The position numbers and the translations under genes were made by a program. This document shows positions 1 through 64,000 of a stretch of 64,000 nucleotides of DNA, in pieces. The notes under the pieces are model-generated. The model was not told the origin of the DNA. It saw only the letters and a program-made list of their open reading frames with translations, and made no database searches. Position 1 is the first letter of the stretch. Each line of letters starts with the position of its first letter. Origin of the DNA: an uncultured Oscillospiraceae bacterium (GTDB taxonomy: Bacteria > Bacillota > Clostridia > Oscillospirales > Oscillospiraceae); NCBI GenBank assembly GCA_934659425.1, contig CAKUHU010000006.1, positions 1-64,000 of the forward strand, in the 5' to 3' direction.

Positions 1-78
1 TACAAGAAAGGCGGCCGTTTGTCTGTACTCTTTCATTCCTATTTGTGCGGACGCTATGCGGCCGAATGGTTGATTAAT

Positions 79-567
79 ATGAAAAACAGCGCATTGGTTG
101 TAATCGACCTGCAAAATGACATCACGAAAAACTACAAAGAGATCATGGAAAAAGTCAATGAAGCAATCGACTGGGCTGTTCAAAAGGAACTGTGGGTCGT
201 TTACATTCAGCACAATAACCTGTCTGCGGGAACAAGGACATTCAAGCCCGGCACACATGGTGCAGAGCTGGTAGCGGAGATGAATGTCGTGTCCGACCAT
301 ATCTTTACGAAGTCAAAGAGCAATGCGCTGACCAGCGAGGCGTTTACTGTCTTTATTCAGGAGCATGGCATTACTGAGTTTTATATTGCCGGTGCGGATG
401 CCACAGCCTGCATTAAATCCACCTGCTTCAATATGACAAAAGCCGGTTATTCCGTTCATGTGCTGTCGGACTGCATCACCAGCTATGATAAAAAGAAACT
501 GCCGGAGATGCTTTCCTATTACAAAAACAAAGACTGCGCCGTTGCCTGTCTCGATGAAATGATGTAG
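79..567 (+). CDS. Isochorismatase-like cysteine hydrolase
   Basis: A 162-residue protein of the isochorismatase/nicotinamidase-like cysteine hydrolase family, cytosolic enzymes that hydrolyse C-N or ether bonds in small molecules. The triad is visible: Asp10 in VVIDLQND, Lys78 in FTKSKSNAL, and the nucleophile Cys111 in GADATACIKST. The length matches the short single-domain members. I chose ATG 79 because the family core begins there; an in-frame start 60 bases upstream adds unrelated residues. It is the first gene in the window and sits in the AT-richer imported segment, followed by other small accessory genes on the same strand. The substrate cannot be told from sequence. Confidence 0.85.
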   Translation: MKNSALVVIDLQNDITKNYKEIMEKVNEAIDWAVQKELWVVYIQHNNLSAGTRTFKPGTHGAELVAEMNVVSDHIFTKSKSNALTSEAFTVFIQEHGITEFYIAGADATACIKSTCFNMTKAGYSVHVLSDCITSYDKKKLPEMLSYYKNKDCAVACLDEMM

Positions 568-654
568 GGATTTCAAACAGACAGATCGGATTTTTAACAG
601 TCTCATCGCATAGGTAATGACAAATGTATTACGTAAAGTAGGGAGGCGGCTGAA

Positions 655-840
655 ATGGCAAATGAAGATAAGAAAGACTTTAATGCTGTCACGGAACTGC
701 ACCTGCTTTATCTCGGCATTATGATTGTGATTACGGTCGCATATACCCTGATTCTTACAAGAACGCTTCCGAAAAAACAATGGGGACTCACAAATCATGA
801 TTTCAAATTTTCAGGAGAAGCACACGATGAATCAGAGTGA
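655..840 (+). CDS. Small single-pass membrane protein, unknown
   Basis: A 61-residue protein I do not recognise. It has a charged N-terminus (MANEDKKDF), one predicted membrane helix at about residues 14-35 (rich in L, I, V and Y) and a polar tail. A good ribosome site, AGGGAGGCGG, lies upstream of ATG 655. The 3' end overlaps the next gene by 14 bases, suggesting translational coupling. It could also be a remnant of a longer membrane protein, because the surrounding island holds several truncated genes. No function is proposed. Confidence 0.5.
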   Translation: MANEDKKDFNAVTELHLLYLGIMIVITVAYTLILTRTLPKKQWGLTNHDFKFSGEAHDESE

Positions 841-1114
841 ATTGCTGCTTGAAAAAATTGATGGGCTTCATACCACTCCAATGGGAGCTGACCGGATAAA
901 AAGGAATCTGAAATTAGACGCGGATGATGTTGTCCGCTATTGTAAGGACTTAATTTTGAGCAAGCATTGCGGTATATCTCGTCAGGGAAAGAATTGGGAT
1001 TGCCAAATAGGAAACACGCGGATCACCGTCAATTCTTACAGCCATACGATTATCACTGCACGCATCATCAAACAAAAACGGATTTGTGAAAATAGAAGGA
1101 GTAAGCAAGGATGA
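827..1114 (+). CDS. DUF3781 family protein
   Basis: A small soluble protein (95 residues from ATG 827) that I recognise as DUF3781, an uncharacterised family common in Firmicutes accessory regions. It shows the family pattern: an N-terminal helical part, MGADRIKRNLKL, then CGISRQGKNWDCQIG and TRITVNSYSHTIITA. I preferred ATG 827 to an upstream in-frame ATG at 797 because an AGGAGA ribosome site lies just before it and the extra residues look non-homologous. Its TGA overlaps the start of the methyltransferase gene (ATGA at 1111-1114), so the two are probably co-translated. Function unknown. Confidence 0.75.
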   Translation: MNQSELLLEKIDGLHTTPMGADRIKRNLKLDADDVVRYCKDLILSKHCGISRQGKNWDCQIGNTRITVNSYSHTIITARIIKQKRICENRRSKQG

Positions 1115-2019
1115 ATCACACAGCCAGTATTACCGCCCTGATGAGCGCGTTCGGGCGGGCGTTTCACGCAGAGAATGAGGAACATCCGGTTTTCGTCGAC
1201 CATCTTGCCAAAGAACTGATGACGGCAGAAGAATATGCCGCTGTTCAGGGGTATCTCCTCGGCGGAGCGCAGTTTTTTGAGCCGGAGATCGACCCCACAA
1301 AGCAGGAGCCAAAAAAACTGGTGCGCAAACTCGTAAACACACATATCGCGCCGTCGCCGCTTTGCCGTGCGGCTTACACAGAAAAGGCGTTGAAAACCGC
1401 CGCCCTCACCGGCACAAAGCAGTATGTCATTCTCGGCGCAGGGCTGGACACCTTCGCCTTCCGGGAGCCGGAGTTTCTATCGAAGCACAGGGTATTCGAG
1501 GTAGATCATCCTCTGACGCAGACGGACAAGCGGGAACGGATTACCCGTGCCGGTTGGACGGTTTCCGACAATCTCACCTTTGTCCCAGTGGATTTTGCAA
1601 AGGACAGCCTGACAGAACGACTGACTACCGCTGGCTTTGATCCGTCTGTCAAGTCCTTCTTCTCATGGCTTGGCGTGACCTACTACCTTTCGGCGGAGGC
1701 AATCGACAAGACGCTTGCCGAACTTTTATCGCTTTGCGTGGACGGCAGCACGCTTGTGTTTGATTATCCGGACGAGAACTTCTTTGACGCGCCTGAGAGG
1801 CGTGTACAGAACACCATTATGATGGCAAAGGCGGGAAACGAACCAATGCAGTCGGCATTTTCCTGTGGAGAGCTTGAAAAGCTACTTCAGAAGCACGGTT
1901 TTCTGATTTACGAGCTGCTAACGCCGGATGATATTCAAAAGGGTGTAATTGACAAGGCCGGAGCAGATCTGAAAGCCTTTGAACATGTCAATTACTGCCT
2001 TGCGGTCAGGAAAGATTAA
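1111..2019 (+). CDS. SAM-dependent methyltransferase, LCMT/PPM1-like
   Basis: A 302-residue class I S-adenosylmethionine methyltransferase of the leucine carboxyl methyltransferase-like group (TIGR00027-type, often annotated as polyketide or O-methyltransferases). The SAM-binding glycine loop is YVILGAGLDTFAFR at about residues 105-118, followed by an acidic strand end FEVDHP that should hold the ribose hydroxyls. The downstream motif SWLGVTYYLS is typical of the group. Length is normal. It starts in an ATGA overlap with the DUF3781 gene. The methyl acceptor is unknown; it is likely a carboxylate or hydroxyl on a small molecule. Confidence 0.88.
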   Translation: MNHTASITALMSAFGRAFHAENEEHPVFVDHLAKELMTAEEYAAVQGYLLGGAQFFEPEIDPTKQEPKKLVRKLVNTHIAPSPLCRAAYTEKALKTAALTGTKQYVILGAGLDTFAFREPEFLSKHRVFEVDHPLTQTDKRERITRAGWTVSDNLTFVPVDFAKDSLTERLTTAGFDPSVKSFFSWLGVTYYLSAEAIDKTLAELLSLCVDGSTLVFDYPDENFFDAPERRVQNTIMMAKAGNEPMQSAFSCGELEKLLQKHGFLIYELLTPDDIQKGVIDKAGADLKAFEHVNYCLAVRKD

Positions 2020-2157
2020 ATTTTATGGAATATATGATTAACAGGCATTTCATCATGTGAAGGACTATGTTCTTTACACACAAATCGTAATTTGTCAATC
2101 TGTGTATTGTACGTGTATTGTACCGCAGAACTTTATAATGATAATGACAAAGATAAA

Positions 2158-2270
2158 AACGCAACGTACATCGATAAGGTGTACCAGAGCCGGTAGGTAG
2201 CCCGGCCGTCTTATCAATATTGGTAAGGTAAGTAACCTGCCCCTCCGGGTTGTCCGCTCTTTGTCCATAA
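2158..2270 (+). ncRNA. yjdF riboswitch (azaaromatic-sensing motif)
   Basis: The leader of the yjdF gene holds the hallmarks I associate with the yjdF RNA motif. GTACA and TGTAC arms close a loop at about 2166-2184. A GCCGG/CCGGC stem follows at about 2189-2205. The conserved segments AAGGTAAGTAACCTGCC and TCCGGGTTGTCC lie further on. It ends just before the AGGAGGG ribosome site of a yjdF gene, the usual arrangement. This RNA class is reported to respond to azaaromatic compounds and to act on translation or transcription of yjdF. The exact ends are approximate; a covariance search would settle them. Confidence 0.82.
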
Positions 2271-2291
2271 CACATTTTTAGGAGGGAATTT

Positions 2292-2708
2292 ATGGACACG
2301 GGATATGGAAAGCTGACAGTATTTTTTGAAAAACCGTTCTGGGTCGGAGTTTTTGAACGGGTATCAAACGGCAAGCTGTCTGTATGTAAGATGACCTTTG
2401 GAGCAGAGCCAAAAGATCATGAAGTTTGGGAGTTCGTTCTTAAGCACTATCATAAGTTGGCATTCAGCCCTGCGATTGAGTACGAGGTGAAAAAGAACGC
2501 AGATAATCCAAAACGAAGACAGCGCGAAGCGAGGAAGCAGCTATGTGCTTCCAGCATTAGAACGAAGTCCCAACAAGCGTTGCAGATGCAGCGGGAGGAA
2601 ATAAAAATTGAACGAAAACAAATCGGCAGAGCACAGCGTGAGGCAGAAAAGCGGCGTCAGTTCGATTTGAAACAGCAAAAGAGGAAAGAAAAGCACAGAG
2701 GTCATTAA
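2292..2708 (+). CDS. yjdF: YjdF family protein (DUF2992)
   Basis: A 138-residue protein of the YjdF/DUF2992 family. The N-terminal half (to about residue 60) is the conserved part, with KLTVFFEKPFWVGVFER and FGAEPKDHEVWEFVL. The C-terminal half is a highly charged Lys/Arg/Glu/Gln-rich segment likely to form a helix or coiled coil, typical of this family. Start ATG 2292 follows AGGAGGG. It lies directly behind the candidate yjdF riboswitch, so expression is presumably induced by azaaromatic or related toxic compounds. The biochemical role is not established; a role in handling such compounds is inference from riboswitch linkage. Confidence 0.88.
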   Translation: MDTGYGKLTVFFEKPFWVGVFERVSNGKLSVCKMTFGAEPKDHEVWEFVLKHYHKLAFSPAIEYEVKKNADNPKRRQREARKQLCASSIRTKSQQALQMQREEIKIERKQIGRAQREAEKRRQFDLKQQKRKEKHRGH

Positions 2709-2746
2709 ACATTTTATCTGACAAATTCAAGTTTATGGAGGAAATT

Positions 2747-3106
2747 ATGAAAAACACAAATCAGCTGATTGGATGCTGCGGACTGGACTGCGAAACCTGC
2801 AACGCCAAAATCGCAACGCTTACAAACGACAACGCCTTGCGTGAGAAAACCGCTGCTCTGTGGACAAAGCTCAACGGGGTAACAATCATGCCGGAAATGA
2901 TCAACTGTACCGGATGCCGAATGAACGGCGCAAAAACGCCATTCTGCGACAAGCTCTGCCCTGTACATAACTGCGTCCGGGAAAAAGGACTGGATACCTG
3001 CGCGGACTGCGGACAGATGGAGAAATACCCAACGCTGGGGCAAATTGCTGCAAATAGCCCGTTCGTTCTGGAAAATCTGAAACGGTTGAAACAGGACGAT
3101 GCCTGA
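2747..3106 (+). CDS. DUF3795 cysteine-rich protein
   Basis: A 119-residue cysteine-rich protein of the DUF3795 family, probably metal-binding (zinc or Fe-S). Cysteine clusters are CCGLDCETC near the N-terminus, then CTGCR, FCDKLCPVHNC and CADCG. I chose ATG 2747 because GGAGG at 2737-2741 sits just upstream; the ATG at 2735 would overlap that site. The stop overlaps the beginning of the next ORF (3099) by eight bases. A second, broken DUF3795 copy lies inside the aro operon at 35.9 kb. Function is unknown beyond likely metal binding. Confidence 0.82.
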   Translation: MKNTNQLIGCCGLDCETCNAKIATLTNDNALREKTAALWTKLNGVTIMPEMINCTGCRMNGAKTPFCDKLCPVHNCVREKGLDTCADCGQMEKYPTLGQIAANSPFVLENLKRLKQDDA

Positions 3107-3773
3107 TATAATGACGGTAAACGACGCCGAATATACCGTGATCAAGCTCCTTGGGAAAGGAAAAGGCGGCTACTCCTATCCTGTGACAGACGGAACGACG
3201 CAATATGTTCTGAGACAGATTCACCATGAGCCTTGCGAATACTATGCGTTCGGGGACAAGCTGCGGGACTATGAAACGCTGCGGAAGCTTGGGATTCCTA
3301 TGCCTTGGCTTCTGGCGGTAGACACCCTGCAGGAGCGCATTTTGAAAGAATACATCGCCGGGGCAACGGTAGCGGAGCTGCTCAAAGGGGGACGGATAGA
3401 ACCCGGCTGGCGTGCACAGGTGCAGGAGATGTGCGATAGTCTGTACCCGGCCGGGCTAAACATCGACTACTATCTGAACGAGGTGGATCGCCACTATGAG
3501 CAATCGGAGCTTACGGAAGGCTCCCTGTATGACCGTGCGGTGCATTGTCCGGTGACGCTTGAAGAAAGCGCTTTGCAGAGCATGGAATATGCGCAGTTAC
3601 ATCGGGCAATCTCCAAACTGCCCGATATTCAGAGACGGAGGCTGATCCTCTATTACGGTCAAGGTCTTACCTACGAACAGATCGCAGGAATGGAGGGATG
3701 CACAAAACGGGCGGTGAAATTCAGCGTGGACATCGCCGTAGAAAAGCCCAAAAAGTTCTTCAAAAATTTTTGA
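3099..3773 (+). pseudogene. Chimera: kinase N-terminus fused to sigma-70 region 4
   Basis: A 224-residue open frame that joins parts of two unrelated genes. Residues 1 to about 125 resemble the N-lobe and hinge of a small protein kinase-like family: LLGKGKGGYSYPV as glycine loop, then ILKEYIAGATVAELL, breaking off at LNIDYY where the catalytic portion should begin. Residues from about 127 to the end match the small sigma-70-like factors of Firmicutes conjugative elements: YEQSELTEGSLYDRA, then LPDIQRRRLILYYGQGLTYE as region 4 helix-turn-helix, ending KKFFKNF. I infer an in-frame deletion between two genes. It may still be translated, but it lacks both a kinase active site and the sigma N-terminal part. 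Confidence 0.72.
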
Positions 3774-3800
3774 GTTCAGACAACACAAATAGCCCTTAAG

Positions 3801-3850
3801 TGAGGAAACAGGTGGAGAGGTATGAAAACTCTCTGCCTGTTTTCCTTTTC
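3801..3850 (+). terminator. Rho-independent terminator
   Basis: A stem of GGAAACAGG-GGAGAG with CTCTCT-CCTGTTTTCC encloses a short loop and runs into TTTTCCTTTTC. It lies directly after the chimeric sigma-like ORF and would end its transcript. Confidence 0.65.
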
Positions 3851-3966
3851 GGCAAGCATGGGTGATCCACCCATTCATCAAGCACGTTCCTATTGCCGTT
3901 GCGAAAGCATGAGCCACATTAGCGGCTGCGCCATGATCCGCATTGCGGGGAGCGAGAAACAGTCGG

Positions 3967-4287
3967 CTAATGTTGTGTTTCACAGCTTGCGGCATACGAG
4001 CACAGACGTAAAATTTCGGCTCTCCAAGGGTGATCTGAAAGCGGTACAGGGCGATGGCGGATGGAACTCTCGACATGGTGACCAAGCGCTATGCGCATAT
4101 TTTTGACGAGGATCGCCGTTGCCTTGCCGATGAAATGGAGCACTCCTTTTACCAAGGAAAGGGCGAAGAAACACCTGTTGCTGCTGCGCCCACACTTGAT
4201 GCGGAAGCGCTTGCGAGCCTGTTTATCAGTAATCCCGAACTGCTCAAAAAGGCGTTGGAGTCTGTCCAGCTTGCTAATAACACCTGA
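3967..4287 (+). pseudogene. Tyrosine recombinase (integrase) C-terminal remnant, frameshifted
   Basis: This is the C-terminal catalytic end of a Tn916/ICE-type tyrosine integrase in two frames. The first frame carries VVFHSLRHTST with the H-x-x-R catalytic box, then GDLKAVQGD. Near 4054-4070 the reading shifts by one base and homology continues as DMVTKRYAHIFDEDR, containing the Tyr nucleophile, to a stop at 4287. The N-terminal arm-binding and core domains are missing. Upstream bases to about 3850 carry no recognisable integrase sequence. It lies beside a tRNA-Arg gene, as an integrase end should. It cannot make an active enzyme as written. Confidence 0.78.
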
Positions 4288-4452
4288 GTTTATTAGCAGA
4301 GAGCAAATTAGCAAAACGCACCGTATTAGCAAACGGGCTGAGAAAAGAAAATACCGTCGATAATGCGGCGCGTATTAGCAAAATGCCAGCCGTGGAAGTA
4401 CGGAAAAGGTGATTGGTCTTAACCACGAAATGCAAAACTCGCAATTAGCAAT
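4271..4452 (+). repeat. ATTAGCAA repeat cluster (candidate integrase arm sites)
   Basis: Five direct copies of an ATTAGCAA-like decamer start at about 4291, 4307, 4324, 4373 and 4443 (best copies TATTAGCAAA), with one inverted copy TTGCTAATAA at 4271. They fill the otherwise gene-free gap between the integrase remnant and the tRNA-Arg gene. Position and spacing fit arm-type integrase binding sites at an attachment end; that role is inference. Confidence 0.6.
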
Positions 4453-4520
4453 TAATCAAACGCAGAAAAAAATAAAGAAAGCCGAAAACCTTTGAGAACA
4501 AAGGTTTCCGGCATTGCTTA

Positions 4521-4597
4521 TGGCGCGCCAGAAGGAACTCGAATCCCCGACCTTCCGCTTAGGAGGCGGACGCTCTATCCAACTGAGCTACTGGCGC
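4521..4597 (-). tRNA. tRNA-Arg (anticodon CCU)
   Basis: A complete cloverleaf on the minus strand. The acceptor arm is GCGCCAG with CTGGCGC, the discriminator is G and the CCA is encoded. The D-arm reads GCTCAGTTGGATAGAGC. The anticodon loop CTCCTAA gives anticodon CCU, and the T-arm contains GGGGATTCGAGTTCC. Its 3' end points to the mobile segment at 1-4.5 kb, so it is the likely integration site of that element. Confidence 0.96.
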
Positions 4598-4611
4598 ATA
4601 TTCAATTTTAG

Positions 4612-4691
4612 GGGCGACCGCCCCTCTGTCGGGGAACACTCTCGGTTCTCTTAGGAGGCAGTCGCTCTATCCTGTTGAGTTGCAGGCGCGT
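4612..4691 (-). pseudogene. Degenerate tRNA-Arg-like copy
   Basis: On the minus strand this stretch starts GCGCCTGCAACTCAACAGG and continues with GATAGAGCGACTGCCTCCTAA, closely echoing the 5' half and anticodon loop of the adjacent tRNA-Arg(CCU). The 3' half does not form a proper T-arm or an acceptor stem matching its 5' end. It looks like a decayed second tRNA, possibly left by repeated integration at this site. Not expected to be functional. Confidence 0.55.
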
Positions 4692-4752
4692 ATAGAACGA
4701 GCTTTATTGTAACGCAAAGCGTCGCAGGTTGTCAACGGACAATTGGTCCCCT

Positions 4753-4938
4753 CTATTGAAAAAAAGCAGATACAAGCAGTCCCAGGATGCCGATATTAAT
4801 CAGCAGAAGGGAGGCAATAGAGACCGGGGTCAGATGCCCTTTTTTCTTCTTCTCCTCCCGAGAGGAAGCGGCGTTGATGGTTTTGGAATACAGCGCAAGG
4901 AAAGCCCCCAAGGAAATAAAAAGCCAGAAGATCTGCAA
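4753..4938 (-). CDS. Small two-helix membrane protein, unknown
   Basis: A 61-residue protein read from TTG 4938, with two hydrophobic helices (about residues 2-20 and 41-60) separated by a basic loop, SREEKKKKGHL. I chose TTG because a perfect GGAGGT lies 7 bases upstream. The upstream ATGs at 4953 and 4962 would fall at or before the expected transcript start, since the -10 box is at 4961-4966. It is divergent from the HAD phosphatase gene and each has its own promoter. I do not recognise the family. Its own promoter and ribosome site support it being a real gene. Confidence 0.6.
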   Translation of the reverse strand: MQIFWLFISLGAFLALYSKTINAASSREEKKKKGHLTPVSIASLLLINIGILGLLVSAFFQ

Positions 4939-4960
4939 AATTTCCACCTCCATTTTGCCC

Positions 4961-4990
4961 ATTATACCCCAAACAGCGCCAAAAAGGCAA
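4961..4990 (-). promoter_or_regulatory. Promoter of the small membrane protein
   Basis: Minus strand TTGCCT (4990-4985), 18-base spacer, TATAAT (4966-4961). It is the only good sigma-A-type promoter between the two divergent genes on this strand. Confidence 0.65.
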
Positions 4991-5001
4991 TACCTTCCCC
5001 A

Positions 5002-5030
5002 TTTACAAGAAGGGGAAATCGTTCTATAAT
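5002..5030 (+). promoter_or_regulatory. Promoter of the HAD phosphatase gene
   Basis: TTTACA (5002-5007), 17-base spacer, TATAAT (5025-5030), 57 bases before the start codon. A close match to the housekeeping sigma-A consensus. Confidence 0.7.
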
Positions 5031-5086
5031 ATGAAAAATTGCCCTGTAAAATTGCCTGCTGGCGAATGGAAAAAGAGGAGAGCGCA

Positions 5087-5722
5087 ATGTTTGACGGTAT
5101 TTTGTTTGATTTGGACGGCACCCTTTGGGACGCGGTGCCCGGGATCACCAAGTGCTGGAACCTGGCCATCGCCCGCAGTGGTGTAGAGCGGCCGCCCCTG
5201 ACGGTGGAGGAGGTCCGCTCTTGCATGGGGATGCAGCTTGCCGACATTGCCGCCCGCCGACTGCCGGAGCTGCCCCGCCAGCGGCAGTTGGAGGTCATCG
5301 CCCAGTGCTGCGCGGTGGAGAACGACTACCTGGCCCAGCACGGCGCGGCGGTCTATCCCGGTGTGCCGGAGACCCTAAAGCTTTTGTCCCGGGAATACCC
5401 CTTGTTTGTGGTGAGCAACTGTCAGGACGGCTACATCCAGGCCTTTTTCGCAGGCACAGGGCTGGGGAAATACTTCGCCGACTTCGAGTGTGCCGGCCGC
5501 ACCGACAGGCCCAAGAGCGAAAATATTACCCTGGTGTGCCGGCGCAATGGGCTGAGAGCCCCGGTCTATGTGGGGGATACCGACCTGGACCGCCGTTCCT
5601 CGCAGGAGGCCGGGGTGCCCTTTGTCCACGCTGCCTACGGGTTTGGCCGGGCGGATGGCGTTCCTGCCATCCGGCGCTTTGACGAGCTGCCAGGGCTTTT
5701 GAAGGCGCTGGGGAGGGCGTGA
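5087..5722 (+). CDS. HAD-family hydrolase (phosphoglycolate phosphatase-like)
   Basis: A 211-residue haloacid dehalogenase-superfamily phosphatase. Motif I, FDLDGTLW, gives nucleophile Asp8 and general acid Asp10. Motif II is FVVSNCQ, motif III lysine lies in RPKSENI and motif IV is YVGDTDLD. The alpha-helical cap between motifs I and II is of the phosphoglycolate phosphatase/Gph-like C1 type. Start ATG 5087 follows GAGGAG; an upstream in-frame ATG at 5039 lies only a few bases after the -10 box and is less likely. It is a cytosolic enzyme on a small phosphorylated metabolite whose identity sequence does not reveal. Confidence 0.9.
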   Translation: MFDGILFDLDGTLWDAVPGITKCWNLAIARSGVERPPLTVEEVRSCMGMQLADIAARRLPELPRQRQLEVIAQCCAVENDYLAQHGAAVYPGVPETLKLLSREYPLFVVSNCQDGYIQAFFAGTGLGKYFADFECAGRTDRPKSENITLVCRRNGLRAPVYVGDTDLDRRSSQEAGVPFVHAAYGFGRADGVPAIRRFDELPGLLKALGRA

Positions 5723-5751
5723 GAGGGCCCCGCCGTTTCCCGCTTTTCGGG

Positions 5752-5780
5752 TTTACAATTTCTGCCCGCTCCGGTATAAT
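5752..5780 (+). promoter_or_regulatory. Promoter of prfC
   Basis: TTTACA (5752-5757), 17-base spacer, TATAAT (5775-5780), placed about 90 bases before the TTG start of prfC. Confidence 0.7.
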
Positions 5781-5870
5781 AATTGGGCAAATTTTCTCGG
5801 GAAGGGGTATTCTGATGTAGCTGACCCGCCACGCCCTATGTTCCGATCTGAAAAATATGGAGGGATCCTT

Positions 5871-7472
5871 TTGTCCAAATACGAAGCTGAGATTAACCGT
5901 CGCCGGACGTTTGCTATCATCTCTCACCCCGACGCCGGCAAGACCACCCTGACGGAAAAATTCCTGCTCTACGGCGGGGCCATCGCCCAGGCCGGGCAGG
6001 TGAAGGGCAAGAAGAACGCCCGGGCCGCCACCTCCGACTGGATGGAGATCGAGAAGCAGCGGGGCATCTCCGTCACCTCCTCGGTCATGCAGTTCCAGTA
6101 CGGGGGCTACTGCGTCAATATTCTGGATACCCCCGGCCACCAGGACTTCTCCGAGGATACCTACCGCACTCTGATGGCCGCCGACTCCGCCGTCATGGTC
6201 ATCGACGGCGCCAAGGGCGTAGAGGCCCAGACCCGGAAGCTGTTCAAGGTCTGCGCCATGCGGGACATTCCCATTTTTACCTTTATCAACAAGATGGACC
6301 GGGAGGCCCGGGATCCCTTTGAGCTGTGCGAGGAGCTGGAGAAGGAGCTGGGCATTGAGACCTGCCCCATCAACTGGCCCATCGGCTGCGGCAAGGAGTT
6401 CCAGGGGGTCTACGACCGAGCCAAGCGGCAGATCATCCACTTCACCGGCCACGGTGGGGCCAAGGCAGCTACCGCCACCGAGGTGGCTCTGGGAGATCCT
6501 GGCCTGGACGATCTCATCGGAGAGCGCCTCCACCGGCAGCTTATCGACGACGTGGAACTTTTAGACGGGGCCGCCGCTGAGTTTGATTTGGAGAAGGTGC
6601 GTCACGGTAAGCTTTCCCCGGTGTTCTTCGGCTCCGCCCTGACCAACTTCGGTGTGGAGCCTTTCTTGGAGGGCTTTCTGAGCATGACCACGCCCCCGCT
6701 GCCCCGGATGGCGGGGGGGACCTTGGTGGACTCTATGGACGACGACTTCTCCGCCTTCGTCTTTAAGATCCAGGCCAATATGAACAAGGCCCATCGGGAC
6801 CGGATCGCCTTTATGCGGGTGGTCTCCGGCCGATTCGATGCGGACAAGGAGGTCTACCACGTCCAGGGGGGCAAGAAGCTGCGCCTCTCCCGGCCCCAGC
6901 AGCTCATGGCCGCCGAGCGGGAGATCATTGAGGAAGCCTACGCCGGCGACATCATCGGTGTCTTTGATCCGGGCATCTTTTCCATCGGGGACACCCTGTG
7001 CACCCCGGGGAAGAAGTTCCAGTTTGACCCCATCCCCACCTTTGCCCCCGAGCACTTTCGCCGGGTGCGGCCCCTGGACACCATGAAGCGCAAGCAGTTT
7101 CTCAAGGGTGCCGAGCAGATCGCCCAGGAGGGCGCCATCCAGATGTTTAAGGCCCCCTACACCGGCATGGAGGAGATCATCGTGGGCGTGGTGGGCACCC
7201 TCCAGTTCGACGTGCTGGAGTACCGGCTGAAAAACGAGTATGGGGTGGATATCCTGATGGAGGGCCTGCCCTACGAGTACCTGCGCTGGATCACCACCGC
7301 CGACGGCGAGCCCGCCAAGGAAGAGGATCTGATCCTGGGCACCGACACCAAGCTGGTGGAGGACTTCAAGGGGCGGCAGCTCCTCCTGTTCGGTTCCAAG
7401 TGGGCGGTGAACTGGACTCAGGAGCGGAATCCTCAGCTCACCTTTTCTGAGTTCAGCCAGGCGGAGAGATGA
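5871..7472 (+). CDS. prfC: Peptide chain release factor 3
   Basis: RF3, a ribosome-bound translational GTPase that removes RF1/RF2 after peptide release. The G-domain motifs are present: HPDAGKTT (G1, about residues 19-26), DTPGHQDF (G3) and NKMD (G4), followed by domain II and the RF3-specific C-terminal domain. I chose TTG 5871 (533 residues, close to the usual ~529) because GGAGG lies 8 bases upstream; an in-frame ATG at 5838 adds a non-homologous leader. It is a single-gene unit between its own promoter and a strong terminator. Confidence 0.95.
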   Translation: MSKYEAEINRRRTFAIISHPDAGKTTLTEKFLLYGGAIAQAGQVKGKKNARAATSDWMEIEKQRGISVTSSVMQFQYGGYCVNILDTPGHQDFSEDTYRTLMAADSAVMVIDGAKGVEAQTRKLFKVCAMRDIPIFTFINKMDREARDPFELCEELEKELGIETCPINWPIGCGKEFQGVYDRAKRQIIHFTGHGGAKAATATEVALGDPGLDDLIGERLHRQLIDDVELLDGAAAEFDLEKVRHGKLSPVFFGSALTNFGVEPFLEGFLSMTTPPLPRMAGGTLVDSMDDDFSAFVFKIQANMNKAHRDRIAFMRVVSGRFDADKEVYHVQGGKKLRLSRPQQLMAAEREIIEEAYAGDIIGVFDPGIFSIGDTLCTPGKKFQFDPIPTFAPEHFRRVRPLDTMKRKQFLKGAEQIAQEGAIQMFKAPYTGMEEIIVGVVGTLQFDVLEYRLKNEYGVDILMEGLPYEYLRWITTADGEPAKEEDLILGTDTKLVEDFKGRQLLLFGSKWAVNWTQERNPQLTFSEFSQAER

Positions 7473-7478
7473 AGAGTG

Positions 7479-7522
7479 AAAAAGGAGCGGCCTTCCCAAC
7501 GGGGAAGGCCGCTCCTTTTTTA
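7479..7522. terminator. Strong bidirectional terminator (prfC / oadB)
   Basis: GGAGCGGCCTTCCC and GGGAAGGCCGCTCC form a 14-base stem flanked by AAAAA on one side and TTTTTT on the other. It can end both prfC (plus) and the oad operon (minus), which converge here. Confidence 0.9.
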
Positions 7523-7544
7523 AAGAGAGGGAAGCGTTTTGTTA

Positions 7545-8852
7545 TCAGCCAAATACTGACAGCAAGAAACCGGCGGCGATAGCAGAACCGATGACGCCAG
7601 CCACATTAGGGCCCATGGCATGCATCAGCAGGAAGTTGGAGGGATTGGCCTCCTGGCCTACCTGCTGGGATACGCGGGCAGCCATGGGAACTGCCGACAC
7701 GCCGGCGGAACCGATGAGAGGATTGACCTTGCCGCCGGAAAGTTTATACAATAGCTTGCCGCCCAGAAGGCCTCCGACGGTAGAGAACATGAAGGCGATA
7801 ACGCCCAATACTACGATCAACAGGGTTTGCACGCTGAGGAAGCGAGAGGCCACGGTGGTGGCGCCTACACTGATACCCAAGAACAGGGTGACGATATTCA
7901 TGAGAGCGTTCTGGGCAGTGTCACTCAGACGGTCGGTGACACCGGTCTCCCGCAGCAGGTTGCCAAACATAAGACAACCGATGAGGGGAGCGGTGGAAGG
8001 GATCAATAGGATAACAAAGGTAGACACCACGATGGGGAAGACGATTTTTTCCGTCTTGGATACAGTCCGGGCCTGCTCCATTTTTACACTCCGCTCTTCC
8101 TGCGTGGTGAGGGCCCGCATAAGGGGTTTCTGGATCATGGGAATCAGTGCCATGTAGGAGTAGGCTGCAATGGCGATAGGGCCCAAATACGCTGGGGCCA
8201 GTAGAGTAGTGAGTAGAATGGCCGTAGGCCCGTCGGCACCGCCAATGATTCCGATGGAGGCGGCTACATTGCCCTTAAAGCCCAGTGCGACTGCACAGAA
8301 AAAGGCGAAGAACACACCCAGTTGGGCGGCGGCCCCCAAAAGCAGCGAGGAAGGCCGAGCAATGAGAGGTCCAAAGTCAGTCATGGCACCGATACCAATA
8401 AAGATAAGGCAGGGATACAGGCCCGCCTTCACGCCGATATAGAGGATATCCAAGAGTCCTCCGTGATGTGCCACATCGGTGAAGGAGACGTGCTCGATAA
8501 TCTCAGGCTCCTGGGCATCCTCGGGCAGGGTTAGCATATATTCATCCAGAGATAGTTCCCGTTCCTCCTCGACCTGATAGAGGATGGCCTGATTAGCCAC
8601 GTCGTAGGGGCAGTCGTAAATATAAGCGTCCCACATCTCCATGTGGTAAAGCTCGGCGCCGGGGATATTGGTAAGCAATGCGCCGAACGCAATACCCACC
8701 AGCAGCAGAGGCTCAAACTTTTTTTTGATGCCCAGATACAGCAGGACAAAGGCAACTGCAATCATAATGAGGTTTTTCCAGCCACCGGCGATGAAGAATC
8801 CAGCAAAGCCGGACCCCTGCACCAAACTGGAAAGGGTCCCTAAAATATCCAT
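7545..8852 (-). CDS. oadB: Oxaloacetate decarboxylase beta subunit (Na+ pump)
   Basis: A 435-residue integral membrane carboxybiotin decarboxylase, the subunit that releases CO2 from carboxybiotin and drives Na+ out of the cell. It has about nine to ten hydrophobic segments and the family stretches KFEPLLLVGIAFGALLTNIP and IGIIGGADGPTAILLTTLLA; the latter contains the conserved GGADGPT loop implicated in Na+/H+ coupling. It is the last gene of a minus-strand cluster, behind OadA, OadG and a biotin carrier. The same fold serves glutaconyl-CoA and methylmalonyl-CoA decarboxylases, but the pyruvate-carboxylase-type alpha subunit here points to oxaloacetate. Confidence 0.93.
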   Translation of the reverse strand: MDILGTLSSLVQGSGFAGFFIAGGWKNLIMIAVAFVLLYLGIKKKFEPLLLVGIAFGALLTNIPGAELYHMEMWDAYIYDCPYDVANQAILYQVEEERELSLDEYMLTLPEDAQEPEIIEHVSFTDVAHHGGLLDILYIGVKAGLYPCLIFIGIGAMTDFGPLIARPSSLLLGAAAQLGVFFAFFCAVALGFKGNVAASIGIIGGADGPTAILLTTLLAPAYLGPIAIAAYSYMALIPMIQKPLMRALTTQEERSVKMEQARTVSKTEKIVFPIVVSTFVILLIPSTAPLIGCLMFGNLLRETGVTDRLSDTAQNALMNIVTLFLGISVGATTVASRFLSVQTLLIVVLGVIAFMFSTVGGLLGGKLLYKLSGGKVNPLIGSAGVSAVPMAARVSQQVGQEANPSNFLLMHAMGPNVAGVIGSAIAAGFLLSVFG

Positions 8853-8864
8853 GATTCCCTCCCC

Positions 8865-9260
8865 TTACGCCAAAACGATCAGAGGCGAGCCGGTCTCCAC
8901 AGTGCTTCCCTTTTGAACCACAATCTGGGCGACTGTGCCGTCTCTGGGGGAGAGGACCTCATTTTCCATCTTCATAGCTTCCAGCACCACCAGGAGCTGG
9001 CCAGCCTTCACGGAGGCACCCTGGGTCACAGCAACCTGCAGGACGCTGCCGGGAATGGGAGCGGCGACGGTTTCACCGGCGGCGGTGACAGCAGGGGCCG
9101 CAGGAGCAGCGGAAGCGGGGGCTGCAGCAGCAGCGGCAGGAGCCGCAGCAGGAGCCGCAGGGGCGGGAACATAGGCCTCATATTCATCTAACAGTATGGC
9201 TTGACCGCTCTCCACCTCGACTTCATAAGTCCGGCTATTCAAGGTAACCTTATATTTCAT
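8865..9260 (-). CDS. Biotin carboxyl carrier protein of decarboxylase
   Basis: A 131-residue biotin carrier that shuttles carboxyl groups from the alpha to the beta subunit. The C-terminal biotinyl domain has the attachment motif EAMKMENE with Lys97 as the biotinylation site. A flexible Ala/Pro-rich linker spans about residues 32-57, the usual swinging arm. The N-terminal part ([16 protein letters not shown]) is family-typical. In many Oad systems this domain is fused to the alpha subunit; here it is a separate gene, as in gcdC/mmdC-type arrangements. It lies 12 bases from oadB and 1 base from oadG. Confidence 0.93.
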
Positions 9261-9261
9261 T

Positions 9262-9594
9262 TCATTTGACCTCCTTAATGGACATGAAACGCAGTTCGTT
9301 TAGCGGCTTGCCCATCTTGTCGGCTACGATGGCCATGAGCATGGCGGCCTCCTTGTCGGGCACATCAAAGAGCTTGATTTCACCGGCAGAACCGGGAGCA
9401 GCAAGACTGCCCTTTTGGGGGACTGCCGCTGCAGAAACGGAAGCACCTCTATCGGATTCTGGGGTTTCGGCAAATTTTTTGTGCATGATTTTCCCCAGTA
9501 GGATGACGACAATCATCAGAAGGGAAAGACCGACAAAGACCACGGCGTAGCCCAGCAAGGCAATGGTACCCGCGGCAGAAATCGAGATCTTCAT
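9262..9594 (-). CDS. oadG: Oxaloacetate decarboxylase gamma-type subunit
   Basis: A 110-residue single-pass membrane protein of the OadG/MmdD type, which helps assemble the alpha and beta subunits. A membrane helix spans about residues 6-30 ([20 protein letters not shown]), followed by a cytosolic linker and a C-terminal segment, [20 protein letters not shown], that recalls the OadG-like helical tail. I use ATG 9594, which follows a GGAGG-like site just downstream of oadA; the longer reading overlaps oadA and is unlikely. Its position between alpha subunit and carrier supports the call. Confidence 0.85.
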
Positions 9595-9607
9595 TTTATC
9601 TGCCTCC

Positions 9608-10987
9608 TTACGCTTCTTCGATGGTATAGGTGCAGATGTTTTCCTCCCGTGCCTTCCGGTCTGCAAAGAATTTTTCGGCAAGCTGTGGGAAGGCAATATA
9701 ACTTAGAACATCCTCATCACACCGGGCCACCTCGCCCAGCTCCGCTTTGGTCTTCTCAAAAAGGGGATCTAATGTGTCGGCGTAACGACCTTTCATAGGG
9801 CTTTCGCCACCCAGAACCTTTTTCATGACATCGGGATCCACGGGGGCGGGGGACTTGCCGTACTCGCCCCGGCAGTAAGCCACAATCTCTTTGGAGACGT
9901 TCTTATAGCGCTCTCCGGCCAGCACATTCTGTACGGCCTGGGCGCCCACCATCTGTGAGGTGGGGGTGACCAGTGGGGGATACCCCAGATCCTTACGGAC
10001 GAGAGGGGTCTCTGCCAAGGCCTCGTCGAAACGGTCCAGCGCATTCATCGCCTTGAGCTGGCTCAACAGATTGGATAGCATTCCGCCGGGAATTTGATAG
10101 GTCAAGCACTGGGTATCAGTGGCCATGGATTTGGCCATCATGGTGCCGTCGGCGATGTAGCCGTCCCGAATGGGCTTAAAGAAGTCGGCGATGTCCTTAA
10201 GCACGGTATCGTTGGTGGTGACCTCATAGCCCAACTGCCGCAAGGCGTAGGCCAAGGTCTCCGTGGCGGGCTGAGAGGTGCCGCCAGAGAAGGGGGAGAT
10301 AGCAGTGTCGATGATATCGGCACCGGCCTCCACTGCCTTCAGGTAGGTCATAAAAGCCAGACCGGTGGTACAGTGGGTATGGACGTCGACAGGTAGATCT
10401 ACTGCGTCCTTGATAGCGGAGACCAGGTCGTAAGCCTCCTGAGGCCCCATGATACCGGCCATATCCTTGATGCAGATGGAGCCGACGCCCATTTGCTGCA
10501 TCTCCTTGACAAGCTTCACATAGTTGTCCAAGGTGTGGACCGGAGAGGTGGTGTAGGCAATGGCACCAGAGGCCAGTGCGCCCCATTTCAGGGTCTCTTC
10601 AATGGCTACTTTCAGATTTGTTGGGTCGTTAAGAGCGTCAAATACCCGAATAATGTCAATACCATTTTTGACGGAGAGTTCTACAAACTTGCGCACCACA
10701 TCATCGGGGTAGTGCTTGTAGCCCAATAGATTCTGCCCCCGCAACAGCATTTGCAGCTTGCTGTGGGGCAGTTTGGCACGCAGCTTTTGCAGCCGCTCCC
10801 AAGGATCCTCGTTCAGGTAACGCAGACAGACGTCAAATGTGGCGCCGCCCCAGCATTCCACTGCGTAATAGCCGGCCTGGTCGATCTTCTCCAAGATAGG
10901 CTCATACACGTCGTAGGGCAGCCGGGTCGCGATCAGGGACTGGTTTGCGTCTCGAAGAACCGTCTCTGTAAATTGGACCTTTTGCAT
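9608..10987 (-). CDS. oadA: Oxaloacetate decarboxylase alpha subunit
   Basis: A 459-residue carboxyltransferase subunit homologous to the pyruvate carboxylase/transcarboxylase 5S domain. It moves the carboxyl group of oxaloacetate to biotin. The TIM barrel starts with QFTETVLRDANQSL, metal and substrate residues appear in IKDMAG and DVHTHCTTGLA, and the PYC-OADA conserved region follows. The length lacks a fused biotin domain, consistent with the separate carrier gene downstream. ATG 10987 follows GGAGGTG; the longer frame upstream is not conserved. It is the first gene of the operon oadA-oadG-BCCP-oadB. Confidence 0.94.
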   Translation of the reverse strand: MQKVQFTETVLRDANQSLIATRLPYDVYEPILEKIDQAGYYAVECWGGATFDVCLRYLNEDPWERLQKLRAKLPHSKLQMLLRGQNLLGYKHYPDDVVRKFVELSVKNGIDIIRVFDALNDPTNLKVAIEETLKWGALASGAIAYTTSPVHTLDNYVKLVKEMQQMGVGSICIKDMAGIMGPQEAYDLVSAIKDAVDLPVDVHTHCTTGLAFMTYLKAVEAGADIIDTAISPFSGGTSQPATETLAYALRQLGYEVTTNDTVLKDIADFFKPIRDGYIADGTMMAKSMATDTQCLTYQIPGGMLSNLLSQLKAMNALDRFDEALAETPLVRKDLGYPPLVTPTSQMVGAQAVQNVLAGERYKNVSKEIVAYCRGEYGKSPAPVDPDVMKKVLGGESPMKGRYADTLDPLFEKTKAELGEVARCDEDVLSYIAFPQLAEKFFADRKAREENICTYTIEEA

Positions 10988-11052
10988 GGATACACCTCCA
11001 ATATTTCTGCGGGGACTGGTGGGAATACTGCATAGGAACCGGGAATATGACA

Positions 11053-11087
11053 CAGACATGCCATGTGTGATCCGCGCGGCATGTCTG
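11053..11087. repeat. 10-bp inverted repeat between pckA and oadA
   Basis: CAGACATGCC (11053-11062) and GGCATGTCTG (11078-11087) are perfect reverse complements around a 15-base centre. No T-run follows on either strand, so it is not an ordinary terminator. It lies upstream of oadA, where it could be an operator or an RNA structure. Confidence 0.6.
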
Positions 11088-11116
11088 CATCCTATCCGGA
11101 AATATAATTGTATGAA

Positions 11117-12679
11117 TCAGGCCTTGGGACCCGCGTCGACCACCTCAGGGTCCACGTTGGGATATCTCTTGAAGTTTTCCGCGAAGCGGGAGACCAGGTC
11201 CTTAGCGGTGGCGTGGTATTTGTCCTTATCCGTCCAAGTGTTTTCAGGGATCAGAAGTTCGCTGGGCACGCCGGAGACAGCGGTGGGGATGGATACGCCG
11301 AAGTGGGGATCGGTAACAAAGTCTCCCTTCTCCAGCTCGCCGTTCAGAGCGGCGGTGACCATGGCCCGGGTGTACCGCAGGGGTACCCGCTCGCCGGTGC
11401 CGTTCCAGCCGGTATTGATGAGGTAGACGTGAGCACCCGCCTTCTCCACCTTCTCAGCCAGCATCTTGGCGTAGACGGAGGGGTCCAGGGGGAGGAAAGG
11501 CTCTCCAAAGCAGGTGGAGAAAGTAGGAACAGGGGAGGTGACGCCGATCTCTGTGCCCGCCAGCTTGGAAGTGTAGCCGGAGAGAAAGTAGTACATGGCC
11601 TGGTTCCGATCCAGCTTAGAGATGGGGGGCAGTACGCCGAAAGCATCGGCAGTCAGGAAGATGACCGTCTTGGGCAGAGAGCCCACACCGTCTAATTTTG
11701 CATTGCCGATGTACTCCACCGGGTAGCCCACCCGGGAATTTTCAGCCAGAGAGCTGTCATCAAAGTCGAACTCCCGGGTGTCGGGGTCCATGACCACGTT
11801 TTCCACCAGGGAACCGAAACGAATGGCGTTGTAGATGTCGGGCTCCTTCTCGGCGGACAGGTTGATGCACTTGGCGTAGCAGCCGCCCTCAAAGTTAAAC
11901 ACAGAGCTGTCCGACCAGCCATGCTCGTCATCGCCGATGAGCATCCGGGCGGGGTCGGCGGACAGGGTAGTTTTGCCGGTTCCGGACAGACCGAAGAACA
12001 CAGCGGTATCACCGTCGGGGCCCAGGTTGGCGGAGCAGTGCATGGGGAACACACCCAGCTTGGGCAGCTCATAGTTCATGACGGAGAAGACCGACTTCTT
12101 GATCTCACCGGCATACTGGGTGCCGCAGATGACTACCGTTTTACCTTCGTAGTCCACGAGAATGGCGGCTTCGCTTCGGGTGCCATCGAGCTCCGGGATG
12201 CACTGGAAACCGGGAGCGGCGATGACGGTGTATTCTGCCTGGAATTGCGCCAGCTGCTCAGCGGTGGGCCGGCGGAGAAGCTGATGAATAAATAAGTTCT
12301 GGGAGGCCAGCTCATTGACGATGCGGAAGGATTTGGTATATGCAGGGTCGGCGCCGGCAAAGCCATCGAAAATATAAACCTCACGGTTTTGGAGGTAGGC
12401 AATGACCTTGCTCTTGATGGCTTCAAATTTTTCCCGCTCGATGGGGCGGTTCACGTTGCCCCAGGCGATATTGTTATGTACCGCGGGGGTATCCACGATA
12501 AATTTATCATTGGCGCTGCGGCCGGTGTACTTACCGGTCTTGACCACCAGCGCACCGCTGTTGCTGAGGGTTCCCTCGCCCCGGCGCAGGGCGTGCTCAA
12601 TCAGCTGAGGAGCTGTCAGATTCCGATAGACAGCTTTGGGATTGATGATGCCGAGAGTTTCCAAGCCATAAGTTTCCAT
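11117..12679 (-). CDS. pckA: Phosphoenolpyruvate carboxykinase (ATP)
   Basis: A 520-residue ATP-dependent PEP carboxykinase, interconverting oxaloacetate + ATP and PEP + CO2 + ADP in the cytosol. The kinase-1 P-loop is FFGLSGTGKTTLS, the kinase-2 motif is IGDDEHGW, and the substrate-binding segment TGKYTGRSANDKF is near the N-terminus. Length is standard. Start ATG 12679 has an AAGGAG site. It is transcribed toward the oad operon, so both oxaloacetate-consuming enzymes are neighbours. In fermenters the enzyme may run in the CO2-fixing, ATP-forming direction; the direction here is inference. Confidence 0.96.
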   Translation of the reverse strand: METYGLETLGIINPKAVYRNLTAPQLIEHALRRGEGTLSNSGALVVKTGKYTGRSANDKFIVDTPAVHNNIAWGNVNRPIEREKFEAIKSKVIAYLQNREVYIFDGFAGADPAYTKSFRIVNELASQNLFIHQLLRRPTAEQLAQFQAEYTVIAAPGFQCIPELDGTRSEAAILVDYEGKTVVICGTQYAGEIKKSVFSVMNYELPKLGVFPMHCSANLGPDGDTAVFFGLSGTGKTTLSADPARMLIGDDEHGWSDSSVFNFEGGCYAKCINLSAEKEPDIYNAIRFGSLVENVVMDPDTREFDFDDSSLAENSRVGYPVEYIGNAKLDGVGSLPKTVIFLTADAFGVLPPISKLDRNQAMYYFLSGYTSKLAGTEIGVTSPVPTFSTCFGEPFLPLDPSVYAKMLAEKVEKAGAHVYLINTGWNGTGERVPLRYTRAMVTAALNGELEKGDFVTDPHFGVSIPTAVSGVPSELLIPENTWTDKDKYHATAKDLVSRFAENFKRYPNVDPEVVDAGPKA

Positions 12680-12735
12680 ACGTATCTCCTTCTGCGTACA
12701 TGATTTATTTTTAGACTACCGTATCATAATTTTAT

Positions 12736-12764
12736 ATCATATTCCAACAAATGACTTTTGTCAA
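12736..12764 (-). promoter_or_regulatory. Promoter of pckA
   Basis: Minus strand TTGACA (12764-12759), 17-base spacer, TATGAT (12741-12736). A near-consensus housekeeping promoter about 57 bases before the start codon. Confidence 0.8.
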
Positions 12765-12822
12765 TATTCCCGGGCAATTTCAAAATATGGAAGATCAGCC
12801 GGAAAACCATGTCCGGACAGGC

Positions 12823-12851
12823 TTGTGGTTTCCCTTTGAATGAGATATGAT
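12823..12851 (+). promoter_or_regulatory. Promoter of the luxE-luxC pair
   Basis: TTGTGG (12823-12828), 17-base spacer, TATGAT (12846-12851), ending 25 bases before the luxE-like start codon. Confidence 0.6.
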
Positions 12852-12875
12852 GGGAGCAAAAAAGGAGGTGAGCCC

Positions 12876-14024
12876 ATGCTCAGCAGACAGAGGCTTTTCT
12901 GGCACGCCCACCCCTACGACCTGCCGGGGTCGGACGAGCGGTTCCTCCGGGCCTGCCGGGACAATTGTGCCTACCACATCGGGCACTGCCCCGGCTACGC
13001 GGCCATCTGTGCCCATCTGGGCTTCTCCCCGGAGCAGCTCAAGACCATAGGCGATTTGGAGAAGCTTCCCGTTTTGCCCACCCTATTTTTTAAGCGAAAG
13101 GTCCTCTTCTCCATGCCGGAGAGGAGGATGGCCATGCGGGTGACCTCGTCGGGTACCAGCGGGAAGTTCAGCCGGATCGGCTTCGACTGGGGCTGCATCT
13201 TGGCGGAGGTGCCTATGGTGGTCCGCCTGGGGTTTTACCACGGCCTAGTGTCGGCCAAACCCGCCCACTGTGTGATCCTGGGCTACAAGCCCCACAAGTC
13301 CAACCATACCGGGGTCACCCGGACCATGTTTGGGCTGACCTTTTTCTCCCCGCCTCTTGGCCGGACTTACGCGCTGAAAATGGAGGATGGAGTCTATGTC
13401 CCCGACCTGGACGGCGCGGGCCAGGCGCTTCGGCGACTGGCCGCCTCGCCTTTCCCCACGCGGATCATCGGCTTTCCCTCCTACCTGTGGTTCGGACTGA
13501 AGCGGATGGAGGAGCTGGGGCTGAAGGTAAAGCTACCCCGGGGGTCCAAGATCATCCTGGCCGGCGGCTGGAAGCAGTACTACGCCCAGCAGGTGGAAAA
13601 GCCGGTGCTCTACGCCTTGGCCGGGCGGGTACTGGGCATCGGGGAGGAGCACATCCATGAGCTCTTCGGAGCAGTGGAGCACCCTGTTTTCTATAACGCC
13701 TGTAAGCGCCACCACTTCCACGTGCCTATCTATGGCCGGGTCATCATTCGGGACCCGGATACCCTGAAACCCCTGCCCATGGGAGAGGTGGGGCTGGTGA
13801 ATCTGATTTCCCCGCTGATGACGGCCACCCCTACCCTCAGCGTTATGACCGACGATCTGGGTTATCTGACGCCGGGAGAGGAGTGCGGCTGCGGCATCTC
13901 TTCCCCCTGCCTCACCATTTTGGGCCGGGTGGGGATGTCGGATATTCAGACCTGCGCCGCCGGCGCGGCGGAGCTGTTGGGCGGGGATCAGGGCTTTGGA
14001 GAGGAAGGAGGGGAAGCGCTTTGA
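12876..14024 (+). CDS. luxE: LuxE-like acyl-protein synthetase
   Basis: A 382-residue member of the LuxE / acyl-protein synthetase group of the ANL (adenylating) superfamily. LuxE activates a fatty acid with ATP and passes the acyl group through a cysteine thioester to the reductase LuxC. The adenylation P-loop is TSSGTSGKFSR at about residues 88-98. Other family stretches are ILAGGWKQYY and ITDDLGYL-like VMTDDLGYL, and the C-terminal GRVGMSDIQTC holds the candidate acyl-carrying Cys. Start ATG 12876 follows AAGGAGGTG. Its stop overlaps the TTG start of the LuxC-like gene. No luxA, luxB or luxD gene is present, so light production is not implied. Confidence 0.85.
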   Translation: MLSRQRLFWHAHPYDLPGSDERFLRACRDNCAYHIGHCPGYAAICAHLGFSPEQLKTIGDLEKLPVLPTLFFKRKVLFSMPERRMAMRVTSSGTSGKFSRIGFDWGCILAEVPMVVRLGFYHGLVSAKPAHCVILGYKPHKSNHTGVTRTMFGLTFFSPPLGRTYALKMEDGVYVPDLDGAGQALRRLAASPFPTRIIGFPSYLWFGLKRMEELGLKVKLPRGSKIILAGGWKQYYAQQVEKPVLYALAGRVLGIGEEHIHELFGAVEHPVFYNACKRHHFHVPIYGRVIIRDPDTLKPLPMGEVGLVNLISPLMTATPTLSVMTDDLGYLTPGEECGCGISSPCLTILGRVGMSDIQTCAAGAAELLGGDQGFGEEGGEAL

Positions 14025-15283
14025 TCTTTGCCAAGGGAAAACTTCTGCCGGATGATCAGTGGAACAAGGTGTTAGCCGGCATGGAAGAAGAGATCAACGC
14101 CGTCCGGATGGGGCCGCCACTCCTGCCGGAAACGGTCATCGCCGCCGTGGATGCACTGGGCAGGCGCTTGGCAGCGGGGGAGTTTGATGCCCTGCTGAAT
14201 CAGTACCTCCCCGCCGGGAAGGGCCTTGAGGAGCTGCTCCCCCTTCTGCGGCGGGAGACCTTGGAGGCTAAATTGGAGGCGGAGCTGGGGAGGGAGTTTT
14301 TCCGCGGCCGGGAGTTTTCCCAGACCACTGCCCGGTGTGTCCCCCTGGGGACACTTTTTCACGTGGCCCCCGGCAACATGCCCGGTCTGCCGATATACAG
14401 TGTGCTGGAGGGGCTGCTGACCGGCAACGTGAACCTTCTCAAGCTGCCCCGGGGGGACAAGGGGCTGTCCTTGGCGGCACTGAAGCTGCTGACCGATCAG
14501 GAGCCCGCTCTGGCAGGCTTTCTCTATGCCTTTGATCTGTCCTCCGGAAAGACGGAAGCGGTCAAAAAATTGGCCGCCCTGGCGGACGGCGTCGTGACAT
14601 GGGGCGGGGAGGAGGCAGTGACCGCTCTGCGGCATCTGGCTCCTCCGGGTGCAAAGCTCATAGAGTGGGGCCACCGGCTGAGCTTTGTCTATCTCGCCGG
14701 CTATGAGGACCGGGAGGCGGAGCTGTCCGCCCTGGCCCGGCACATCGTGGAGACCGGGCAGCGGCTTTGCAGCTCGTGTCAGGTGATTTTCCTAGATACG
14801 GAAGACTGGGCGGAGGGGGAGACTTTCTGTCGGGCCTTTCTGCCCTATCTGGAGCGCACGGCGGCCTCCCGTCCCGGGCTGGGGGCGGGGGCCCAGGCGT
14901 CGCTGAGCGGGTACACCGCCCTTTTGGAACGGATCGTGGAGGGCAGGGCGGACGGCGAGGCCGTATTTCAGGGCCGGGGCTGTTCGGTGATCCTCCGGCC
15001 CGACCAAGAGCTGGAGCTGTCCCCCATGGAGGGCAATGTGCTTGTCAAGCTCCTCCCGCGCAGGGCGCTTCTGCCGGCGCTCCGCCGGCAGAAGGGGCGG
15101 TTGCAGACGGCGGGACTCTTGTGTGCGGCAGCGGATCGAGAAAAGCTGATCAGCCTGCTGTCCCAGGCGGGCGTTACTCGGATCACCCGGGGGGGGAGCT
15201 TGTCTGCTGTTTTTCCCGGTGAGGGCCATGACGGAGAATATCCCCTGCGGCGGTATGTCCGGGTGGTGGATGTGGAGCGCTGA
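14021..15283 (+). CDS. luxC: LuxC-like acyl-CoA/acyl-enzyme reductase
   Basis: A 420-residue fatty acyl reductase of the LuxC family (aldehyde dehydrogenase fold), which reduces activated acyl groups to aldehydes with NADPH. The likely nucleophile is Cys250 or Cys253 in TGQRLCSSCQVIF, and the nucleotide-binding stretch VAPGNMPGLPIYS lies at about residue 120. I chose TTG 14021, which overlaps the LuxE stop (TTGA) and follows GGAGGGGA; frame upstream of it is antisense-like filler within luxE. Tight coupling suggests the two proteins form an acyl-to-aldehyde reductase complex. The product (aldehyde or alcohol) is unknown. Confidence 0.85.
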   Translation: MIFAKGKLLPDDQWNKVLAGMEEEINAVRMGPPLLPETVIAAVDALGRRLAAGEFDALLNQYLPAGKGLEELLPLLRRETLEAKLEAELGREFFRGREFSQTTARCVPLGTLFHVAPGNMPGLPIYSVLEGLLTGNVNLLKLPRGDKGLSLAALKLLTDQEPALAGFLYAFDLSSGKTEAVKKLAALADGVVTWGGEEAVTALRHLAPPGAKLIEWGHRLSFVYLAGYEDREAELSALARHIVETGQRLCSSCQVIFLDTEDWAEGETFCRAFLPYLERTAASRPGLGAGAQASLSGYTALLERIVEGRADGEAVFQGRGCSVILRPDQELELSPMEGNVLVKLLPRRALLPALRRQKGRLQTAGLLCAAADREKLISLLSQAGVTRITRGGSLSAVFPGEGHDGEYPLRRYVRVVDVER

Positions 15284-15287
15284 CTGC

Positions 15288-15484
15288 TCAGATGCCGTCC
15301 AGGTTAAAGAGGACCTTTTCATAGTCTTTCATGTAATATTTGAAGTTTTTCCCCTTTTGAAGGATGGTGTGCCCCTCGGCTTTCGATTTTTTCCGCTGTG
15401 CGGCCATTTCGCCGGAATATTTGGCATCCCTGTGTCCTTATGCAGCAGCATCGGGTTGAAGTCTTTTTTCTCTTCTTCGCCCAT
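15288..15484 (-). pseudogene. Truncated, frameshifted MGMT-like protein remnant
   Basis: On the minus strand an ATG at 15484 opens a frame beginning MGEEEKKDFNPMLL, resembling the N-terminus of a small MGMT-fold (methylated-DNA-protein cysteine methyltransferase-like) family seen in Clostridia. About 20 codons later the meaningful reading moves by one base and ends with KAEGHTILQKGKNFKYYMKD and LFNLDGI before TGA 15288, which resembles the C-terminus of the same family. The middle, with the catalytic-like core, is missing. I see no ribosome site. It is most likely a deletion-plus-frameshift pseudogene; identification is by memory of family ends and is only moderate. Confidence 0.45.
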
Positions 15485-15590
15485 GCAATGAGACAGCTTT
15501 TACTTTTTGAGAAAATCCCGGAGGGACACATAAATACAAAATGGGATTTTCTGACAAAAAATAACGAATCGTTATAGATAAAGGGCCCAT

Positions 15591-15638
15591 AAAAAACCAG
15601 CGGGACCAGATGGGAAATTTCCCATCTGGTCCCGCTGG
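15591..15638 (-). terminator. Terminator of the tatD-radical SAM operon
   Basis: A perfect 21-base stem: CCAGCGGGACCAGATGGGAA plus one base, and its complement, at 15597-15638. On the minus strand it is followed by TTTTTTATGGG. It lies 15 bases after the stop of the radical SAM gene. Confidence 0.85.
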
Positions 15639-15653
15639 CGCTGTGTATCAAAA

Positions 15654-16271
15654 TCAATCGGGGATGTATTCCCGTACCCGCAGGGTGGCCCCTAAGCTTT
15701 CCGCCAAATCCCGGCAGCGCTGGATGTCCTCCTCTGTCTTATCCTTGTTCACCACGGTCATCACCACAGAGGGCACATACCGGGAGGCCTTCCGGGTAAA
15801 ATCCAGCATATCCGCCCACCCCAAAGAGCCAGTGGAGGGTTGGGTGACAGCGGTGTACTCCTCCTCATCTGCGCCGTTGAGAGAAATGGAGACCACGTCC
15901 ACCCGGCCCTGGAGCTCTGGAGTGATGTCCCGGCCCAGAATACGATTGGCGTGACCGTTGGTATTGATACGCACCGGGGGCAGCTTTATCCCTCTGGCTC
16001 TCAGCTCGTCAATGAGCCAGGCATCGTCATCCCAGCGGAATACAGGTTCGCCGAACCCGCAGAACACCAGCTCATGGTACTGGGAGAAGTCCCGCTTCAG
16101 AAGGTCGGCCAGCGCCTCCTCCCGGGTGGGCTCATGCTCCAGCCACAGGTCATCGGCGTAGATGCTTCCCTTATGGCCGTTGTGCCGCAGGCAGAAGGTG
16201 CAGGCGCAATCACACCGGTTGGTGAGGTTTACATAGAGTGAGCCTCCATACTCATAGGAAATGGTCATCAT
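15654..16271 (-). CDS. TatD-associated radical SAM protein
   Basis: A 205-residue short radical SAM enzyme of the TatD-linked family (TIGR04038-type). The [4Fe-4S]-binding CxxxCxxC is in NRCDCACTFCLRH near residues 18-28. GFGEPVFRWDD is the GGE-like SAM-binding strand, and INTNGHAN and VVSISLNGADEEEY follow as typical barrel strands. The short length, without a C-terminal extra cluster, fits the family. The start overlaps the stop of tatD by four bases, so the two proteins are made together. The substrate is unknown; linkage to a TatD hydrolase suggests nucleic acid or nucleotide-related chemistry, which is inference. Confidence 0.87.
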   Translation of the reverse strand: MMTISYEYGGSLYVNLTNRCDCACTFCLRHNGHKGSIYADDLWLEHEPTREEALADLLKRDFSQYHELVFCGFGEPVFRWDDDAWLIDELRARGIKLPPVRINTNGHANRILGRDITPELQGRVDVVSISLNGADEEEYTAVTQPSTGSLGWADMLDFTRKASRYVPSVVMTVVNKDKTEEDIQRCRDLAESLGATLRVREYIPD

Positions 16272-17050
16272 AGAGAGTTGTCCTCCAATCTATAAAATCG
16301 CAGGCCATTTTGGAAGGTGGCTTCAGCCACGGCCTCAGTGGGCAGGCCCTTTACCTGGGCGATGGTCTCTGCCACGCGATAGACATAAGTAGAATCGTTC
16401 CGCCGGCCCCGGAAGGGCTCGGGGGCCATATAGGGGGCGTCGGTCTCGATCATGAGATGCTCCAGCGGGATGGCGGCGATGACTTCCAAGGCCCGCCGGG
16501 CGTTTTTAAAGGTACAGTTGCCGGTGAAGGAGACATACCAGCCCAGCTTTTCCACCACCTTGGCGTCCTCCGCGGAGAGGGCGCAGCAGTGGAACACCCC
16601 CCGGGCCTTGGGGTGGGCCCGGACCAGATCTACGGTGTCCTTGTGGGCGTCTCGGTCGTGGACGATGACGGGCAGATCCAACTCCTCGGCCAGGGAGAGC
16701 TGGGCGTCAAAGAAAGTCCGGGAGTTGGCCCGGGCCTCGGGAGTCTTGACCCAGTAATAGTCCAGCCCCACCTCTCCGATGGCCACACATTTGGGGTGGG
16801 CGGCCATTTTCTGCACTTCCTCTAAATCAGATAAGGCGGCGCCCTCCAAATTCTCCGGGTGGAGCCCGGCGGCAAAGAAGAGAAAGGGATACCGCTCGGC
16901 CAGGGCCATGCTCTGCCGGGAGGAGCCCAGGTCACAGCCGGGGCAGACCACCCGCTCCACTTGGTGGGCGGCCAGGGAAGACAGGACAGCGTCCCGGTCG
17001 GCATCGAAAGCCTCATCATAATAATGGGCGTGGGTATCAAAAAAACGCAT
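16268..17050 (-). CDS. tatD: TatD family metal-dependent hydrolase
   Basis: A 260-residue TatD-type metallohydrolase (TIM barrel; members have 3'-5' exonuclease or D-aminoacyl-tRNA deacylase activity). Metal ligands are visible: FDTHAHYYDEAFD (H-x-H near residue 6), the Glu in IGEVGLDYYW, His in VIVHDRDAH and GVFHCC, and Asp in IETDAPYMAPEPFRG. Full length. Immediately followed by the radical SAM gene that typically accompanies this TatD clade. Confidence 0.93.
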   Translation of the reverse strand: MRFFDTHAHYYDEAFDADRDAVLSSLAAHQVERVVCPGCDLGSSRQSMALAERYPFLFFAAGLHPENLEGAALSDLEEVQKMAAHPKCVAIGEVGLDYYWVKTPEARANSRTFFDAQLSLAEELDLPVIVHDRDAHKDTVDLVRAHPKARGVFHCCALSAEDAKVVEKLGWYVSFTGNCTFKNARRALEVIAAIPLEHLMIETDAPYMAPEPFRGRRNDSTYVYRVAETIAQVKGLPTEAVAEATFQNGLRFYRLEDNSL

Positions 17051-17109
17051 AATTTCACCTTAAAATCAGGATAGATCCCGCAAATCTTTGGGCTTGAGGG
17101 GAAGAGGCA

Positions 17110-17144
17110 CATGGTCTCACCCCGCATTGCGGGGTGAGACCATG
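17110..17144. repeat. Perfect 16-bp inverted repeat
   Basis: CATGGTCTCACCCCGC (17110-17125), loop ATT, then its exact complement (17129-17144). It sits between the ECF transporter gene and tatD. No T-run follows, so it is not a textbook terminator, though it may stop or stabilise the upstream minus-strand transcript. Confidence 0.65.
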
Positions 17145-17179
17145 ATACTCTGTTTCAGGAAAAAGGTCAAGGGCAGAGC

Positions 17180-17689
17180 TCAGGCGGTACCCACCCGTTT
17201 TTTCAGCCCCGCTTTGTCCACGCCATAGGCCAGTACAACGAAAACGACAGCGCTGCCCACCCCCTGGATCAGGGTGCCCACGAACTGGGGCAGAAAAGCG
17301 GTCCAGGTTCCGGTGAAGAACACATTGACAAAGGCGTACAGGGTGGGGGATACCAGCCCGGCGATGACGACTCCCGCAACGTTCCGGGCACACAATATCT
17401 TTTCCTCCTTCCGGGTAAAGGGCAGGCAGATAATGGCCTTGATGAGGAAGGTGGACAGTGCCCACATGGGTGCGGTGAGCAGGTCGGCCAGGGCGCCGCC
17501 GATGGCGCCGGCGGCCATGGCGTAGGGCAGCGGCAGCAGCCCCGCGGCCAGATAGATGAGCGCGTCGCCTACATGGATGTAGCCGCCGGTAGGCAGCGGG
17601 ATATGCAGGACATAGGCGGTGGTGACGCAGATGGCTGCGGCAAAGATGGCCGCGGTCACCAGGTTGTGGAGCTTTGCATTTTCTCTCAT
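17180..17689 (-). CDS. ECF transporter S component (vitamin uptake)
   Basis: A 169-residue integral membrane protein with about five to six helices, resembling substrate-binding S components of energy-coupling-factor transporters (TIGR04002-like). Typical features are the N-terminal LVTAAIFAAAICVTTAYVL helix, the loop LPTGGYIHVGDALIYLAAGL, and GALADLLTAP. It would bind a vitamin or related compound and share a general ECF module encoded elsewhere. It is divergent from a MocR-type regulator, an arrangement that often marks vitamin B6 transport; the B6 link is inference from that neighbour. Confidence 0.78.
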   Translation of the reverse strand: MRENAKLHNLVTAAIFAAAICVTTAYVLHIPLPTGGYIHVGDALIYLAAGLLPLPYAMAAGAIGGALADLLTAPMWALSTFLIKAIICLPFTRKEEKILCARNVAGVVIAGLVSPTLYAFVNVFFTGTWTAFLPQFVGTLIQGVGSAVVFVVLAYGVDKAGLKKRVGTA

Positions 17690-17802
17690 GGGGAAGACCT
17701 CCTTGACGGCCCCGACGAAATTTGATACTATGATAGCAAAAACTGGCCCTTTGAAAATATCCAGATTCCAACTTTTTTAAGGGGTCAGATTGGAGGGCTC
17801 TT

Positions 17803-19167
17803 GTGACAGAACTGACACCCAATTTTGACACGTCCACGCCCCTATATGATCAGCTCTACCGCTATGTCGTCGCCCAGATCCGGTTGGGGATCCTGGCGTC
17901 AGGGGAAAAGCTGCCGTCCAAGCGGCGGCTGGCAGAGCACTTAGGGATCAGCCTCACCACGGTGGAGAGGGCATATGGTCTTCTGACGGCGGAGGGCTAT
18001 CTGGAGTCGGAGCCCCGCAGCGGCTACCGGGTGGCCCCCGCCCTGACCATGTTTCCCGCTGAGGCCCCCCAGCCTCTTCCCGCTGTAGAACATAGGGAGC
18101 ACTTGAATGAGTGCTTTTCTACCTCGGCGGTGGATACCTCGGTGTTTCCCTACTCTATGTGGGCCCGGCTCACCAAGGAGGCGGTCTATGAAAACCCTGA
18201 CCTGCTTCAGCGGGGGGATGGACAAGGAGATTGGGGACTGCGAGGGGCACTGGCGAATTTTCTTCACCAGTACCGGGGGGTGAACTGCACTCCGGAGCAG
18301 GTGGTACTGGGGGCGGGGCTGGAGGGCTTGATGTGGGTGCTTCTCCAGCTTCTCCCCGATGCCGTTTTCGCGGTGGAGGATCCCGGCTATGTCTCGCTGC
18401 GCCGGCTGCTGGACAACCTCCATTGGCCCCACGTCTCCGTACCGGTGGATGAAAGGGGGATGTCGGTCCAGGCATTGGCGGCCTGTGAGGCCAATGCAGC
18501 TTATGTGACCCCCTCCCATCAGTTTCCTTTGGGGGTGACCACGCCGGTGGGGCGGCGCAGCGAGCTGCTCCGCTGGGCCTACGAGCGGCCGGGGCGGTAT
18601 CTCATAGAAGACGATTACGACTCGGAGTTTCGCTACTCCTCCCGCCCCATTCCAGCCATGCAGGGCTTGGACGAGAGGGGGCGGGTCATCTATGTGGGGA
18701 CCTTTTCCCGGACGGTGGCCCCCTCCATTCGAGTGGCGTATCTCATCTTACCCCTCGCTCTATTGAAAGTGTACCGGGAAAAATTCGGCCACGCCGCCGC
18801 CACGGTATCCCGCTTTGAGCAGGAGGCTCTGCGGAAATTCCTGGTGTCCGGGGCCTACAGCCGGCATCTTCGGAGGGTGGGCAACCTATACCGCCGCCGC
18901 CGGGACGCCCTGGTAAATGCTCTGGAGGGGTGGGGCGAGGTCCGGGGGGCGGAGGCGGGCCTCCACCTGCTCTTCACCCTGCCGGGGCGGGAGGAGGCCG
19001 ACCTGATCCGCCGGGCTGCCCAGGCGGGCTACCGTGTCCGGGGACTGGAAGAATATTGCCGGCAGGAGAAGGCCCTGCCGGGAACACTGGTTTTGGGCTT
19101 TGCGGGGCTGCCCGCCGAGGCGGCGGAGGGGGCGGCGAAGGATCTGCGCCGGGCCTTTGGGATGTAA
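17803..19167 (+). CDS. MocR/PdxR-type regulator lacking PLP lysine
   Basis: A 454-residue GntR-MocR family regulator: an N-terminal winged helix (residues ~10-78, with LPSKRRLAEHLGISLTTVER) joined to a fold-type I aminotransferase-like domain. PLP-site features remain: the Asp in IEDDYDSEFRYSS and the Tyr in YVTPSHQFPLG. The lysine that normally forms the Schiff base (FSK) is replaced by Arg in VGTFSRTVAPSIRVAY. GTG 17803 follows TTGGAGG. It is divergent from an ECF transporter gene and probably controls it. Loss of the lysine suggests that PLP is bound non-covalently, or that another ligand is sensed. Confidence 0.88.
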   Translation: MTELTPNFDTSTPLYDQLYRYVVAQIRLGILASGEKLPSKRRLAEHLGISLTTVERAYGLLTAEGYLESEPRSGYRVAPALTMFPAEAPQPLPAVEHREHLNECFSTSAVDTSVFPYSMWARLTKEAVYENPDLLQRGDGQGDWGLRGALANFLHQYRGVNCTPEQVVLGAGLEGLMWVLLQLLPDAVFAVEDPGYVSLRRLLDNLHWPHVSVPVDERGMSVQALAACEANAAYVTPSHQFPLGVTTPVGRRSELLRWAYERPGRYLIEDDYDSEFRYSSRPIPAMQGLDERGRVIYVGTFSRTVAPSIRVAYLILPLALLKVYREKFGHAAATVSRFEQEALRKFLVSGAYSRHLRRVGNLYRRRRDALVNALEGWGEVRGAEAGLHLLFTLPGREEADLIRRAAQAGYRVRGLEEYCRQEKALPGTLVLGFAGLPAEAAEGAAKDLRRAFGM

Positions 19168-19208
19168 AAATGGGGGCCGTCTCTCATGAGAAACGGCCCC
19201 ATTTTCTT
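19165..19208. terminator. Terminator after the MocR gene
   Basis: GGGGCCGTCTC and GAAACGGCCCC form a stem with loop TCATGA, flanked by AAAAA before and ATTTTCTTTG after. It could serve both strands, as copA converges on it. Confidence 0.75.
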
Positions 19209-19296
19209 TGTAAGAGACGGCTTGGAACAGCAGGGAAAAAGGAGAGCTTTCTCAAAAGACATCGCGGGGTTCCGGCCTGGCCTCATCTGGACAGGC

Positions 19297-19506
19297 TCAC
19301 TCCACGGCGGTGACGGTGTAGTCCTTGTCCTCCACGGCCTTTTTCAAGATCTCCTCCGCCACCTCTCCGGTCAGGGTCACTACGGCGGTGCCCGATTCGT
19401 GGCTGACCACGGCTTCTGCGACGCCGTCTAGGGCCTCCAGTGCTTTTTTTACCGTAGCTTCGCAGTGCCCGCACATCATGCCCTCGATCTTCAGTGTCTT
19501 TTTCAT
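19297..19506 (-). CDS. copZ: Possible internally initiated CopZ-like chaperone
   Basis: Inside copA, in the same frame, ATG 19506 begins a 69-residue unit that matches a free-standing CopZ-type copper chaperone (GMMCGHC metal site, ferredoxin-like fold). A strong AAGGAGG ribosome site lies at 19524-19518, 11 bases upstream. Ribosomes could therefore make both the fused pump and a free chaperone. The alternative is that the site is fossil, left from a former separate copZ gene that became fused by loss of the copA stop. Separate expression is inference. Confidence 0.45.
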
Positions 19507-21834
19507 GGTTTTTTCTTCCTCCTTATGATTTGCCTGCATACTTTGCCGATTGGTTTTGATTTTCTTATCTTTTGACGCGTCCCGCAGAGAGAACAGGTTC
19601 AGCCGCAGGGCGTTGGACACCACACAAAAGCTGGAAAGGCTCATGGCGGCCGCGCCGAACATGGGATTGAGGGTCAGCCCCAGGGGGATGAACACCCCGG
19701 CGGCCAGGGGGATGCCGATGGTGTTGTAGAAGAATGCCCAAAACAGATTTTGGTGGATATTCCGCAGGGTGGCCCGGCTCAGCCGGATGGCGGCGGGGAC
19801 GTCGCTGAGGCGGCTCTTCATCAGAACCACATCCGCCGCGTCGATGGCCACGTCGGTCCCCGCGCCGATGGCGATGCCGATGTCTGCCCGGGTCAGGGCG
19901 GGGGCGTCATTGATGCCGTCGCCCACCATGGCTACCTTTCCATTCTGCTTCAGGGTGCGGATGACGCTCTCCTTGCCGTCGGGAAGGACGCCGGCGATGA
20001 CCTCATCCACGCCCGCCTGGGCTCCGATGGCCTTGGCGGTGCGCTCGTTGTCGCCGGTGAGCATGACCACATAAATGCCCATGTTCTGCAGCTCCTTGAC
20101 CGCCTGGGGACTGTCCGCCTTGATAACGTCGGCCACCGCGATGATGCCGGCAAGCTGTCCGTCCCGGCTAAAGAACAGGGGGGTCTTGCCCTGCTCTGCC
20201 AGGGCCTCGGCCTGGGCACGGATCCTATCAGGGACCTGGGCCTGGGTGCGGATGAAGTTCAGATTGCCGCCGGTAAGCTTGGACCCCTTCCACATGGCGG
20301 TCAGGCCGTTGCCGGGCAATGCCTGGAAGTCGGAGACCTCCTCGGCAGCCAGCTGAAGCTCGGCCCCCTTTTGCAGGATGGCCCAAGCCAGGGGATGCTC
20401 GCTCTTCTGCTCCAGGGTGTAGGCCAAGTGGAGCAGCTCGTCCTCCGTGACCCCCTCCACAGGGACGATGTCGGTGACCCGGGGCTCACCGCTGGTGATG
20501 GTGCCCGTCTTATCCAGGGCCACGATCTGGGTGCGCCCAGCAGCCTCTAAGGAGGCGGCAGTCTTAAAAAGGATGCCGTTTTTGGCCCCCATGCCGTTGC
20601 CCACCATAATGGCCACCGGCGTGGCCAGGCCCAGGGCGCAGGGACAGGAGATGACCAGGACGGAGATGCCGCGGGCCAGGGCGAAGCCCACGCTCTGGCC
20701 CAGCAGGAGCCAGACGATGGTGGTCACAACGGCGATGGTGATGACCGCCGGCACAAAGATGCCGGAGACCTTGTCGGCGATCTTGGCGATGGGGGCTTTA
20801 GTGGCTGCCGCATCGCTGACCATCTGGATGATCTGGGACAAGGTGGTATCCTCTCCCACCCGGGTGGCCTGACAGCGGATGAATCCGGACTGGTTCAGGG
20901 TGGCGGCAGAGACCGTGTCTCCAGCGGCCTTGTCTACCGGGATGCTCTCTCCGGTCAGGGCGGACTCATTTACCGCGCTGCTGCCCTCTAAGACCACGCC
21001 GTCCACTGGGATGTTCTCCCCGGGGCGGACAACGAAAATATCGCCCTTTTTCACCTGGTCGATGGAGACCTCGGTCTCCACGCCGTCCCGGATGACCATG
21101 GCAGTCTTGGGGGCCAGCTTCATCAGCCCCTTCAGCGCGTCGGTGGTCTTGCCCTTGGAGCGGGCCTCCAGCATTTTGCCCACGGTGATCAGGGTCAGGA
21201 TCATGGCCGCCGACTCAAAGTAGAACTCCATCATATACGTCATGACAGCGTCCATATCCATGTCCACCTGGGCCCGGGTCATGGCGAACAGGGCGTACGT
21301 GCTGTATACAAAGGCGGCTGTGGAGCCCAGGGCCACCAGGGTGTCCATATTGGGAGAGCGGTGCCATAAGCTTTTGAAACCGCTGATAAAAAATTTCTGG
21401 TTGATGACCATGATGATGACGGTCAAAAGCAGCTGGGTCAGCCCCATGGCCACATGGTTGCCCTCGTAGAAGGGGGGCAGGGGCCAGCCCCACATCATGT
21501 GTCCCATGGAGAAGTACATCAAAATGATGAGAAATCCCACCGACCAGAGGAGCCGCCGTTTCAAAACCGGGGTCTCCCGGTCCTTCAATGCGTCCTCCGC
21601 CTCCGCTGGGCTGGAGCTCTTTCCGGCAGTGCCCGCCCCCTTTTCAGATGCGCCGTATCCGGCGCCCTCGACAGCAGCGATGATCTCCTGGGGGGAGGCG
21701 GTGCCCTCCACGCCCATAGAGTTGGTCAGCAGGCTCACCGAGCAGGATGTGACGCCCGGTACGCCGGAAACGGCCTTTTCCACCCGGGCGCTGCAGGCCG
21801 CGCAGCTCATGCCCGTGACATTGTATTGCTTCAT
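19297..21834 (-). CDS. copA: Copper-exporting P-type ATPase with C-terminal CopZ domain
   Basis: An 845-residue P1B-type ATPase that pumps Cu(I) out of the cell. The N-terminal metal-binding domain has [11 protein letters not shown] (Cys11, Cys14). Membrane helices follow, then the CPC ion site in [11 protein letters not shown], the phosphorylated Asp in [12 protein letters not shown] and the hinge [12 protein letters not shown]. Unusually, after the last helices a basic linker leads to a second metal-binding domain, [19 protein letters not shown], which looks like a complete CopZ chaperone. It lies just downstream of csoR on the same strand and is presumably derepressed by copper. Confidence 0.95.
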
Positions 21835-21871
21835 TTGTGCCTCCTTTGCTTTTGCGGGGAACGCACCGGCT

Positions 21872-22174
21872 TCATCTCATGAGCTTTTGCAGGGTGGAGA
21901 CCAGCTCATCGATGGTCTCATCCTTGCCCTCGCGGATGTCCTGGGCCACGCAGGTGCGGATGTGGCTGGCCAGCAGCTCCTTGCTGAAGGAGTTGAGAGC
22001 TGCGTTGGCCGCGGCTACTTGGGATAGGATGTCCACACAGTAGGCGCTTTTTTCTACCATGCCGCGGATGCCCCGGATCTGTCCCTCGATCCGGTTGAGC
22101 CGATGGATCAGCCGTTTCTGCTCTTCCTCGGTGCGTTCTTTTGTCTTGTGGCAGCAGCAGTCTTGTTTTTTCAT
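21872..22174 (-). CDS. csoR: CsoR-family copper-sensing repressor
   Basis: A 100-residue all-helical repressor of the CsoR/RcnR family. The Cu(I) ligands are Cys46 (SAYCVDIL), His71 and Cys75 (SHIRTC). The basic DNA-binding surface includes [17 protein letters not shown]. An extra cysteine cluster, DCCCH, is at the N-terminus. It is the first gene of the csoR-copA cluster and is preceded by two palindromic operator copies in its own promoter, so it should repress itself and copA until copper binds. Confidence 0.93.
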
Positions 22175-22190
22175 AATCAGTTCCCTCTCA

Positions 22191-22244
22191 ACAGATACCC
22201 CGTAGGGGTATCTGTATGGTATACCCCTGTGGGGTATTTGTCAA
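22191..22244 (-). promoter_or_regulatory. csoR promoter with two CsoR operators
   Basis: A minus-strand promoter, TTGACA (22244-22239), 17-base spacer, TACCAT (22221-22216). The spacer contains the palindrome ATACCCC-TGT-GGGGTAT (22221-22237). A second, longer palindrome, ACAGATACCCC-GTA-GGGGTATCTGT, lies just downstream at 22191-22215. Both match the CsoR operator pattern of TACCCC/GGGGTA arms around three bases. Confidence 0.88.
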
Positions 22245-22334
22245 TGGGTTTTGCAACTTTTATAATATTTTTATCGAAAAAAGCCTTTTTAATCGCGGCT
22301 CGTGGCTGGCTTGTCCGTCGGGAGTATTTTCCTC

Positions 22335-22362
22335 TTGACAAGGAGAACGTATGTACTATAAT
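22335..22362 (+). promoter_or_regulatory. Promoter of the radical SAM DNA-repair pair
   Basis: TTGACA (22335-22340), 16-base spacer, TATAAT (22357-22362). Because it overlaps the ATG at 22351, that ATG cannot be the translation start. Confidence 0.75.
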
Positions 22363-22449
22363 AAGGGGTACAAATGTTCTATTTTTGAGCCGCGCGGGGA
22401 GACCGCTGTGAAAATACCATTTCCCATAGGGAGGGAGAGGAGCATCGCT

Positions 22450-23718
22450 GTGGAAGTGATGGACAAACTCACCATTTTGGCCGACGCTGCCAAGTATGAC
22501 GCCGCCTGCACCTCCAGCGGCGTGACCCGGGGCGGGACGCCGGGCGGGATCGGCACCGCCTCCAACTGCGGCTGCTGCCATACCTTTTCTGCCGACGGCC
22601 GATGTGTTTCCCTCTTAAAAGTCCTGCTGACCAACCACTGCTGCTATGACTGCGCCTACTGCGTCAACCGCCGCTCCAATGATGTGCCCCGGGCGGCCTT
22701 TACGCCGCGGGAGCTGGCGGAGCTCACCATTCAGTTTTACCGCCGCAATTATATTGAGGGACTTTTCCTTTCCTCCGCGGTGCTGAAAAGCCCTGATTAT
22801 ACCACCGAGCGGATGATCGAGACGCTGCGGCTGCTGCGGACGGAGTACCGCTTTCACGGATACATCCACGCCAAAGCCATCCCCGGTGCGGACCCGGAGT
22901 TGACCTATGCCCTGGGCCTGCTGGCCGACCGTCTGAGCGTCAACATCGAGCTGCCCTCAGAGAACTCCCTGCGCCTTTTGGCCCCCGAGAAGAAAAAGAC
23001 CCACATTTTGGCGCCCATGGCCCAGATCCGGGACGGGACGGAGCAGTCTAAGCGGGAGTTGAAGCTCTACCGCCACGCGCCCCGGTTTGCCCCGGCGGGA
23101 CAATCCACCCAGATGATCGTGGGGGCTACACCGGAGACCGACTGCCACATTTTGAAGCTGACCCAGGGGCTCTACCAGAAATACCGTTTGAAGCGGGTGT
23201 TTTTCTCCGCCTATATGCCGGTGTCTGACCACAGCCTTCTCCCCAGCAGGCAGAGCTTTCAGCCGCCCCTCCTGCGGGAGCACCGCCTCTATCAGGCGGA
23301 CTGGCTCCTGCGGTTCTATGGCTTCACCGCCGGTGAGCTGCTGGACGACAGTCATCCGAACTTTGACGCCGCACTGGATCCGAAGAGCGACTGGGCCCTG
23401 CGCCACATGGAATTTTTCCCGGTGGAGGTGAACCGGGCGGAGCGGGAAGCACTTCTCCGGGTGCCGGGCATTGGAGTGGAGGGGGCGCGGCGGATCGTCA
23501 CCGCCCGGCGGTGTGGCCCTCTCACCTTTGAGGGGCTCAAACGGCTGGGCATCGTGATGAAGCGGGCCCAATACTTTATCACCTGCTCGGGACATATGCT
23601 CCCGGGGCTGCGGTGCTCACCGGAGGGGATCTACCGCAGGTTGACAGGGTTGGAGCAGGCGGGATTGCCGGGAGAGGGCTGGCGGCAGCTCACCTTGTTT
23701 GACGGGAATGCCGGCTGA
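22450..23718 (+). CDS. Putative DNA modification/repair radical SAM protein
   Basis: A 422-residue radical SAM protein of the TIGR03916-type family, annotated in general as putative DNA modification or repair. The cluster motif CxxxCxxC is in NHCCYDCAYCVNRR; an upstream cysteine pair, SNCGCCHTF, is also conserved. The C-terminus has a helix-hairpin-helix, LLRVPGIGVEGARRIVTARR, suggesting DNA binding. I chose GTG 22450 after AGGAG; ATG 22459 is an alternative. The ATG at 22351 lies inside the promoter. Its constant partner gene follows, with the start 47 bases after this stop. The actual reaction is unknown. Confidence 0.85.
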   Translation: MEVMDKLTILADAAKYDAACTSSGVTRGGTPGGIGTASNCGCCHTFSADGRCVSLLKVLLTNHCCYDCAYCVNRRSNDVPRAAFTPRELAELTIQFYRRNYIEGLFLSSAVLKSPDYTTERMIETLRLLRTEYRFHGYIHAKAIPGADPELTYALGLLADRLSVNIELPSENSLRLLAPEKKKTHILAPMAQIRDGTEQSKRELKLYRHAPRFAPAGQSTQMIVGATPETDCHILKLTQGLYQKYRLKRVFFSAYMPVSDHSLLPSRQSFQPPLLREHRLYQADWLLRFYGFTAGELLDDSHPNFDAALDPKSDWALRHMEFFPVEVNRAEREALLRVPGIGVEGARRIVTARRCGPLTFEGLKRLGIVMKRAQYFITCSGHMLPGLRCSPEGIYRRLTGLEQAGLPGEGWRQLTLFDGNAG

Positions 23719-23764
23719 CTCTTCCGGAGGGAGAGATAGCCGGTGGGAGAGAGGAGAGGGGACG

Positions 23765-24562
23765 ATGGGGCAAGTCAGCTACCGGTATGACGGCACTTTT
23801 GCAGGTTTTCTGAGCTGTGTATTTGAAAGCTACCAAAACCGGGAGGCGCCGGCGGCCTTTCTTCTCCCTGATGACGGCGCCTCCTTGTGGGATGAGCGGG
23901 AGGTGGTTTCCCATCCTGGCCATGCCAGACGGGTCTATGCCGCCTTAGGCGAGCGGGTCTCCCCCGCGTTCCGAAAGCTCATTGAACGGGGCTTTCTCAC
24001 CTGCTTGCCTGAGCGGGAACTGGTCCTCTATGAGCTGATTCGGCGGGGGCTTGCAGAGGGGGACAGGGTCCGCCGGGATCTGGCAGACCCCGTGGTATCC
24101 AAGGTCATGCTGGCCCTGCGGAAGCTGGCCACCGAGGAGGACCATTTGAAGGGCTTTGTCCGGTTCTCTGAGCTGGATGGCGCGCTGGTGGGGGAGATCG
24201 AGCCGAAAAACCGGGTGCTCCCTCTGCTGGCGCCCCACTTTGCCGCCCGGTTTCCCGGAGAAAAGATCATCCTCTATGACCGCACCCACAAGGAGGCCTT
24301 TATCTATGCCGACCGCCGGCGGGCCATCCTGCCGGTGGAGGAATTCCATATGGGACCGGCGGGGGAGACAGAGCGGGCCTTTCGGAGCTTGTGGCGCAGA
24401 TATTACCAGACAATCGCCATTAAGGACCGCACCAACCCCAAATGTCAATCTGCCCATATGCCCAAGCGCTACCGGCATGTGATGACGGAATTTCAGACGG
24501 ATGAGGAGACGGGCGGAGGGAAAAAGGCCCTGCGGCAGGAGACCGGGGATGCCGCGTTATGA
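23765..24562 (+). CDS. TIGR03915-type putative DNA repair partner protein
   Basis: A 265-residue protein of the family that accompanies the preceding radical SAM enzyme (TIGR03915-type; DUF4130-like part at the C-terminus). Recognisable stretches are YRYDGTFAGFLSCVFESY at the N-terminus, FVRFSELDGALVGEIEPKN in the middle, and the RYYQTIAIKDRTNPKCQSAH / MPKRYRHVMTEF end. In many genomes the DUF4130 part is joined to a uracil-DNA glycosylase-like domain; none is seen here. ATG 23765 follows GAGGAGAGG. The conserved pairing implies a joint DNA-directed role. Confidence 0.83.
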   Translation: MGQVSYRYDGTFAGFLSCVFESYQNREAPAAFLLPDDGASLWDEREVVSHPGHARRVYAALGERVSPAFRKLIERGFLTCLPERELVLYELIRRGLAEGDRVRRDLADPVVSKVMLALRKLATEEDHLKGFVRFSELDGALVGEIEPKNRVLPLLAPHFAARFPGEKIILYDRTHKEAFIYADRRRAILPVEEFHMGPAGETERAFRSLWRRYYQTIAIKDRTNPKCQSAHMPKRYRHVMTEFQTDEETGGGKKALRQETGDAAL

Positions 24563-24698
24563 AAGGGATGCTTTGGGAAATAGATGCCTCTGGGCAGAAA
24601 GAGGGCTTAGCCGCCGAATAAAGCCTGTTTGCCCATGCCGGAGGATGGTATAGGAAGGCGTTTTCCGGAGAAAATTGCCGGGAGATGCGTGGGGGCAG

Positions 24699-24728
24699 TT
24701 GACATGATTTTTTTTCGCATGATATGAT
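24699..24728 (+). promoter_or_regulatory. Promoter of the TrxB-like gene
   Basis: TTGACA (24699-24704), 18-base spacer, TATGAT (24723-24728). The 250-base gap from the previous gene holds this promoter and otherwise nothing recognisable. Confidence 0.78.
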
Positions 24729-24812
24729 AAAAATAAAAAAATCAAACGGGATGGGAAGACCCGTCTGTAAATACTCACCATATCAAAGGGACATCAGAGG
24801 AGGATGGGGCTT

Positions 24813-25715
24813 ATGTATGACATTCTGATCGTGGGCGGAGGCACTGCCGGCCTCACCGCCGCCATTTATGCCCGCAGGGCGGGCCGGAGTGTGCTTGTGC
24901 TGGAGGGGACCGGATTTGGGGGCCAGATCACCTCAGCCCCCCTGGTCGAGAACTACCCGGGGATCCCGGCTGTCAGCGGCGTGGACTACTCGGAGGCGCT
25001 GGCGGGCCAGGCGCGGGCTTTAGGGGCGGAGACCAAATTTGGAAGGGTCACCGCGGCGGAGCGAGAGGGGGACTGCTTTGTCCTCACTGTCGGGAAAAAA
25101 AGGTACGAGGGGCGCTGCCTCATTCTGGCCACAGGGGCAAAGCACCGGAAACTTGGAGTGGAAGGTGAGGAGGCCATGGTGGGCCGGGGCGTCAGCTATT
25201 GCGCGGTCTGTGACGGCGGATTTTTCACGGGAAAGGATACTGCAGTGGTGGGAGGCGGTGACAGTGCGCTTCAGTCTGCGATTTTCCTTTCGGGGGTCTG
25301 CAAAAGTGTGGCCTTGATCCACCGCAGAGAGCAGTTTCGGGCGCAAAACGCCTATGTGGAGGCGGCCAAGGCGAAGAGGAATATAACCTTTATCATGGAT
25401 GCCCGGGTCAGTGCCCTCCAAGGGGATTCTCTTTTGACAGGGATCACTTTGACACAAGGCGATGGGACCCAGCGGGAGTTGGCTGTTGACGGTCTTTTTG
25501 TGGCGGTGGGTCAAGAGCCGGACAATGTCCCCTTTTCCGGCTTGGCGGAATTGGAAGGCGGATATTTCAAAGCGGGGGAGGACTGCCGGACGATTACCCC
25601 TGGGGTTTTTGTCGCCGGGGACTGCCGTACCAAGGAACTCCGGCAGCTCACTACCGCTGCCGCCGACGGCTCGGTGGCGGCCACCGCCGCCTGCCGCTGG
25701 CTGGATGGACAGTAG
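24813..25715 (+). CDS. trxB: Thioredoxin reductase-like flavoprotein
   Basis: A 300-residue FAD/NAD(P)H-dependent disulfide reductase of the thioredoxin reductase family. FAD binding: DILIVGGGTAGLTAAIYA. Redox disulfide: Cys130-Ala-Val-Cys133 in SYCAVCDGGFF. Nucleotide-binding loop: VVGGGDSALQSAIFLS. FAD C-terminal motif: VFVAGDCRTKELRQLTTAA. I chose ATG 24813, nine bases after GAGGAGG; ATG 24804 abuts that site. It has its own promoter and terminator and no adjacent thioredoxin gene, so it may serve a thioredoxin encoded elsewhere or another disulfide partner. Confidence 0.92.
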   Translation: MYDILIVGGGTAGLTAAIYARRAGRSVLVLEGTGFGGQITSAPLVENYPGIPAVSGVDYSEALAGQARALGAETKFGRVTAAEREGDCFVLTVGKKRYEGRCLILATGAKHRKLGVEGEEAMVGRGVSYCAVCDGGFFTGKDTAVVGGGDSALQSAIFLSGVCKSVALIHRREQFRAQNAYVEAAKAKRNITFIMDARVSALQGDSLLTGITLTQGDGTQRELAVDGLFVAVGQEPDNVPFSGLAELEGGYFKAGEDCRTITPGVFVAGDCRTKELRQLTTAAADGSVAATAACRWLDGQ

Positions 25716-25728
25716 AAGGTTGCATGGA

Positions 25729-25780
25729 TAATAAGGCTCCAGGGCTTCCCATCCGGGAAGCCCTGGAGCCTTATTTTATT
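25729..25780. terminator. Bidirectional terminator
   Basis: AATAAGGCTCCAGGGCTTCC and its complement form a roughly 20-base stem around ATCC at 25729-25775, followed by TTATT. The stop codon of the minus-strand phospholipase-like gene lies inside the distal arm. Confidence 0.85.
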
Positions 25781-26673
25781 AGGAGAGGAAATTTTGGGGG
25801 GACGATGGGGATCACCAAGGCCTGTATTTGGACGAGAGGGGCAGAGGGGGCCTGCCCCATTGGCTGAGGGGATTTTTGATGGCCGCTGAAGGGCCGGTCA
25901 TACCAGCCGCTTAACGCTGCCCGGCCGGAGTGGGGGGAGAAAAACCGCTTTAGCTCCTCTGCGGTGGGGGCCACCTCTTCCTCTAAAAGAGCGCACAGAG
26001 CGTTGACGGCTTGTGCATAGGCGGTGGCGGGTTCCCGGGGCAGAATGGCCCCCCGGATGGGAGCGAGAGGGGGGTACCGTTCACTCGCCCAGCTGGCAAA
26101 GAGGGAGAGCCGTGTCCCGGCCACCCGGGTCTGGAGCCTGCACCAGCGCCGAAAGGAAGCCAGTGCCCTGAAAAATTGCCTGGGCATTACCCCGGGGTAG
26201 GCCACCGGCGTAATGCTCTCATAAAAGGCGGTGTGGAACTGCATAGAGGGGAGGGGCGTGTCATGGAATGGGTCGATGCCGTCTGAGAGCATCAGCCTCC
26301 GGTCCAGCTCTGCCTCCATCCCGGAATGGGATAGCCCGCTGCGGGCCATCTCCTCTTCGATAAACTGGTGGCACCGGCTGTCCAGGGCGAAGTGGCACAG
26401 AAATCCCGCGGCGTAGCTTTCGGCATAGGGCAGATTGTCCGCCACGGCCTGACGCAGCCGCTCTGCCACGGGACGGACGGGGTGTCTGTGCATGGAGACG
26501 CCGATGCTCCGGGGCAGATTGTGGACCAGGGGGCGGTAAAAAAGAAGGGGATCCGGGCCCAGCAGCCCAATCTGAAAGGCTGCCGTCTCCTGTTGGATCC
26601 GGGTGCGGAGAGGGGAGGGCAGCTGGGACAGGACTTGTTCCCCAAAGATGAGGTGGGCATAATAATTGGGCAT
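25771..26673 (-). CDS. Zinc-dependent phospholipase C-like protein
   Basis: A 300-residue protein of the bacterial zinc-dependent phospholipase C-like family. The N-terminus begins MPNYYAHLIFGEQVL with a family His, followed by GLLGPDPLLFYRP (Asp) and FLCHFALDSRCHQFIEEE (two His and Asp that would bind zinc). There is no signal peptide, unlike secreted clostridial toxins, so a cytosolic or non-toxin role is likely. The last residues overlap a terminator hairpin, so the C-terminal tail is probably unconstrained. Substrate unknown. Confidence 0.8.
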   Translation of the reverse strand: MPNYYAHLIFGEQVLSQLPSPLRTRIQQETAAFQIGLLGPDPLLFYRPLVHNLPRSIGVSMHRHPVRPVAERLRQAVADNLPYAESYAAGFLCHFALDSRCHQFIEEEMARSGLSHSGMEAELDRRLMLSDGIDPFHDTPLPSMQFHTAFYESITPVAYPGVMPRQFFRALASFRRWCRLQTRVAGTRLSLFASWASERYPPLAPIRGAILPREPATAYAQAVNALCALLEEEVAPTAEELKRFFSPHSGRAALSGWYDRPFSGHQKSPQPMGQAPSAPLVQIQALVIPIVPPKFPLLIK

Positions 26674-26746
26674 AGGCCAGGGCTCCTTTGCGGCGGGAGT
26701 TCAGCCTGCCTATTATATCAAGTTTGCCGGGTAAAGAGAACCGGAA

Positions 26747-26786
26747 AAATAAGGACCGCCCCGGAGGGCGGCCCTTATTTTGTGTT
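26747..26786 (-). terminator. Terminator of the small membrane protein gene
   Basis: AATAAGGACCGCC and GGCGGCCCTTATTTT form a GC-rich stem with A- and T-runs at its ends, immediately after the stop of the minus-strand gene. Confidence 0.75.
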
Positions 26787-26971
26787 TATTCATCCCAATC
26801 AGCGTAATCATCGTATTCAGAGGGGCGGCAGCAGCATTTGCAGCCCATCTTTTCTCCAATGGCATGAACGCCTTCCATAATCTTGTCCCAGTACGCGATG
26901 ATGCAGCAAGCCGCCGCGGCAGCAGCCAGGCAAAAGCCCACGATCTTCAATACGAAACGGGCGATTTTCAT
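26786..26971 (-). CDS. Small cysteine-rich membrane protein, unknown
   Basis: A 61-residue protein with an N-terminal membrane helix at about residues 6-27 (Ala-rich, AAAAAACCIIAYW), a short amphipathic part, and a cysteine cluster, GCKCCCRPSEY, followed by an acidic tail, DDYADWDE. The cluster could bind metal or be acylated. AAGGAGGCC lies upstream of ATG 26971 and a terminator follows, so this looks like a real single-gene unit. I do not recognise a named family. Confidence 0.6.
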   Translation of the reverse strand: MKIARFVLKIVGFCLAAAAAACCIIAYWDKIMEGVHAIGEKMGCKCCCRPSEYDDYADWDE

Positions 26972-27056
26972 CTTTCCGGGCCTCCTTTTTTAGATGGTCA
27001 CCCATAGTTTACACGACTTTTGAAGAAATTACAATCGTTTATGCCCACTTTTTCCC

Positions 27057-27085
27057 TTGTAATTTTGGCAAAAATAGAATACAAT
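27057..27085 (+). promoter_or_regulatory. Promoter of the asp23-yloV operon
   Basis: TTGTAA (27057-27062), 17-base spacer, TACAAT (27080-27085), 48 bases before the Asp23 start codon. Confidence 0.68.
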
Positions 27086-27132
27086 ATCAAGCATAAAATG
27101 GAAGAGAGTGCTTGCGGAAAGGAAGGGTCTTT

Positions 27133-27483
27133 ATGAAGCTGCAGACCGAAAAGGGTATGATCACCATCAGCAGCGACGTATTCACCAATATCACCGGGGC
27201 CGCCGCCACCAACTGTTATGGTGTGAAGGGCATGGCTGTCCGCTCCACCACAGACGGCCTGGTCCACCTGCTGCGCCGGGAATCTATGGCCAAAGGCGTG
27301 AAGGTGATCTATAACGACGATGCCACGATTTCTCTGGAGCTGCACATCATCGTAGACAATGGGGTCAATTTGATGGCGGTGAGCCGCTCTATCATGAGCG
27401 AAGTAAGATATAATGTCAGCCGGGCCACGGGAGTGACGGTCAAAAGTGTGGATGTCTTTGTGGACTCCATGGTCGTCGGTTGA
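27133..27483 (+). CDS. yloU: Asp23/Gls24 family protein (YloU-like)
   Basis: A 116-residue Asp23/Gls24 protein, a cytosolic or membrane-attached family tied to envelope stress and fatty acid/cell-wall physiology. It starts MKLQTEKGMITISSDVF and has the family core ITGAAATNCYGVKGMAV and the C-terminal SVDVFVDSMVV. ATG 27133 follows GGAAAGGAAGGG. Its TGA lies 18 bases before the YloV-like gene, an association conserved across Firmicutes. Confidence 0.9.
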   Translation: MKLQTEKGMITISSDVFTNITGAAATNCYGVKGMAVRSTTDGLVHLLRRESMAKGVKVIYNDDATISLELHIIVDNGVNLMAVSRSIMSEVRYNVSRATGVTVKSVDVFVDSMVVG

Positions 27484-27500
27484 AAGGAAGGGACATGCAC

Positions 27501-29165
27501 ATGATCAATACCATTGACGGGGCGCTTTTCGCCCGCATGGTCGTTCACGCTTCGGCCTGTATCAACGCCCAGAAACAGCAGATCAACGAGCTCAATGTCT
27601 TCCCGGTGCCCGATGGGGATACCGGCACGAACATGTCCATGACCATTGGCACCGCCGCTGAGGAGATGGGCAAAAAAAGCTTTGCCGCTGTCGGTGACGC
27701 TGCCAACGCCACCGCCAACGCCCTTCTCCGGGGCGCCCGGGGCAACTCCGGCGTGATCCTCTCTCTGCTGTTCCGGGGCTTTGCCAAGGCGGTGAAGGAG
27801 AAGGAGCAGATCGATGGCCGGGATCTGGCCATCGCGTTGGACTTTGGAGTGGCCGCCGCTTATAAGGCGGTGATGAAGCCTGCGGAGGGGACCATTCTCA
27901 CGGTCTCCCGGATGGCGGCCGCTGCGGCCGCCTCCTCCGCCCGGGAGGACCCTGCCGCAGAGCGGGTCTTAGAGGCGGCCATCCAGGAGGGGTTGGTGGC
28001 GCTGGATCACACCACCGAGCAAAATCCCGTGCTGAAAAAGGCGGGCGTGGTGGACTCCGGCGGAAAGGGTTTCCTGGTCATTCTCCAGGGAATGCTGGAC
28101 GAGCTGCGGGGAGAGCCTCTCCCGGAGGGGGCCTCCGTCCCAGAGCCCAAGAAGCGGGAAAAGGCGGACTTTGAGGCCTTCTCTACAGAGGAGATCAAAT
28201 TCGGCTACTGCACAGAGTTTATCTGTTCCCGGGACACCAAAAAGGACCCGGAGGCCCTGCGGGGCTTCCTTTCCGCTCTGGGCGATTCCCTGGTACTGGT
28301 GGATGACGATGACATCATCAAGGTCCATGTCCATACCAACCATCCTGGTAAGGTGTTGGAAGAGGCTCTGACCTATGGTGCCCTTCAGACGGTCAAAGTG
28401 GAGAATATGCGCAACCAGCACAGCGAGATCCTGGAAGAGCACGCCGTCCAAGTACAAGCGCAGATGCAGGAGCAGCCCCAGGAGCGGAAGATCGCCCCGC
28501 CGGAGAAGAAGTACGGCGTGGTGGCGGTGGCGGCCGGAAAGGGGATGGCCGCTGTGTTCCGGGACCTGGGAGTGGACGGTATCATCAGCGGAGGCCAGAC
28601 CATGAACCCCGCCACAGAGGACATCCTCCGGCAGATCGATGCCACCCCTGCGGAAGTGGTGTTTGTCCTGCCCAACAACAAGAACATCATCATGGCGGCC
28701 CAGCAGTGCATTGGCCTGGCAGAGGGCAAGCAGGTGGTGGTCCTGCCCAGTAAGACAGTGCCCCAAGGCATCTCCGCCATGCTGTTGATGGATCCGGAGG
28801 CTGAATTGGAAGCCAACGTGACAGCCATGACAAAGGCCATGGAGGCGGTATCCACCGCTGAGGTGACCTATGCCGCCCGGGATTCCGATTTCGGCGGCTT
28901 TGCCATCAAGCACGGGGACCACATGGCCCTCTTGAACGGCCAGCTCTTTGACACTCAGCGCAATCAGGATAAGCTGCTGAAAAAGCTGGCCAAGGAGGAG
29001 ACCTTCCAAAAGGCCGAGTTTATCAACATCTATTACGGGGAAGATGTGAAGCAAGCTGAGGCGGAAAAGACGCTGAAGATTTTTGCCGACGCGTGTCCGC
29101 AGGCGGAAATCACGCTTCTCTCCGGTGGCCAGCCGGTCTACTATTATATGATCTCGGCGGAGTAA
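27501..29165 (+). CDS. yloV: DAK2-domain fatty acid kinase-like protein (FakA/YloV)
   Basis: A 554-residue protein of the FakA/YloV family. In staphylococci FakA phosphorylates fatty acids that are bound to FakB. The N-terminal DhaL/DAK2 kinase domain has the Mg-ATP motif FPVPDGDTGTNMSMT and RGARGNSGVILS. The middle domain carries DDIIKVHVHTNHPG, and the C-terminal part is DegV-like (VFVLPNNKNIIMAAQQ). Start chosen at ATG 27501, where family homology (MINTIDGALF) begins; ATG 27495 is possible. No FakB gene is in the window. Confidence 0.92.
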   Translation: MINTIDGALFARMVVHASACINAQKQQINELNVFPVPDGDTGTNMSMTIGTAAEEMGKKSFAAVGDAANATANALLRGARGNSGVILSLLFRGFAKAVKEKEQIDGRDLAIALDFGVAAAYKAVMKPAEGTILTVSRMAAAAAASSAREDPAAERVLEAAIQEGLVALDHTTEQNPVLKKAGVVDSGGKGFLVILQGMLDELRGEPLPEGASVPEPKKREKADFEAFSTEEIKFGYCTEFICSRDTKKDPEALRGFLSALGDSLVLVDDDDIIKVHVHTNHPGKVLEEALTYGALQTVKVENMRNQHSEILEEHAVQVQAQMQEQPQERKIAPPEKKYGVVAVAAGKGMAAVFRDLGVDGIISGGQTMNPATEDILRQIDATPAEVVFVLPNNKNIIMAAQQCIGLAEGKQVVVLPSKTVPQGISAMLLMDPEAELEANVTAMTKAMEAVSTAEVTYAARDSDFGGFAIKHGDHMALLNGQLFDTQRNQDKLLKKLAKEETFQKAEFINIYYGEDVKQAEAEKTLKIFADACPQAEITLLSGGQPVYYYMISAE

Positions 29166-29174
29166 ACAAGAATG

Positions 29175-29218
29175 CAGGGGGGCCGGGAGGCCCCCTTGTG
29201 TGTTCTCTTTTAGAAAAA
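29175..29218 (+). terminator. Terminator after yloV
   Basis: GGGGGGCC-GGGA-GGCCCCC hairpin followed by TTGTGTGTTCTCTTTT, 10 bases after the stop codon. The T-run is imperfect, so strength is uncertain. Confidence 0.55.
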
Positions 29219-29345
29219 GCCGCGGCACATCATTGAAAGAAAAAGCAGAGTGGGAAAGAAAAGGCCTTTTATCGGAGAAAAGCCTGCCAGGACAGCCTTT
29301 TCTCGGAGGGGCCGTTTGAGTGTATCGTAAAGAGGCGAATATCAA

Positions 29346-30197
29346 ATGCTTGGCATCATCGACGTGGGCGGCGGCATGCGGGGATCTTTTACCGCTGGCA
29401 TTTACGACTATATTTCCGATCAGGGGATCCAGCCCTTTGACTACCTGCTGGGAGTGTCGGCGGGCAGTGGGAATATGATCTCTTATCTGGCTGGCCAGAG
29501 GGGGCGCAACCTTCGCTTCTATCTGGACTACACGTTCCGGCCGCAGTATATGTCTATCCGGAACTTTGTCCGCACCGGCTCCTACATTGATTTAGACTAT
29601 CCATATACGGTCCTCTCCGGACCGGAGGGCGAGGATCCGGTGGATTTGGCGGCCTTCAACGCCAGTACAGCCCGGTATGAGGCGGTGGTGACCGATGCCG
29701 CCACTGGGGAGCCGGTATATTATGACAAAACGGAGCTGACCGGGGGTAATTTCGATGTGATCAAGGCCTCCTGCGCGGTCCCCGGGGTCTGTCGGCCTTA
29801 TCCGGTCCACGGAAGGCCCGGCTTTGACGGCGGCGTGGCCGATCCGGTGCCCTACCGCCGGGCCTTGGCCCAGGGCTGCGACCGGATCGTGGTGCTCCTC
29901 ACTCGGCCGGCGGAGTATGTCCGGCCGCCGCTGGACCACCAGCGGGCCATGGAGCGGATGCTCCGCCGCTGGCCCAACGCCTTTGCTGCGCTGAAGCGGC
30001 GCTATGTTCGTTATAACCAGGATGTGGCTGCGGTCAAGGAGCTGGAAAGGGAGAACAGGGCCCTTTTGGTGGCCCCTTCGGATATTGGAGGGATGTCCAC
30101 GCTGACCCGGGACCGGGCTGCTGTGCAGAGGCTCTACGATATGGGCTATCAGGAAGGCCCTAAGATCATGGAATTCGTGAAAGGCGGAGAGACTTGA
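29346..30197 (+). CDS. Patatin-like phospholipase
   Basis: A 283-residue patatin-family acyl hydrolase. Oxyanion loop: DVGGGMRGSFTAG. Nucleophile: GVSAGSGN (G-x-S-x-G). Catalytic Asp: FDGGVADPVPYRRAL (D-G-G). No signal peptide or membrane segment is visible, so it is probably cytosolic or peripherally membrane-bound. The substrate is likely a phospholipid or other acyl lipid. It stands alone between the yloUV operon and proS, about 180 bases after the former. Confidence 0.9.
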   Translation: MLGIIDVGGGMRGSFTAGIYDYISDQGIQPFDYLLGVSAGSGNMISYLAGQRGRNLRFYLDYTFRPQYMSIRNFVRTGSYIDLDYPYTVLSGPEGEDPVDLAAFNASTARYEAVVTDAATGEPVYYDKTELTGGNFDVIKASCAVPGVCRPYPVHGRPGFDGGVADPVPYRRALAQGCDRIVVLLTRPAEYVRPPLDHQRAMERMLRRWPNAFAALKRRYVRYNQDVAAVKELERENRALLVAPSDIGGMSTLTRDRAAVQRLYDMGYQEGPKIMEFVKGGET

Positions 30198-30220
30198 CTT
30201 TCCTCTTCGCTTTGCGTACA
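30192..30220 (+). promoter_or_regulatory. Promoter of proS
   Basis: TTGACT (30192-30197), 17-base spacer, TACAAT (30215-30220). The -35 box overlaps the stop codon of the patatin-like gene. Confidence 0.75.
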
Positions 30221-30257
30221 ATGAAAACCGACTTTTACCAACAAAGGATGAGGAGAT

Positions 30258-31697
30258 ATGGCACAGGAAAAGAAACAGGTAGAACAGATCACGGATATGG
30301 AGGTGGACTTTGCCCAGTGGTTTACTGATGTCTGCCGCAAGGCGGAGCTCATCGACTACACCAGCGTGAAGGGCATGTTCATATACCGTCCCTATGGATA
30401 TGCCATCTGGGAAAATATTCAGCGCCTGATGGACCAAAAGTTCAAAGAAACAGGGCACGAGAACGTATATCTGCCAGTCCTCATTCCGGAATCTCTGCTT
30501 CAAAAAGAGAAGGACCATGTGGAGGGCTTTGCCCCCGAATGCGCCTGGATCACCATGGGGGGCAACGACAAGTTGGAGGAGCGGCTGTGTGTCCGCCCCA
30601 CCTCTGAGACCCTGTTTTGTGAGCACTATTCCCACATCATCCACTCTTGGCGGGACCTGCCTAAGCTTTATAACCAGTGGTGCTCCGTCCTCCGCTGGGA
30701 GAAGACCTCCCGCCCCTTCCTCCGTCACCGGGAATTTTTGTGGCAGGAGGGGCATACCATGCACGCCACGGAGGAGGAGGCCCGGGCTGAGACGCAGCAA
30801 ATGCTGAACATCTACGCCGACTTCTGTGTCAATGTGCTGGCCATGCCTGTGGTGAAGGGCCGCAAGACCGACAAGGAAAAGTTCAATGGTGCGGAGGAGA
30901 CCTACACCGTGGAGTGCATGATGCACGACAAGAAGGCCCTTCAGGCAGGTACCTCCCACTATTTTGGAGATGGCTTTGCCCGCGCCTTTGACATCACCTA
31001 CACCGGAAAGGATAACCAGTCCCACTATCCACATCAGACCTCCTGGGGGGCATCTACCCGGCTCATCGGCGGCATCATTATGACCCACGGCGACAACAAC
31101 GGTCTGGTGTTGCCTCCCCGCGTCGCCCCCACCCAGGTCATCGTGATCCCTGTGGCCCAGCATAAGGAAGGGGTCATTGAGGCCAACCGAAATGTGATGG
31201 AACGGCTGAAGAAGGCGGGTTTCCGGGTGAAGATGGACGATTCCGACCAGTCTGCCGGCTGGAAGTTCGCGGAGTATGAGATGAAGGGCGTGCCCCTCCG
31301 GCTGGAGCTGGGCCCCAAGGATATGGAGAAGAACCAGTGCGTCCTGGTCCGCCGGGATTCCGGCGAAAAGGTCTTCGCCTCCCTGGACGGCATTGAGGAG
31401 ACGGTGTGCAGACTGCTGGACGAGATCCACGACGGTCTCTATGCCAAGGCGCTGAAGAATCTGGAGGAGAACGTCTATCCCTGCGCCACGCTGCAAGAGG
31501 TCAAAGAGAAGATACAGGAGCGGGGCGGTTTTGCCAAGACCATGTGGTGCGGCGATTTGGAGTGCGAACTGAAAATGAAGGAGGAGGCGGGGGTCACCTC
31601 CCGCTGTATCCCCTTTGAGCAGGAGCACCTGGGCGACACCTGCGCCTGCTGCGGCAAACCGGCCAAGCAGATGGTGTATTGGGGCGTGGCGTACTGA
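30258..31697 (+). CDS. proS: Prolyl-tRNA synthetase (short, archaeal-type)
   Basis: A 479-residue class II prolyl-tRNA synthetase of the archaeal/eukaryote-like form, without the ~180-residue editing insertion of the bacterial form. Motif 2: [20 protein letters not shown]. Motif 3: [19 protein letters not shown]. It has an anticodon-binding domain and the C-terminal zinc-like domain (CGDLECELK and [10 protein letters not shown]), ending in tyrosine as typical. ATG 30258 follows AGGAGA. Monocistronic, with promoter and terminator. Confidence 0.95.
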
Positions 31698-31711
31698 GTT
31701 TTCCGAGGGAG

Positions 31712-31751
31712 AAAAACCCCGGGGCATGTGGCTGCATGCCCCGGGTTTTTA
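31712..31751 (+). terminator. Terminator after proS
   Basis: AAAAACCCCGGGGCATG and CATGCCCCGGGTTTTT form a strong stem with a T-run, 15 bases after the stop. Confidence 0.9.
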
Positions 31752-31856
31752 ATGTCCATATCACGGAATGAAAAAATTTCAAAATGAAAATATTTTACAA
31801 GACGTCTCTTGCCGCAGGTGGTAACATGAGGGAGGTATGGAGGACAAATATATGAA

Positions 31857-32273
31857 AAAGCGGTTCGGACGATAGCCTGAGAATAAAGGCCTGCCGGTTT
31901 GAGGGGATCATACAGCCCATTCCAAATCATTTCCATGAGCACTATGTGATCGGGATGATCGAGAGGGGGGACGCCTGTTGCTGTGCAAAGGCAGGGAATG
32001 TACCGTTAGGAGGGGAGCCATCTGCTGTTCCATCCGGGGGACAACCATGCCTGCGCCCGGAGTGACGGGGGAGAGCTGGATTACCGGGACATCTATATCT
32101 CTCAAGGGGCCGTGTTGGACTTGGATGAGATGGATGAGAAGATCACGCCGCTGTCAGGGCGGGGAATCGTTTTTACGCGGCGGGGGCTGTTTTTGTCAGA
32201 GAGTAAGCCGGGAGAGAAGAGAAAACAGAAAAATGGAACGGCGGATAAAGAAGCGGGTACCCCGGCAGCATGA
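31857..32273 (+). pseudogene. Broken AraC-family regulator (N-terminal cupin part)
   Basis: Three frames together spell the ligand-binding cupin half of an AraC-type regulator. First, ACRFEGIIQPIPNHFHEHYV up to MIERGD. After a shift near 31975, LLCKGRECTVRRG. After a second shift near 32015, LFHPGDNHACA, then GGELDYRDIYISQGAVLDLD, to a stop at 32271. The C-terminal helix-turn-helix domain is absent and no intact start is seen, so it cannot work as a regulator. The rest of the 31.75-32.34 kb gap contains nothing else I recognise. Confidence 0.7.
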
Positions 32274-32343
32274 TCGCGGCGCTGATAGAAACACCATGTC
32301 TGCAAGGGCAGGCGGGCTTTTCCGCAAACTGCAAAATTTTTTG

Positions 32344-32372
32344 TTGCCTTTTTTGCCGGATAGAGTTATAAT
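32344..32372 (+). promoter_or_regulatory. Promoter of the aro operon
   Basis: TTGCCT (32344-32349), 17-base spacer, TATAAT (32367-32372). It gives a leader RNA of about 250 bases before aroF. Confidence 0.75.
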
Positions 32373-32404
32373 AATTTCAATCATTCCAAAGTGAGGGCAA
32401 AACA

Positions 32405-32503
32405 ATGGGTCAGACCATCCTCACAACTGCATCCTTTTTTACCTACTTTAGCCAGGCTCGATTTATGGGCGCTGGCTATTTTGGCGTGGGCGAAAAAGGA
32501 TGA
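32405..32503 (+). CDS. Phe/Tyr-rich leader peptide of the aro operon
   Basis: A 32-codon frame with a GTGAGGG ribosome site eight bases before its ATG. It encodes five Phe and two Tyr, including the runs SFFTYFSQARF and GAGYFGVG. It lies between the operon promoter and a rho-independent terminator in front of DAHP synthase. This is the signature of a ribosome-mediated attenuation leader that senses charged tRNA-Phe and tRNA-Tyr. The peptide itself is presumably only a sensor. Confidence 0.78.
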   Translation: MGQTILTTASFFTYFSQARFMGAGYFGVGEKG

Positions 32504-32593
32504 ACGAAATGAGTAGGTCCGATGGGGATCGGACATGATTTCCCGCATATGGAAGGGGCTCATTGATGTTCATCATCAATGAGCCCCTTTTTT
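32430..32593 (+). promoter_or_regulatory. Transcription attenuator of the aro operon
   Basis: Segment 1, CATCCTTTTT (32430-32439), within the leader Phe codons, is an exact complement of segment 2, AAAAAGGATG (32493-32502), at the leader stop. Just after it, AATGAG (32508-32513) can pair with CTCATT (32559-32564) in the 5' arm of the terminator. GTCCGAT/ATCGGAC (32517-32534) forms a small hairpin between. The terminator is a perfect 16-base stem, AAGGGGCTCATTGATG, with its complement (32553-32589), then TTTT. A stalled ribosome would free segment 2 to block the terminator; the exact switch is inference. Confidence 0.72.
32553..32593 (+). terminator. Attenuator terminator before aroF
   Basis: Perfect 16-base stem (arms 32553-32568 and 32574-32589), loop TTCAT, then a T-run, 34 bases before the aroF start. 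Its place inside the leader makes it a regulatory terminator. Confidence 0.88.
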
Positions 32594-32626
32594 CATGCAA
32601 ATTGAAAAGAAAAGGAAGGAAAAATT

Positions 32627-33646
32627 ATGGTAGTCGTTATGAAACCGGGCACGCAGCAGGCAGAGATCGACAAGCTGATCGCCCAATTCCAGCTTCAGGG
32701 CCTTCAGGTGGGCATTACCAACGGTGTAGGCTGCACGATTTTGGGACTGGTGGGAGATACCACCGCTGTGGACATCAACAAGATCGGCACCAATGAGTAT
32801 GTGGAACGGGTCATGCGGGTCCAGGAGCCCTACAAGAAGGCCAATCGCAAATTCCACCCGGAGGACACGGTGGTGTCCGTTGGCTCCGCCAAGATCGGCG
32901 GCGGAAATTTCTCTGTTATCGCCGGCCCCTGCTCAGTAGAGTGTGAGGAGCAGATCATAGAGGTGGCCCGGGATGTGCAGGCCTCTGGTGCGTCCCTCCT
33001 CCGGGGCGGCGCCTTTAAGCCCCGGACCAGTCCGTATTCCTTCCAAGGCATGGGGGAGAGCGCGGTGGATCTGCTGCTGGAGGCGAAGGCGGCCACCGGC
33101 ATGCCCATTGTCACAGAGCTCATGAGTCCTAAGTATTGCCAGCTGTTTGAAGATAAGGTGGATATGGTCCAGATCGGCGCCCGGAATATGCAGAATTTCG
33201 ACCTGCTCAAAGAGGTAGGCAAGATGTCCAAGCCTGTTCTTCTGAAGCGGGGCTTGGCCAACACCTATGAGGAGTGGCTCATGGCGGCGGAATATATCAT
33301 GGCCGCGGGCAATGAGAACGTCATCCTCTGTGAGCGGGGCATCCGGACCTTTGAGTCCTATACCCGGAATACCTTGGATGTGTCCGCCATTCCCGCAATC
33401 AAGCGGATGAGCCACCTGCCGGTGATCGTGGACCCCTCTCACGCTGCAGGGACCTATTGGATGGTAGAGCCTCTGGCACTGGCCGCCGTGGCGGCGGGGG
33501 CGGACGGCCTCATCATCGAGGTCCACAACGATCCGGCCAACGCCAAGAGCGACGGCCAGCAGTCCTTGACCCCGGAGCGTTTCGACAATTTGATGAAGAA
33601 AGTGACCTCCCTGGTTGACCTGGTGGGGAAAACATTGGTAAAATAA
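32627..33646 (+). CDS. aroF: DAHP synthase (3-deoxy-7-phosphoheptulonate synthase)
   Basis: A 339-residue DAHP synthase of the AroA(I)-beta/KDO8P-like class, joining PEP and erythrose-4-phosphate at the entry of the shikimate pathway. The N-terminal ~80 residues form a ferredoxin-like regulatory domain (VVVMKPGTQQAEIDKLI). The barrel has AGPCSVECEEQI, GASLLRGGAFKPRTSPYSFQ, IGARNMQN and IVDPSHAAG. First structural gene of the aro operon, following the attenuator. The regulatory domain suggests feedback by an aromatic end product, as in Thermotoga-type enzymes. Confidence 0.95.
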   Translation: MVVVMKPGTQQAEIDKLIAQFQLQGLQVGITNGVGCTILGLVGDTTAVDINKIGTNEYVERVMRVQEPYKKANRKFHPEDTVVSVGSAKIGGGNFSVIAGPCSVECEEQIIEVARDVQASGASLLRGGAFKPRTSPYSFQGMGESAVDLLLEAKAATGMPIVTELMSPKYCQLFEDKVDMVQIGARNMQNFDLLKEVGKMSKPVLLKRGLANTYEEWLMAAEYIMAAGNENVILCERGIRTFESYTRNTLDVSAIPAIKRMSHLPVIVDPSHAAGTYWMVEPLALAAVAAGADGLIIEVHNDPANAKSDGQQSLTPERFDNLMKKVTSLVDLVGKTLVK

Positions 33647-33667
33647 AAAAATCAAGGAGGTGGCCCT

Positions 33668-34753
33668 ATGAAAACTCTCCATGTGAATTTGGCGGAGCGC
33701 TCCTACGACATTCTCATCGCCCGGGGCCTTCTGGACAAGGCGGGGACGCAGATCAAAGGGGTGTGCCCCAGGGCTGTCCGGCTGTTTGTGGTGACGGACA
33801 CCAACGTCCAGCCCCTATATGGGCAGCGGCTGGAGGATAGTCTGAAGAGCGTAGGTTTCCAGGTGGAATGTATGACCATCCCCGCCGGGGAACCGTCCAA
33901 ATGTGCCCGGCAGCTGGCTGATCTGTGGGAGAGGATGATGTCCTTTGGCCTGACCCGCACCGATGCTGTGGTGGCCCTTGGAGGTGGGGTCATCGGAGAT
34001 CTGGTGGGCTTTGCCGCCGCCACCGTCCTTCGGGGGGTGGATTTTATTCAAATTCCCACTACCCTTCTGGCCCAGGTGGACTCCTCTGTGGGGGGCAAGG
34101 TGGCCATCGACCTGGCGGCGGGAAAGAATTTGGCGGGGGCCTTCTGGCAGCCCAAGCTGGTCTTGATGGACCCGGAGGTCTTGAGCACCCTGCCGGACGC
34201 CACCTTTTCTGACGGCATGGCAGAGGTCATCAAATATGGCTGTATCGCCGACCGGGATTTCTTCCGGTTCCTCTGTGCCCATCCCAGCCGTGAGCAGATC
34301 ATGGAGGAGATCGAATCGGTCTTGTATACCTGCTGTGATATCAAGCGGGCGGTGGTGGAAGAGGACGAGCGGGATACCGGCCGCCGGATGCTGCTGAATT
34401 TTGGCCATACGGTGGGCCACGCCTTTGAGCTGGCGGGAAACTATGAAAAGTGGACCCATGGCCAGGCGGTGGCTGCCGGCATGTGTGTGGCCTCCCAATT
34501 GGGTTATCGCTTGGGTATCAGTGACGGGGACAGCCAAGAGATCCAAGAGCTGATGAATCTGCTGAAGGCGTTCCGGCTGCCTACCCACATCGACTGCGCT
34601 TGGAACGACTTGGTGCGGGCGGTGGGCCTGGATAAGAAGAGCACGGGAGACGACATCACCATGATTTTTTTGAAGCGGATGGGCCAGGCCGTTCCGGTAA
34701 AGATGAAGAAGGAGGACGTGCTCCGGAATTTGGAGACCGTCTTTGGCAGCTGA
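33668..34753 (+). CDS. aroB: 3-dehydroquinate synthase
   Basis: A 361-residue NAD- and metal-dependent enzyme converting DAHP to 3-dehydroquinate. The nucleotide loop is GGGVIGDLVGFAAATVLRG, substrate residues are in IPTTLLAQVDSSVGGK, and metal ligands include the His of NFGHTVGHAFE. Normal length, preceded by AAGGAGGTGG. It follows aroF by 21 bases in the operon. Confidence 0.96.
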   Translation: MKTLHVNLAERSYDILIARGLLDKAGTQIKGVCPRAVRLFVVTDTNVQPLYGQRLEDSLKSVGFQVECMTIPAGEPSKCARQLADLWERMMSFGLTRTDAVVALGGGVIGDLVGFAAATVLRGVDFIQIPTTLLAQVDSSVGGKVAIDLAAGKNLAGAFWQPKLVLMDPEVLSTLPDATFSDGMAEVIKYGCIADRDFFRFLCAHPSREQIMEEIESVLYTCCDIKRAVVEEDERDTGRRMLLNFGHTVGHAFELAGNYEKWTHGQAVAAGMCVASQLGYRLGISDGDSQEIQELMNLLKAFRLPTHIDCAWNDLVRAVGLDKKSTGDDITMIFLKRMGQAVPVKMKKEDVLRNLETVFGS

Positions 34754-34767
34754 AAAGGAGGGACCCC

Positions 34768-35934
34768 ATGACCGTCACCATCACGCCTAAGCTGCTGGCG
34801 GGGACGATCGTCCCGCCTCCCAGTAAGAGCCAAGCCCACCGGCTCATTATCGCCGCAGAGCTGGCGGGAGGAGGCACCATCTTCAACTTGTCGGAATCCC
34901 AGGATATTCAGGCCACAAAACGCTGTATGGCGGCTTTGCGGAAGGGGGGAGAAGCGCTGCCGCTGCTGGATTGCGGAGAGTCTGGCTCTACCCTTCGTTT
35001 CCTCATCCCCGTGGCTCTGGCCCTTCGGGGCGGCGGCCGGTTCACTGGCCGGGGTCGGCTTATGGAGCGGCCCCAGACGCCCTATTTTGAACTGTTTGCG
35101 GGAAAGGGGATCTTCTGTCAGCAAAGGGACGGGATCCTCACGGTTCGAGGAGGGCTGCGGCCGGGGCGCTATGCCCTGCCCGGCAATGTGTCCTCCCAGT
35201 TCATCACAGGGCTTTTGTATGCGTTGCCCCTGCTGCCCGGCGATTCCAGGATCGAGGTGACCACTGAACTGGAGTCCCGGGCCTATGTGGACATGACCAT
35301 AGAGGCGCTGAAGGTCTTTGGAGTAGAGGTCTCCTGGTTGGACAGCCGGACTTTGGCCGTGAGCGGAAACCAGCGATACCGGCCTGCAGCGGCGAAGGTG
35401 GAGGCTGACTGGTCCCAGGCAGGCTTTTGGTATGCGGCCAGGGCCCTGGGCAATCCGGTGGAGGTGGCCGGGCTGAATGTGGCCTCGGCCCAAGGTGACA
35501 AGGTGATCGCCGGGCAATATGACCGCCTGGGCCGGCCGGGGAATGTGGAGATCGACGTCTCCGGCTGCCCGGACCTGGTCCCGCCGCTGGCTGTCATGGC
35601 TGCCCTGCGTCAGGGAACGACCCGCCTGACCAATGCGGCCCGGCTGCGGATGAAGGAGAGCGACCGGCTGGCGGCGGTCCGGGAGGAACTGTGCAAGCTG
35701 GGCGCCTGGGTACAGGAGGAGCCGGACAGTCTCACCATCATGGGATCGGAGCATTTTGCCGGCGGAGCGGCGGATGCCCATAACGATCACCGCATCGCCA
35801 TGATGCTGGCCATTGCCGCCACCCGTGCCGATGGCCCCGTGACCATCACGGGAGCGGAGAGCGTCCGGAAATCCTACCCCACCTTCTGGGAGGATTACAC
35901 CCGCTTGGGCGGCCAGGTGGAAGAGCTCGGATAA
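34768..35934 (+). CDS. aroA: EPSP synthase, short form
   Basis: 3-phosphoshikimate 1-carboxyvinyltransferase. Substrate motifs: PPSKSQAHR (N-terminus), CGESGSTLRFLIP, NVSSQFITGLLYALP, RLRMKESDRLAA and NDHRIAMMLA. At 388 residues it is about 40 shorter than typical enzymes. The shortening falls mainly between the QATKRCMAALR and LDCGESGS segments, where one strand-turn unit is abbreviated. All catalytic motifs remain, so it is probably active. Starts 14 bases after aroB with AAAAGGAGGG. Confidence 0.93.
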   Translation: MTVTITPKLLAGTIVPPPSKSQAHRLIIAAELAGGGTIFNLSESQDIQATKRCMAALRKGGEALPLLDCGESGSTLRFLIPVALALRGGGRFTGRGRLMERPQTPYFELFAGKGIFCQQRDGILTVRGGLRPGRYALPGNVSSQFITGLLYALPLLPGDSRIEVTTELESRAYVDMTIEALKVFGVEVSWLDSRTLAVSGNQRYRPAAAKVEADWSQAGFWYAARALGNPVEVAGLNVASAQGDKVIAGQYDRLGRPGNVEIDVSGCPDLVPPLAVMAALRQGTTRLTNAARLRMKESDRLAAVREELCKLGAWVQEEPDSLTIMGSEHFAGGAADAHNDHRIAMMLAIAATRADGPVTITGAESVRKSYPTFWEDYTRLGGQVEELG

Positions 35935-35935
35935 C

Positions 35936-36333
35936 ATGAAAGGCTTCATCAGAAGGGACAAGTTCTTTTCCCTGTGCGGTCTGAACCGCGGGCTTTACCC
36001 CATGAATTTGGACGGACACTGCCCCGGCTGCGGTGAGGGCAGCCAGCCCTGCAAACTGGCCCGGTGCAATTTGGGACATGGAGGGATGGGGTACTGTTTC
36101 CAATGCGGGGAATATCCGTGTGGCCGCTATAACGAAGGGCGGCATAAGACTTTTACTGCACCGCGGTAAATCTGCTGGGGCTGGATGGGTTGAAAAAAGT
36201 GCTCTGTGGGGCGTAGAAGGGTTCGGAGCTTGCCGCCCTGACGAAAAAGGAGCAGGCAGGCCGGATAGCGGCTCAGTTCCATCAGCTGGCAGGACAAAAG
36301 TACTTGGAGCTGAAATTGCGAAAGAGGAAGTGA
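35936..36333 (+). pseudogene. DUF3795 pseudogene inside the aro operon
   Basis: It starts one base after the aroA stop. The first 70 codons give a cysteine-rich DUF3795 start: SLCGLNRGLYPMNLDGHCPG, then LARCNLGHGG and CFQCGEYPCGRY. Homology then jumps (apparent internal deletion) to NEGRHKTF. A one-base shift near 36150 moves the meaning to FYCTAVNLLGLDGLKKVLCG. A TAG interrupts at about 36214, and the frame continues ELAALTKKEQAGRIAAQFHQ to LKLRKRK and TGA at 36333. The gene is therefore broken three times but still occupies the gap before aroC without obvious polar structure. Confidence 0.75.
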
Positions 36334-36337
36334 CAGT

Positions 36338-37381
36338 GTGAAATACACCATCTTCGGCGAATCCCACGGACCGGCCATTGGCGTGGTCTTAGAGGGAGTC
36401 CCGGCAGGGCTGGAATTGGACTTGGAGGCCATGGGGCGGGAACTGTCCCGCCGTGCCCCGGGCAGAGATGCGCTCTCCACGGCCCGGAGGGAGGCGGACG
36501 AGGTCCAGGTGCTCTCCGGTCTTTTCGAGGGAAGGACCACCGGCAGCCCGCTGACCCTGCTGATCGCCAACAGCGATCAGCATTCCGGAGATTATGAGGC
36601 CCTTCGCTATACCCCCCGTCCCAGCCATGGGGACTATGCCGGCTTTATTCAAAGCAAGGGCTGTCAGGATTACCGGGGGGGCGGACACTTCTCCGGCCGG
36701 CTGACAGCGCCGCTGGTGGCGGCGGGCTCGGTGGCCAAGCAGCTTTTGGCCCGGCGGGAAATCTGGGTGGGAGCCCACATCAGCGCCGTTTATGGGATCC
36801 TGGACCGCCCCTGGGAGAAGGCGGAGGAGCTTCTGACTCTGGCGGACAAGACCTTTCCCGTGTTGGATGAGACCAAGGGCGAGGAGATGCGGGCCGCCAT
36901 TTTGGAGGCCAAGGAAGAGCGGGACTCGGTGGGTGGATCCATTGAGTGTGTGGTTTTTGGCCTTCCCGCGGGGCAGGGAGCGCCCGATTTCGGGTGTAAT
37001 GTGGAGGGTGTTTTTTCCCAATATTTGTTCTCTGTCCCCGCTGTAAAGGCGGTGGCCTTTGGTGCCGGTGTGGGGTTTGCCTATATGCGGGGCAGCGAGG
37101 CCAACGACCCCTTTGATGTGGAGGATGGCCGGGTGGTCACCAAAACCAATCACGCCGGGGGCATCAATGGCGGGATCACCAACGGGATGCCGGTGGTGTT
37201 TGAAGTGACACTGCGGCCGACTCCCTCCATCTCGCTTCCCCAGGAGAGCATTGATCTGCGGACGGGAGAACCTGCAGAGATCGAGATCAAGGGCCGCCAT
37301 GATCCCTGCATCGTCCACCGGGCGGTGCCTGTTATCGAGGCCGCCGCTGCCCTGGCTGCCTGCCAGGTGTTGGGGCTGTAA
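36338..37381 (+). CDS. aroC: Chorismate synthase
   Basis: A 347-residue FMN-dependent chorismate synthase (EPSP to chorismate). It begins YTIFGESHGPAIGVVLEGVP, contains RPSHGDYAGFIQSKG and YRGGGHFSGRLTA, and the FMN/substrate segment KTNHAGGINGGITNG. It starts with GTG 36338 after GAGGAAG, at the end of the DUF3795 pseudogene. Length and motifs are complete. Confidence 0.95.
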   Translation: MKYTIFGESHGPAIGVVLEGVPAGLELDLEAMGRELSRRAPGRDALSTARREADEVQVLSGLFEGRTTGSPLTLLIANSDQHSGDYEALRYTPRPSHGDYAGFIQSKGCQDYRGGGHFSGRLTAPLVAAGSVAKQLLARREIWVGAHISAVYGILDRPWEKAEELLTLADKTFPVLDETKGEEMRAAILEAKEERDSVGGSIECVVFGLPAGQGAPDFGCNVEGVFSQYLFSVPAVKAVAFGAGVGFAYMRGSEANDPFDVEDGRVVTKTNHAGGINGGITNGMPVVFEVTLRPTPSISLPQESIDLRTGEPAEIEIKGRHDPCIVHRAVPVIEAAAALAACQVLGL

Positions 37382-37422
37382 ATGGGGCGGATTGCTGAGT
37401 GTCAAGAAAGGAGAGGGATGCA

Positions 37423-38580
37423 GTGAGTGTATTGGAGGAATACCGCCGGCAGATCGACGAGATTGATGCCCGGCTGACAGAGCTCTTTTTGGAGCGAATG
37501 GAAGTCACTGGGAAGGTGGGAGAGTATAAGAAGGCAGAGGGCATCCCAGTGCTGGACAATCACCGGGAGCGGCAGGTCATCGCCTCAAAAATCGAGCGGG
37601 TCTCCACCCCGGCGGAAAAGTCGGATATTGCCGCCCTCTACCGCTCTATTATGGCCATCTCCCGCCGCCAGCAGCGTCGGCTGGTGCGGGAAGGAGCGGA
37701 GGATTTGGGCTACGCCCGGTGGCTTAAGGCGTTGGATGACCAGCGGCCGCCGGTGGGCCTGCCCCGGGTGGTATATCAGGGGGAGCCGGGGGCCTATTCG
37801 GAGGAGGCCGCAGTTGGCTTCTTCGGTGAAGATGTTGCTGCCCAAGGGCTGCCCTGGTTTGGAGATGTATTTCAGGCCTTGGCGGAGGGGCAGGCTGACT
37901 ACGCTGTGCTGCCCATTGAAAACTCCTCCACCGGTTCCATCCGGCAGGTCTATGATCTGTTGGGACAGTATGATTTTTCCCTGGTGGGAGAGTGGCAGGT
38001 GAAGGTGGAACACTGTTTGGCCGCTCTTCCTGGAGTAAGGCTGGAGGATATTCAGACAGTCTATTCCCATGAGCAAGGGCTGATGCAGTGTGACCGGTTT
38101 TTGGATCAGCACCGGGCTTGGCGGAGGGTGCCCGCCTTGGATACGGCGGGGTCAGCCAAGCAGGTGAAGGAGACGGGAGATACCACGGCGGCGGCCATCT
38201 GCTCCCGGAGGGCGGCCCGGCTGTATGGCCTGGATATTTTGGCTTGTCCCATCAATCACAACACCGCCAATTTCACCCGGTTCGTGGTGGTCTCCCCGGC
38301 GCTGGAGCTGCGGGAGGGGAGGGACAAGATCGCCGCGATTTTCTCCCTGCCCCATCAGAGTGGATCGCTCTACGAGATCTTGACCATTTTTGCCGTTTAC
38401 GGCCTGAACCTGCTGAAGATCGAATCCCGGCCCATCCCAGACCGGGAGTGGGAATATCTCTTCTTTTTGGAGTGCAGCGGAGATCTGACAGCTCCGGGCA
38501 TGGACGGGGTGGTCCATGAGCTGTCCCAGCTCTCCACCGACTTTCGGATTTTAGGAAATTTTAAGGGGTATGAGCCATGA
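37423..38580 (+). CDS. pheA: P-protein: chorismate mutase / prephenate dehydratase
   Basis: A 385-residue bifunctional enzyme making phenylpyruvate from chorismate. Residues ~1-85 are an AroQ-type mutase (YRRQIDEIDARLTELFLER). The dehydratase follows with YQGEPGAYSEEAAVGFF, LPIENSSTGSIRQVYD and NFTRFVVV. A C-terminal ACT domain (SLPHQSGSLYEILTIFAVYG, then LKIESRP) binds Phe as feedback inhibitor. GTG 37423 is chosen, nine bases after AAAGGAGAGG; the in-frame GTG at 37399 would precede that site. Its stop overlaps the aroK start. Confidence 0.94.
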   Translation: MSVLEEYRRQIDEIDARLTELFLERMEVTGKVGEYKKAEGIPVLDNHRERQVIASKIERVSTPAEKSDIAALYRSIMAISRRQQRRLVREGAEDLGYARWLKALDDQRPPVGLPRVVYQGEPGAYSEEAAVGFFGEDVAAQGLPWFGDVFQALAEGQADYAVLPIENSSTGSIRQVYDLLGQYDFSLVGEWQVKVEHCLAALPGVRLEDIQTVYSHEQGLMQCDRFLDQHRAWRRVPALDTAGSAKQVKETGDTTAAAICSRRAARLYGLDILACPINHNTANFTRFVVVSPALELREGRDKIAAIFSLPHQSGSLYEILTIFAVYGLNLLKIESRPIPDREWEYLFFLECSGDLTAPGMDGVVHELSQLSTDFRILGNFKGYEP

Positions 38581-39113
38581 AAAATGTGATTTTGATCGGT
38601 ATGATGGGCTGCGGCAAGTCCACAGTGGGGAGCCTGGCAGCCACCCGGCTGAAAAAAACGATGGTGGATACCGATAAACTGATCGAGGCCAGAGAAGGAC
38701 TGACCATCCCGGAAATCTTTGCGGTCCAGGGAGAGGGCTATTTCCGCTCTCTGGAGATGGGGATCGCGCAAGCCCTGGCCCTGCGGCAGGATCTTGTGAT
38801 TGCCTGCGGCGGCGGACTGCCCATGCAGGAAGAGGCCATGGCTGCGCTGAAGTCCAGCGGCATCGTCATCTGGCTGGATCGGGACCCTGGGGAGATCTAC
38901 GACAGTGAGCCTATGGAGGGCCGTCCACTGGCCCAAGATGGACGGGAGGGATTCCTCCAGCGGGCGGCTGAGCGGCGCCCGGTCTATGAAAAGTGGGCCG
39001 ATGCCACCATTCATGACTTCACCTCGCCTATCTCCACCACGGCCCGGGTGAAGGAAGCTGTGGAGGCCATCGTCTCCTGGGAAAGGGGTAAGAGAGAGGG
39101 GGATGGGGTGTGA
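38577..39113 (+). CDS. aroK: Shikimate kinase
   Basis: A 178-residue shikimate kinase with P-loop GMMGCGKST at the N-terminus, shikimate-binding DTDKLIEAREGLTIPEIF, the ERxFR-like GEGYFRSLE and the second glycine motif IACGGGLP. ATG 38577 overlaps the pheA TGA (ATGA). It ends in a GTGTGA overlap with aroQ. Confidence 0.94.
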   Translation: MKNVILIGMMGCGKSTVGSLAATRLKKTMVDTDKLIEAREGLTIPEIFAVQGEGYFRSLEMGIAQALALRQDLVIACGGGLPMQEEAMAALKSSGIVIWLDRDPGEIYDSEPMEGRPLAQDGREGFLQRAAERRPVYEKWADATIHDFTSPISTTARVKEAVEAIVSWERGKREGDGV

Positions 39114-39541
39114 AATTTCTCATCATCAATGGGCCCAATCTGAACCTGCTGGGAAAGCGGGAGCCAGGCATCTATGGGCAGGAGAACTATGATGTTCTCT
39201 GCCAAAGGCTCCGGGATTTTGCCGCCGCCCACGGTTCCTCTGCCCAGTGCTTCCAGTCCAATCACGAGGGGGCTATTATCGATGCCATCCACGCCGCCGA
39301 TGGAGTGTATGATGCCATTATCATGAACCCGGGGGCCTTTACCCACTACTCCATCGCAATCTTGGACGCGCTGAAGGCGGTGAGTGTGCCCTGTGTGGAG
39401 GTCCACATTTCCAACATCCACCAGCGGGAGGAGTTCCGCCATAAAAGCGTCACTGCCCCTGCCTGTGTGGGACAGATCTGCGGGTTGGGACTGTACGGCT
39501 ATGAGGCGGCTATGGGGTACTTTCTTGCCCAGGATCGATAG
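39110..39541 (+). CDS. aroQ: 3-dehydroquinate dehydratase, type II
   Basis: A 143-residue type II dehydroquinase, which forms a dodecamer. The N-terminal INGPNLNLLGKREPGIYG holds the catalytic Tyr-containing loop. NPGAFTHYSIAILDAL and HISNIHQREEFRHKS complete the site. GTG 39110 overlaps the aroK stop. Length typical. Confidence 0.95.
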   Translation: MKFLIINGPNLNLLGKREPGIYGQENYDVLCQRLRDFAAAHGSSAQCFQSNHEGAIIDAIHAADGVYDAIIMNPGAFTHYSIAILDALKAVSVPCVEVHISNIHQREEFRHKSVTAPACVGQICGLGLYGYEAAMGYFLAQDR

Positions 39542-39574
39542 GCACTGAGCGGGATTTTGCAGGAGGGGATCTGG

Positions 39575-40438
39575 ATGAAAGTGGAACTGAACAATACCAC
39601 AAGAAAGCTGTGTGTGATCGGAGATCCTGTGCTCCATTCCAAATCCCCCGCCATCCAAAATGCCGTGATTCAGGAATTTGGACTGGACTATATATACTTA
39701 TGTCAACCTGTGCCCCGGGGCCGGACGGAGGAGTGGCTCTCCTGCGCCAGCTTTATGGGATACGCTGGCTTTAACGCCACGATGCCCCATAAGGAGGAAC
39801 TGGTGCCTTTCATGGATGCACTGGATGAGACGGCCCAGCGGTGCAGTGCGGTAAATACGATTTGTATTAAAAATGGAAAATATTACGGATATAACACGGA
39901 TGGAGCGGGATTTCTTCGGGCGCTGGCCGATTTAAACGTATCTCCCAAGGGAAAGCGGGTGCTTTTGCTGGGCGCGGGAGGAGCGGCAAAGGCGGTGTCA
40001 GCTGCGCTGACCGGAGCGGGAGCCAGGGTGACAGTATGCAACCGGACCGTGTCTAAAGCAGAGGAGATCTGCCGGATGGCCCCTGACAACATGACCAGTG
40101 CCGGATTCGAGATAGAAACATTATGTAAACTATCTGAGGCGAGTGACGTGGTGGTAAACTGCACCTCCTTGGGGATGGCGGGGACAAAGGAAAACTTCGC
40201 GGATCTGTCTTTTATAGACATCCTGCCTGCTGGGGCGGCGGTGTGTGATGCCATCTATGCCCCGCCAGAGACAGCCCTGCTCCGCCGTGCTCGGGAGCGG
40301 GGGCTGGTGACCATGAATGGTTTGGGGATGCTGGTCCATCAGGCCATTTTGGCCCTGGAACACTTCACCGGAGAGGAACTGGATCGGGGGAGGGCAAAAG
40401 ACGCGGCATTGAAGGCGCTGGAGCAATTCAAAGGCTAA
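39575..40438 (+). CDS. aroE: Shikimate dehydrogenase
   Basis: A 287-residue NADPH-dependent shikimate dehydrogenase. Shikimate binding: GDPVLHSKSPAIQN and the catalytic Lys in ATMPHKEEL. Nucleotide binding: LLLGAGGAAKAVSAAL and CNRTVSKAEE, then INxxxG-like VNCTSLGMAGT. ATG 39575 follows GGAGGGG; the upstream ATG at 39557 precedes that site. Last gene of the aro operon, followed by a terminator. A tyrA gene is not seen here, so tyrosine synthesis would need a gene elsewhere. Confidence 0.94.
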   Translation: MKVELNNTTRKLCVIGDPVLHSKSPAIQNAVIQEFGLDYIYLCQPVPRGRTEEWLSCASFMGYAGFNATMPHKEELVPFMDALDETAQRCSAVNTICIKNGKYYGYNTDGAGFLRALADLNVSPKGKRVLLLGAGGAAKAVSAALTGAGARVTVCNRTVSKAEEICRMAPDNMTSAGFEIETLCKLSEASDVVVNCTSLGMAGTKENFADLSFIDILPAGAAVCDAIYAPPETALLRRARERGLVTMNGLGMLVHQAILALEHFTGEELDRGRAKDAALKALEQFKG

Positions 40439-40480
40439 AAAATATCCGAAAAGAGGTGTCCTCTTTTCGGATATTTTTTA
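40436..40480 (+). terminator. Terminator of the aro operon
   Basis: AAAATATCCGAAAAGAGG, loop TGT, then CCTCTTTTCGGATATTTTTT: an 18-base stem ending in T's right after the aroE stop. Confidence 0.92.
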
Positions 40481-40498
40481 GCCGGCTCTTGGGAGAGA

Positions 40499-40534
40499 AA
40501 AACCCGCCCCCCTTAAAGGGGGGGCGGGCTTGCT
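40499..40534 (-). terminator. Terminator of the nitroreductase gene
   Basis: On the minus strand GCCCGCCCCCC and GGGGGGCGGG form a GC stem around a TTTAA-containing loop, followed by TTTTTCTCTC, eight bases after the stop. Confidence 0.8.
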
Positions 40535-40541
40535 GTTTGGA

Positions 40542-41063
40542 TCACTCCACCCGGTAGATCCAGTCCTCTTTCCGGGGTTTGGCCTCGGGGAGGGGGCCGT
40601 CGGGGTAGCCGATAATGCAGTTGCCGATCCCCTCATATTCGTCGGTGATGCCCAGAGAGAGGAGGAACTCTTTCCACTCGGGCCGCTCGAAGGTCTCTTT
40701 GGCCCGGTGGATCCAGCAGGAGGCCAGGCCCAGGGCGTGGGCGGCGTGCATCAGTTCGCCCATGACGAGAGAACCGTCATAGACATGGGTGGGGATGTCC
40801 TTCTTGGCCAACACCACCAAAACCACAGGGGCACCATAGAAGGGGTCACCGTCGCCTTCCATGATCTCGGCGTTGGTGCGGGAGAGCTCATCCCGGATCT
40901 TTTGGTTGGTGACGGCCAAGATGATGGGGCTTTGACGGCCCTTACCGGTGGCGGCATAGGTGCCGGCGGTGAGGATCTGATCCAGCAGGTCTTGGGGGAC
41001 GGGATCAGACTTGTAGCTGCGGCAGCTCCGACGGCCCTTTAAAAATTCCAGCTTATCATTCAT
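40542..41063 (-). CDS. Nitroreductase family FMN oxidoreductase
   Basis: A 173-residue nitroreductase-fold flavoprotein. The FMN-binding N-terminus is RRSCRSYKSDPVPQDLLDQI, with TYAATGKGRQSP, DGSLVMGELMHAAHALGLAS and the C-terminal GYPDGPLPEAKPRKEDWI. ATG 41063 follows AGGAGG. It has its own promoter and terminator. Such enzymes reduce nitroaromatics or quinones with NAD(P)H; the natural substrate is unknown. Confidence 0.92.
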   Translation of the reverse strand: MNDKLEFLKGRRSCRSYKSDPVPQDLLDQILTAGTYAATGKGRQSPIILAVTNQKIRDELSRTNAEIMEGDGDPFYGAPVVLVVLAKKDIPTHVYDGSLVMGELMHAAHALGLASCWIHRAKETFERPEWKEFLLSLGITDEYEGIGNCIIGYPDGPLPEAKPRKEDWIYRVE

Positions 41064-41106
41064 AAGAATACCTCCTGTCAAAAGTGAGCAGATATGTTCT
41101 GCTTTT

Positions 41107-41135
41107 AATATAGCACTGGGAAAAAGTGTGCGCAA
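41107..41135 (-). promoter_or_regulatory. Promoter of the nitroreductase gene
   Basis: Minus strand TTGCGC (41135-41130), 17-base spacer, TATATT (41112-41107). Confidence 0.6.
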
Positions 41136-41172
41136 GAGTGTCTTTGGCTGTTTTGTGGAAAGGAGATCAAGA

Positions 41173-41560
41173 AGTTTTTTCGCAGTCCATATGGCGGGCA
41201 TAGTCAATGGCGTTGATAAGGCTCAATTCGTTGCTGGTGCCTTTGCCGTCCGGGGCAAAATGCGGCATGGGCAATTCTGATGACATCCAGGACCCGATCC
41301 TTCTTTACTTGGCCGCAGGCCTTCACTCCCTTGTCCGTAAATATGGCGACCCGGCGGGCGTGATTGCCGGAAGGACGGCAGTGAGGTTTTCTGTGGCGTT
41401 TTCACTGCCATATGCCGCAAGGGGCGGCTTTTATCACCTGGGCGGGGCCGTGGGGGAACTGGAGTGCAGGCGGAATGCCGTTGTCCGCTGGGAGCCATCC
41501 CATTTTGTTGGCGGGAGAGTCGAGGACATGCCTGGAGGAGGCCGTCGGAGAGGCTTGCGG
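41173..41560 (-). other. Gene-free stretch with possible decayed minus-strand coding
   Basis: No intact gene is supported between the nitroreductase and the ribosomal operon. On the minus strand short in-frame runs look protein-like (for example ending SNELSLINAIDYARHMDCEK before a stop at about 41173, and AIFTDKGVKACGQVKKDRV about 100 bases further upstream), but in different frames. They may be remnants of a lost gene that I cannot identify. Confidence 0.3.
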
Positions 41561-41611
41561 AGAGGGAAATGGCACGGGTTCAAATTATCCGGGGAAAAAT
41601 TAAAATTTTGC

Positions 41612-41640
41612 TTGACTTGCCCCTGATTTTGTTGTACCAT
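41612..41640 (+). promoter_or_regulatory. Main promoter of the S10-spc-alpha operon
   Basis: TTGACT (41612-41617), 17-base spacer, TACCAT (41635-41640). It would give a leader of about 265 bases before rpsJ. Confidence 0.68.
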
Positions 41641-41645
41641 AATTA

Positions 41646-41903
41646 AGCGCCTGTTTGGGCGCGTGATGCGATGATGCGGGAGATTGCTCGGAAACGAGGT
41701 AACTTCCGCGGAGTATGTCCGTTTGATCGGGCGGCTGAGGACCTCTGTGCCAGCGTATATCGCCGTGCTGAGGCAGAACCGGCCGGATAATCCCTGCCGG
41801 TTTTCTTTCTGCCATGGAGTGATACGCACGAGAAAGTGGACAGAAAAGTTCTCACCGTACGAAGCGTGACAAGCACCAACCGACACTTCGTATGTATTTA
41901 AGG
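41646..41903 (+). promoter_or_regulatory. Structured leader of the S10 operon with attenuator-like hairpin
   Basis: The 5' leader before rpsJ is gene-free and structured. GCGCC-TGTTT-GGGCGC forms near its start (about 41647). AACCGGC (41777-41783) with GCCGGTT (41796-41802) forms a hairpin followed by TTCTTT, like a weak terminator. TACGAAG/CTTCGTA (41858-41892) forms one just before the ribosome site. Ribosomal operon leaders often bind a ribosomal protein for feedback; which protein, if any, binds here is unknown. Confidence 0.5.
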
Positions 41904-41913
41904 AGGAAATCAC

Positions 41914-42228
41914 ATGGCAGTTCAAAAAGAAATGATCCGCATCCGCCTGAAGGCTTATGACCATCAGCTCATTGACCAGAGTGCGGAGAAGATCGTGGAG
42001 ACCGCCAAGCGCACCGGCGCCGCCGTCTCCGGCCCCATCCCCCTTCCCACTAAGAAGGAGGTCGTCACCATCCTGCGCTCTCCCCACAAATATAAGGACA
42101 GCCGGGAACAGTTTGAACGCCGTACCCACAAGCGGCTCATCGACGTCATCAAGCCCTCCCCCAAGACCGTGGAGGCCCTGATGAGCCTGGAGCTTCCCGC
42201 TGGTGTGGACATCGAGATCAAGCTGTAA
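41914..42228 (+). CDS. rpsJ: Ribosomal protein S10
   Basis: A 104-residue 30S head protein, also NusE in antitermination. It shows [37 protein letters not shown] and [13 protein letters not shown]. First gene of the S10-spc-alpha super-operon, after AAGGAGG. A 126-base gap to rplC holds no gene and no clear terminator. Confidence 0.97.
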
Positions 42229-42354
42229 GTTCTGCATTTCATTTGTTTGTACCGCGGCCCGGCGCGTTTTGAGCTGGGCGGGTCAAGTTGGCCGAGCAAT
42301 GGCAGCCAATGGCCACCTCGTCCAACCAATAACCTGAATTAAGGAGGAAAACAC

Positions 42355-43080
42355 ATGGAAAAGGCCATCATCGGCAAGAAGGTCGGCATGACGCAGATCT
42401 TCGACGAAGCGGGCCACGTGATCCCGGTCACCGTCATTGAAGCGGGCCCCTGCACCGTCGTGCAGAAGAAGACCGAGGAGAAGGACGGTTACAACGCCGT
42501 GCAGCTGGGTTACCGGGACGTGCCCGAGCGCAAGCTCACCAAGCCTGAACTGGGTCATCTGAAAAAGGCTGGCGAGGGTGTGCTCAAAAAGGTTCTGAAA
42601 GAGTTCAAGCTCGAAAACTGCGATCAGCTCAACGTAGGCGACGTAGTCACTTGCGATGTGTTCGCTGAGGGCGACCGGGTGGATGTCACCGGCATCAGCA
42701 AGGGCCATGGCTACCAGGGCGTCATCAAGCGCTGCAATGCCCACCGGCTCAAGGAGACCCACGGCACCGGCCCGGTTCACCGCCATGCCGGTTCTTTCGG
42801 CTCCAGCACCGACCCTTCCCGGATCTTTAAGGGCAAGATGGGCGCTGGTCACATGGGCGTGGAGCAGGTCACTGTTTTGAACCTGGACGTCATCAAGGTG
42901 GACACAGAGCTTGGTGTCATCGCTGTGCGGGGCGCCGTTCCTGGACCCAAGGGCGGTGTGGTGTATCTGCGCAACAGCGTCATCAACGTCAAGGAGAAGG
43001 GCGCTGCCGCTGACATCAGCAAGAACCCGCAGAAGGCGTCCGGCCGGAATCCCCAGAAGGCTTCGGCCCGTAACGCTTAA
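42355..43080 (+). CDS. rplC: Ribosomal protein L3
   Basis: A 241-residue 50S assembly initiator. It begins [17 protein letters not shown] and has the loop [18 protein letters not shown] and [13 protein letters not shown]. It is about 30 residues longer than usual through a C-terminal tail with an imperfect repeat, [18 protein letters not shown], that probably lies on the ribosome surface. Preceded by AAGGAGG. Confidence 0.97.
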
Positions 43081-43098
43081 GGAGAGGAGAGAAGAGAC

Positions 43099-43716
43099 AT
43101 GCCTAAGGCTAACGTTTATGATATGACGGGCAAGGAGAAATCTGAAAAGATCGACTTGCCCGAGGCCATTTTCGGTATCGAGCCCAACGTCAGCGTCATG
43201 CATGACGTGGTGAAGAACCACTTGGCCAACTGCCGGCAGGGCACCCAGAGCGCGCTGACCCGTGCGGAGGTCTCCGGCGGCGGCAGAAAGCCCTGGCGTC
43301 AGAAGGGCACCGGCCGGGCTCGTCAGGGCTCCACCCGGGCTCCCCAGTGGACCCACGGCGGAATCGTGTTCGCCCCCAAGCCCCGCTCCTACCGCTATAC
43401 CCTGAACAAGAAGGTTCGCCGCTTGGCGCTGAAATCCGCCCTCTCTGCCAAGGCTGCCGAGGGAAAGGTTCTGGTGGTGGACGGCTTGTCCATGGACGAG
43501 ATCAAGACCAAGAGCTTCCAGGGCTTCCTGGACGCTGTGGACTCCAAGAAGGCGCTGGTGGTCACTACCTGCCCCAACGTGGTGAAGTCCGCTCGGAACA
43601 TCCCGGGTGTCGTGACCTCTCCCGCTCAGCTCATCAATGTCTACGACATTATGAATGCCAATGAGTTCATCGTGGACAAGGCTGCCCTGGCTGTTATCGA
43701 GGAGGTGTTCGCATAA
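43099..43716 (+). CDS. rplD: Ribosomal protein L4
   Basis: A 205-residue 50S exit-tunnel protein. The extended loop is seen in [19 protein letters not shown] followed by [15 protein letters not shown]. In some bacteria L4 represses the S10 operon. Its TAA shares a base with the rplW ATG. Confidence 0.97.
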
Positions 43717-44015
43717 TGGCTTCCAATGCTTACGACATCATCAAGCGGCCCATCATCACCGAGCGGTCGATGAGCGGGACGGAGAACAAAAAGTACACCT
43801 TTGAGGTGGCGAAGGATGCCAACAAGATCGAGATCGCCAAAGCGGTGGAGGAGATTTTTGGGGTAAAGGTGGCCAAGGTCAACACCCTGAACATGCAGGG
43901 GAAGGCCAAGCGCACCGGCCGATTCCCGGCTGGCCGCCGCCCGGCCTGGAAGAAGGCGATGGTCACCCTGACGCCGGATTCCAAGTCCATCGAGATCTTC
44001 GAGGGCATGGTGTAA
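43716..44015 (+). CDS. rplW: Ribosomal protein L23
   Basis: A 99-residue 50S protein at the tunnel exit, where trigger factor and SRP dock. It has [13 protein letters not shown] and the extended loop [19 protein letters not shown]. One-base overlap with rplD. Confidence 0.97.
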
Positions 44016-44029
44016 GGAGGAATTGAGAA

Positions 44030-44863
44030 ATGGCTATTAAGACGTATAAGCCCACAACCCCCTCCCGGCGCCACATGACCGTGTCCGCCTTCGAGGGGAT
44101 CGACAAGAAGGTCAAGCCTGAGCGCAGCCTTCTGGAGAACCTGAAAAAGAACGCTGGCCGCAACAGCTACGGCCGCATCACCGTCCGCCACCGCGGTGGC
44201 GGCAACAAGAGGAAGTACCGCATCGTGGACTTCAAGCGGGACAAGGCCGGCAAGGCCACCGTGGTCAACCTGCAGTACGATCCTAACCGCTCTGCTAACA
44301 TCGCCCTCATTGAGTACGAAGACGGCGAGCGCCGCTATATCTTGGCTCCTGTGGGATTGAAGGCCGGCCACATCATTATGACTGGCTCCGGCGCCGACAT
44401 CCTGCCCGGCAATGCCCTCCCCATCAGCGAGATCCCTGTGGGCACTATGATCCACAACATTGAGCTCTACCCCGGCAAGGGTGGCCAGTTGGTCCGTTCC
44501 GCCGGCGTTGCCGCTCAGCTGATGGCCAAGGAGAACGGTGTGGCGCAGGTCCGGCTTCCCTCCGGCGAGATGCGTTATATCCGGCTGGACTGCATGGCCA
44601 CCATCGGCCAGGTGGGTAACACCGACCATGAGAATATCCAGATCGGCAAGGCAGGCCGGAAGCGCCACATGGGCTGGCGGCCCACCGTCCGCGGCTCTGT
44701 CATGAACCCCAACGACCACCCCCACGGCGGCGGCGAGGGCAAGAGCCCGGTCGGCCGTCCCGGCCCGGTCACTCCTTGGGGCAAGCCCGCTATGGGCTAC
44801 AAGACCCGCAAGGGCAAGAACCGCACCGAGAAGTTCATCGTCAAGCACCGCAACGCGAAGTAA
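44030..44863 (+). CDS. rplB: Ribosomal protein L2
   Basis: A 277-residue core 50S protein near the peptidyl transferase centre. It has [34 protein letters not shown] and the conserved [20 protein letters not shown] with the essential His. Complete, after AAGGAGG. Confidence 0.98.
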
Positions 44864-44878
44864 GGAGGAGAGTAAAAC

Positions 44879-45151
44879 ATGTCTCGTAGCATCAAGAAAG
44901 GCCCGTTTTGCGCCCCCGAGCTGCTCAAGCGGGTCGATGAGCTCAATGCCAAGAACGAGAAGAAGGTTCTGAAGACCTGGAGCCGCGCCTCCACTATCTT
45001 CCCCTCCTTCGTGGGCCACACCTTTGCTGTCCATGACGGCCGCAAGCACGTGCCTGTGTACGTCACGGAAGATATGGTGGGCCATAAGCTGGGCGAATTC
45101 GCCCCCACCCGGACCTTCAAGGGGCATTCGGGCAGCAAGACCGGTAAGTAA
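44879..45151 (+). CDS. rpsS: Ribosomal protein S19
   Basis: A 90-residue 30S head protein. It starts [18 protein letters not shown] and includes [19 protein letters not shown] and [15 protein letters not shown]. Normal length and order between L2 and L22. Confidence 0.97.
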
Positions 45152-45165
45152 GGAGGAGAGAGAAT

Positions 45166-45498
45166 ATGGAAGCGAAAGCAGTTCTGAGATACGCCCGTAT
45201 CTCTCCCCGTAAGGTCGGCATCGTGTGTGACCTCATCCGGGGCAAGAGCGTGGCTCAGGCCACAGCCATCCTCATGACCACTCCCAAGGCTGCCTCTGAG
45301 CTTCTGCTGAAGCTCTTGAAGAGCGCGGCAGCCAATGCGGAGAACAACCACCAGATGGACCCTGAGAAGCTGTATGTCTCCGAGGCCTTTGCCACCCCCG
45401 GCCCCATCATCAAAAGGATCATGCCCCGGGCCCAGGGCCGCGCCTATCGGATCAACAAGCGCACTTCTCACATCACCATCGCGGTGGCTGAGCGCTAA
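45166..45498 (+). CDS. rplV: Ribosomal protein L22
   Basis: A 110-residue 50S protein whose beta-hairpin lines the exit tunnel. [18 protein letters not shown] is at the N-terminus and [20 protein letters not shown] is the hairpin. Preceded by AAGGAGG. Confidence 0.97.
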
Positions 45499-45513
45499 GG
45501 GAGGAGGAAGAGT

Positions 45514-46383
45514 ATGGGACAAAAAGTCAATCCCCACGGCCTGCGCGTGGGTGTCATCAAGGATTGGGACTCCCGCTGGTACGCCAAAAATGAACTGGTT
45601 GGCGATTTGCTGGTGGAAGATCACAAGATCCGTGAGTACCTGAAGAAGACCCTGTATTCCGCTGGGGTCCCCAAGATCGAGATCGAGCGCGACAGCGCCA
45701 AGGTCCGGATTTATCTCCACTGTGCCAGACCCGGCGTAGTCATCGGCAAGGGTGGCACGGAGATCGAGCGCATCCGCCTCCAGGTGGAGAAGCTCATCGG
45801 TAAGAGCGTGGCGCTGAACGTCATCGAGGTCAAGAGCCCCGACACCGACGCCCAGCTGGTGGCAGAGAACATCGCCCAGCAGTTGGAGGCCAGAATCGCC
45901 CACCGCCGGGCCATGAAGAACGCCATGGGCCGCGCTATGCGCTCCGGCGCTCTGGGCATCAAGGTCTCTTGCTCCGGCCGCCTGGGCGGGCGCGAGATCG
46001 CCGGCATCGAGCACTATCATGACGGCACGATTCCCCTGCAGACCCTCCGCGCTGATATTGATTACGGCTTTACGGAGGCCCACACTACCTACGGCCGGAT
46101 CGGCGTAAAGGTGTGGATCTACAAAGGGGAGGTTCTGACGCAAACCCTGCGGACTACTCCCCGCACTTTGGATACCAAGAACTTTAAGGAGCGGCCTGAG
46201 CGCCCCCGCCGGGACCGTCGGGACGGCGACCGCCGCAACGGCGGTTTCCGTAAGGGCGGCCGGGACGGTGACCGCCGTCAGAGCGGCCCCACCTACAACC
46301 GGGTCCAGAGCCGTCCGGCTCCCAGACCCGCCGCCCCTGTCGCTGAGAGCGTCCCTGAGATTCAGGAAGGAGGCCAGGAGTAA
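45514..46383 (+). CDS. rpsC: Ribosomal protein S3 with long basic/acidic tail
   Basis: A 289-residue 30S head protein, about 65-70 residues longer than usual. The KH domain ([20 protein letters not shown]) and C-terminal domain ([18 protein letters not shown]) are standard. A low-complexity tail from about residue 220 follows, rich in Arg, Asp and Gly ([19 protein letters not shown]) and then Pro/Ala. Such tails occur in some Firmicutes and are probably disordered. It is adjacent to rplP without a gap. Confidence 0.97.
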
Positions 46384-46821
46384 ATGCTGCTGCCCAAGAG
46401 AAGCAAATACCGCCGTGTTCACCGCGGCCGCATGACCGGCAAGGCCACCCGCGGCAATACCGTGAGCTACGGTGAGTGGGGACTCCAGACCCTGGAGCCC
46501 GCGTGGATCACCTCCAACCAGATCGAGGCCGCCCGTGTGGCCATGACCCGTCACACCAAGCGCGGCGGTAAGGTCTGGATCAAGATCTTCCCCGACAAGC
46601 CCGTGACCAAGAAGGCGCTCGGTACCCGTATGGGTTCCGGTAAGGGCGCCCCTGAGTATTGGGTCGCTGTGGTCAAGCCTGAGCGCGTCATGTTTGAGAT
46701 CGCCGGTGTCAGCGAGGAAGTGGCCAAGGAGGCCCTCCGCCTTGCCAGCCATAAGCTGCCGGTCAAGTGCAAGATCGTCAAAAGAGAAGAAACCCCTGTG
46801 ACCGAGAATGGTGGTGAATGA
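46384..46821 (+). CDS. rplP: Ribosomal protein L16
   Basis: A 145-residue 50S protein near the A-site. It starts [19 protein letters not shown], with [20 protein letters not shown] and [18 protein letters not shown]. It begins right after the rpsC stop and its stop overlaps a possible rpmC start. Confidence 0.97.
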
Positions 46822-46823
46822 AG

Positions 46824-47021
46824 ATGAAAGCGAATGACGTCCGTAAAATGAGCGCCGCCGAGTTGGAGCAAAAACTGGGCGAGTTGAAGAAGGACCTGTT
46901 TCAGCTCCGTCTTCAGCACGCGACCAATCAGCTGGACAACCCCGTGAAGATCGCTGAGGTCAAGCGGGACATTGCCCGGGTCAAGACCATCATCCGCGAG
47001 CAAGAGCTCGCCGGCCGATAA
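46824..47021 (+). CDS. rpmC: Ribosomal protein L29
   Basis: A 65-residue helical hairpin protein of the 50S exit site. It has MKANDVRKMSAAELEQKL and LFQLRLQHATNQLDNP. ATG 46824 is preferred because GGTGGTG is then nine bases upstream; ATG 46818, overlapping the rplP stop, is the alternative and adds two residues. Confidence 0.95.
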   Translation: MKANDVRKMSAAELEQKLGELKKDLFQLRLQHATNQLDNPVKIAEVKRDIARVKTIIREQELAGR

Positions 47022-47034
47022 GGAGGAGTAAGAC

Positions 47035-47301
47035 ATGAGCGAAGAAAAGCGCACTTCTTCCCGCAAGACCAGAGTCGGCCTGGTGGTCTCCGATAAGATG
47101 GATAAGACCGTTGTGGTGGCCATCGCCGACCGTGTGGCCCATCCCCTGTATAAGAAAATTGTCAAGAGGACCTACAAACTCAAGGCCCACGATGAGCAGA
47201 ACGCCTGCGGCGTGGGTGACCGCGTGCGGGTCATGGAGACCCGGCCCCTCAGCAAGGACAAGCGCTGGCGCGTGGTCGAGATCCTTGAGAAGGCCAAATA
47301 A
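47035..47301 (+). CDS. rpsQ: Ribosomal protein S17
   Basis: An 88-residue OB-fold 30S protein. Core: [19 protein letters not shown], followed by [20 protein letters not shown] and [12 protein letters not shown]. Normal length and position. Confidence 0.97.
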
Positions 47302-47313
47302 GGAGGTGCCAGT

Positions 47314-47682
47314 ATGATTCAGCAGGAAAGCTATCTGAAGGTGGCCGATAATACCGGCGCCAAAGAGATCAAAACCATCCGGGTGCTGGGCGGCTCCAAG
47401 CGGAAGTTCGGCAACATCGGTGATGTGGTAGTGGCCTCCGTCCGGAAGGCCCAGCCCGGCGGCACAGTGAAGAAGGGCGAAGTGGTCAAGGCCGTTATCG
47501 TCCGCACCGCCAAGGGCATCCACCGCCCCGACGGCAGCTATGTCCGCTTTGACGAGAATGCCGCCGTCCTCATCAAGGATGATAAGAATCCCCGTGGTAC
47601 CCGTATCTTTGGGCCGGTGGCCCGTGAGCTGCGCGACAAGGATTATATGAAGATCCTGTCCCTGGCTCCCGAAGTGCTGTAA
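47314..47682 (+). CDS. rplN: Ribosomal protein L14
   Basis: A 122-residue 50S interface protein. It starts [19 protein letters not shown], with [20 protein letters not shown] and the C-terminal [14 protein letters not shown]. Complete. Confidence 0.98.
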
Positions 47683-47699
47683 GGGGGTAGGAAGAGAAC

Positions 47700-48017
47700 A
47701 TGAATAATATGAGCATCAAAAAAGGCGATACCGTAGTGGTCCTCTCCGGCAAGGACAAGGGCAAGCAGGGCGTGGTCCTGGAGGCTATGCCTGAGACCCG
47801 CAAGGTCATTGTGGAGAAGGTCAATGTGGCCACTCGCCACACCAAGCCCCGCAAGCAGGGTGAGCAGGGCGGCATCGTGAAGAAGGAAGCCCCCATCTAC
47901 GCCTGCAAGGTCATGCGGGTGTGCCCCAAGTGCAGCAAGCCCACCCGGCCCGCCAGCAAGGTCGGCGCCGATGGCAAGCGTGTCCGCATCTGCAAAAAGT
48001 GCGGCGCTGAGATTTGA
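47700..48017 (+). CDS. rplX: Ribosomal protein L24
   Basis: A 105-residue KOW-type 50S assembly protein. It has [20 protein letters not shown] and [20 protein letters not shown]. The C-terminus holds two CxxC pairs (VCPKCSKP and ICKKCGAEI), a zinc-type ribbon seen in some L24. Confidence 0.97.
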
Positions 48018-48034
48018 GAGAGGAGGAGTACCAA

Positions 48035-48595
48035 ATGTCTGAGAAGAAAGTGCCCAACCTGAAGGCAAAGTACCAGGCCGAGGTGGCTCCTGCCCTCATG
48101 CAGAAGTTCGGCTACAAGTCTGTTATGCAGATCCCCCGCCTGGATAAGATCGTGGTCAACTGCGGCTGCGGTGAGGCCCGGGATAACTCTAAGGTGCTGG
48201 AGGCTGTTGTGGGCGATCTGACCAAGATCACCGGTCAAAAGGCCATCATCACCAAGGCCAAGAAGTCGGTGGCCAACTTCAAGCTTCGTGAGGAGATGCC
48301 CATCGGCGCCAAGGTCACCCTCCGGGGCGACCGGATGTGGGAGTTCCTGGACCGTCTGTTCAACGTGGCTCTGCCCCGTGTTCGTGACTTCCGGGGCATC
48401 AACCCCAACTCCTTTGACGGCCGCGGCAACTATGCCCTGGGCATCAAGGAGCAGCTGATCTTCCCTGAGATCGAGTATGACAAGATCGACAAGATCCGGG
48501 GCATGGATGTTGTCCTGTGTACCACCGCCAACACCGACGAGGAGGCCCGGGAGCTGCTGACGCTCATCGGCGCTCCCTTCGCGGCCCGGGCGTAA
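48035..48595 (+). CDS. rplE: Ribosomal protein L5
   Basis: A 186-residue 5S rRNA-binding protein of the 50S. It has [39 protein letters not shown] and [22 protein letters not shown] 48035 follows AGGAGGAG; the upstream in-frame ATG at 48014 overlaps rplX and precedes that site. Confidence 0.97.
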
Positions 48596-48609
48596 GGAGG
48601 GAATACGAG

Positions 48610-48795
48610 ATGGCAAAGAAATCTATGATCCTCAAGCAGCAGCGGGAGCCCAAGTTCTCCAGCCGCCGCTATAACCGCTGCAAGATCTGCGGCCGTCCCC
48701 ACGCCTATCTGCGGGACTACGGCATCTGCCGTATCTGTTTCCGTGAGTTGGCTTACAAAGGTCAGATTCCCGGGGTGAAAAAGTCCTCTTGGTAA
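48610..48795 (+). CDS. rpsZ: Ribosomal protein S14, zinc type
   Basis: A 61-residue S14 of the short zinc-binding type. It starts [19 protein letters not shown], and the zinc site is CKICGRP with [13 protein letters not shown] 133-base gap to rpsH holds no recognisable gene or clear terminator. Confidence 0.97.
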
Positions 48796-48928
48796 TTTAC
48801 CAAGGGGCTTTCCCCGGTTATTTGAAACATTTTCCCCAGCGGGCGGACAACAGGTCGAAGAGTACCTACCTTCGATACCTTGCCGCCGGTACAGGCTGTG
48901 CCTGTAACTCTATAAGGAGGTAAAACGT

Positions 48929-49330
48929 ATGCACATCACAGACCCCATTGCGGATATGCTGACCCGCATCCGCAACGCGAACAACGCAAAGCACGACACG
49001 GTTGATGTTCCCGCTTCCAACATGAAGAAGTCCATCGCGCAGATCCTTCTGGATGAGGGCTATATCAAGAACTACCAGTTGATCGACGACGGCACCCAGG
49101 GCATCATCCGTATCACTCTGAAGTACAACCGGCCCAACAAGGAGAAGGTCATCACCGGCCTGCGCCGGGTCTCCAAGCCCGGCCTGCGGGTCTATGCCGG
49201 TGCCGATGAGCTGCCCCGGGTCATCAAGGGGCTGGGCATCGCCATCGTCTCCACTTCCAAGGGCGTTATGACTGACAAGGCCGCCCGGGCTGCCCATGTG
49301 GGCGGCGAAGTCCTGGCTTTCGTCTGGTAA
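48929..49330 (+). CDS. rpsH: Ribosomal protein S8
   Basis: A 133-residue 30S protein, the translational repressor of spc in E. coli. It starts [20 protein letters not shown] and ends [18 protein letters not shown], then GGEVLAFVW. Normal length. Confidence 0.97.
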
Positions 49331-49345
49331 GGAGGGGAAAAGAGA

Positions 49346-49894
49346 ATGTCAAGAATTGGTAGAATGCCGATCTCTGTCCCCGCCGGTGTGGACGTGAAGA
49401 TCGAAGCAGGCAATTTGGTCACCGTGAAGGGCCCCAAGGGCACCCTGACCGAGCAACTGAGCCCCGCCATGACCATCACCCAGGAGGGCAGCGAGCTCCA
49501 TGTGACCCGCCCCAACGATGCCAAGGAGAACCGGAGCCTGCATGGCCTGACCCGGAGCCTTCTGCACAACATGGTAGTGGGTGTCACCGAGGGCTTTAAG
49601 AAGAACCTGGAGGTCAACGGTGTCGGTTATCGTGTGGCTAAGGAGGGGACGAAGCTGGTCATGAACCTGGGCTTCTCCCATCAGGTCATCGTGGAGGAGA
49701 CAGAGGGGATCACCATTGAGGTTCCCGATGCCAACCACATCGTCATCAGCGGCCCTGACAAGCAGAAGGTGGGTCAGTTCGCCGCTGAGGTGAGAGAGAA
49801 GAGACCCCCCGAGCCTTATAAGGGCAAGGGAATCAAATATGCTGACGAGGTCATCCGCCGCAAGGAAGGCAAGACCGGCGTCAAGAAGAAATAA
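49346..49894 (+). CDS. rplF: Ribosomal protein L6
   Basis: A 182-residue 50S protein with two L6 folds. [19 protein letters not shown] opens it and the conserved end is [19 protein letters not shown]. Complete. Confidence 0.97.
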
Positions 49895-49908
49895 GGAGGT
49901 GTGCCTAA

Positions 49909-50268
49909 ATGATCAAAAGACCCGATACCAATGCGCAGCGTTTAAAGCGGCATAAGAGAGTCCGTGGGAAAATCTCCGGCACGCCCGAGAGACCCCGTCT
50001 GAACGTGTTCCGCAGCGAGACCAACATCTATGCCCAGATCATCGACGATGTGGCGGGCAAGACCTTGGTTTCCGCTTCCTCCCTGGATAAGGCCTTCGAG
50101 GGTGCTGGCTCCAACTGTGAGGCGGCTAAGAAGGTGGGATTGATGGTGGCCGAGCGCGCCAAGGCCGCCGGCATCACCACCGTGGTTTTCGACCGGGGCG
50201 GCTATGTCTACCACGGCCGTGTGGCGGCTCTGGCCGAAGGTGCCCGTGAGGGCGGCCTGGAATTTTAA
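49909..50268 (+). CDS. rplR: Ribosomal protein L18
   Basis: A 119-residue 5S rRNA-binding protein. It has [20 protein letters not shown] and [20 protein letters not shown]. Preceded by AAGGAGGTG. Confidence 0.97.
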
Positions 50269-50285
50269 CGGGAGGAGGAAACGAT

Positions 50286-50789
50286 ATGGCTAATAGATTT
50301 GAAAAAGAGCAGAGCGAGTACAGCGAGAAGCTCGTTTCCCTGAACCGCGTGTCCAAGACCGTCAAGGGCGGCCGCGTCATGAAGTTCGCCGCCCTCATGG
50401 TGGTCGGCGATGAAAAGGGGAACGTGGGCTTCGGCACCGGCAAGGCCGCCGAAGTTCCCGAAGCCATCCGCAAGGGCATCGAGGATGCCAAGAAGCACAT
50501 GATTAAGGTGAGTGTCTCCGGCACCACCATCCCCCACGAGGTCATCGGCGAGTTTGGCGCTGGCCGTGTGATGCTCAAGCCTGCCGCTCCCGGTACCGGC
50601 ATCATCGCCGGCGGCCCGGTGCGTGCTGTCATGGAGGCCGCCGGCATCCGTGACATCCGGGCCAAGTGCCTGCGCTCCAACAACCCCCAGAACGTGGTCT
50701 CCGCCACCTTTGAGGGTCTGAAGTCCCTGCGGACTCCTGAAGAGGTGGCCGCCACCCGGGGCAAGAGCGTAGAAGAGATTGTCGGTTAA
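50286..50789 (+). CDS. rpsE: Ribosomal protein S5
   Basis: A 167-residue 30S accuracy protein. The double-stranded RNA-binding part is [19 protein letters not shown], and the nucleotide-type loop [20 protein letters not shown] precedes the C-terminal domain. Complete. Confidence 0.97.
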
Positions 50790-50804
50790 GGAGGAGGTCT
50801 CGAA

Positions 50805-50987
50805 ATGGCTAATTTGAATATCAAGTTGACGAAGAGCCTGAGCGGACGCCTCGCCAAGCATAAGGCTACTGCCGAGTCTCTGGGCCTGCGGAAGATCGGC
50901 GATGTCGCGGTTCAGCCGGACAACGCCGCTACCCGCGGCAAGATCGCCAGCATCGGTTACCTCCTGCAGGTCACCGAGGACAAGTAA
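50805..50987 (+). CDS. rpmD: Ribosomal protein L30
   Basis: A 60-residue 50S protein. It has [20 protein letters not shown] and [20 protein letters not shown]. Normal bacterial length and place between S5 and L15. Confidence 0.96.
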
Positions 50988-51000
50988 GGAGGAAGCGAGA

Positions 51001-51441
51001 ATGAATCTTCATGATCTTTCCCCCGTGGCCGGCTCCACTCAGGTGGGCAAGCGCAAGGGCCGCGGTCCGGGCACCGGTAACGGTAAAACCGGCGGCCGGG
51101 GTCAAAAGGGTCAAAAGGCCCGCTCCGGCGGCGGAGTGCGCGTGGGATTTGAAGGCGGCCAGATGCCTCTGGCCCGCCGGGTGCCCAAGCGCGGTTTCAC
51201 CAACATCTTTGCCAAGCGTTTGGAGGCCATCAATGTGGCTTCTTTGAACAAATTTGAGGACGGCGCCACCGTCAATGTCTGCGACCTGCTGGAAAAGGGA
51301 ATTCTTTCCAAGTGTGAGTACGGCGTGAAGGTACTGGGCAACGGCTCTCTCAATAAGAAGCTGACGGTCCGGGCCACGGCCTTCTCTGCCTCCGCCAAGG
51401 AAAAAATCGAAGCGGCGGGAGGAAAGGCCGAGGTGATCTGA
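51001..51441 (+). CDS. rplO: Ribosomal protein L15
   Basis: A 146-residue 50S assembly protein. It starts [20 protein letters not shown]; the Gly-rich N-terminal extension [20 protein letters not shown] is typical. ATG 51001 follows AAGGAGGAAG. The secY TTG begins one base after its stop. Confidence 0.97.
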
Positions 51442-51442
51442 T

Positions 51443-52816
51443 TTGATCCAGACGCTAAAAAATGCCTGGAAGGTCCCTGAGCTGAAGAGTAAGATCCTGT
51501 TTACCATCTTCGCACTGCTGATTTTCCGGCTGGGCTCTGCGATTCCGGTGCCCTTTATCCAAACGGACGCACTGACTAACTATCTGGATTCTATGTCTGG
51601 CACGATCTTTGGACTGCTGGGGACCATGAACGGCACGGCATTCTCCATCGCCGCCGTGTTTGCCTTGGGTGTGCAGCCCTATATCAACTCGTCCATCATC
51701 ATCGAGCTGCTGACGGTGGCCATCCCGGCCCTGGAGCGGCTGGCCAAAGAGGGCGGCGAAGAGGGACGCAAGAAGATCGCCGCCATCACCCGGTATACCA
51801 CGGTAGCCATCGCTCTGCTTCAGGGCTTTGGATACTATACCATTATCAGGACCAACAATTTGCTGGAGAGCAATATGGGCGTTCCCAGCGTTTGGGCTGC
51901 AATCGTCATCATCGCCACCTTTGTGGCTGGCTCTGCTTTCGTCATGTGGCTGGGTGAGCAGATCACCGATAAGGGCATCGGCAACGGCATCTCTGTGATC
52001 CTGTTTGCCGGTATCCTCTCCCGGATGCCCACCCTTATCACCACGCTCTATCAGGGTGTGTACAACTGGGCCCATCCCATTGACACAACTGACCTGAGTG
52101 AGGCGGAACTGGAGATTGTCGCCGGACGTTTTGTTCTGCCTGTTTGGGGGTTGGTGCTCATCATCTTGGGTATGCTGGCTTTGATCATGTTTGTCGTGTT
52201 TATCCAGAATGCCGAGCGGCGCATCCCTGTGCAGTATGCCAAGCGGGTGGTGGGACGGAAGATGTACGGCGGACAGTCCAGCCATATTCCTCTGAAGGTG
52301 AATATGTCCGGCGTCCTTCCCATCATCTTCGCCCAGTCCATCGCCTCCCTGCCTGCGACCATCTGTGCTTTTGCGGGAGTTCAGGCGGCAACGGAGCCCG
52401 GTACCGGCGGCTTCTGGGAGCAGTTCCTTCGGGTGTTTGACGCCAACGGACTGGTATACAGTATCGTATACTTCCTGTTGATCCTGGCGTTTAGCTACTT
52501 CTATTCCACCATGCAGTTCGATCCTACAGAGGTGGCCAATAACCTGAAGAAGAACGGCGGCTTTGTCCCCGGCTTCCGCCCGGGCAAGCCCACGGCTGAC
52601 TTTATCCGCAAGGTGCTGAGCAAGATCACGTTCTTTGGCGCCATTTTCCTGTCCGTCATCGCCATCGCGCCCATCATTACCGGCAACGTTATTGGGGTGG
52701 ACAACCTGGCCATCGGCGGTACTTCCGTCATCATCGTGGTGGGCGTTGCCCTGGAGACCAGCAAGGCTTTGGAGGCACAGCTCATGATGCGCCACTACAA
52801 GGGCTTCCTTGAGTGA
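51443..52816 (+). CDS. secY: SecY, protein translocase channel
   Basis: A 457-residue ten-helix membrane protein forming the Sec channel with SecE and SecG. It begins IQTLKNAWKVPELKSKILFT. Key parts: SGTIFGLLGTMNGTAFS (plug region), GLVLIILGMLALIMFVVFIQ, and the cytosolic loop RRIPVQYAKRVVGRKMYGGQ that contacts the ribosome. The start is TTG 51443, just after rplO, with GAGGTG upstream. Confidence 0.96.
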   Translation: MIQTLKNAWKVPELKSKILFTIFALLIFRLGSAIPVPFIQTDALTNYLDSMSGTIFGLLGTMNGTAFSIAAVFALGVQPYINSSIIIELLTVAIPALERLAKEGGEEGRKKIAAITRYTTVAIALLQGFGYYTIIRTNNLLESNMGVPSVWAAIVIIATFVAGSAFVMWLGEQITDKGIGNGISVILFAGILSRMPTLITTLYQGVYNWAHPIDTTDLSEAELEIVAGRFVLPVWGLVLIILGMLALIMFVVFIQNAERRIPVQYAKRVVGRKMYGGQSSHIPLKVNMSGVLPIIFAQSIASLPATICAFAGVQAATEPGTGGFWEQFLRVFDANGLVYSIVYFLLILAFSYFYSTMQFDPTEVANNLKKNGGFVPGFRPGKPTADFIRKVLSKITFFGAIFLSVIAIAPIITGNVIGVDNLAIGGTSVIIVVGVALETSKALEAQLMMRHYKGFLE

Positions 52817-52829
52817 TTGGGGGCAAAAC

Positions 52830-53465
52830 ATGGAGAAGTTGATTTTCCTTGGCCCTCCGGGTGCCGGTAAGGGTACTCAGGCGGCCATTGTCAGCAGAGA
52901 GCGGGGACTTCCCACGATCTCTACAGGCGATATGCTTCGTGCTGCGGTCAAAGAAGGTACTGAGATAGGAAAGCGGGTCCAGTCATTTATGGATGCGGGC
53001 AAGCTGGTTCCTGATGAGATCGTCATCGGCATTGTGGCAGAGCGGGTGGAAAAGCCCGACTGCGCCAAGGGCTATATCCTGGACGGGATGCCCCGCACCA
53101 TCGCCCAGGCTCAGGCCTTAGAGAATGCCGGAATCCGGTTTGATCACGTGATCTCTATCGAGACCGCGGACAGCGTGGTCGCCGCCCGGCTGGAAGGCCG
53201 ACGGATGTGCCAGAGCTGTGGAGCCACTTATCATATTGCCAACAACCCGCCAAAGGCAGAGGGAATCTGTGATATATGCGGGCATGGGCTCATCCAGCGC
53301 CAGGACGACAGCGCGGAGACGGTGGCCCAGCGGCTTAAGATTTACCACAGTGAGACTGAACCGCTGAAAGATTTTTATCAGCAGCGGGGAGTGCTTCGCA
53401 GGGTGGAAGACGCCGGAGATATTGAGAGTGTAAACCGCCGCATCATGGCAGTATTGGGGGAGTGA
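52830..53465 (+). CDS. adk: Adenylate kinase
   Basis: A 211-residue long-lid adenylate kinase (2 ADP = ATP + AMP). P-loop: FLGPPGAGKGTQA; AMP site: PTISTGDMLRAA; ILDGMPRTIAQA. The lid has four cysteines (CQSCGATYH with CDICGHG), a structural zinc site common in Gram-positives. ATG 52830 is preferred over 52809, which lies within the end of secY. Confidence 0.96.
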   Translation: MEKLIFLGPPGAGKGTQAAIVSRERGLPTISTGDMLRAAVKEGTEIGKRVQSFMDAGKLVPDEIVIGIVAERVEKPDCAKGYILDGMPRTIAQAQALENAGIRFDHVISIETADSVVAARLEGRRMCQSCGATYHIANNPPKAEGICDICGHGLIQRQDDSAETVAQRLKIYHSETEPLKDFYQQRGVLRRVEDAGDIESVNRRIMAVLGE

Positions 53466-53469
53466 TTTT

Positions 53470-54231
53470 ATGGATATGATTTCCATCAAGTCTCCCAGTG
53501 AGATCGAAAAGATGCGGGCCGCAGGCCGGCTCACCGCTCAAGTCAGAGCATTGGCGGGGTCTATGGTGAAGCCGGGGGTAAGCACTTTAGAGATCGACCG
53601 AGAGGTTCGTAAGTTTATTGAGAGCCACGGCGCCAAACCCTCCTTTCTGGGATATGGCGGATTCCCGGGCTCAGCTTGTATCTCCGTCAATGAAGTGGTT
53701 ATCCACGGCATTCCCGACCATCGGAAGCTGCAAGAGGGTGACATCGTCTCTGTAGATGTGGGCGCTTATCTGGACGGCTTCCACGGTGACTGCGCCGCCA
53801 CCTTTCCCTGCGGAGAGATCTCTGAAGAGGCTCGGAAGCTCATTGATGTGACGCAGCAGAGCTTTTTTGAGGGGATCAAATTCGCCCGGGTAGGGAATCG
53901 CGTATCCGACATCGGCCACGCAGTGCAGAAGTACGTGGAGTCCTTTGGCTATGGTGTGGTCCGGGATTTTGTGGGCCACGGCGTGGGCCGGAATCTCCAT
54001 GAGGCACCTGAGGTGCCCAACTATGGGGCAGCTGGCCACGGTGCCCGGCTCCAGCCAGGTATGGTCATCGCTGTGGAACCCATGGTCTGTGTTGGCGACT
54101 GGCATGTAAAGGTGCTGAAAGATAAATGGACCACCGTGTCCGCCGACGGCAGCCTTACTGCCCACTATGAGAATACCATTCTCATCACAGAAGGTGACCC
54201 GGAGATCCTGACCGATCCGGGTGAGGATTGA
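53470..54231 (+). CDS. map: Methionine aminopeptidase, type I
   Basis: A 253-residue enzyme that removes the initiator Met. Metal ligands: Asp in SVDVGAYLDGFHGDCAATF (two Asp), His in FVGHGVGRNLHE, and Glu in VIAVEPMVC and HYENTILIT. Substrate His in SVNEVVIHGIPD. It follows adk by four bases and ends one base before the KOW gene start. Confidence 0.96.
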   Translation: MDMISIKSPSEIEKMRAAGRLTAQVRALAGSMVKPGVSTLEIDREVRKFIESHGAKPSFLGYGGFPGSACISVNEVVIHGIPDHRKLQEGDIVSVDVGAYLDGFHGDCAATFPCGEISEEARKLIDVTQQSFFEGIKFARVGNRVSDIGHAVQKYVESFGYGVVRDFVGHGVGRNLHEAPEVPNYGAAGHGARLQPGMVIAVEPMVCVGDWHVKVLKDKWTTVSADGSLTAHYENTILITEGDPEILTDPGED

Positions 54232-54232
54232 G

Positions 54233-54493
54233 ATGAAGGGTGGCATTGTCCGCTCCCTGGCCGGACACGACAAGGGCGAGCTTTTCTGCGTCGTTGGTGT
54301 GGAAGAGCCTTACCTGCTGTTGTGTGACGGCAAGCGCCGGCGTTTGGCCGAGCCGAAGCGGAAGAAACGGAAGCACACCGCTCCCGCAGGGGATTTCGAC
54401 CACCCGGTGGCGCAAAAGCTCATCCGGCATGATCCGGTCACCGACAATGAGATTCGGAGGGCGCTGGCTGCCTTTCGAGCCAAGGAGGTTTGA
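54233..54493 (+). CDS. KOW-domain RNA-binding protein
   Basis: An 86-residue protein resembling the KOW/L14e-like proteins found between map and infA in Gram-positive spc operons. The fold-typical N-terminus is [20 protein letters not shown], followed by [20 protein letters not shown] and a helical tail. ATG 54233 follows GTGAGG. It likely binds rRNA or assists ribosomes; the role is not established. Confidence 0.88.
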
Positions 54494-54497
54494 CGCT

Positions 54498-54716
54498 TTG
54501 GCAAAAGACGATATGATCGAAGTGGAGGGCGTCGTTGTAGAATCCCTTCCCAACACTACCTTCCGGGTAGACATCGGAAACGGCCACATCATCCTGGCCC
54601 ACATCTCTGGGAAGTTGCGGATGAACTTCATTCGCATTCTCCCCGGCGACAAGGTCACGGTCCAGATGTCGCCCTACGATGTGACCCGGGGGAGGATCAC
54701 TTGGCGGACGAAATAA
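54498..54716 (+). CDS. infA: Translation initiation factor IF-1
   Basis: A 72-residue OB-fold factor blocking the 30S A-site at initiation. It reads [40 protein letters not shown] and [16 protein letters not shown]. The start is TTG 54498, eight bases after AAGGAGGT; no ATG is suitably placed. Confidence 0.96.
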
Positions 54717-54810
54717 CGCCCGCCCATACACCATCAACGACCGACTGGGAAGACTTTGGGCCCTGCCCGCTCCCAGTTCGGGGCCATTCAGGCATTCAAG
54801 GAGGTTTATC

Positions 54811-54924
54811 ATGAAAGTAAGACCGTCCGTGAAGCCCATGTGCGAGAAGTGCAAGATCATCAAGCGCAAGGGCAAGGTCATGGTTATCTGCGAAAATCCC
54901 AAGCATAAACAAAGACAAGGTTAA
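54811..54924 (+). CDS. rpmJ: Ribosomal protein L36
   Basis: A 37-residue zinc-binding 50S protein: [20 protein letters not shown], then [17 protein letters not shown]. Zinc ligands CxxC, C and H are all present, so it is the zinc form. Preceded by AAGGAGG. The 94-base gap before it holds no gene. Confidence 0.97.
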
Positions 54925-54943
54925 TAGGGGGTGCTGAAACAGT

Positions 54944-55312
54944 ATGGCTCGTATTGCTGGTATTGACTTGCCGAGAGATAAGCGGATCGAAATCGGACTG
55001 ACCTATATCTTCGGCATCGGGCGCACCAGCGCCAATAAGATCCTGGCCGAGGCTGGGATTAATCCGGATACCCGGGTGAAGGATCTGACTGAGGCTGAAG
55101 AGGCGAAACTGCGTGAGATCATCGGCCACAGCTATACCGTGGAGGGCGACCTCCGCCGGGATTTGGCTATGGACATTAAGCGGCTGACCGAAATCGGCTG
55201 CTATCGGGGTGTGCGGCACCGCCGCGGCCTGCCTGTCCGGGGCCAGAGGACCAAGACCAACGCTCGTACCCGTAAAGGTCCGAAGCGCACGGTCGCCAAT
55301 AAGAAGAAGTAA
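54944..55312 (+). CDS. rpsM: Ribosomal protein S13
   Basis: A 122-residue 30S head protein contacting the 50S. It starts [20 protein letters not shown]; the C-terminal tail is [20 protein letters not shown]. Normal length. Confidence 0.97.
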
Positions 55313-55327
55313 AAGGAGGGATAAGCA

Positions 55328-55720
55328 ATGGCTGCGAATAAGAAAGTGGTGCGTCGGCGCCGCGAAAAGAAGAACGTTGAAAAGGGCCAGGTGCATATCC
55401 GCTCCTCCTTCAACAATACCATGGTCACAATGACCGATATGCAGGGCAATGCGCTGAGCTGGGCTTCCTCTGGTGAGATGGGTTTCCGGGGCTCCCGGAA
55501 GTCCACCCCCTTTGCCGCTCAGACTGCCGCTGAAACGGCTGCCAAGGCCGCAATGGAGCATGGCCTCAAGAGTGTTGAGGTCTATGTCAAGGGTCCTGGC
55601 CAAGGCCGTGAGGCCGCCATCCGGGCGCTCCAGGCCGTGGGCCTGGAGGTCACCCTCATCAAGGACGTGACCCCTGTTCCCCACAACGGCTGCCGCCCGC
55701 CCAAGCGCCGCAGAGTGTAA
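55328..55720 (+). CDS. rpsK: Ribosomal protein S11
   Basis: A 130-residue 30S platform protein: [37 protein letters not shown] and [17 protein letters not shown]. Complete. Confidence 0.98.
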
Positions 55721-55738
55721 GAAGGAGGAGAAAGCAAT

Positions 55739-56341
55739 ATGGCTAAGAATATGCAGCCCATCGCCAAGCGCTGTAAGGCGCTGAATATTTCTCCCGCGGC
55801 TATGGGATATGACAAGAAAACCACCAACCGCAAACCCAAGGCCAATGTGCGCCGGAAGCAGAGCGAGTATGCGATGCAGCTCCAGGAGAAGCAGAAGGTC
55901 AAGTTCGTCTACGGCATTATGGAAAAGCAGTTCCGCTCTTACTATGAGAAGGCTGCCCGGATGCCCGGCAAGACTGGTGAGAACCTGCTAATCTTGGTGG
56001 AGCGCCGCCTGGACAACGTGGTTTACCGCCTGGGCTTTGCCATGACCCGTCGGGAGGCCCGTCAGTTGGTCAACCACGGCCACTTCACCGTCAACGGCAA
56101 GAAGGTCAACATTCCCTCCTACCTGGTGAAGGTGGGCGATGTGATCGAGGTCAAGGAGTCCAGTCGCTCCAGTGTGAAGTTCAAGCGTTTTGTGGGTGAA
56201 GACGCTATCATTGTCAATGTTCCCCAGTGGCTGGAGAAAGAGAAAAATACGCTCAAGGGCACGGTCAGCAAGCTGCCTGCCCGGGAGGACATCGACCTGC
56301 CTATCGAGGAGCACCTCATCGTCGAGCTCTACTCCAAGTAA
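55739..56341 (+). CDS. rpsD: Ribosomal protein S4
   Basis: A 200-residue 30S primary-binding protein with an S4 domain ([20 protein letters not shown], then [19 protein letters not shown]). It lacks the N-terminal Cys zinc site of some S4 proteins. In the alpha operon before rpoA, as in Clostridia. Confidence 0.97.
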
Positions 56342-56415
56342 GCTTTACCCTCGCATCAGGCGAACCGACCAAACAGGCGGCGAGAGATTTGCCGCCCACA
56401 GAAGGAGGGTAATCT

Positions 56416-57369
56416 ATGGTTGAAATTGAAAAACCCCGCATTGAATGTGTGGAGAACCCTGGCGACAACAGCTACGGCAAGTATGTAGTGGAGCCGCTGG
56501 AGCGGGGCTATGGCACTACCTTGGGCAATGCCCTGCGCCGTGTTCTCCTCTCCTCCCTGCCGGGTACCGCAGTGACTTCTATCAAGATCGCTGGCGTCCA
56601 GCACGAGTTTTGTACCATTCCTGGCATTAAGGAAGATGTGACCGAGATCGTCCTCAATGTCAAGGCCATCATCGCCAAGCTTCACAGCGAGGGCGTCAAG
56701 ACCGTCTATATCGAAGCCTCCGGTGAATGTGAGGTCACCGCCGGCGACATCAAGGCCGATGGCGAAGTGGAGATTCTGAATCCGGAGCTCCACATCGCCA
56801 CCCTGGGGCCTGGGGCCAGCCTCAACATGGAGCTGACCCTCTCCCACGGCCGGGGCTATGACCCCGCTGAACGGAACAAGACCCCCCAGACCGCCATCGG
56901 CGTGATCCCTGTGGATTCGGTGTATACGCCTGTCAAGAAGGTCAATTATACGGTGGAGAACACCCGTGTAGGAGACCGGACGGATTTTGACAAGCTGACG
57001 CTGGAAGTTTGGACTAATGGGACCATTGATGCCCGGGATGCAGTTAGTCTGGGTGCCCGTATTCTGGTAGACCATTTCCTGCTGTTTACCAATCTCTCGG
57101 AGACGATGGGCTCTGCCTCCACCGTGGTGGAGAAGTCGGAGGCTCAGCGGGACAAGGTGCTGGAGATGACCATTGAAGAATTGGACCTGTCTGTCCGTTC
57201 CTTCAACTGTCTGAAGCGGGCCAATATCAATACCGTGGAGGATCTGATATCTAAGACTCAGGATGAGATGATGAAAGTCCGCAATCTGGGCCGCAAGAGC
57301 ATGGAAGAGGTCATCAATAAGTTGGCTATGATGGGCCTGAGCCTTGCTGATGATGAGAACAACAACTGA
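56416..57369 (+). CDS. rpoA: RNA polymerase alpha subunit
   Basis: A 317-residue alpha subunit. The N-terminal assembly domain has [20 protein letters not shown] and [19 protein letters not shown]. The C-terminal promoter/activator-binding domain contains [20 protein letters not shown] and [13 protein letters not shown]. Full length. Confidence 0.98.
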
Positions 57370-57394
57370 TACACGTCGAAGGGAGTGAGAGAGA

Positions 57395-57736
57395 ATGCCC
57401 GCAGTTCGTAAACTGGGAAAGCCCACTGACCAGCGGATGGCCATGCTTCGTGCCATGACCACCTATCTGCTGGAGAACGGCCAGATTAAGACCACCGTTT
57501 CCCGTGCCAAGGAGGTGGCTCCTCTGGCTGAGAAGATGATCACCCTGGCCAAGAAGAACGACTTGGCCGCCTACCGGAAAGCCATAGCCTTTCTGACCAA
57601 GGAAGATGTGGCCAAGAAGCTCTTCGATCAGATCGGCCCCAAGTATGCCACCCGTGACGGTGGCTATACCCGGGTCGTCCGCATTGGTCCCCGCCGCGGT
57701 GATGCCGCTGAGATGGCCATTGTGCAGTTGGTGTAA
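57395..57736 (+). CDS. rplQ: Ribosomal protein L17
   Basis: A 113-residue 50S protein, last gene of the super-operon: RKLGKPTDQRMAMLRAMTTY, then TTVSRAKEVAPLAEKMI and RIGPRRGDAAEMAIVQLV. Followed by a strong terminator. Confidence 0.97.
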   Translation: MPAVRKLGKPTDQRMAMLRAMTTYLLENGQIKTTVSRAKEVAPLAEKMITLAKKNDLAAYRKAIAFLTKEDVAKKLFDQIGPKYATRDGGYTRVVRIGPRRGDAAEMAIVQLV

Positions 57737-57768
57737 GGAAAATAACACCGGCAGATAAAACGATAAGA

Positions 57769-57820
57769 AAAGCCCCTTTCCTATTCCCGGCTATTCGGGG
57801 ATAGGAAAGGGGCTTTTTAT
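57769..57820 (+). terminator. Terminator of the ribosomal super-operon
   Basis: AAAGCCCCTTTCCTAT and ATAGGAAAGGGGCTTTTT form a long stem enclosing a small CCCGGCTATTCGGGG hairpin, then T's, 34 bases after rplQ. Confidence 0.92.
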
Positions 57821-57892
57821 TTATTTGCCTGCCTCTGCTTGTGTGGTTCAAGATTTTCTTACATCAGGGAAAAGGGCTTTTTATCAGCCCTC

Positions 57893-57921
57893 TTGCGTGG
57901 ACTCACCTTTTATGAGATAAT
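57893..57921 (+). promoter_or_regulatory. Candidate promoter of the hydrogenase pair
   Basis: TTGCGT (57893-57898), 17-base spacer, GATAAT (57916-57921), 60 bases before the start codon of the oxidoreductase gene. Confidence 0.5.
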
Positions 57922-57980
57922 CTTTTTACCATTGGCTAAATATTGAAAAGCGCGCCGCGCAGGAGAGGAGCAATGGAAAG

Positions 57981-59819
57981 ATGAGTAGATTGGATGTAAA
58001 AACGCCCAGTCAAGCCCAGACGGTGGTGGACCAGCTGTATCGAGATATGGAGCGGCGGATTGCCTCCAGTCCCCCGGGACTTTGTCCGGTGGACGTGGCC
58101 CTCAATTTTCTGAATTTGTGTCATGCCCAGACCTGCGGAAAGTGTGTTCCCTGCCGCATTGGACTTAAACAGCTTTCCAATATGATCCAAGAGGCTTTAG
58201 ATGGAGAGGCAGACATCACCATCTTGGACCAGATTGAAGAGACTGCGCAGGTTATCATAGACACAGCGGATTGTGTCATTGGTATTGAAGCAGCACAGTT
58301 GGTTCTGATGGGGCTTCGTGGGTTCCGAGAGGACTATGAGGAGCATATCCTCCATCATCGGTGTCTGGGAAGCCTGAAAAACCCGGTCCCCTGTGTGGCC
58401 ATGTGCCCGGCGGGGGTAGACATTCCCGGTTATGTGGCCTTGGTGAAGGAGCGGCGCTATGAGGATGCGGTGAAGCTTATTCGGAAGGACAATCCTTTTC
58501 CAACTGCCTGTGCCTATATCTGTGAACATCCCTGTGAGGCGCGCTGCCGCCGGAATATGATAGACAACGCCATCAACATCCGCAGTTTAAAGCGGTATGC
58601 GGTGGATCGGGCGGGAGAAGTGCCGCAGCCTGCCTGCGCACCGTCGACAGGAAAGTCTATCGCTGTAGTGGGCGGCGGACCCGGCGGATTGTCGGCAGCC
58701 TACTATCTGGCCCTTATGGGACATAAGGTTGCCGTGTATGAAGAGCGAAGCCAGCTGGGCGGCATGATGCGTTATGGCATTCCAAGTTATCGTTTCCCCC
58801 GGGAAAAAATGGATGCGGAGATTGCCTCCATATTGTCCTTGGGCATTGAAGTACATACTGGTGTGGATGTGGGAAAAGATATCGCCTTTGAGCAGCTGAA
58901 AAAAGAGTATGATTGTATTTACTTATCCATTGGCGCCCATACCGACAAGAAGACCGGCATCCCCGGAGAGGACAGCCGGGGAGTCATCTCGGCGGTAGAA
59001 CTGCTGCGGCGGATTGGCGATGATGACCTGCCTGATTTTAGCGGGCAAAAAGTGGTGGTCATCGGCGGAGGAAATGTGGCGATGGACGTGACCCGGAGCG
59101 CCATTCGGCTTGGGGCGGAGCGGGTGACCTGTGTTTATCGCCGTAGGCAGGAGGACATGACGGCCCAGAAGGAGGAGATCGAGGGCGCAATTGCCGAGGG
59201 AGCGGAGCTATTGACGCTCCAAGCCCCTATGCACATCGAAGCGGATGGCGAGGGACGGGTGGCGGCCTTGTGGACCCAGCCCCAGCTCATCGGTGCCATG
59301 GATGGGCAGGGCCGTCCGAGGCCGGGACCTGCCTGTGTGGAAGAGCTGCGTATTCCGGCGGATACGGTCATTGTGGCCATTGGCCAGGGCGTGGAGGCTC
59401 ACGGATTTGAACAGAGCGGCGTCAAGATCCAACGGGGCGGTACGCTGCTGGCCGATTCCAGCACCCACCTGCCGGATATGGAGGGGGTCTTTGCGGGCGG
59501 CGACTGTGTTACCGGTCCCGCCACAGTGATCCGGGCCATTGCGGCGGGCAAGGTGGCTGCGGCCAATATTGATGAATACTTGGGATTCTGTCACGAGATT
59601 ACAGCAGATGTGCAGGTCCCTCTGCCCAGTTTCCCCGACCTGCAGGCCAAGGGACGGGTCAATGCCTCTGAGCGGGAGGCGTGGGCCCGCAAATGCGATT
59701 TCCAATGTATCGAATGCGGTATGACTGACGAGGAGGCCCAGCAGGAGTCTTCCCGCTGCCTGCGGTGCGATCACTTCGGTTATGGGATCTTCAAAGGAGG
59801 GCGCGTGGAAAAATGGTGA
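57981..59819 (+). CDS. NuoF-tail/GltD-like fusion oxidoreductase (hydrogenase partner)
   Basis: A 612-residue fusion. Residues ~1-130 resemble the Fe-S end of NuoF (CGKCVPCRIGLKQLSNMI), without the FMN/NADH part. A GltD-type segment follows: Fe-S cysteines in CVAMCPAGVDIPGYV and CEHPCEARCRR, FAD loop VVGGGPGGLSAAYYLALMG, and NAD(P) loop VVIGGGNVAMDVTRSA. The C-terminal tail has another cysteine cluster, CIECGMTDEEA with CLRCD. This layout resembles SfrB-type subunits that pair with hydrogenase-like SfrA. Its stop overlaps the hydrogenase start. It probably passes electrons from NAD(P)H to the hydrogenase; direction and nucleotide preference are inference. Confidence 0.88.
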   Translation: MSRLDVKTPSQAQTVVDQLYRDMERRIASSPPGLCPVDVALNFLNLCHAQTCGKCVPCRIGLKQLSNMIQEALDGEADITILDQIEETAQVIIDTADCVIGIEAAQLVLMGLRGFREDYEEHILHHRCLGSLKNPVPCVAMCPAGVDIPGYVALVKERRYEDAVKLIRKDNPFPTACAYICEHPCEARCRRNMIDNAINIRSLKRYAVDRAGEVPQPACAPSTGKSIAVVGGGPGGLSAAYYLALMGHKVAVYEERSQLGGMMRYGIPSYRFPREKMDAEIASILSLGIEVHTGVDVGKDIAFEQLKKEYDCIYLSIGAHTDKKTGIPGEDSRGVISAVELLRRIGDDDLPDFSGQKVVVIGGGNVAMDVTRSAIRLGAERVTCVYRRRQEDMTAQKEEIEGAIAEGAELLTLQAPMHIEADGEGRVAALWTQPQLIGAMDGQGRPRPGPACVEELRIPADTVIVAIGQGVEAHGFEQSGVKIQRGGTLLADSSTHLPDMEGVFAGGDCVTGPATVIRAIAAGKVAAANIDEYLGFCHEITADVQVPLPSFPDLQAKGRVNASEREAWARKCDFQCIECGMTDEEAQQESSRCLRCDHFGYGIFKGGRVEKW

Positions 59820-61552
59820 ATATCAAGATCAATGGCCGGGACGTGAAGGTCCAAGAGGAGACCACGATCCTGACAGCAGCCAGAGAGGCTGGAGTGCCCA
59901 TTCCCCACCTGTGCTATTTGAAGGGCGTCAATGAGATTGCCGCCTGCCGGATGTGTATGGTAGAGGTGGAGGGTGCGGAGCATTTGGTGCCCGCCTGTGA
60001 CAACAAAGTGTCTGAGGGAATGGTGATCCGTACCAATACTGCCAGAGTTCGGAAGGCCAGAAGGACCAATTTGCGGCTCCTTCTCTCTCAGCACGATTCC
60101 AGCTGCACGACGTGCGTGCGCAGCGGCAGCTGTGAGCTGCAGAGATTGGCCCACGACTTAAACGTCCATTTCCAGCCCTATCAGCTCCAGCCGGAGCGGG
60201 CCCGGGTGGATTTGGAGACGCCTATCGTGCGGGAAGCCAGCAAGTGCATCAAATGTATGCGGTGTGTTCAGGTCTGCGACAAGATTCAAGGGATGAACAT
60301 CTGGGATGTGACGGGGACAGGCGGAAGAACGACGGTGGATGTGTCCTATAACCGGCGGTTAAAGGATACCAACTGTACCTTCTGCGGTCAGTGCGTCACC
60401 CACTGTCCCACCGGAGCACTGACCGCCCGGGATGACACCGAGCGGGTCCTTCGGATGCTGGAGGATCCGGAGATCGTCACAGTGGTCCAGGTGGCCCCGG
60501 CAGTGCGGGTGGCCTGGGCGGAGGGCTTTGGGCTGCCCCGGGAGCAGGCCGCCACGGGCCGGATGGTGGCGGCACTGAAGCGGATCGGATTTGACTATGT
60601 ATTTGATACCAACTTTGCCGCCGACCTCACCATTATGGAAGAGGGGAGCGAATTGGTGGAACGGCTCACCCACCGGGAGAAATATGCCTGGCCCATGTTC
60701 ACTTCCTGCTGCCCTGGATGGGTGCGGTTTTTGAAGTCCCAGTACCCCCAGTACACAGATAACCTGTCCACGGCAAAGTCCCCGCAGCAGATGTTCGGCG
60801 CGGTGGTCAAGAGCTACTTTGCGCAGAAAATTGGAGTGGATCCTCATAAGCTGTTTGTGGTTTCTATCATGCCCTGCTCTGCGAAAAAGGCGGAGAGTGA
60901 ACTGCCCTCCATGCGGGATGCCTGCGGAGATCCGGACGTGGATGTGTCCCTCACCACTCGGGAGATGGCCCGGTTGTTCCGCAGCGATTACATCATTCCG
61001 GAGGATTTGGAGGAGTGTGAGTTCGACAGCCCCTTGGGGACGGGAACCGGTGCGGCGGCGATATTCGGGGCCACCGGCGGCGTGATGGATGCGGCGCTGC
61101 GCAGCGCCTACTATCTGGTGACGGGAAAAAATCCGGATGCCGATGCCTTTTCCGCCATCCGGGGAGACCAGCCCTGGCGGGAGGCGGTATTTGCGGTCCC
61201 TGGAGCGGGGGAGATCCGGGTGGCCGCAGTGAGCGGGTTGGGAAATACCCGCGCATTGATGGAGATGATTGCCTCGGGAAAAGCGCAATATGACTTTGTG
61301 GAAGTGATGGCCTGCCCCGGCGGCTGCGCAGGGGGCGGCGGGCAGCCCATCCATGACGGGATGGAGTTGGCCGGTGTTCGGGGCAGTATGCTTTGGGATA
61401 TGGATGCCGAAGCGAAAGTGCGCTTTTCCCATGAAAACCCAGATGTGCAGGGGTTATATCAGGAGTATATGGGCTCACCGCTGAAGGAGCGGGCTCATCA
61501 TCTGCTTCACACGGACCATAGTGTCTGGCAGATGCCGCAGGAGATGAAATAA
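59813..61552 (+). CDS. hydA: [FeFe]-hydrogenase catalytic subunit
   Basis: A 579-residue monomer-type catalytic subunit with Fe-S relay domains. The N-terminal [2Fe-2S] ferredoxin has AACRMCMVEVEG. A His/Cys cluster is in SQHDSSCTTCVRSGSC, and two [4Fe-4S] sites are CIKCMRCVQVC and CTFCGQCVTHC. The H-cluster motifs are intact: TSCCPGW (L1), MPCSAKKAE (L2) and EVMACPGGCAGGGGQP (L3), so the enzyme should be catalytically competent, unlike hydrogenase-like reductases that lack them. ATG 59813 follows AAAGGAGGG and overlaps the partner gene. Likely evolves or oxidises H2 to balance NAD(P)H in fermentation. Confidence 0.95.
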   Translation: MVNIKINGRDVKVQEETTILTAAREAGVPIPHLCYLKGVNEIAACRMCMVEVEGAEHLVPACDNKVSEGMVIRTNTARVRKARRTNLRLLLSQHDSSCTTCVRSGSCELQRLAHDLNVHFQPYQLQPERARVDLETPIVREASKCIKCMRCVQVCDKIQGMNIWDVTGTGGRTTVDVSYNRRLKDTNCTFCGQCVTHCPTGALTARDDTERVLRMLEDPEIVTVVQVAPAVRVAWAEGFGLPREQAATGRMVAALKRIGFDYVFDTNFAADLTIMEEGSELVERLTHREKYAWPMFTSCCPGWVRFLKSQYPQYTDNLSTAKSPQQMFGAVVKSYFAQKIGVDPHKLFVVSIMPCSAKKAESELPSMRDACGDPDVDVSLTTREMARLFRSDYIIPEDLEECEFDSPLGTGTGAAAIFGATGGVMDAALRSAYYLVTGKNPDADAFSAIRGDQPWREAVFAVPGAGEIRVAAVSGLGNTRALMEMIASGKAQYDFVEVMACPGGCAGGGGQPIHDGMELAGVRGSMLWDMDAEAKVRFSHENPDVQGLYQEYMGSPLKERAHHLLHTDHSVWQMPQEMK

Positions 61553-61643
61553 GGGCGGGGGACTGGACGGATCAAAAGCGGCCTCTCTCTCCCATGCTGG
61601 CGGTGAAGTGCCAAAAGCTATGGAAAAGGGATGAAAAATCTGT

Positions 61644-61649
61644 TATACT
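61644..61649 (+). promoter_or_regulatory. Candidate -10 box of the CoA-transferase gene
   Basis: TATACT at 61644-61649, with only a weak -35-like TGGAAA 17 bases further upstream. It is the best candidate in the 173-base gap after hydA. Confidence 0.35.
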
Positions 61650-61725
61650 GTGTTTGGTTTAGGTTGAAAAATTTGACGATTTTCCGGTAAGGAAAGGGCA
61701 TGATTTTAAAGCGAGGTGTAATGAT

Positions 61726-63063
61726 ATGGATTATCAAGCGCTCTATGAGCAAAAGCGAACCACTCCCGCCGAGGCGGTAAAGCTGATCAAGTCGGGGGAC
61801 TGGGTGGATTACGGCTGGTGCACTAACCATCCTGTGGCCTTGGATAAGGCCTTGGCCGCCCGGAAGGATGAGCTGACCGACGTAAAGGTCCGGGGCGGTG
61901 TCACCATGTGGATGCCGGAAATCTGCAAGGCGGACGATGCAGGTGACCACTTTACCTGGAATGCCTGGCATATGAGCGGGGTCGACCGCAAGATCGTGGC
62001 CAAGGGCATGGGATATTTTATGCCCCTGCGGTATTCTGAGTTGCCCCGGCTCTACCGGGAAAACATCACTGTGGACGTAGCCATGATTCAAGTTACGCCG
62101 ATGGACGCTCACGGCAACTTCAGCTATGGTCTGTCGGCCTCCCATCTGGCAGATATGTTGGAGCGGGCCAAGCACATCATTTTGGAAGTAAATGAGAATA
62201 TGCCATGGGTCAACGGCCTGACGGGCAGTGAGATCAATATCAAGGATGTAGACTTCGTAGTAGAGGGAGAGAATCCCCCAGTGGCTGAACTGGGCGGCGG
62301 TGGAGAGCCCAGCGAGGTGGACAAGACCGTGGCGAAGCTCATTGTATCCGAGATTCCCAATGGGGCCTGCCTGCAGCTGGGGATCGGAGGAATGCCCAAT
62401 GCGGTAGGGTCTATGATTGCCCAGTCTGATTTGAAGGACTTGGGAATCCACACGGAGATGTATGTAGATGCTTTTGTGGACATTGCCAAAGCGGGCAAGA
62501 TCAACGGAAGCAAGAAGAATCTGGACAAGGGGCGTCAAGTCTACGCCTTCGCCGCGGGCACCAAAAAGCTTTACGACTACATAGATCACAATCCAGATGT
62601 TATGGCCGCCCCTGTGGACTATACCAACGATGTGCGGGTGCTGGCGCAGCTGGACAACTTTATCTCTATCAACAATGCCATTGACATAGACCTCTTTGGT
62701 CAAATCAACGCGGAGAGCGCCGGCTTGAAACATATTTCGGGCACGGGCGGCCAGCTGGATTTTGTCATGGGCGCCTACCTCTCCAAGGGGGGAAAGAGCT
62801 TCGTCTGCATGTCCTCCACCGTGGCGGGCAAAGATGGCAGCGTAAAAAGCCGGATTGTCCCCACGCTGACCTCTGGCTCCATCGTCACGGATCCTCGATC
62901 CTGCGTGCAGTACGTGGTCACCGAATATGGCCTTGTGAATTTGAAGGGCCTGAGCACCTGGGAGAGGGCGGAAAAGCTGATCTCCATCGCCCACCCAGAT
63001 TTCCGGGATGAGTTGATCCAGCAGGCGGAGCGGATGGGAATTTGGAGGAGAAGCAACCGGTAA
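61726..63063 (+). CDS. but: Butyryl-CoA:acetate CoA-transferase-like enzyme
   Basis: A 445-residue class I CoA-transferase of the acetyl-CoA hydrolase/4-hydroxybutyrate CoA-transferase group. It resembles the butyryl-CoA:acetate CoA-transferases of gut butyrate producers. The likely CoA-thioester Glu is in [20 protein letters not shown], next to the oxyanion GTGGQLDF, and the CoA-binding [19 protein letters not shown] precedes it. Family end: [20 protein letters not shown]. Preferred reaction: butyryl-CoA + acetate to butyrate + acetyl-CoA. Propionyl- or 4-hydroxybutyryl-CoA cannot be excluded by sequence. It sits next to the hydrogenase, consistent with butyrate fermentation. Confidence 0.85.
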
Positions 63064-63127
63064 GATTCCCCCTAAAAAGATCCCTGTTGAAAGCAGTATT
63101 TTGTCAAGAATGAGTTTCGTAGAGGAA

Positions 63128-63163
63128 AATCCCCCGACCAATTTTGGCCGGGGGATTTTTTGG
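63128..63163 (+). terminator. Terminator after the CoA-transferase gene
   Basis: AATCCCCCG-CCA and TGG-CCGGGGGATTTTTT form a hairpin with a T-run 65 bases after the stop. Confidence 0.85.
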
Positions 63164-63369
63164 AAAATGTGTCCATGCAGAGGCCTCATCTTTTTATTCA
63201 GGGGGAAAACGGATCCCTTCAGCAGCGATGATTTTGCATATCTGCTTAAGCTTTTTTTACATCATATGAAAAAAAGAAGCGACAAAGGCTTTGTATCTTT
63301 CTCCGATTTTTATATAATAAAATGAAGATAAAGAATGATGTTCTTTATTAAAAAACGAGGCCAAAAAGT

Positions 63370-63537
63370 ATGAAGGACCAGGAACCGAAAGTAAAATCAC
63401 CGGCAAAAGCGCTGACGGTGTTATCTTTTTTTACCGTTCAGGAGCCTGCGTGGGGCGTGACAAAATCCAATATCTACAATATTTTAACTGACTACCTTTC
63501 AATCTATGGGATATTTGGAGCGCACTCCCGCCATCCA
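63370..63537 (+). pseudogene. IclR-family regulator remnant
   Basis: It begins like an IclR regulator: KVKSPAKALTVLSFFTVQEP then WGVT. It then skips the first part of the helix-turn-helix and resumes at KSNIYNILTDYLS. A one-base shift follows and the other frame reads SMGYLERTPAIQ before TAG. The wing helix is thus damaged by a small deletion and a frameshift, and no effector-binding domain follows. Confidence 0.65.
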
Positions 63538-63565
63538 ATAGGTTGCGGAGATCGAGAAGGCGGAG

Positions 63566-63838
63566 GGCATGGATCCAGCTGACGGCAGCACACCGGGGAT
63601 CTTTCAGAAATTCACTTCCCTATTGGGCGGTATAGAGCTGGAGAAGGTGGGGCGATATGAATTTTATGATGCCAGCTGCCAAGAGTGTGTCCGTCTGGCC
63701 ATCTCTACCGGCGAGAGACGGACATTTACCAACATGTTGATCACCACGGGGGTGGCCTGCTCCCCGCGCATAAGGGGAAGGCCCTGGGCTCTGAGAGAAA
63801 AGGGCACAAGAAACGGCCAGCCCCCTAAAAAAGGATGA
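63566..63838 (+). pseudogene. Unidentified gene fragment
   Basis: An open stretch of about 90 codons containing KFTSLLGGIELEKVGRYEFY and CQECVRLAISTGERR. It lies in the same frame as the last IclR-like codons, beyond their stop. It does not look like an IclR effector domain and I cannot name it. The last ~20 codons turn basic and low-complexity. It may be the tail of another gene brought next to the IclR remnant by deletion. Confidence 0.3.
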
Positions 63839-63852
63839 TAGGAGAAGGAGCT

Positions 63853-64000
63853 ATGAACGACAATTTTCATGTAGTGATCCTTGGCCTGGGCCGCACCGCC
63901 CGGGCGGCGGCCGCATATCTGATGCAGAAGGGCTGCGAAGTTACCCTGTGGGGAAGAGATGCCGCAGTGGTCAAGGCACTGAAGGAAGATGGAATGGAGA
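63853..64000 (+). CDS. NAD(P)-binding dehydrogenase, opine-dehydrogenase-like (partial)
   Basis: The first 49 codons of a gene cut by the window end. The Rossmann start is FHVVILGLGRTARAAAAYLM, followed by CEVTLWGRDAAVVKAL, the pattern of opine/octopine or ketopantoate-type dehydrogenases. GGAGAAGGAG precedes ATG 63853. The catalytic domain is outside the window, so the substrate cannot be judged. Confidence 0.65.
   Translation, partial: MNDNFHVVILGLGRTARAAAAYLMQKGCEVTLWGRDAAVVKALKEDGME

Follow-up and report, generated by a model that had tools for sequence, protein, structure and literature searches.

A predicted ribosome-mediated attenuator with Phe and Tyr codons before the aro operon of an Oscillospiraceae bacterium and its relatives

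Background

How transcription of the aro operon is controlled in an uncultured Oscillospiraceae bacterium is the question raised by the locus described here, where a short open reading frame and a hairpin lie between a promoter and aroF. Accounts of how amino acid synthesis is controlled in the relatives of these bacteria usually centre on T-boxes, which sense tRNA charging. In the enterobacterial pheA and trp leaders, a peptide with codons for the regulated amino acid is combined with alternative helices and an intrinsic terminator. A preliminary description of the locus, made from the DNA letters alone, had proposed attenuation of this second kind with tRNA-Phe and tRNA-Tyr as the signal, and had set it against a Firmicutes norm of T-boxes or TRAP. 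We analysed the locus in a stretch of 64,000 nucleotides (contig CAKUHU010000006.1, positions 1 to 64,000), called the window here, and compared it with related genomes.

Results and discussion

The leader and the operon behind it

The features of the locus are collected in Table 1. The leader gene encodes the peptide MGQTILTTASFFTYFSQARFMGAGYFGVGEKG, and no NCBIfam model matched it. The reading frame with its five Phe and two Tyr codons, the good promoter before it and its own ribosome-binding site had all been part of the preliminary description and were confirmed on re-reading. The genes behind the leader were assigned by Pfam matches, according to which the operon is aroF-aroB-aroA-aroC-pheA-aroK-aroQ-aroE, so that an enzyme of the Phe branch is encoded in it. 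Within the operon, some 400 nt that separate aroA from aroC (35935-36337) have no gene assigned to them.

Table 1. Positions of the leader elements and of the predicted operon genes in the window
Feature	Position	Strand	Remarks
Promoter, sigma-70-type	32344..32372	+	TTGCCT-17-TATAAT; 10/12 consensus score
Shine-Dalgarno of leader	32391..32397	+	GTGAGGG
Leader peptide gene	32405..32503	+	32 codons, 5 Phe and 2 Tyr
Arm 1	32420..32440	+	CUCA...CAUCCUUUUUU; overlaps first Phe codons; partner arm 2
Hairpin inside leader	32449..32478	+	conserved; loop GAUUUAU
Arm 2	32492..32513	+	GAAAAAGGAUGAACGAAAUGAG; at leader stop; partner arm 1 or arm 3
Intrinsic terminator	32552..32593	+	arm 3:arm 4 and U-tract
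Arm 3	32559..32574	+	CUCAUUGAUGUUCAUC; terminator 5' arm and loop; partner arm 2 (antiterminator) or arm 4
aroF	32627..33646	+	DAHP synthase, here called type A; Pfam, NCBIfam
aroB	33668..34753	+	Pfam
aroA	34768..35934	+	EPSP synthase; Pfam
aroC	36338..37381	+	Pfam
pheA	37399..38580	+	chorismate mutase-prephenate dehydratase; Pfam
aroK	38577..39113	+	Pfam
aroQ	39110..39541	+	Pfam
aroE	39557..40438	+	Pfam

In the stem of the strong terminator (32552-32590), 16 Watson-Crick pairs and one G-U pair give a folding energy of -29.7 kcal/mol, which none of 200 shuffled sequences matched, and U residues follow the stem. The 16-bp rho-independent terminator proposed earlier is thus borne out, and a consensus terminator scan of the window did not list this stem. 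The possibility that it belongs to the upstream gene, which is prolyl-tRNA-synthetase-like as judged by eye from its translation and ends at 31697, was rejected because that gene is followed directly by a terminator hairpin of its own (31718-31745) and because the promoter lies in between.

The alternative pairings also proved to be present. The segments CATCCTTTTT in the Phe codons (32430-32439) and AAAAAGGATG at the leader stop (32493-32502) are exact reverse complements of each other, as had been described. The other pairing claimed, in which AATGAG (32508-32513) invades the terminator arm through CTCATT (32559-32564), is complementary too, but the antiterminator had been understated, since GAUGAAC (32499-32505) is also complementary to GUUCAUC (32568-32574), and arm 2 therefore binds both the arm and the loop of the terminator. 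Taken together, the stretch GAUGAAC...AAUGAG (32499-32513) pairs with both CUCAUU and GUUCAUC within 32559-32574. Arm 1, CUCACAACUGCAUCC (32420-32434), shares the blocks CUCA and CAUC with arm 3 and for that reason resembles a decoy for this arm of the terminator.

Recurrence of the leader in Oscillospiraceae

Genome contigs were scanned with AroF and the best 80 of 459 loci were taken. An alignment running from leader to terminator holds for the window and eleven close relatives, and the core of the leader was described by a covariance model, R1, built with 12 sequences and 10 base pairs. When 400 genomes of the family were searched with R1, 60 were matched, with one match each (E <= 1e-3); judged by contig identity, nine of these sequences are training sequences and 51 are independent. 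In 60/60 cases AroF was encoded just downstream. At least 87 of the same 400 genomes carry an AroF that is at least 71% identical to that of the window, and 59 of these were matched by R1, the sixtieth match being at locus L146 with an AroF of 61% identity. In 28 of these genomes, out of at least 87 that have a type-A aroF, R1 found no match. Upstream regions were taken for 27 of the 28, one of them only 7 nt long, which left 26 that could be read; ten of these gave weak R1 matches (E up to 0.1), some of the unmatched regions carry aromatic-rich reading frames of different sequence, and nine of the 26 had neither a match nor an aromatic reading frame passing the filter within 330 nt. The type-A loci that were read further downstream had the same gene order in 10/10 cases, pheA included.

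The signals around the leader recur with it. A promoter like that of the window precedes 58 of the 59 leaders with sufficient upstream DNA, the window included, as compared to 7 of 1140 background windows, and 57/59 leaders have a Shine-Dalgarno-like motif by a lenient pattern. In leaders before the pheA-containing operon, Phe codons outnumber Tyr codons in 55/60, with five ties and no case of the reverse; L146 was left out of this count and the frame of L103 was set by hand.

Co-variation of the three helices

Arms were cut automatically from 61 sequences, and the duplex energy of each arm with its own partner was compared with that obtained when partners were swapped between sequences, using 5000 permutations. 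This test ignores kinship, and the automatically picked terminators of L123 and L140 are doubtful. The mean duplex energies with own and swapped partners were -17.6 and -14.8 for 1:2 (z -7.3), -16.7 and -14.2 for 2:3 taken as arm and loop (z -6.9), -21.2 and -17.8 for 2:3 with 8 further nt (z -8.1), and -23.9 and -15.4 for 3:4 (z -21.6). For each of the three helices 0/5000 permutations were as good. The control pairings 1:3, 1:4 and 2:4 were not better with their own partners in the same 61 sequences (z -0.2, -1.6 and 0.0, respectively). For 1:2 and 2:3, a median of about 20% of the partners from other species pair better than the own partner. That 1:2, 2:3 and 3:4 all fit their own partners is the pattern predicted by an attenuator and not by a plain terminator. 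Ribosome-mediated attenuation, the interpretation given in the preliminary description, is therefore supported by the parts that recur in relatives together with the co-variation of these helices, and we put the probability that the leader is such an attenuator at roughly 0.9.

The hairpin inside the leader gene is an addition to the preliminary description. Across the 61 sequences 92.0% of its cells are paired as compared to 86.5% in shuffled and at most 57.5% in slid alignments, and double changes are found at 5 of its 10 pairs. Its loop, CGAUUUA (window 32459-32465), is encoded by CGATTTA, comprising the Arg codon CGA and the Phe codon TTT, in 60/61 sequences. This near-invariance goes beyond what pairing or the peptide needs, and the loop may control how RNA polymerase pauses or be bound by a factor.

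Such a loop is not required by plain attenuation, and it could be read as the site where a regulator or metabolite binds the hairpin and selects between terminator and antiterminator, the reading frame being incidental. We consider this very improbable because the promoter, Shine-Dalgarno and ATG arrangement is conserved, the aromatic codons match the operon, and no Rfam family fits at the site: in a scan with Rfam 15 no family exceeded its cut-off at the leader, and the sub-threshold matches were far below the gathering scores.

The same loop codons bear on nascent-peptide arrest, which is known from TnaC-type leaders, where the nascent peptide arrests the ribosome in response to a free compound. 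Here the conserved core GWARFMGAGFFGM would stall the ribosome on a free aromatic compound and codon hunger would be secondary. The strong conservation of the core residues, the non-aromatic ones too, and the near-invariant Arg and Phe codons would fit, but the core overlaps the co-varying hairpin, which explains part of its conservation. Moreover, Gln takes the place of the core Trp in three sequences, those of the window, L121 and L124; in the window this replacement comes with a matching change across the stem, and L121 and L124 keep most of the stem. Arrest by the peptide is thus improbable, though less so than a binding RNA, and the codon content of the leaders described below also speaks against it.

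Position of the Phe/Tyr cluster relative to the predicted pairing switch

The effect of a stalled ribosome under the attenuator model was examined codon by codon: its footprint was masked, the transcript was folded as far as a point shortly beyond the loop of the terminator, and a stall was scored as ON when at least 8 antiterminator pairs formed. In the window, at least 17 antiterminator pairs remained with the ribosome anywhere from Leu6 to Arg19, a stretch that contains FFTYF; 5 remained from Phe20 to Phe26, 17 at Gly27 and Val28, and 8 from Gly29 to the stop codon. These 8 arm-3 pairs at the stop codon equal the threshold, and the window is therefore one of the 11/60 leaders that were ON with the ribosome at the stop codon.

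Over the 60 leaders, the ON fraction was 0.72-0.81 at codons -13 to -3 from the conserved Arg, and the main Phe/Tyr cluster sits at -8 to -4; the ON fraction drops to 0.33 at +2 and +3. At the later conserved Phe/Tyr codons (+1, +6 and +7) it was 0.42-0.57, and because these codons score only so much, Phe and Tyr are no more than modestly enriched among ON codons when the entire leader is counted (227/376 as against 850/1643). These later codons may be held in place by the RNA hairpin. When full-length leaders were folded to equilibrium, the terminator formed in 56/59, with a stalled ribosome or with none. As the terminator wins at equilibrium, the switch would work only where the antiterminator is the first to form and then stays in place. 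If folding is kinetic, the scan of stalls places the main Phe/Tyr cluster within the range of antitermination. Known attenuators likewise depend on the order of folding.

A model for control of the aro operon

From these features we infer that RNA polymerase would transcribe the leader while a ribosome translates it. When charged Phe-tRNA is short, or with less effect charged Tyr-tRNA, the ribosome would stall on FFTYF just past arm 1, and in relatives that retain the Trp codon Trp-tRNA would perhaps be sensed too. The footprint of the stalled ribosome would cover arm 1, leaving arm 2 free to pair with arm 3 as it emerges; with 2:3 formed the terminator would come too late, and the aro operon, pheA included, would be transcribed. 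When the tRNAs are charged, the ribosome would reach the stop codon and hide arm 2, arm 3 would pair with arm 4, and transcription would end after about 215 nt. Without translation 1:2 would form and the terminator would follow. Judged from sequence comparison, the attenuator probably senses chiefly Phe-tRNA, with the stalled ribosome switching the operon on. The signal named earlier, tRNA-Phe and tRNA-Tyr together, thus stands for Phe, given the excess of Phe codons, but not equally for Tyr, which dominates a separate leader before aroF-tyrA.

Phe-rich and Tyr-rich leaders before two DAHP synthase genes

A second AroF, 60-63% identical, is encoded in genomes G001-G003. Of 23 regions upstream of this second aroF type, 21 have a leader (none was obtained for L202 and L204), and Tyr codons outnumber Phe codons in 21/21. 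These Tyr-rich leaders (loci L115-L117, L175-L187, L201, L203 and L205-L207, with tyrA after aroF) have a CP motif near the end in 18/21 cases. TyrA follows the second-type aroF in all 23 loci read, 20 of which are among the 21 with leaders. Among 13 sampled genomes lacking a type-A aroF, four of which had two AroF matches (G265, G225, G006 and G185), there were 11 leaders and these were mixed, six with more Phe, four with more Tyr and one tie; tyrA came after aroF in 10/10 that were read and aroB was seen in 8/10.

Leaders with more Phe thus precede the operon with pheA and leaders with more Tyr precede aroF-tyrA, so that the codon content of a leader goes with the branch enzyme encoded behind it. 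This is what tRNA sensing predicts, and it counts against peptide arrest. In the Tyr leader the 1:2 hairpin co-varies (n=17, z -4.3, after removal of L180, which had an empty arm), and four candidate 2:3 pairings showed no co-variation, with z values of +1.8 to -1.1 (n=18 of the 23 upstream regions, L176, L177, L179, L202 and L204 being left out).

It seems likely that in this family each of the two DAHP synthase isozymes has a sensor of tRNA charging to itself, Phe-rich on aroF...pheA and Tyr-rich on aroF-tyrA, with a mixed leader before aroF-tyrA, mostly with aroB next, in the sampled genomes where the first type is absent. In that case sensing would have been divided between the two branches when aroF was duplicated along with its leader. 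E. coli has separate feedback-sensitive DAHP synthase isozymes, and the paired leaders would be an RNA counterpart of these. The matched leaders on the isozyme operons would be an experiment of nature in how duplicated genes divide their regulatory specificity, and from the leader codons one would predict, with nothing but DNA, which branch a paralogous enzyme serves.

Relation to known attenuators

The proposed attenuator shares with those of enterobacterial pheA and trp, to which it is likened by description, the codons for the regulated amino acid, the 1:2, 2:3 and 3:4 helices and the intrinsic terminator. Unlike those, this leader precedes a whole shikimate operon that starts with aroF, and its gene contains a conserved hairpin. 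The contrast with Firmicutes drawn in the preliminary description turned out weaker than claimed, as published leader-peptide attenuators of Firmicutes include those of his operons, in some Eubacteriales also (PMC2965389, PMC9413887), and of Ile/Leu/Val (ilv-leu) operons (PMC5794164), and an upstream reading frame before aroF is described in Acholeplasma (PMC8632094); the available parts of the his and ilv-leu reports describe the same mechanism class with other amino acids and operons.

Leaders before aroF are also known elsewhere. In Corynebacterium glutamicum, of the Actinobacteria, a leader with Phe-Tyr-Phe has been predicted before one of two DAHP synthase genes, which is like the arrangement here; unlike here, the available text of that report mentions no Tyr-type counterpart before a tyrA operon (PMC4046766). 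The element uORFC-13-1, with 24 representatives in Acholeplasma and in environmental sequences of unknown organisms, is, in the accessible part of its description, an upstream reading frame with at least one Phe codon followed by a terminator before aroF, as here, and is compared by description only (PMC8632094). Among the matches listed in a literature search of partial coverage, with few subscription papers, no aromatic leader attenuator was described in Clostridia, and no Phe/Tyr split between DAHP synthase operons. The mechanism class is thus already known in Firmicutes and aroF leaders are known elsewhere, and it is the paired Phe/Tyr leaders of isozymes that are the newer part.

T-boxes and the wider distribution in Clostridia

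Control of the operon by a T-box or TRAP, with the upstream reading frame unrelated, would agree with how common T-boxes are in this lineage: six genomes had 7-15 matches each (E up to 1e-3), 29 of the 79 being over the family cut-off. In Faecalicoccus L013, which lacks the leader, a T-box precedes aroF, so that another lineage uses a T-box at this gene. The T-box model (RF00230), however, had no match at the leader or elsewhere in the window, 20 of the regions taken upstream of aroF likewise gave none, and in the six genomes none lies within 1 kb upstream of either aroF; such control is extremely improbable here. A T-box is a sensor of tRNA charging as well, and in the attenuator proposed here the sensing would be done by the ribosome. 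No Rfam family matched the leaders in 20 loci scanned (the T-box of L013 apart), and Rfam annotation would therefore miss them.

A second covariance model was built from seven distant Clostridia with the core WG[FY][FY]FSAGYF, and it matched 46/391 genomes of the class (E up to 0.01 per genome, with about 4 chance matches expected), at least two of its training sequences being among the 46. Among the best 30 loci (E <= 1.2e-6), AroF was the first of nine query proteins downstream in 28, and TyrA-PheA and AroB were downstream in the other two (L251 and L272). By these model matches, a related type of aromatic leader occurs elsewhere in Clostridia, and such leaders would then be an old alternative, within Clostridia, to T-box control of aromatic synthesis. 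The candidate leader-peptide attenuator is well supported and recurs in Oscillospiraceae and other Clostridia, relatives of bacteria for which accounts of amino acid control usually centre on T-boxes.

Other RNA elements were also seen in these scans. A T-box match of 86.4 bits, below the family cut-off, lies about 2.3 kb upstream of the second aroF of G001 (G001:C12:187187-187435), and the window has a match to the azaaromatic (yjdF) riboswitch at 2143-2273 (69.7 bits) and one to the S10-Clostridia ribosomal protein leader at 41664-41734 (37.1 bits).
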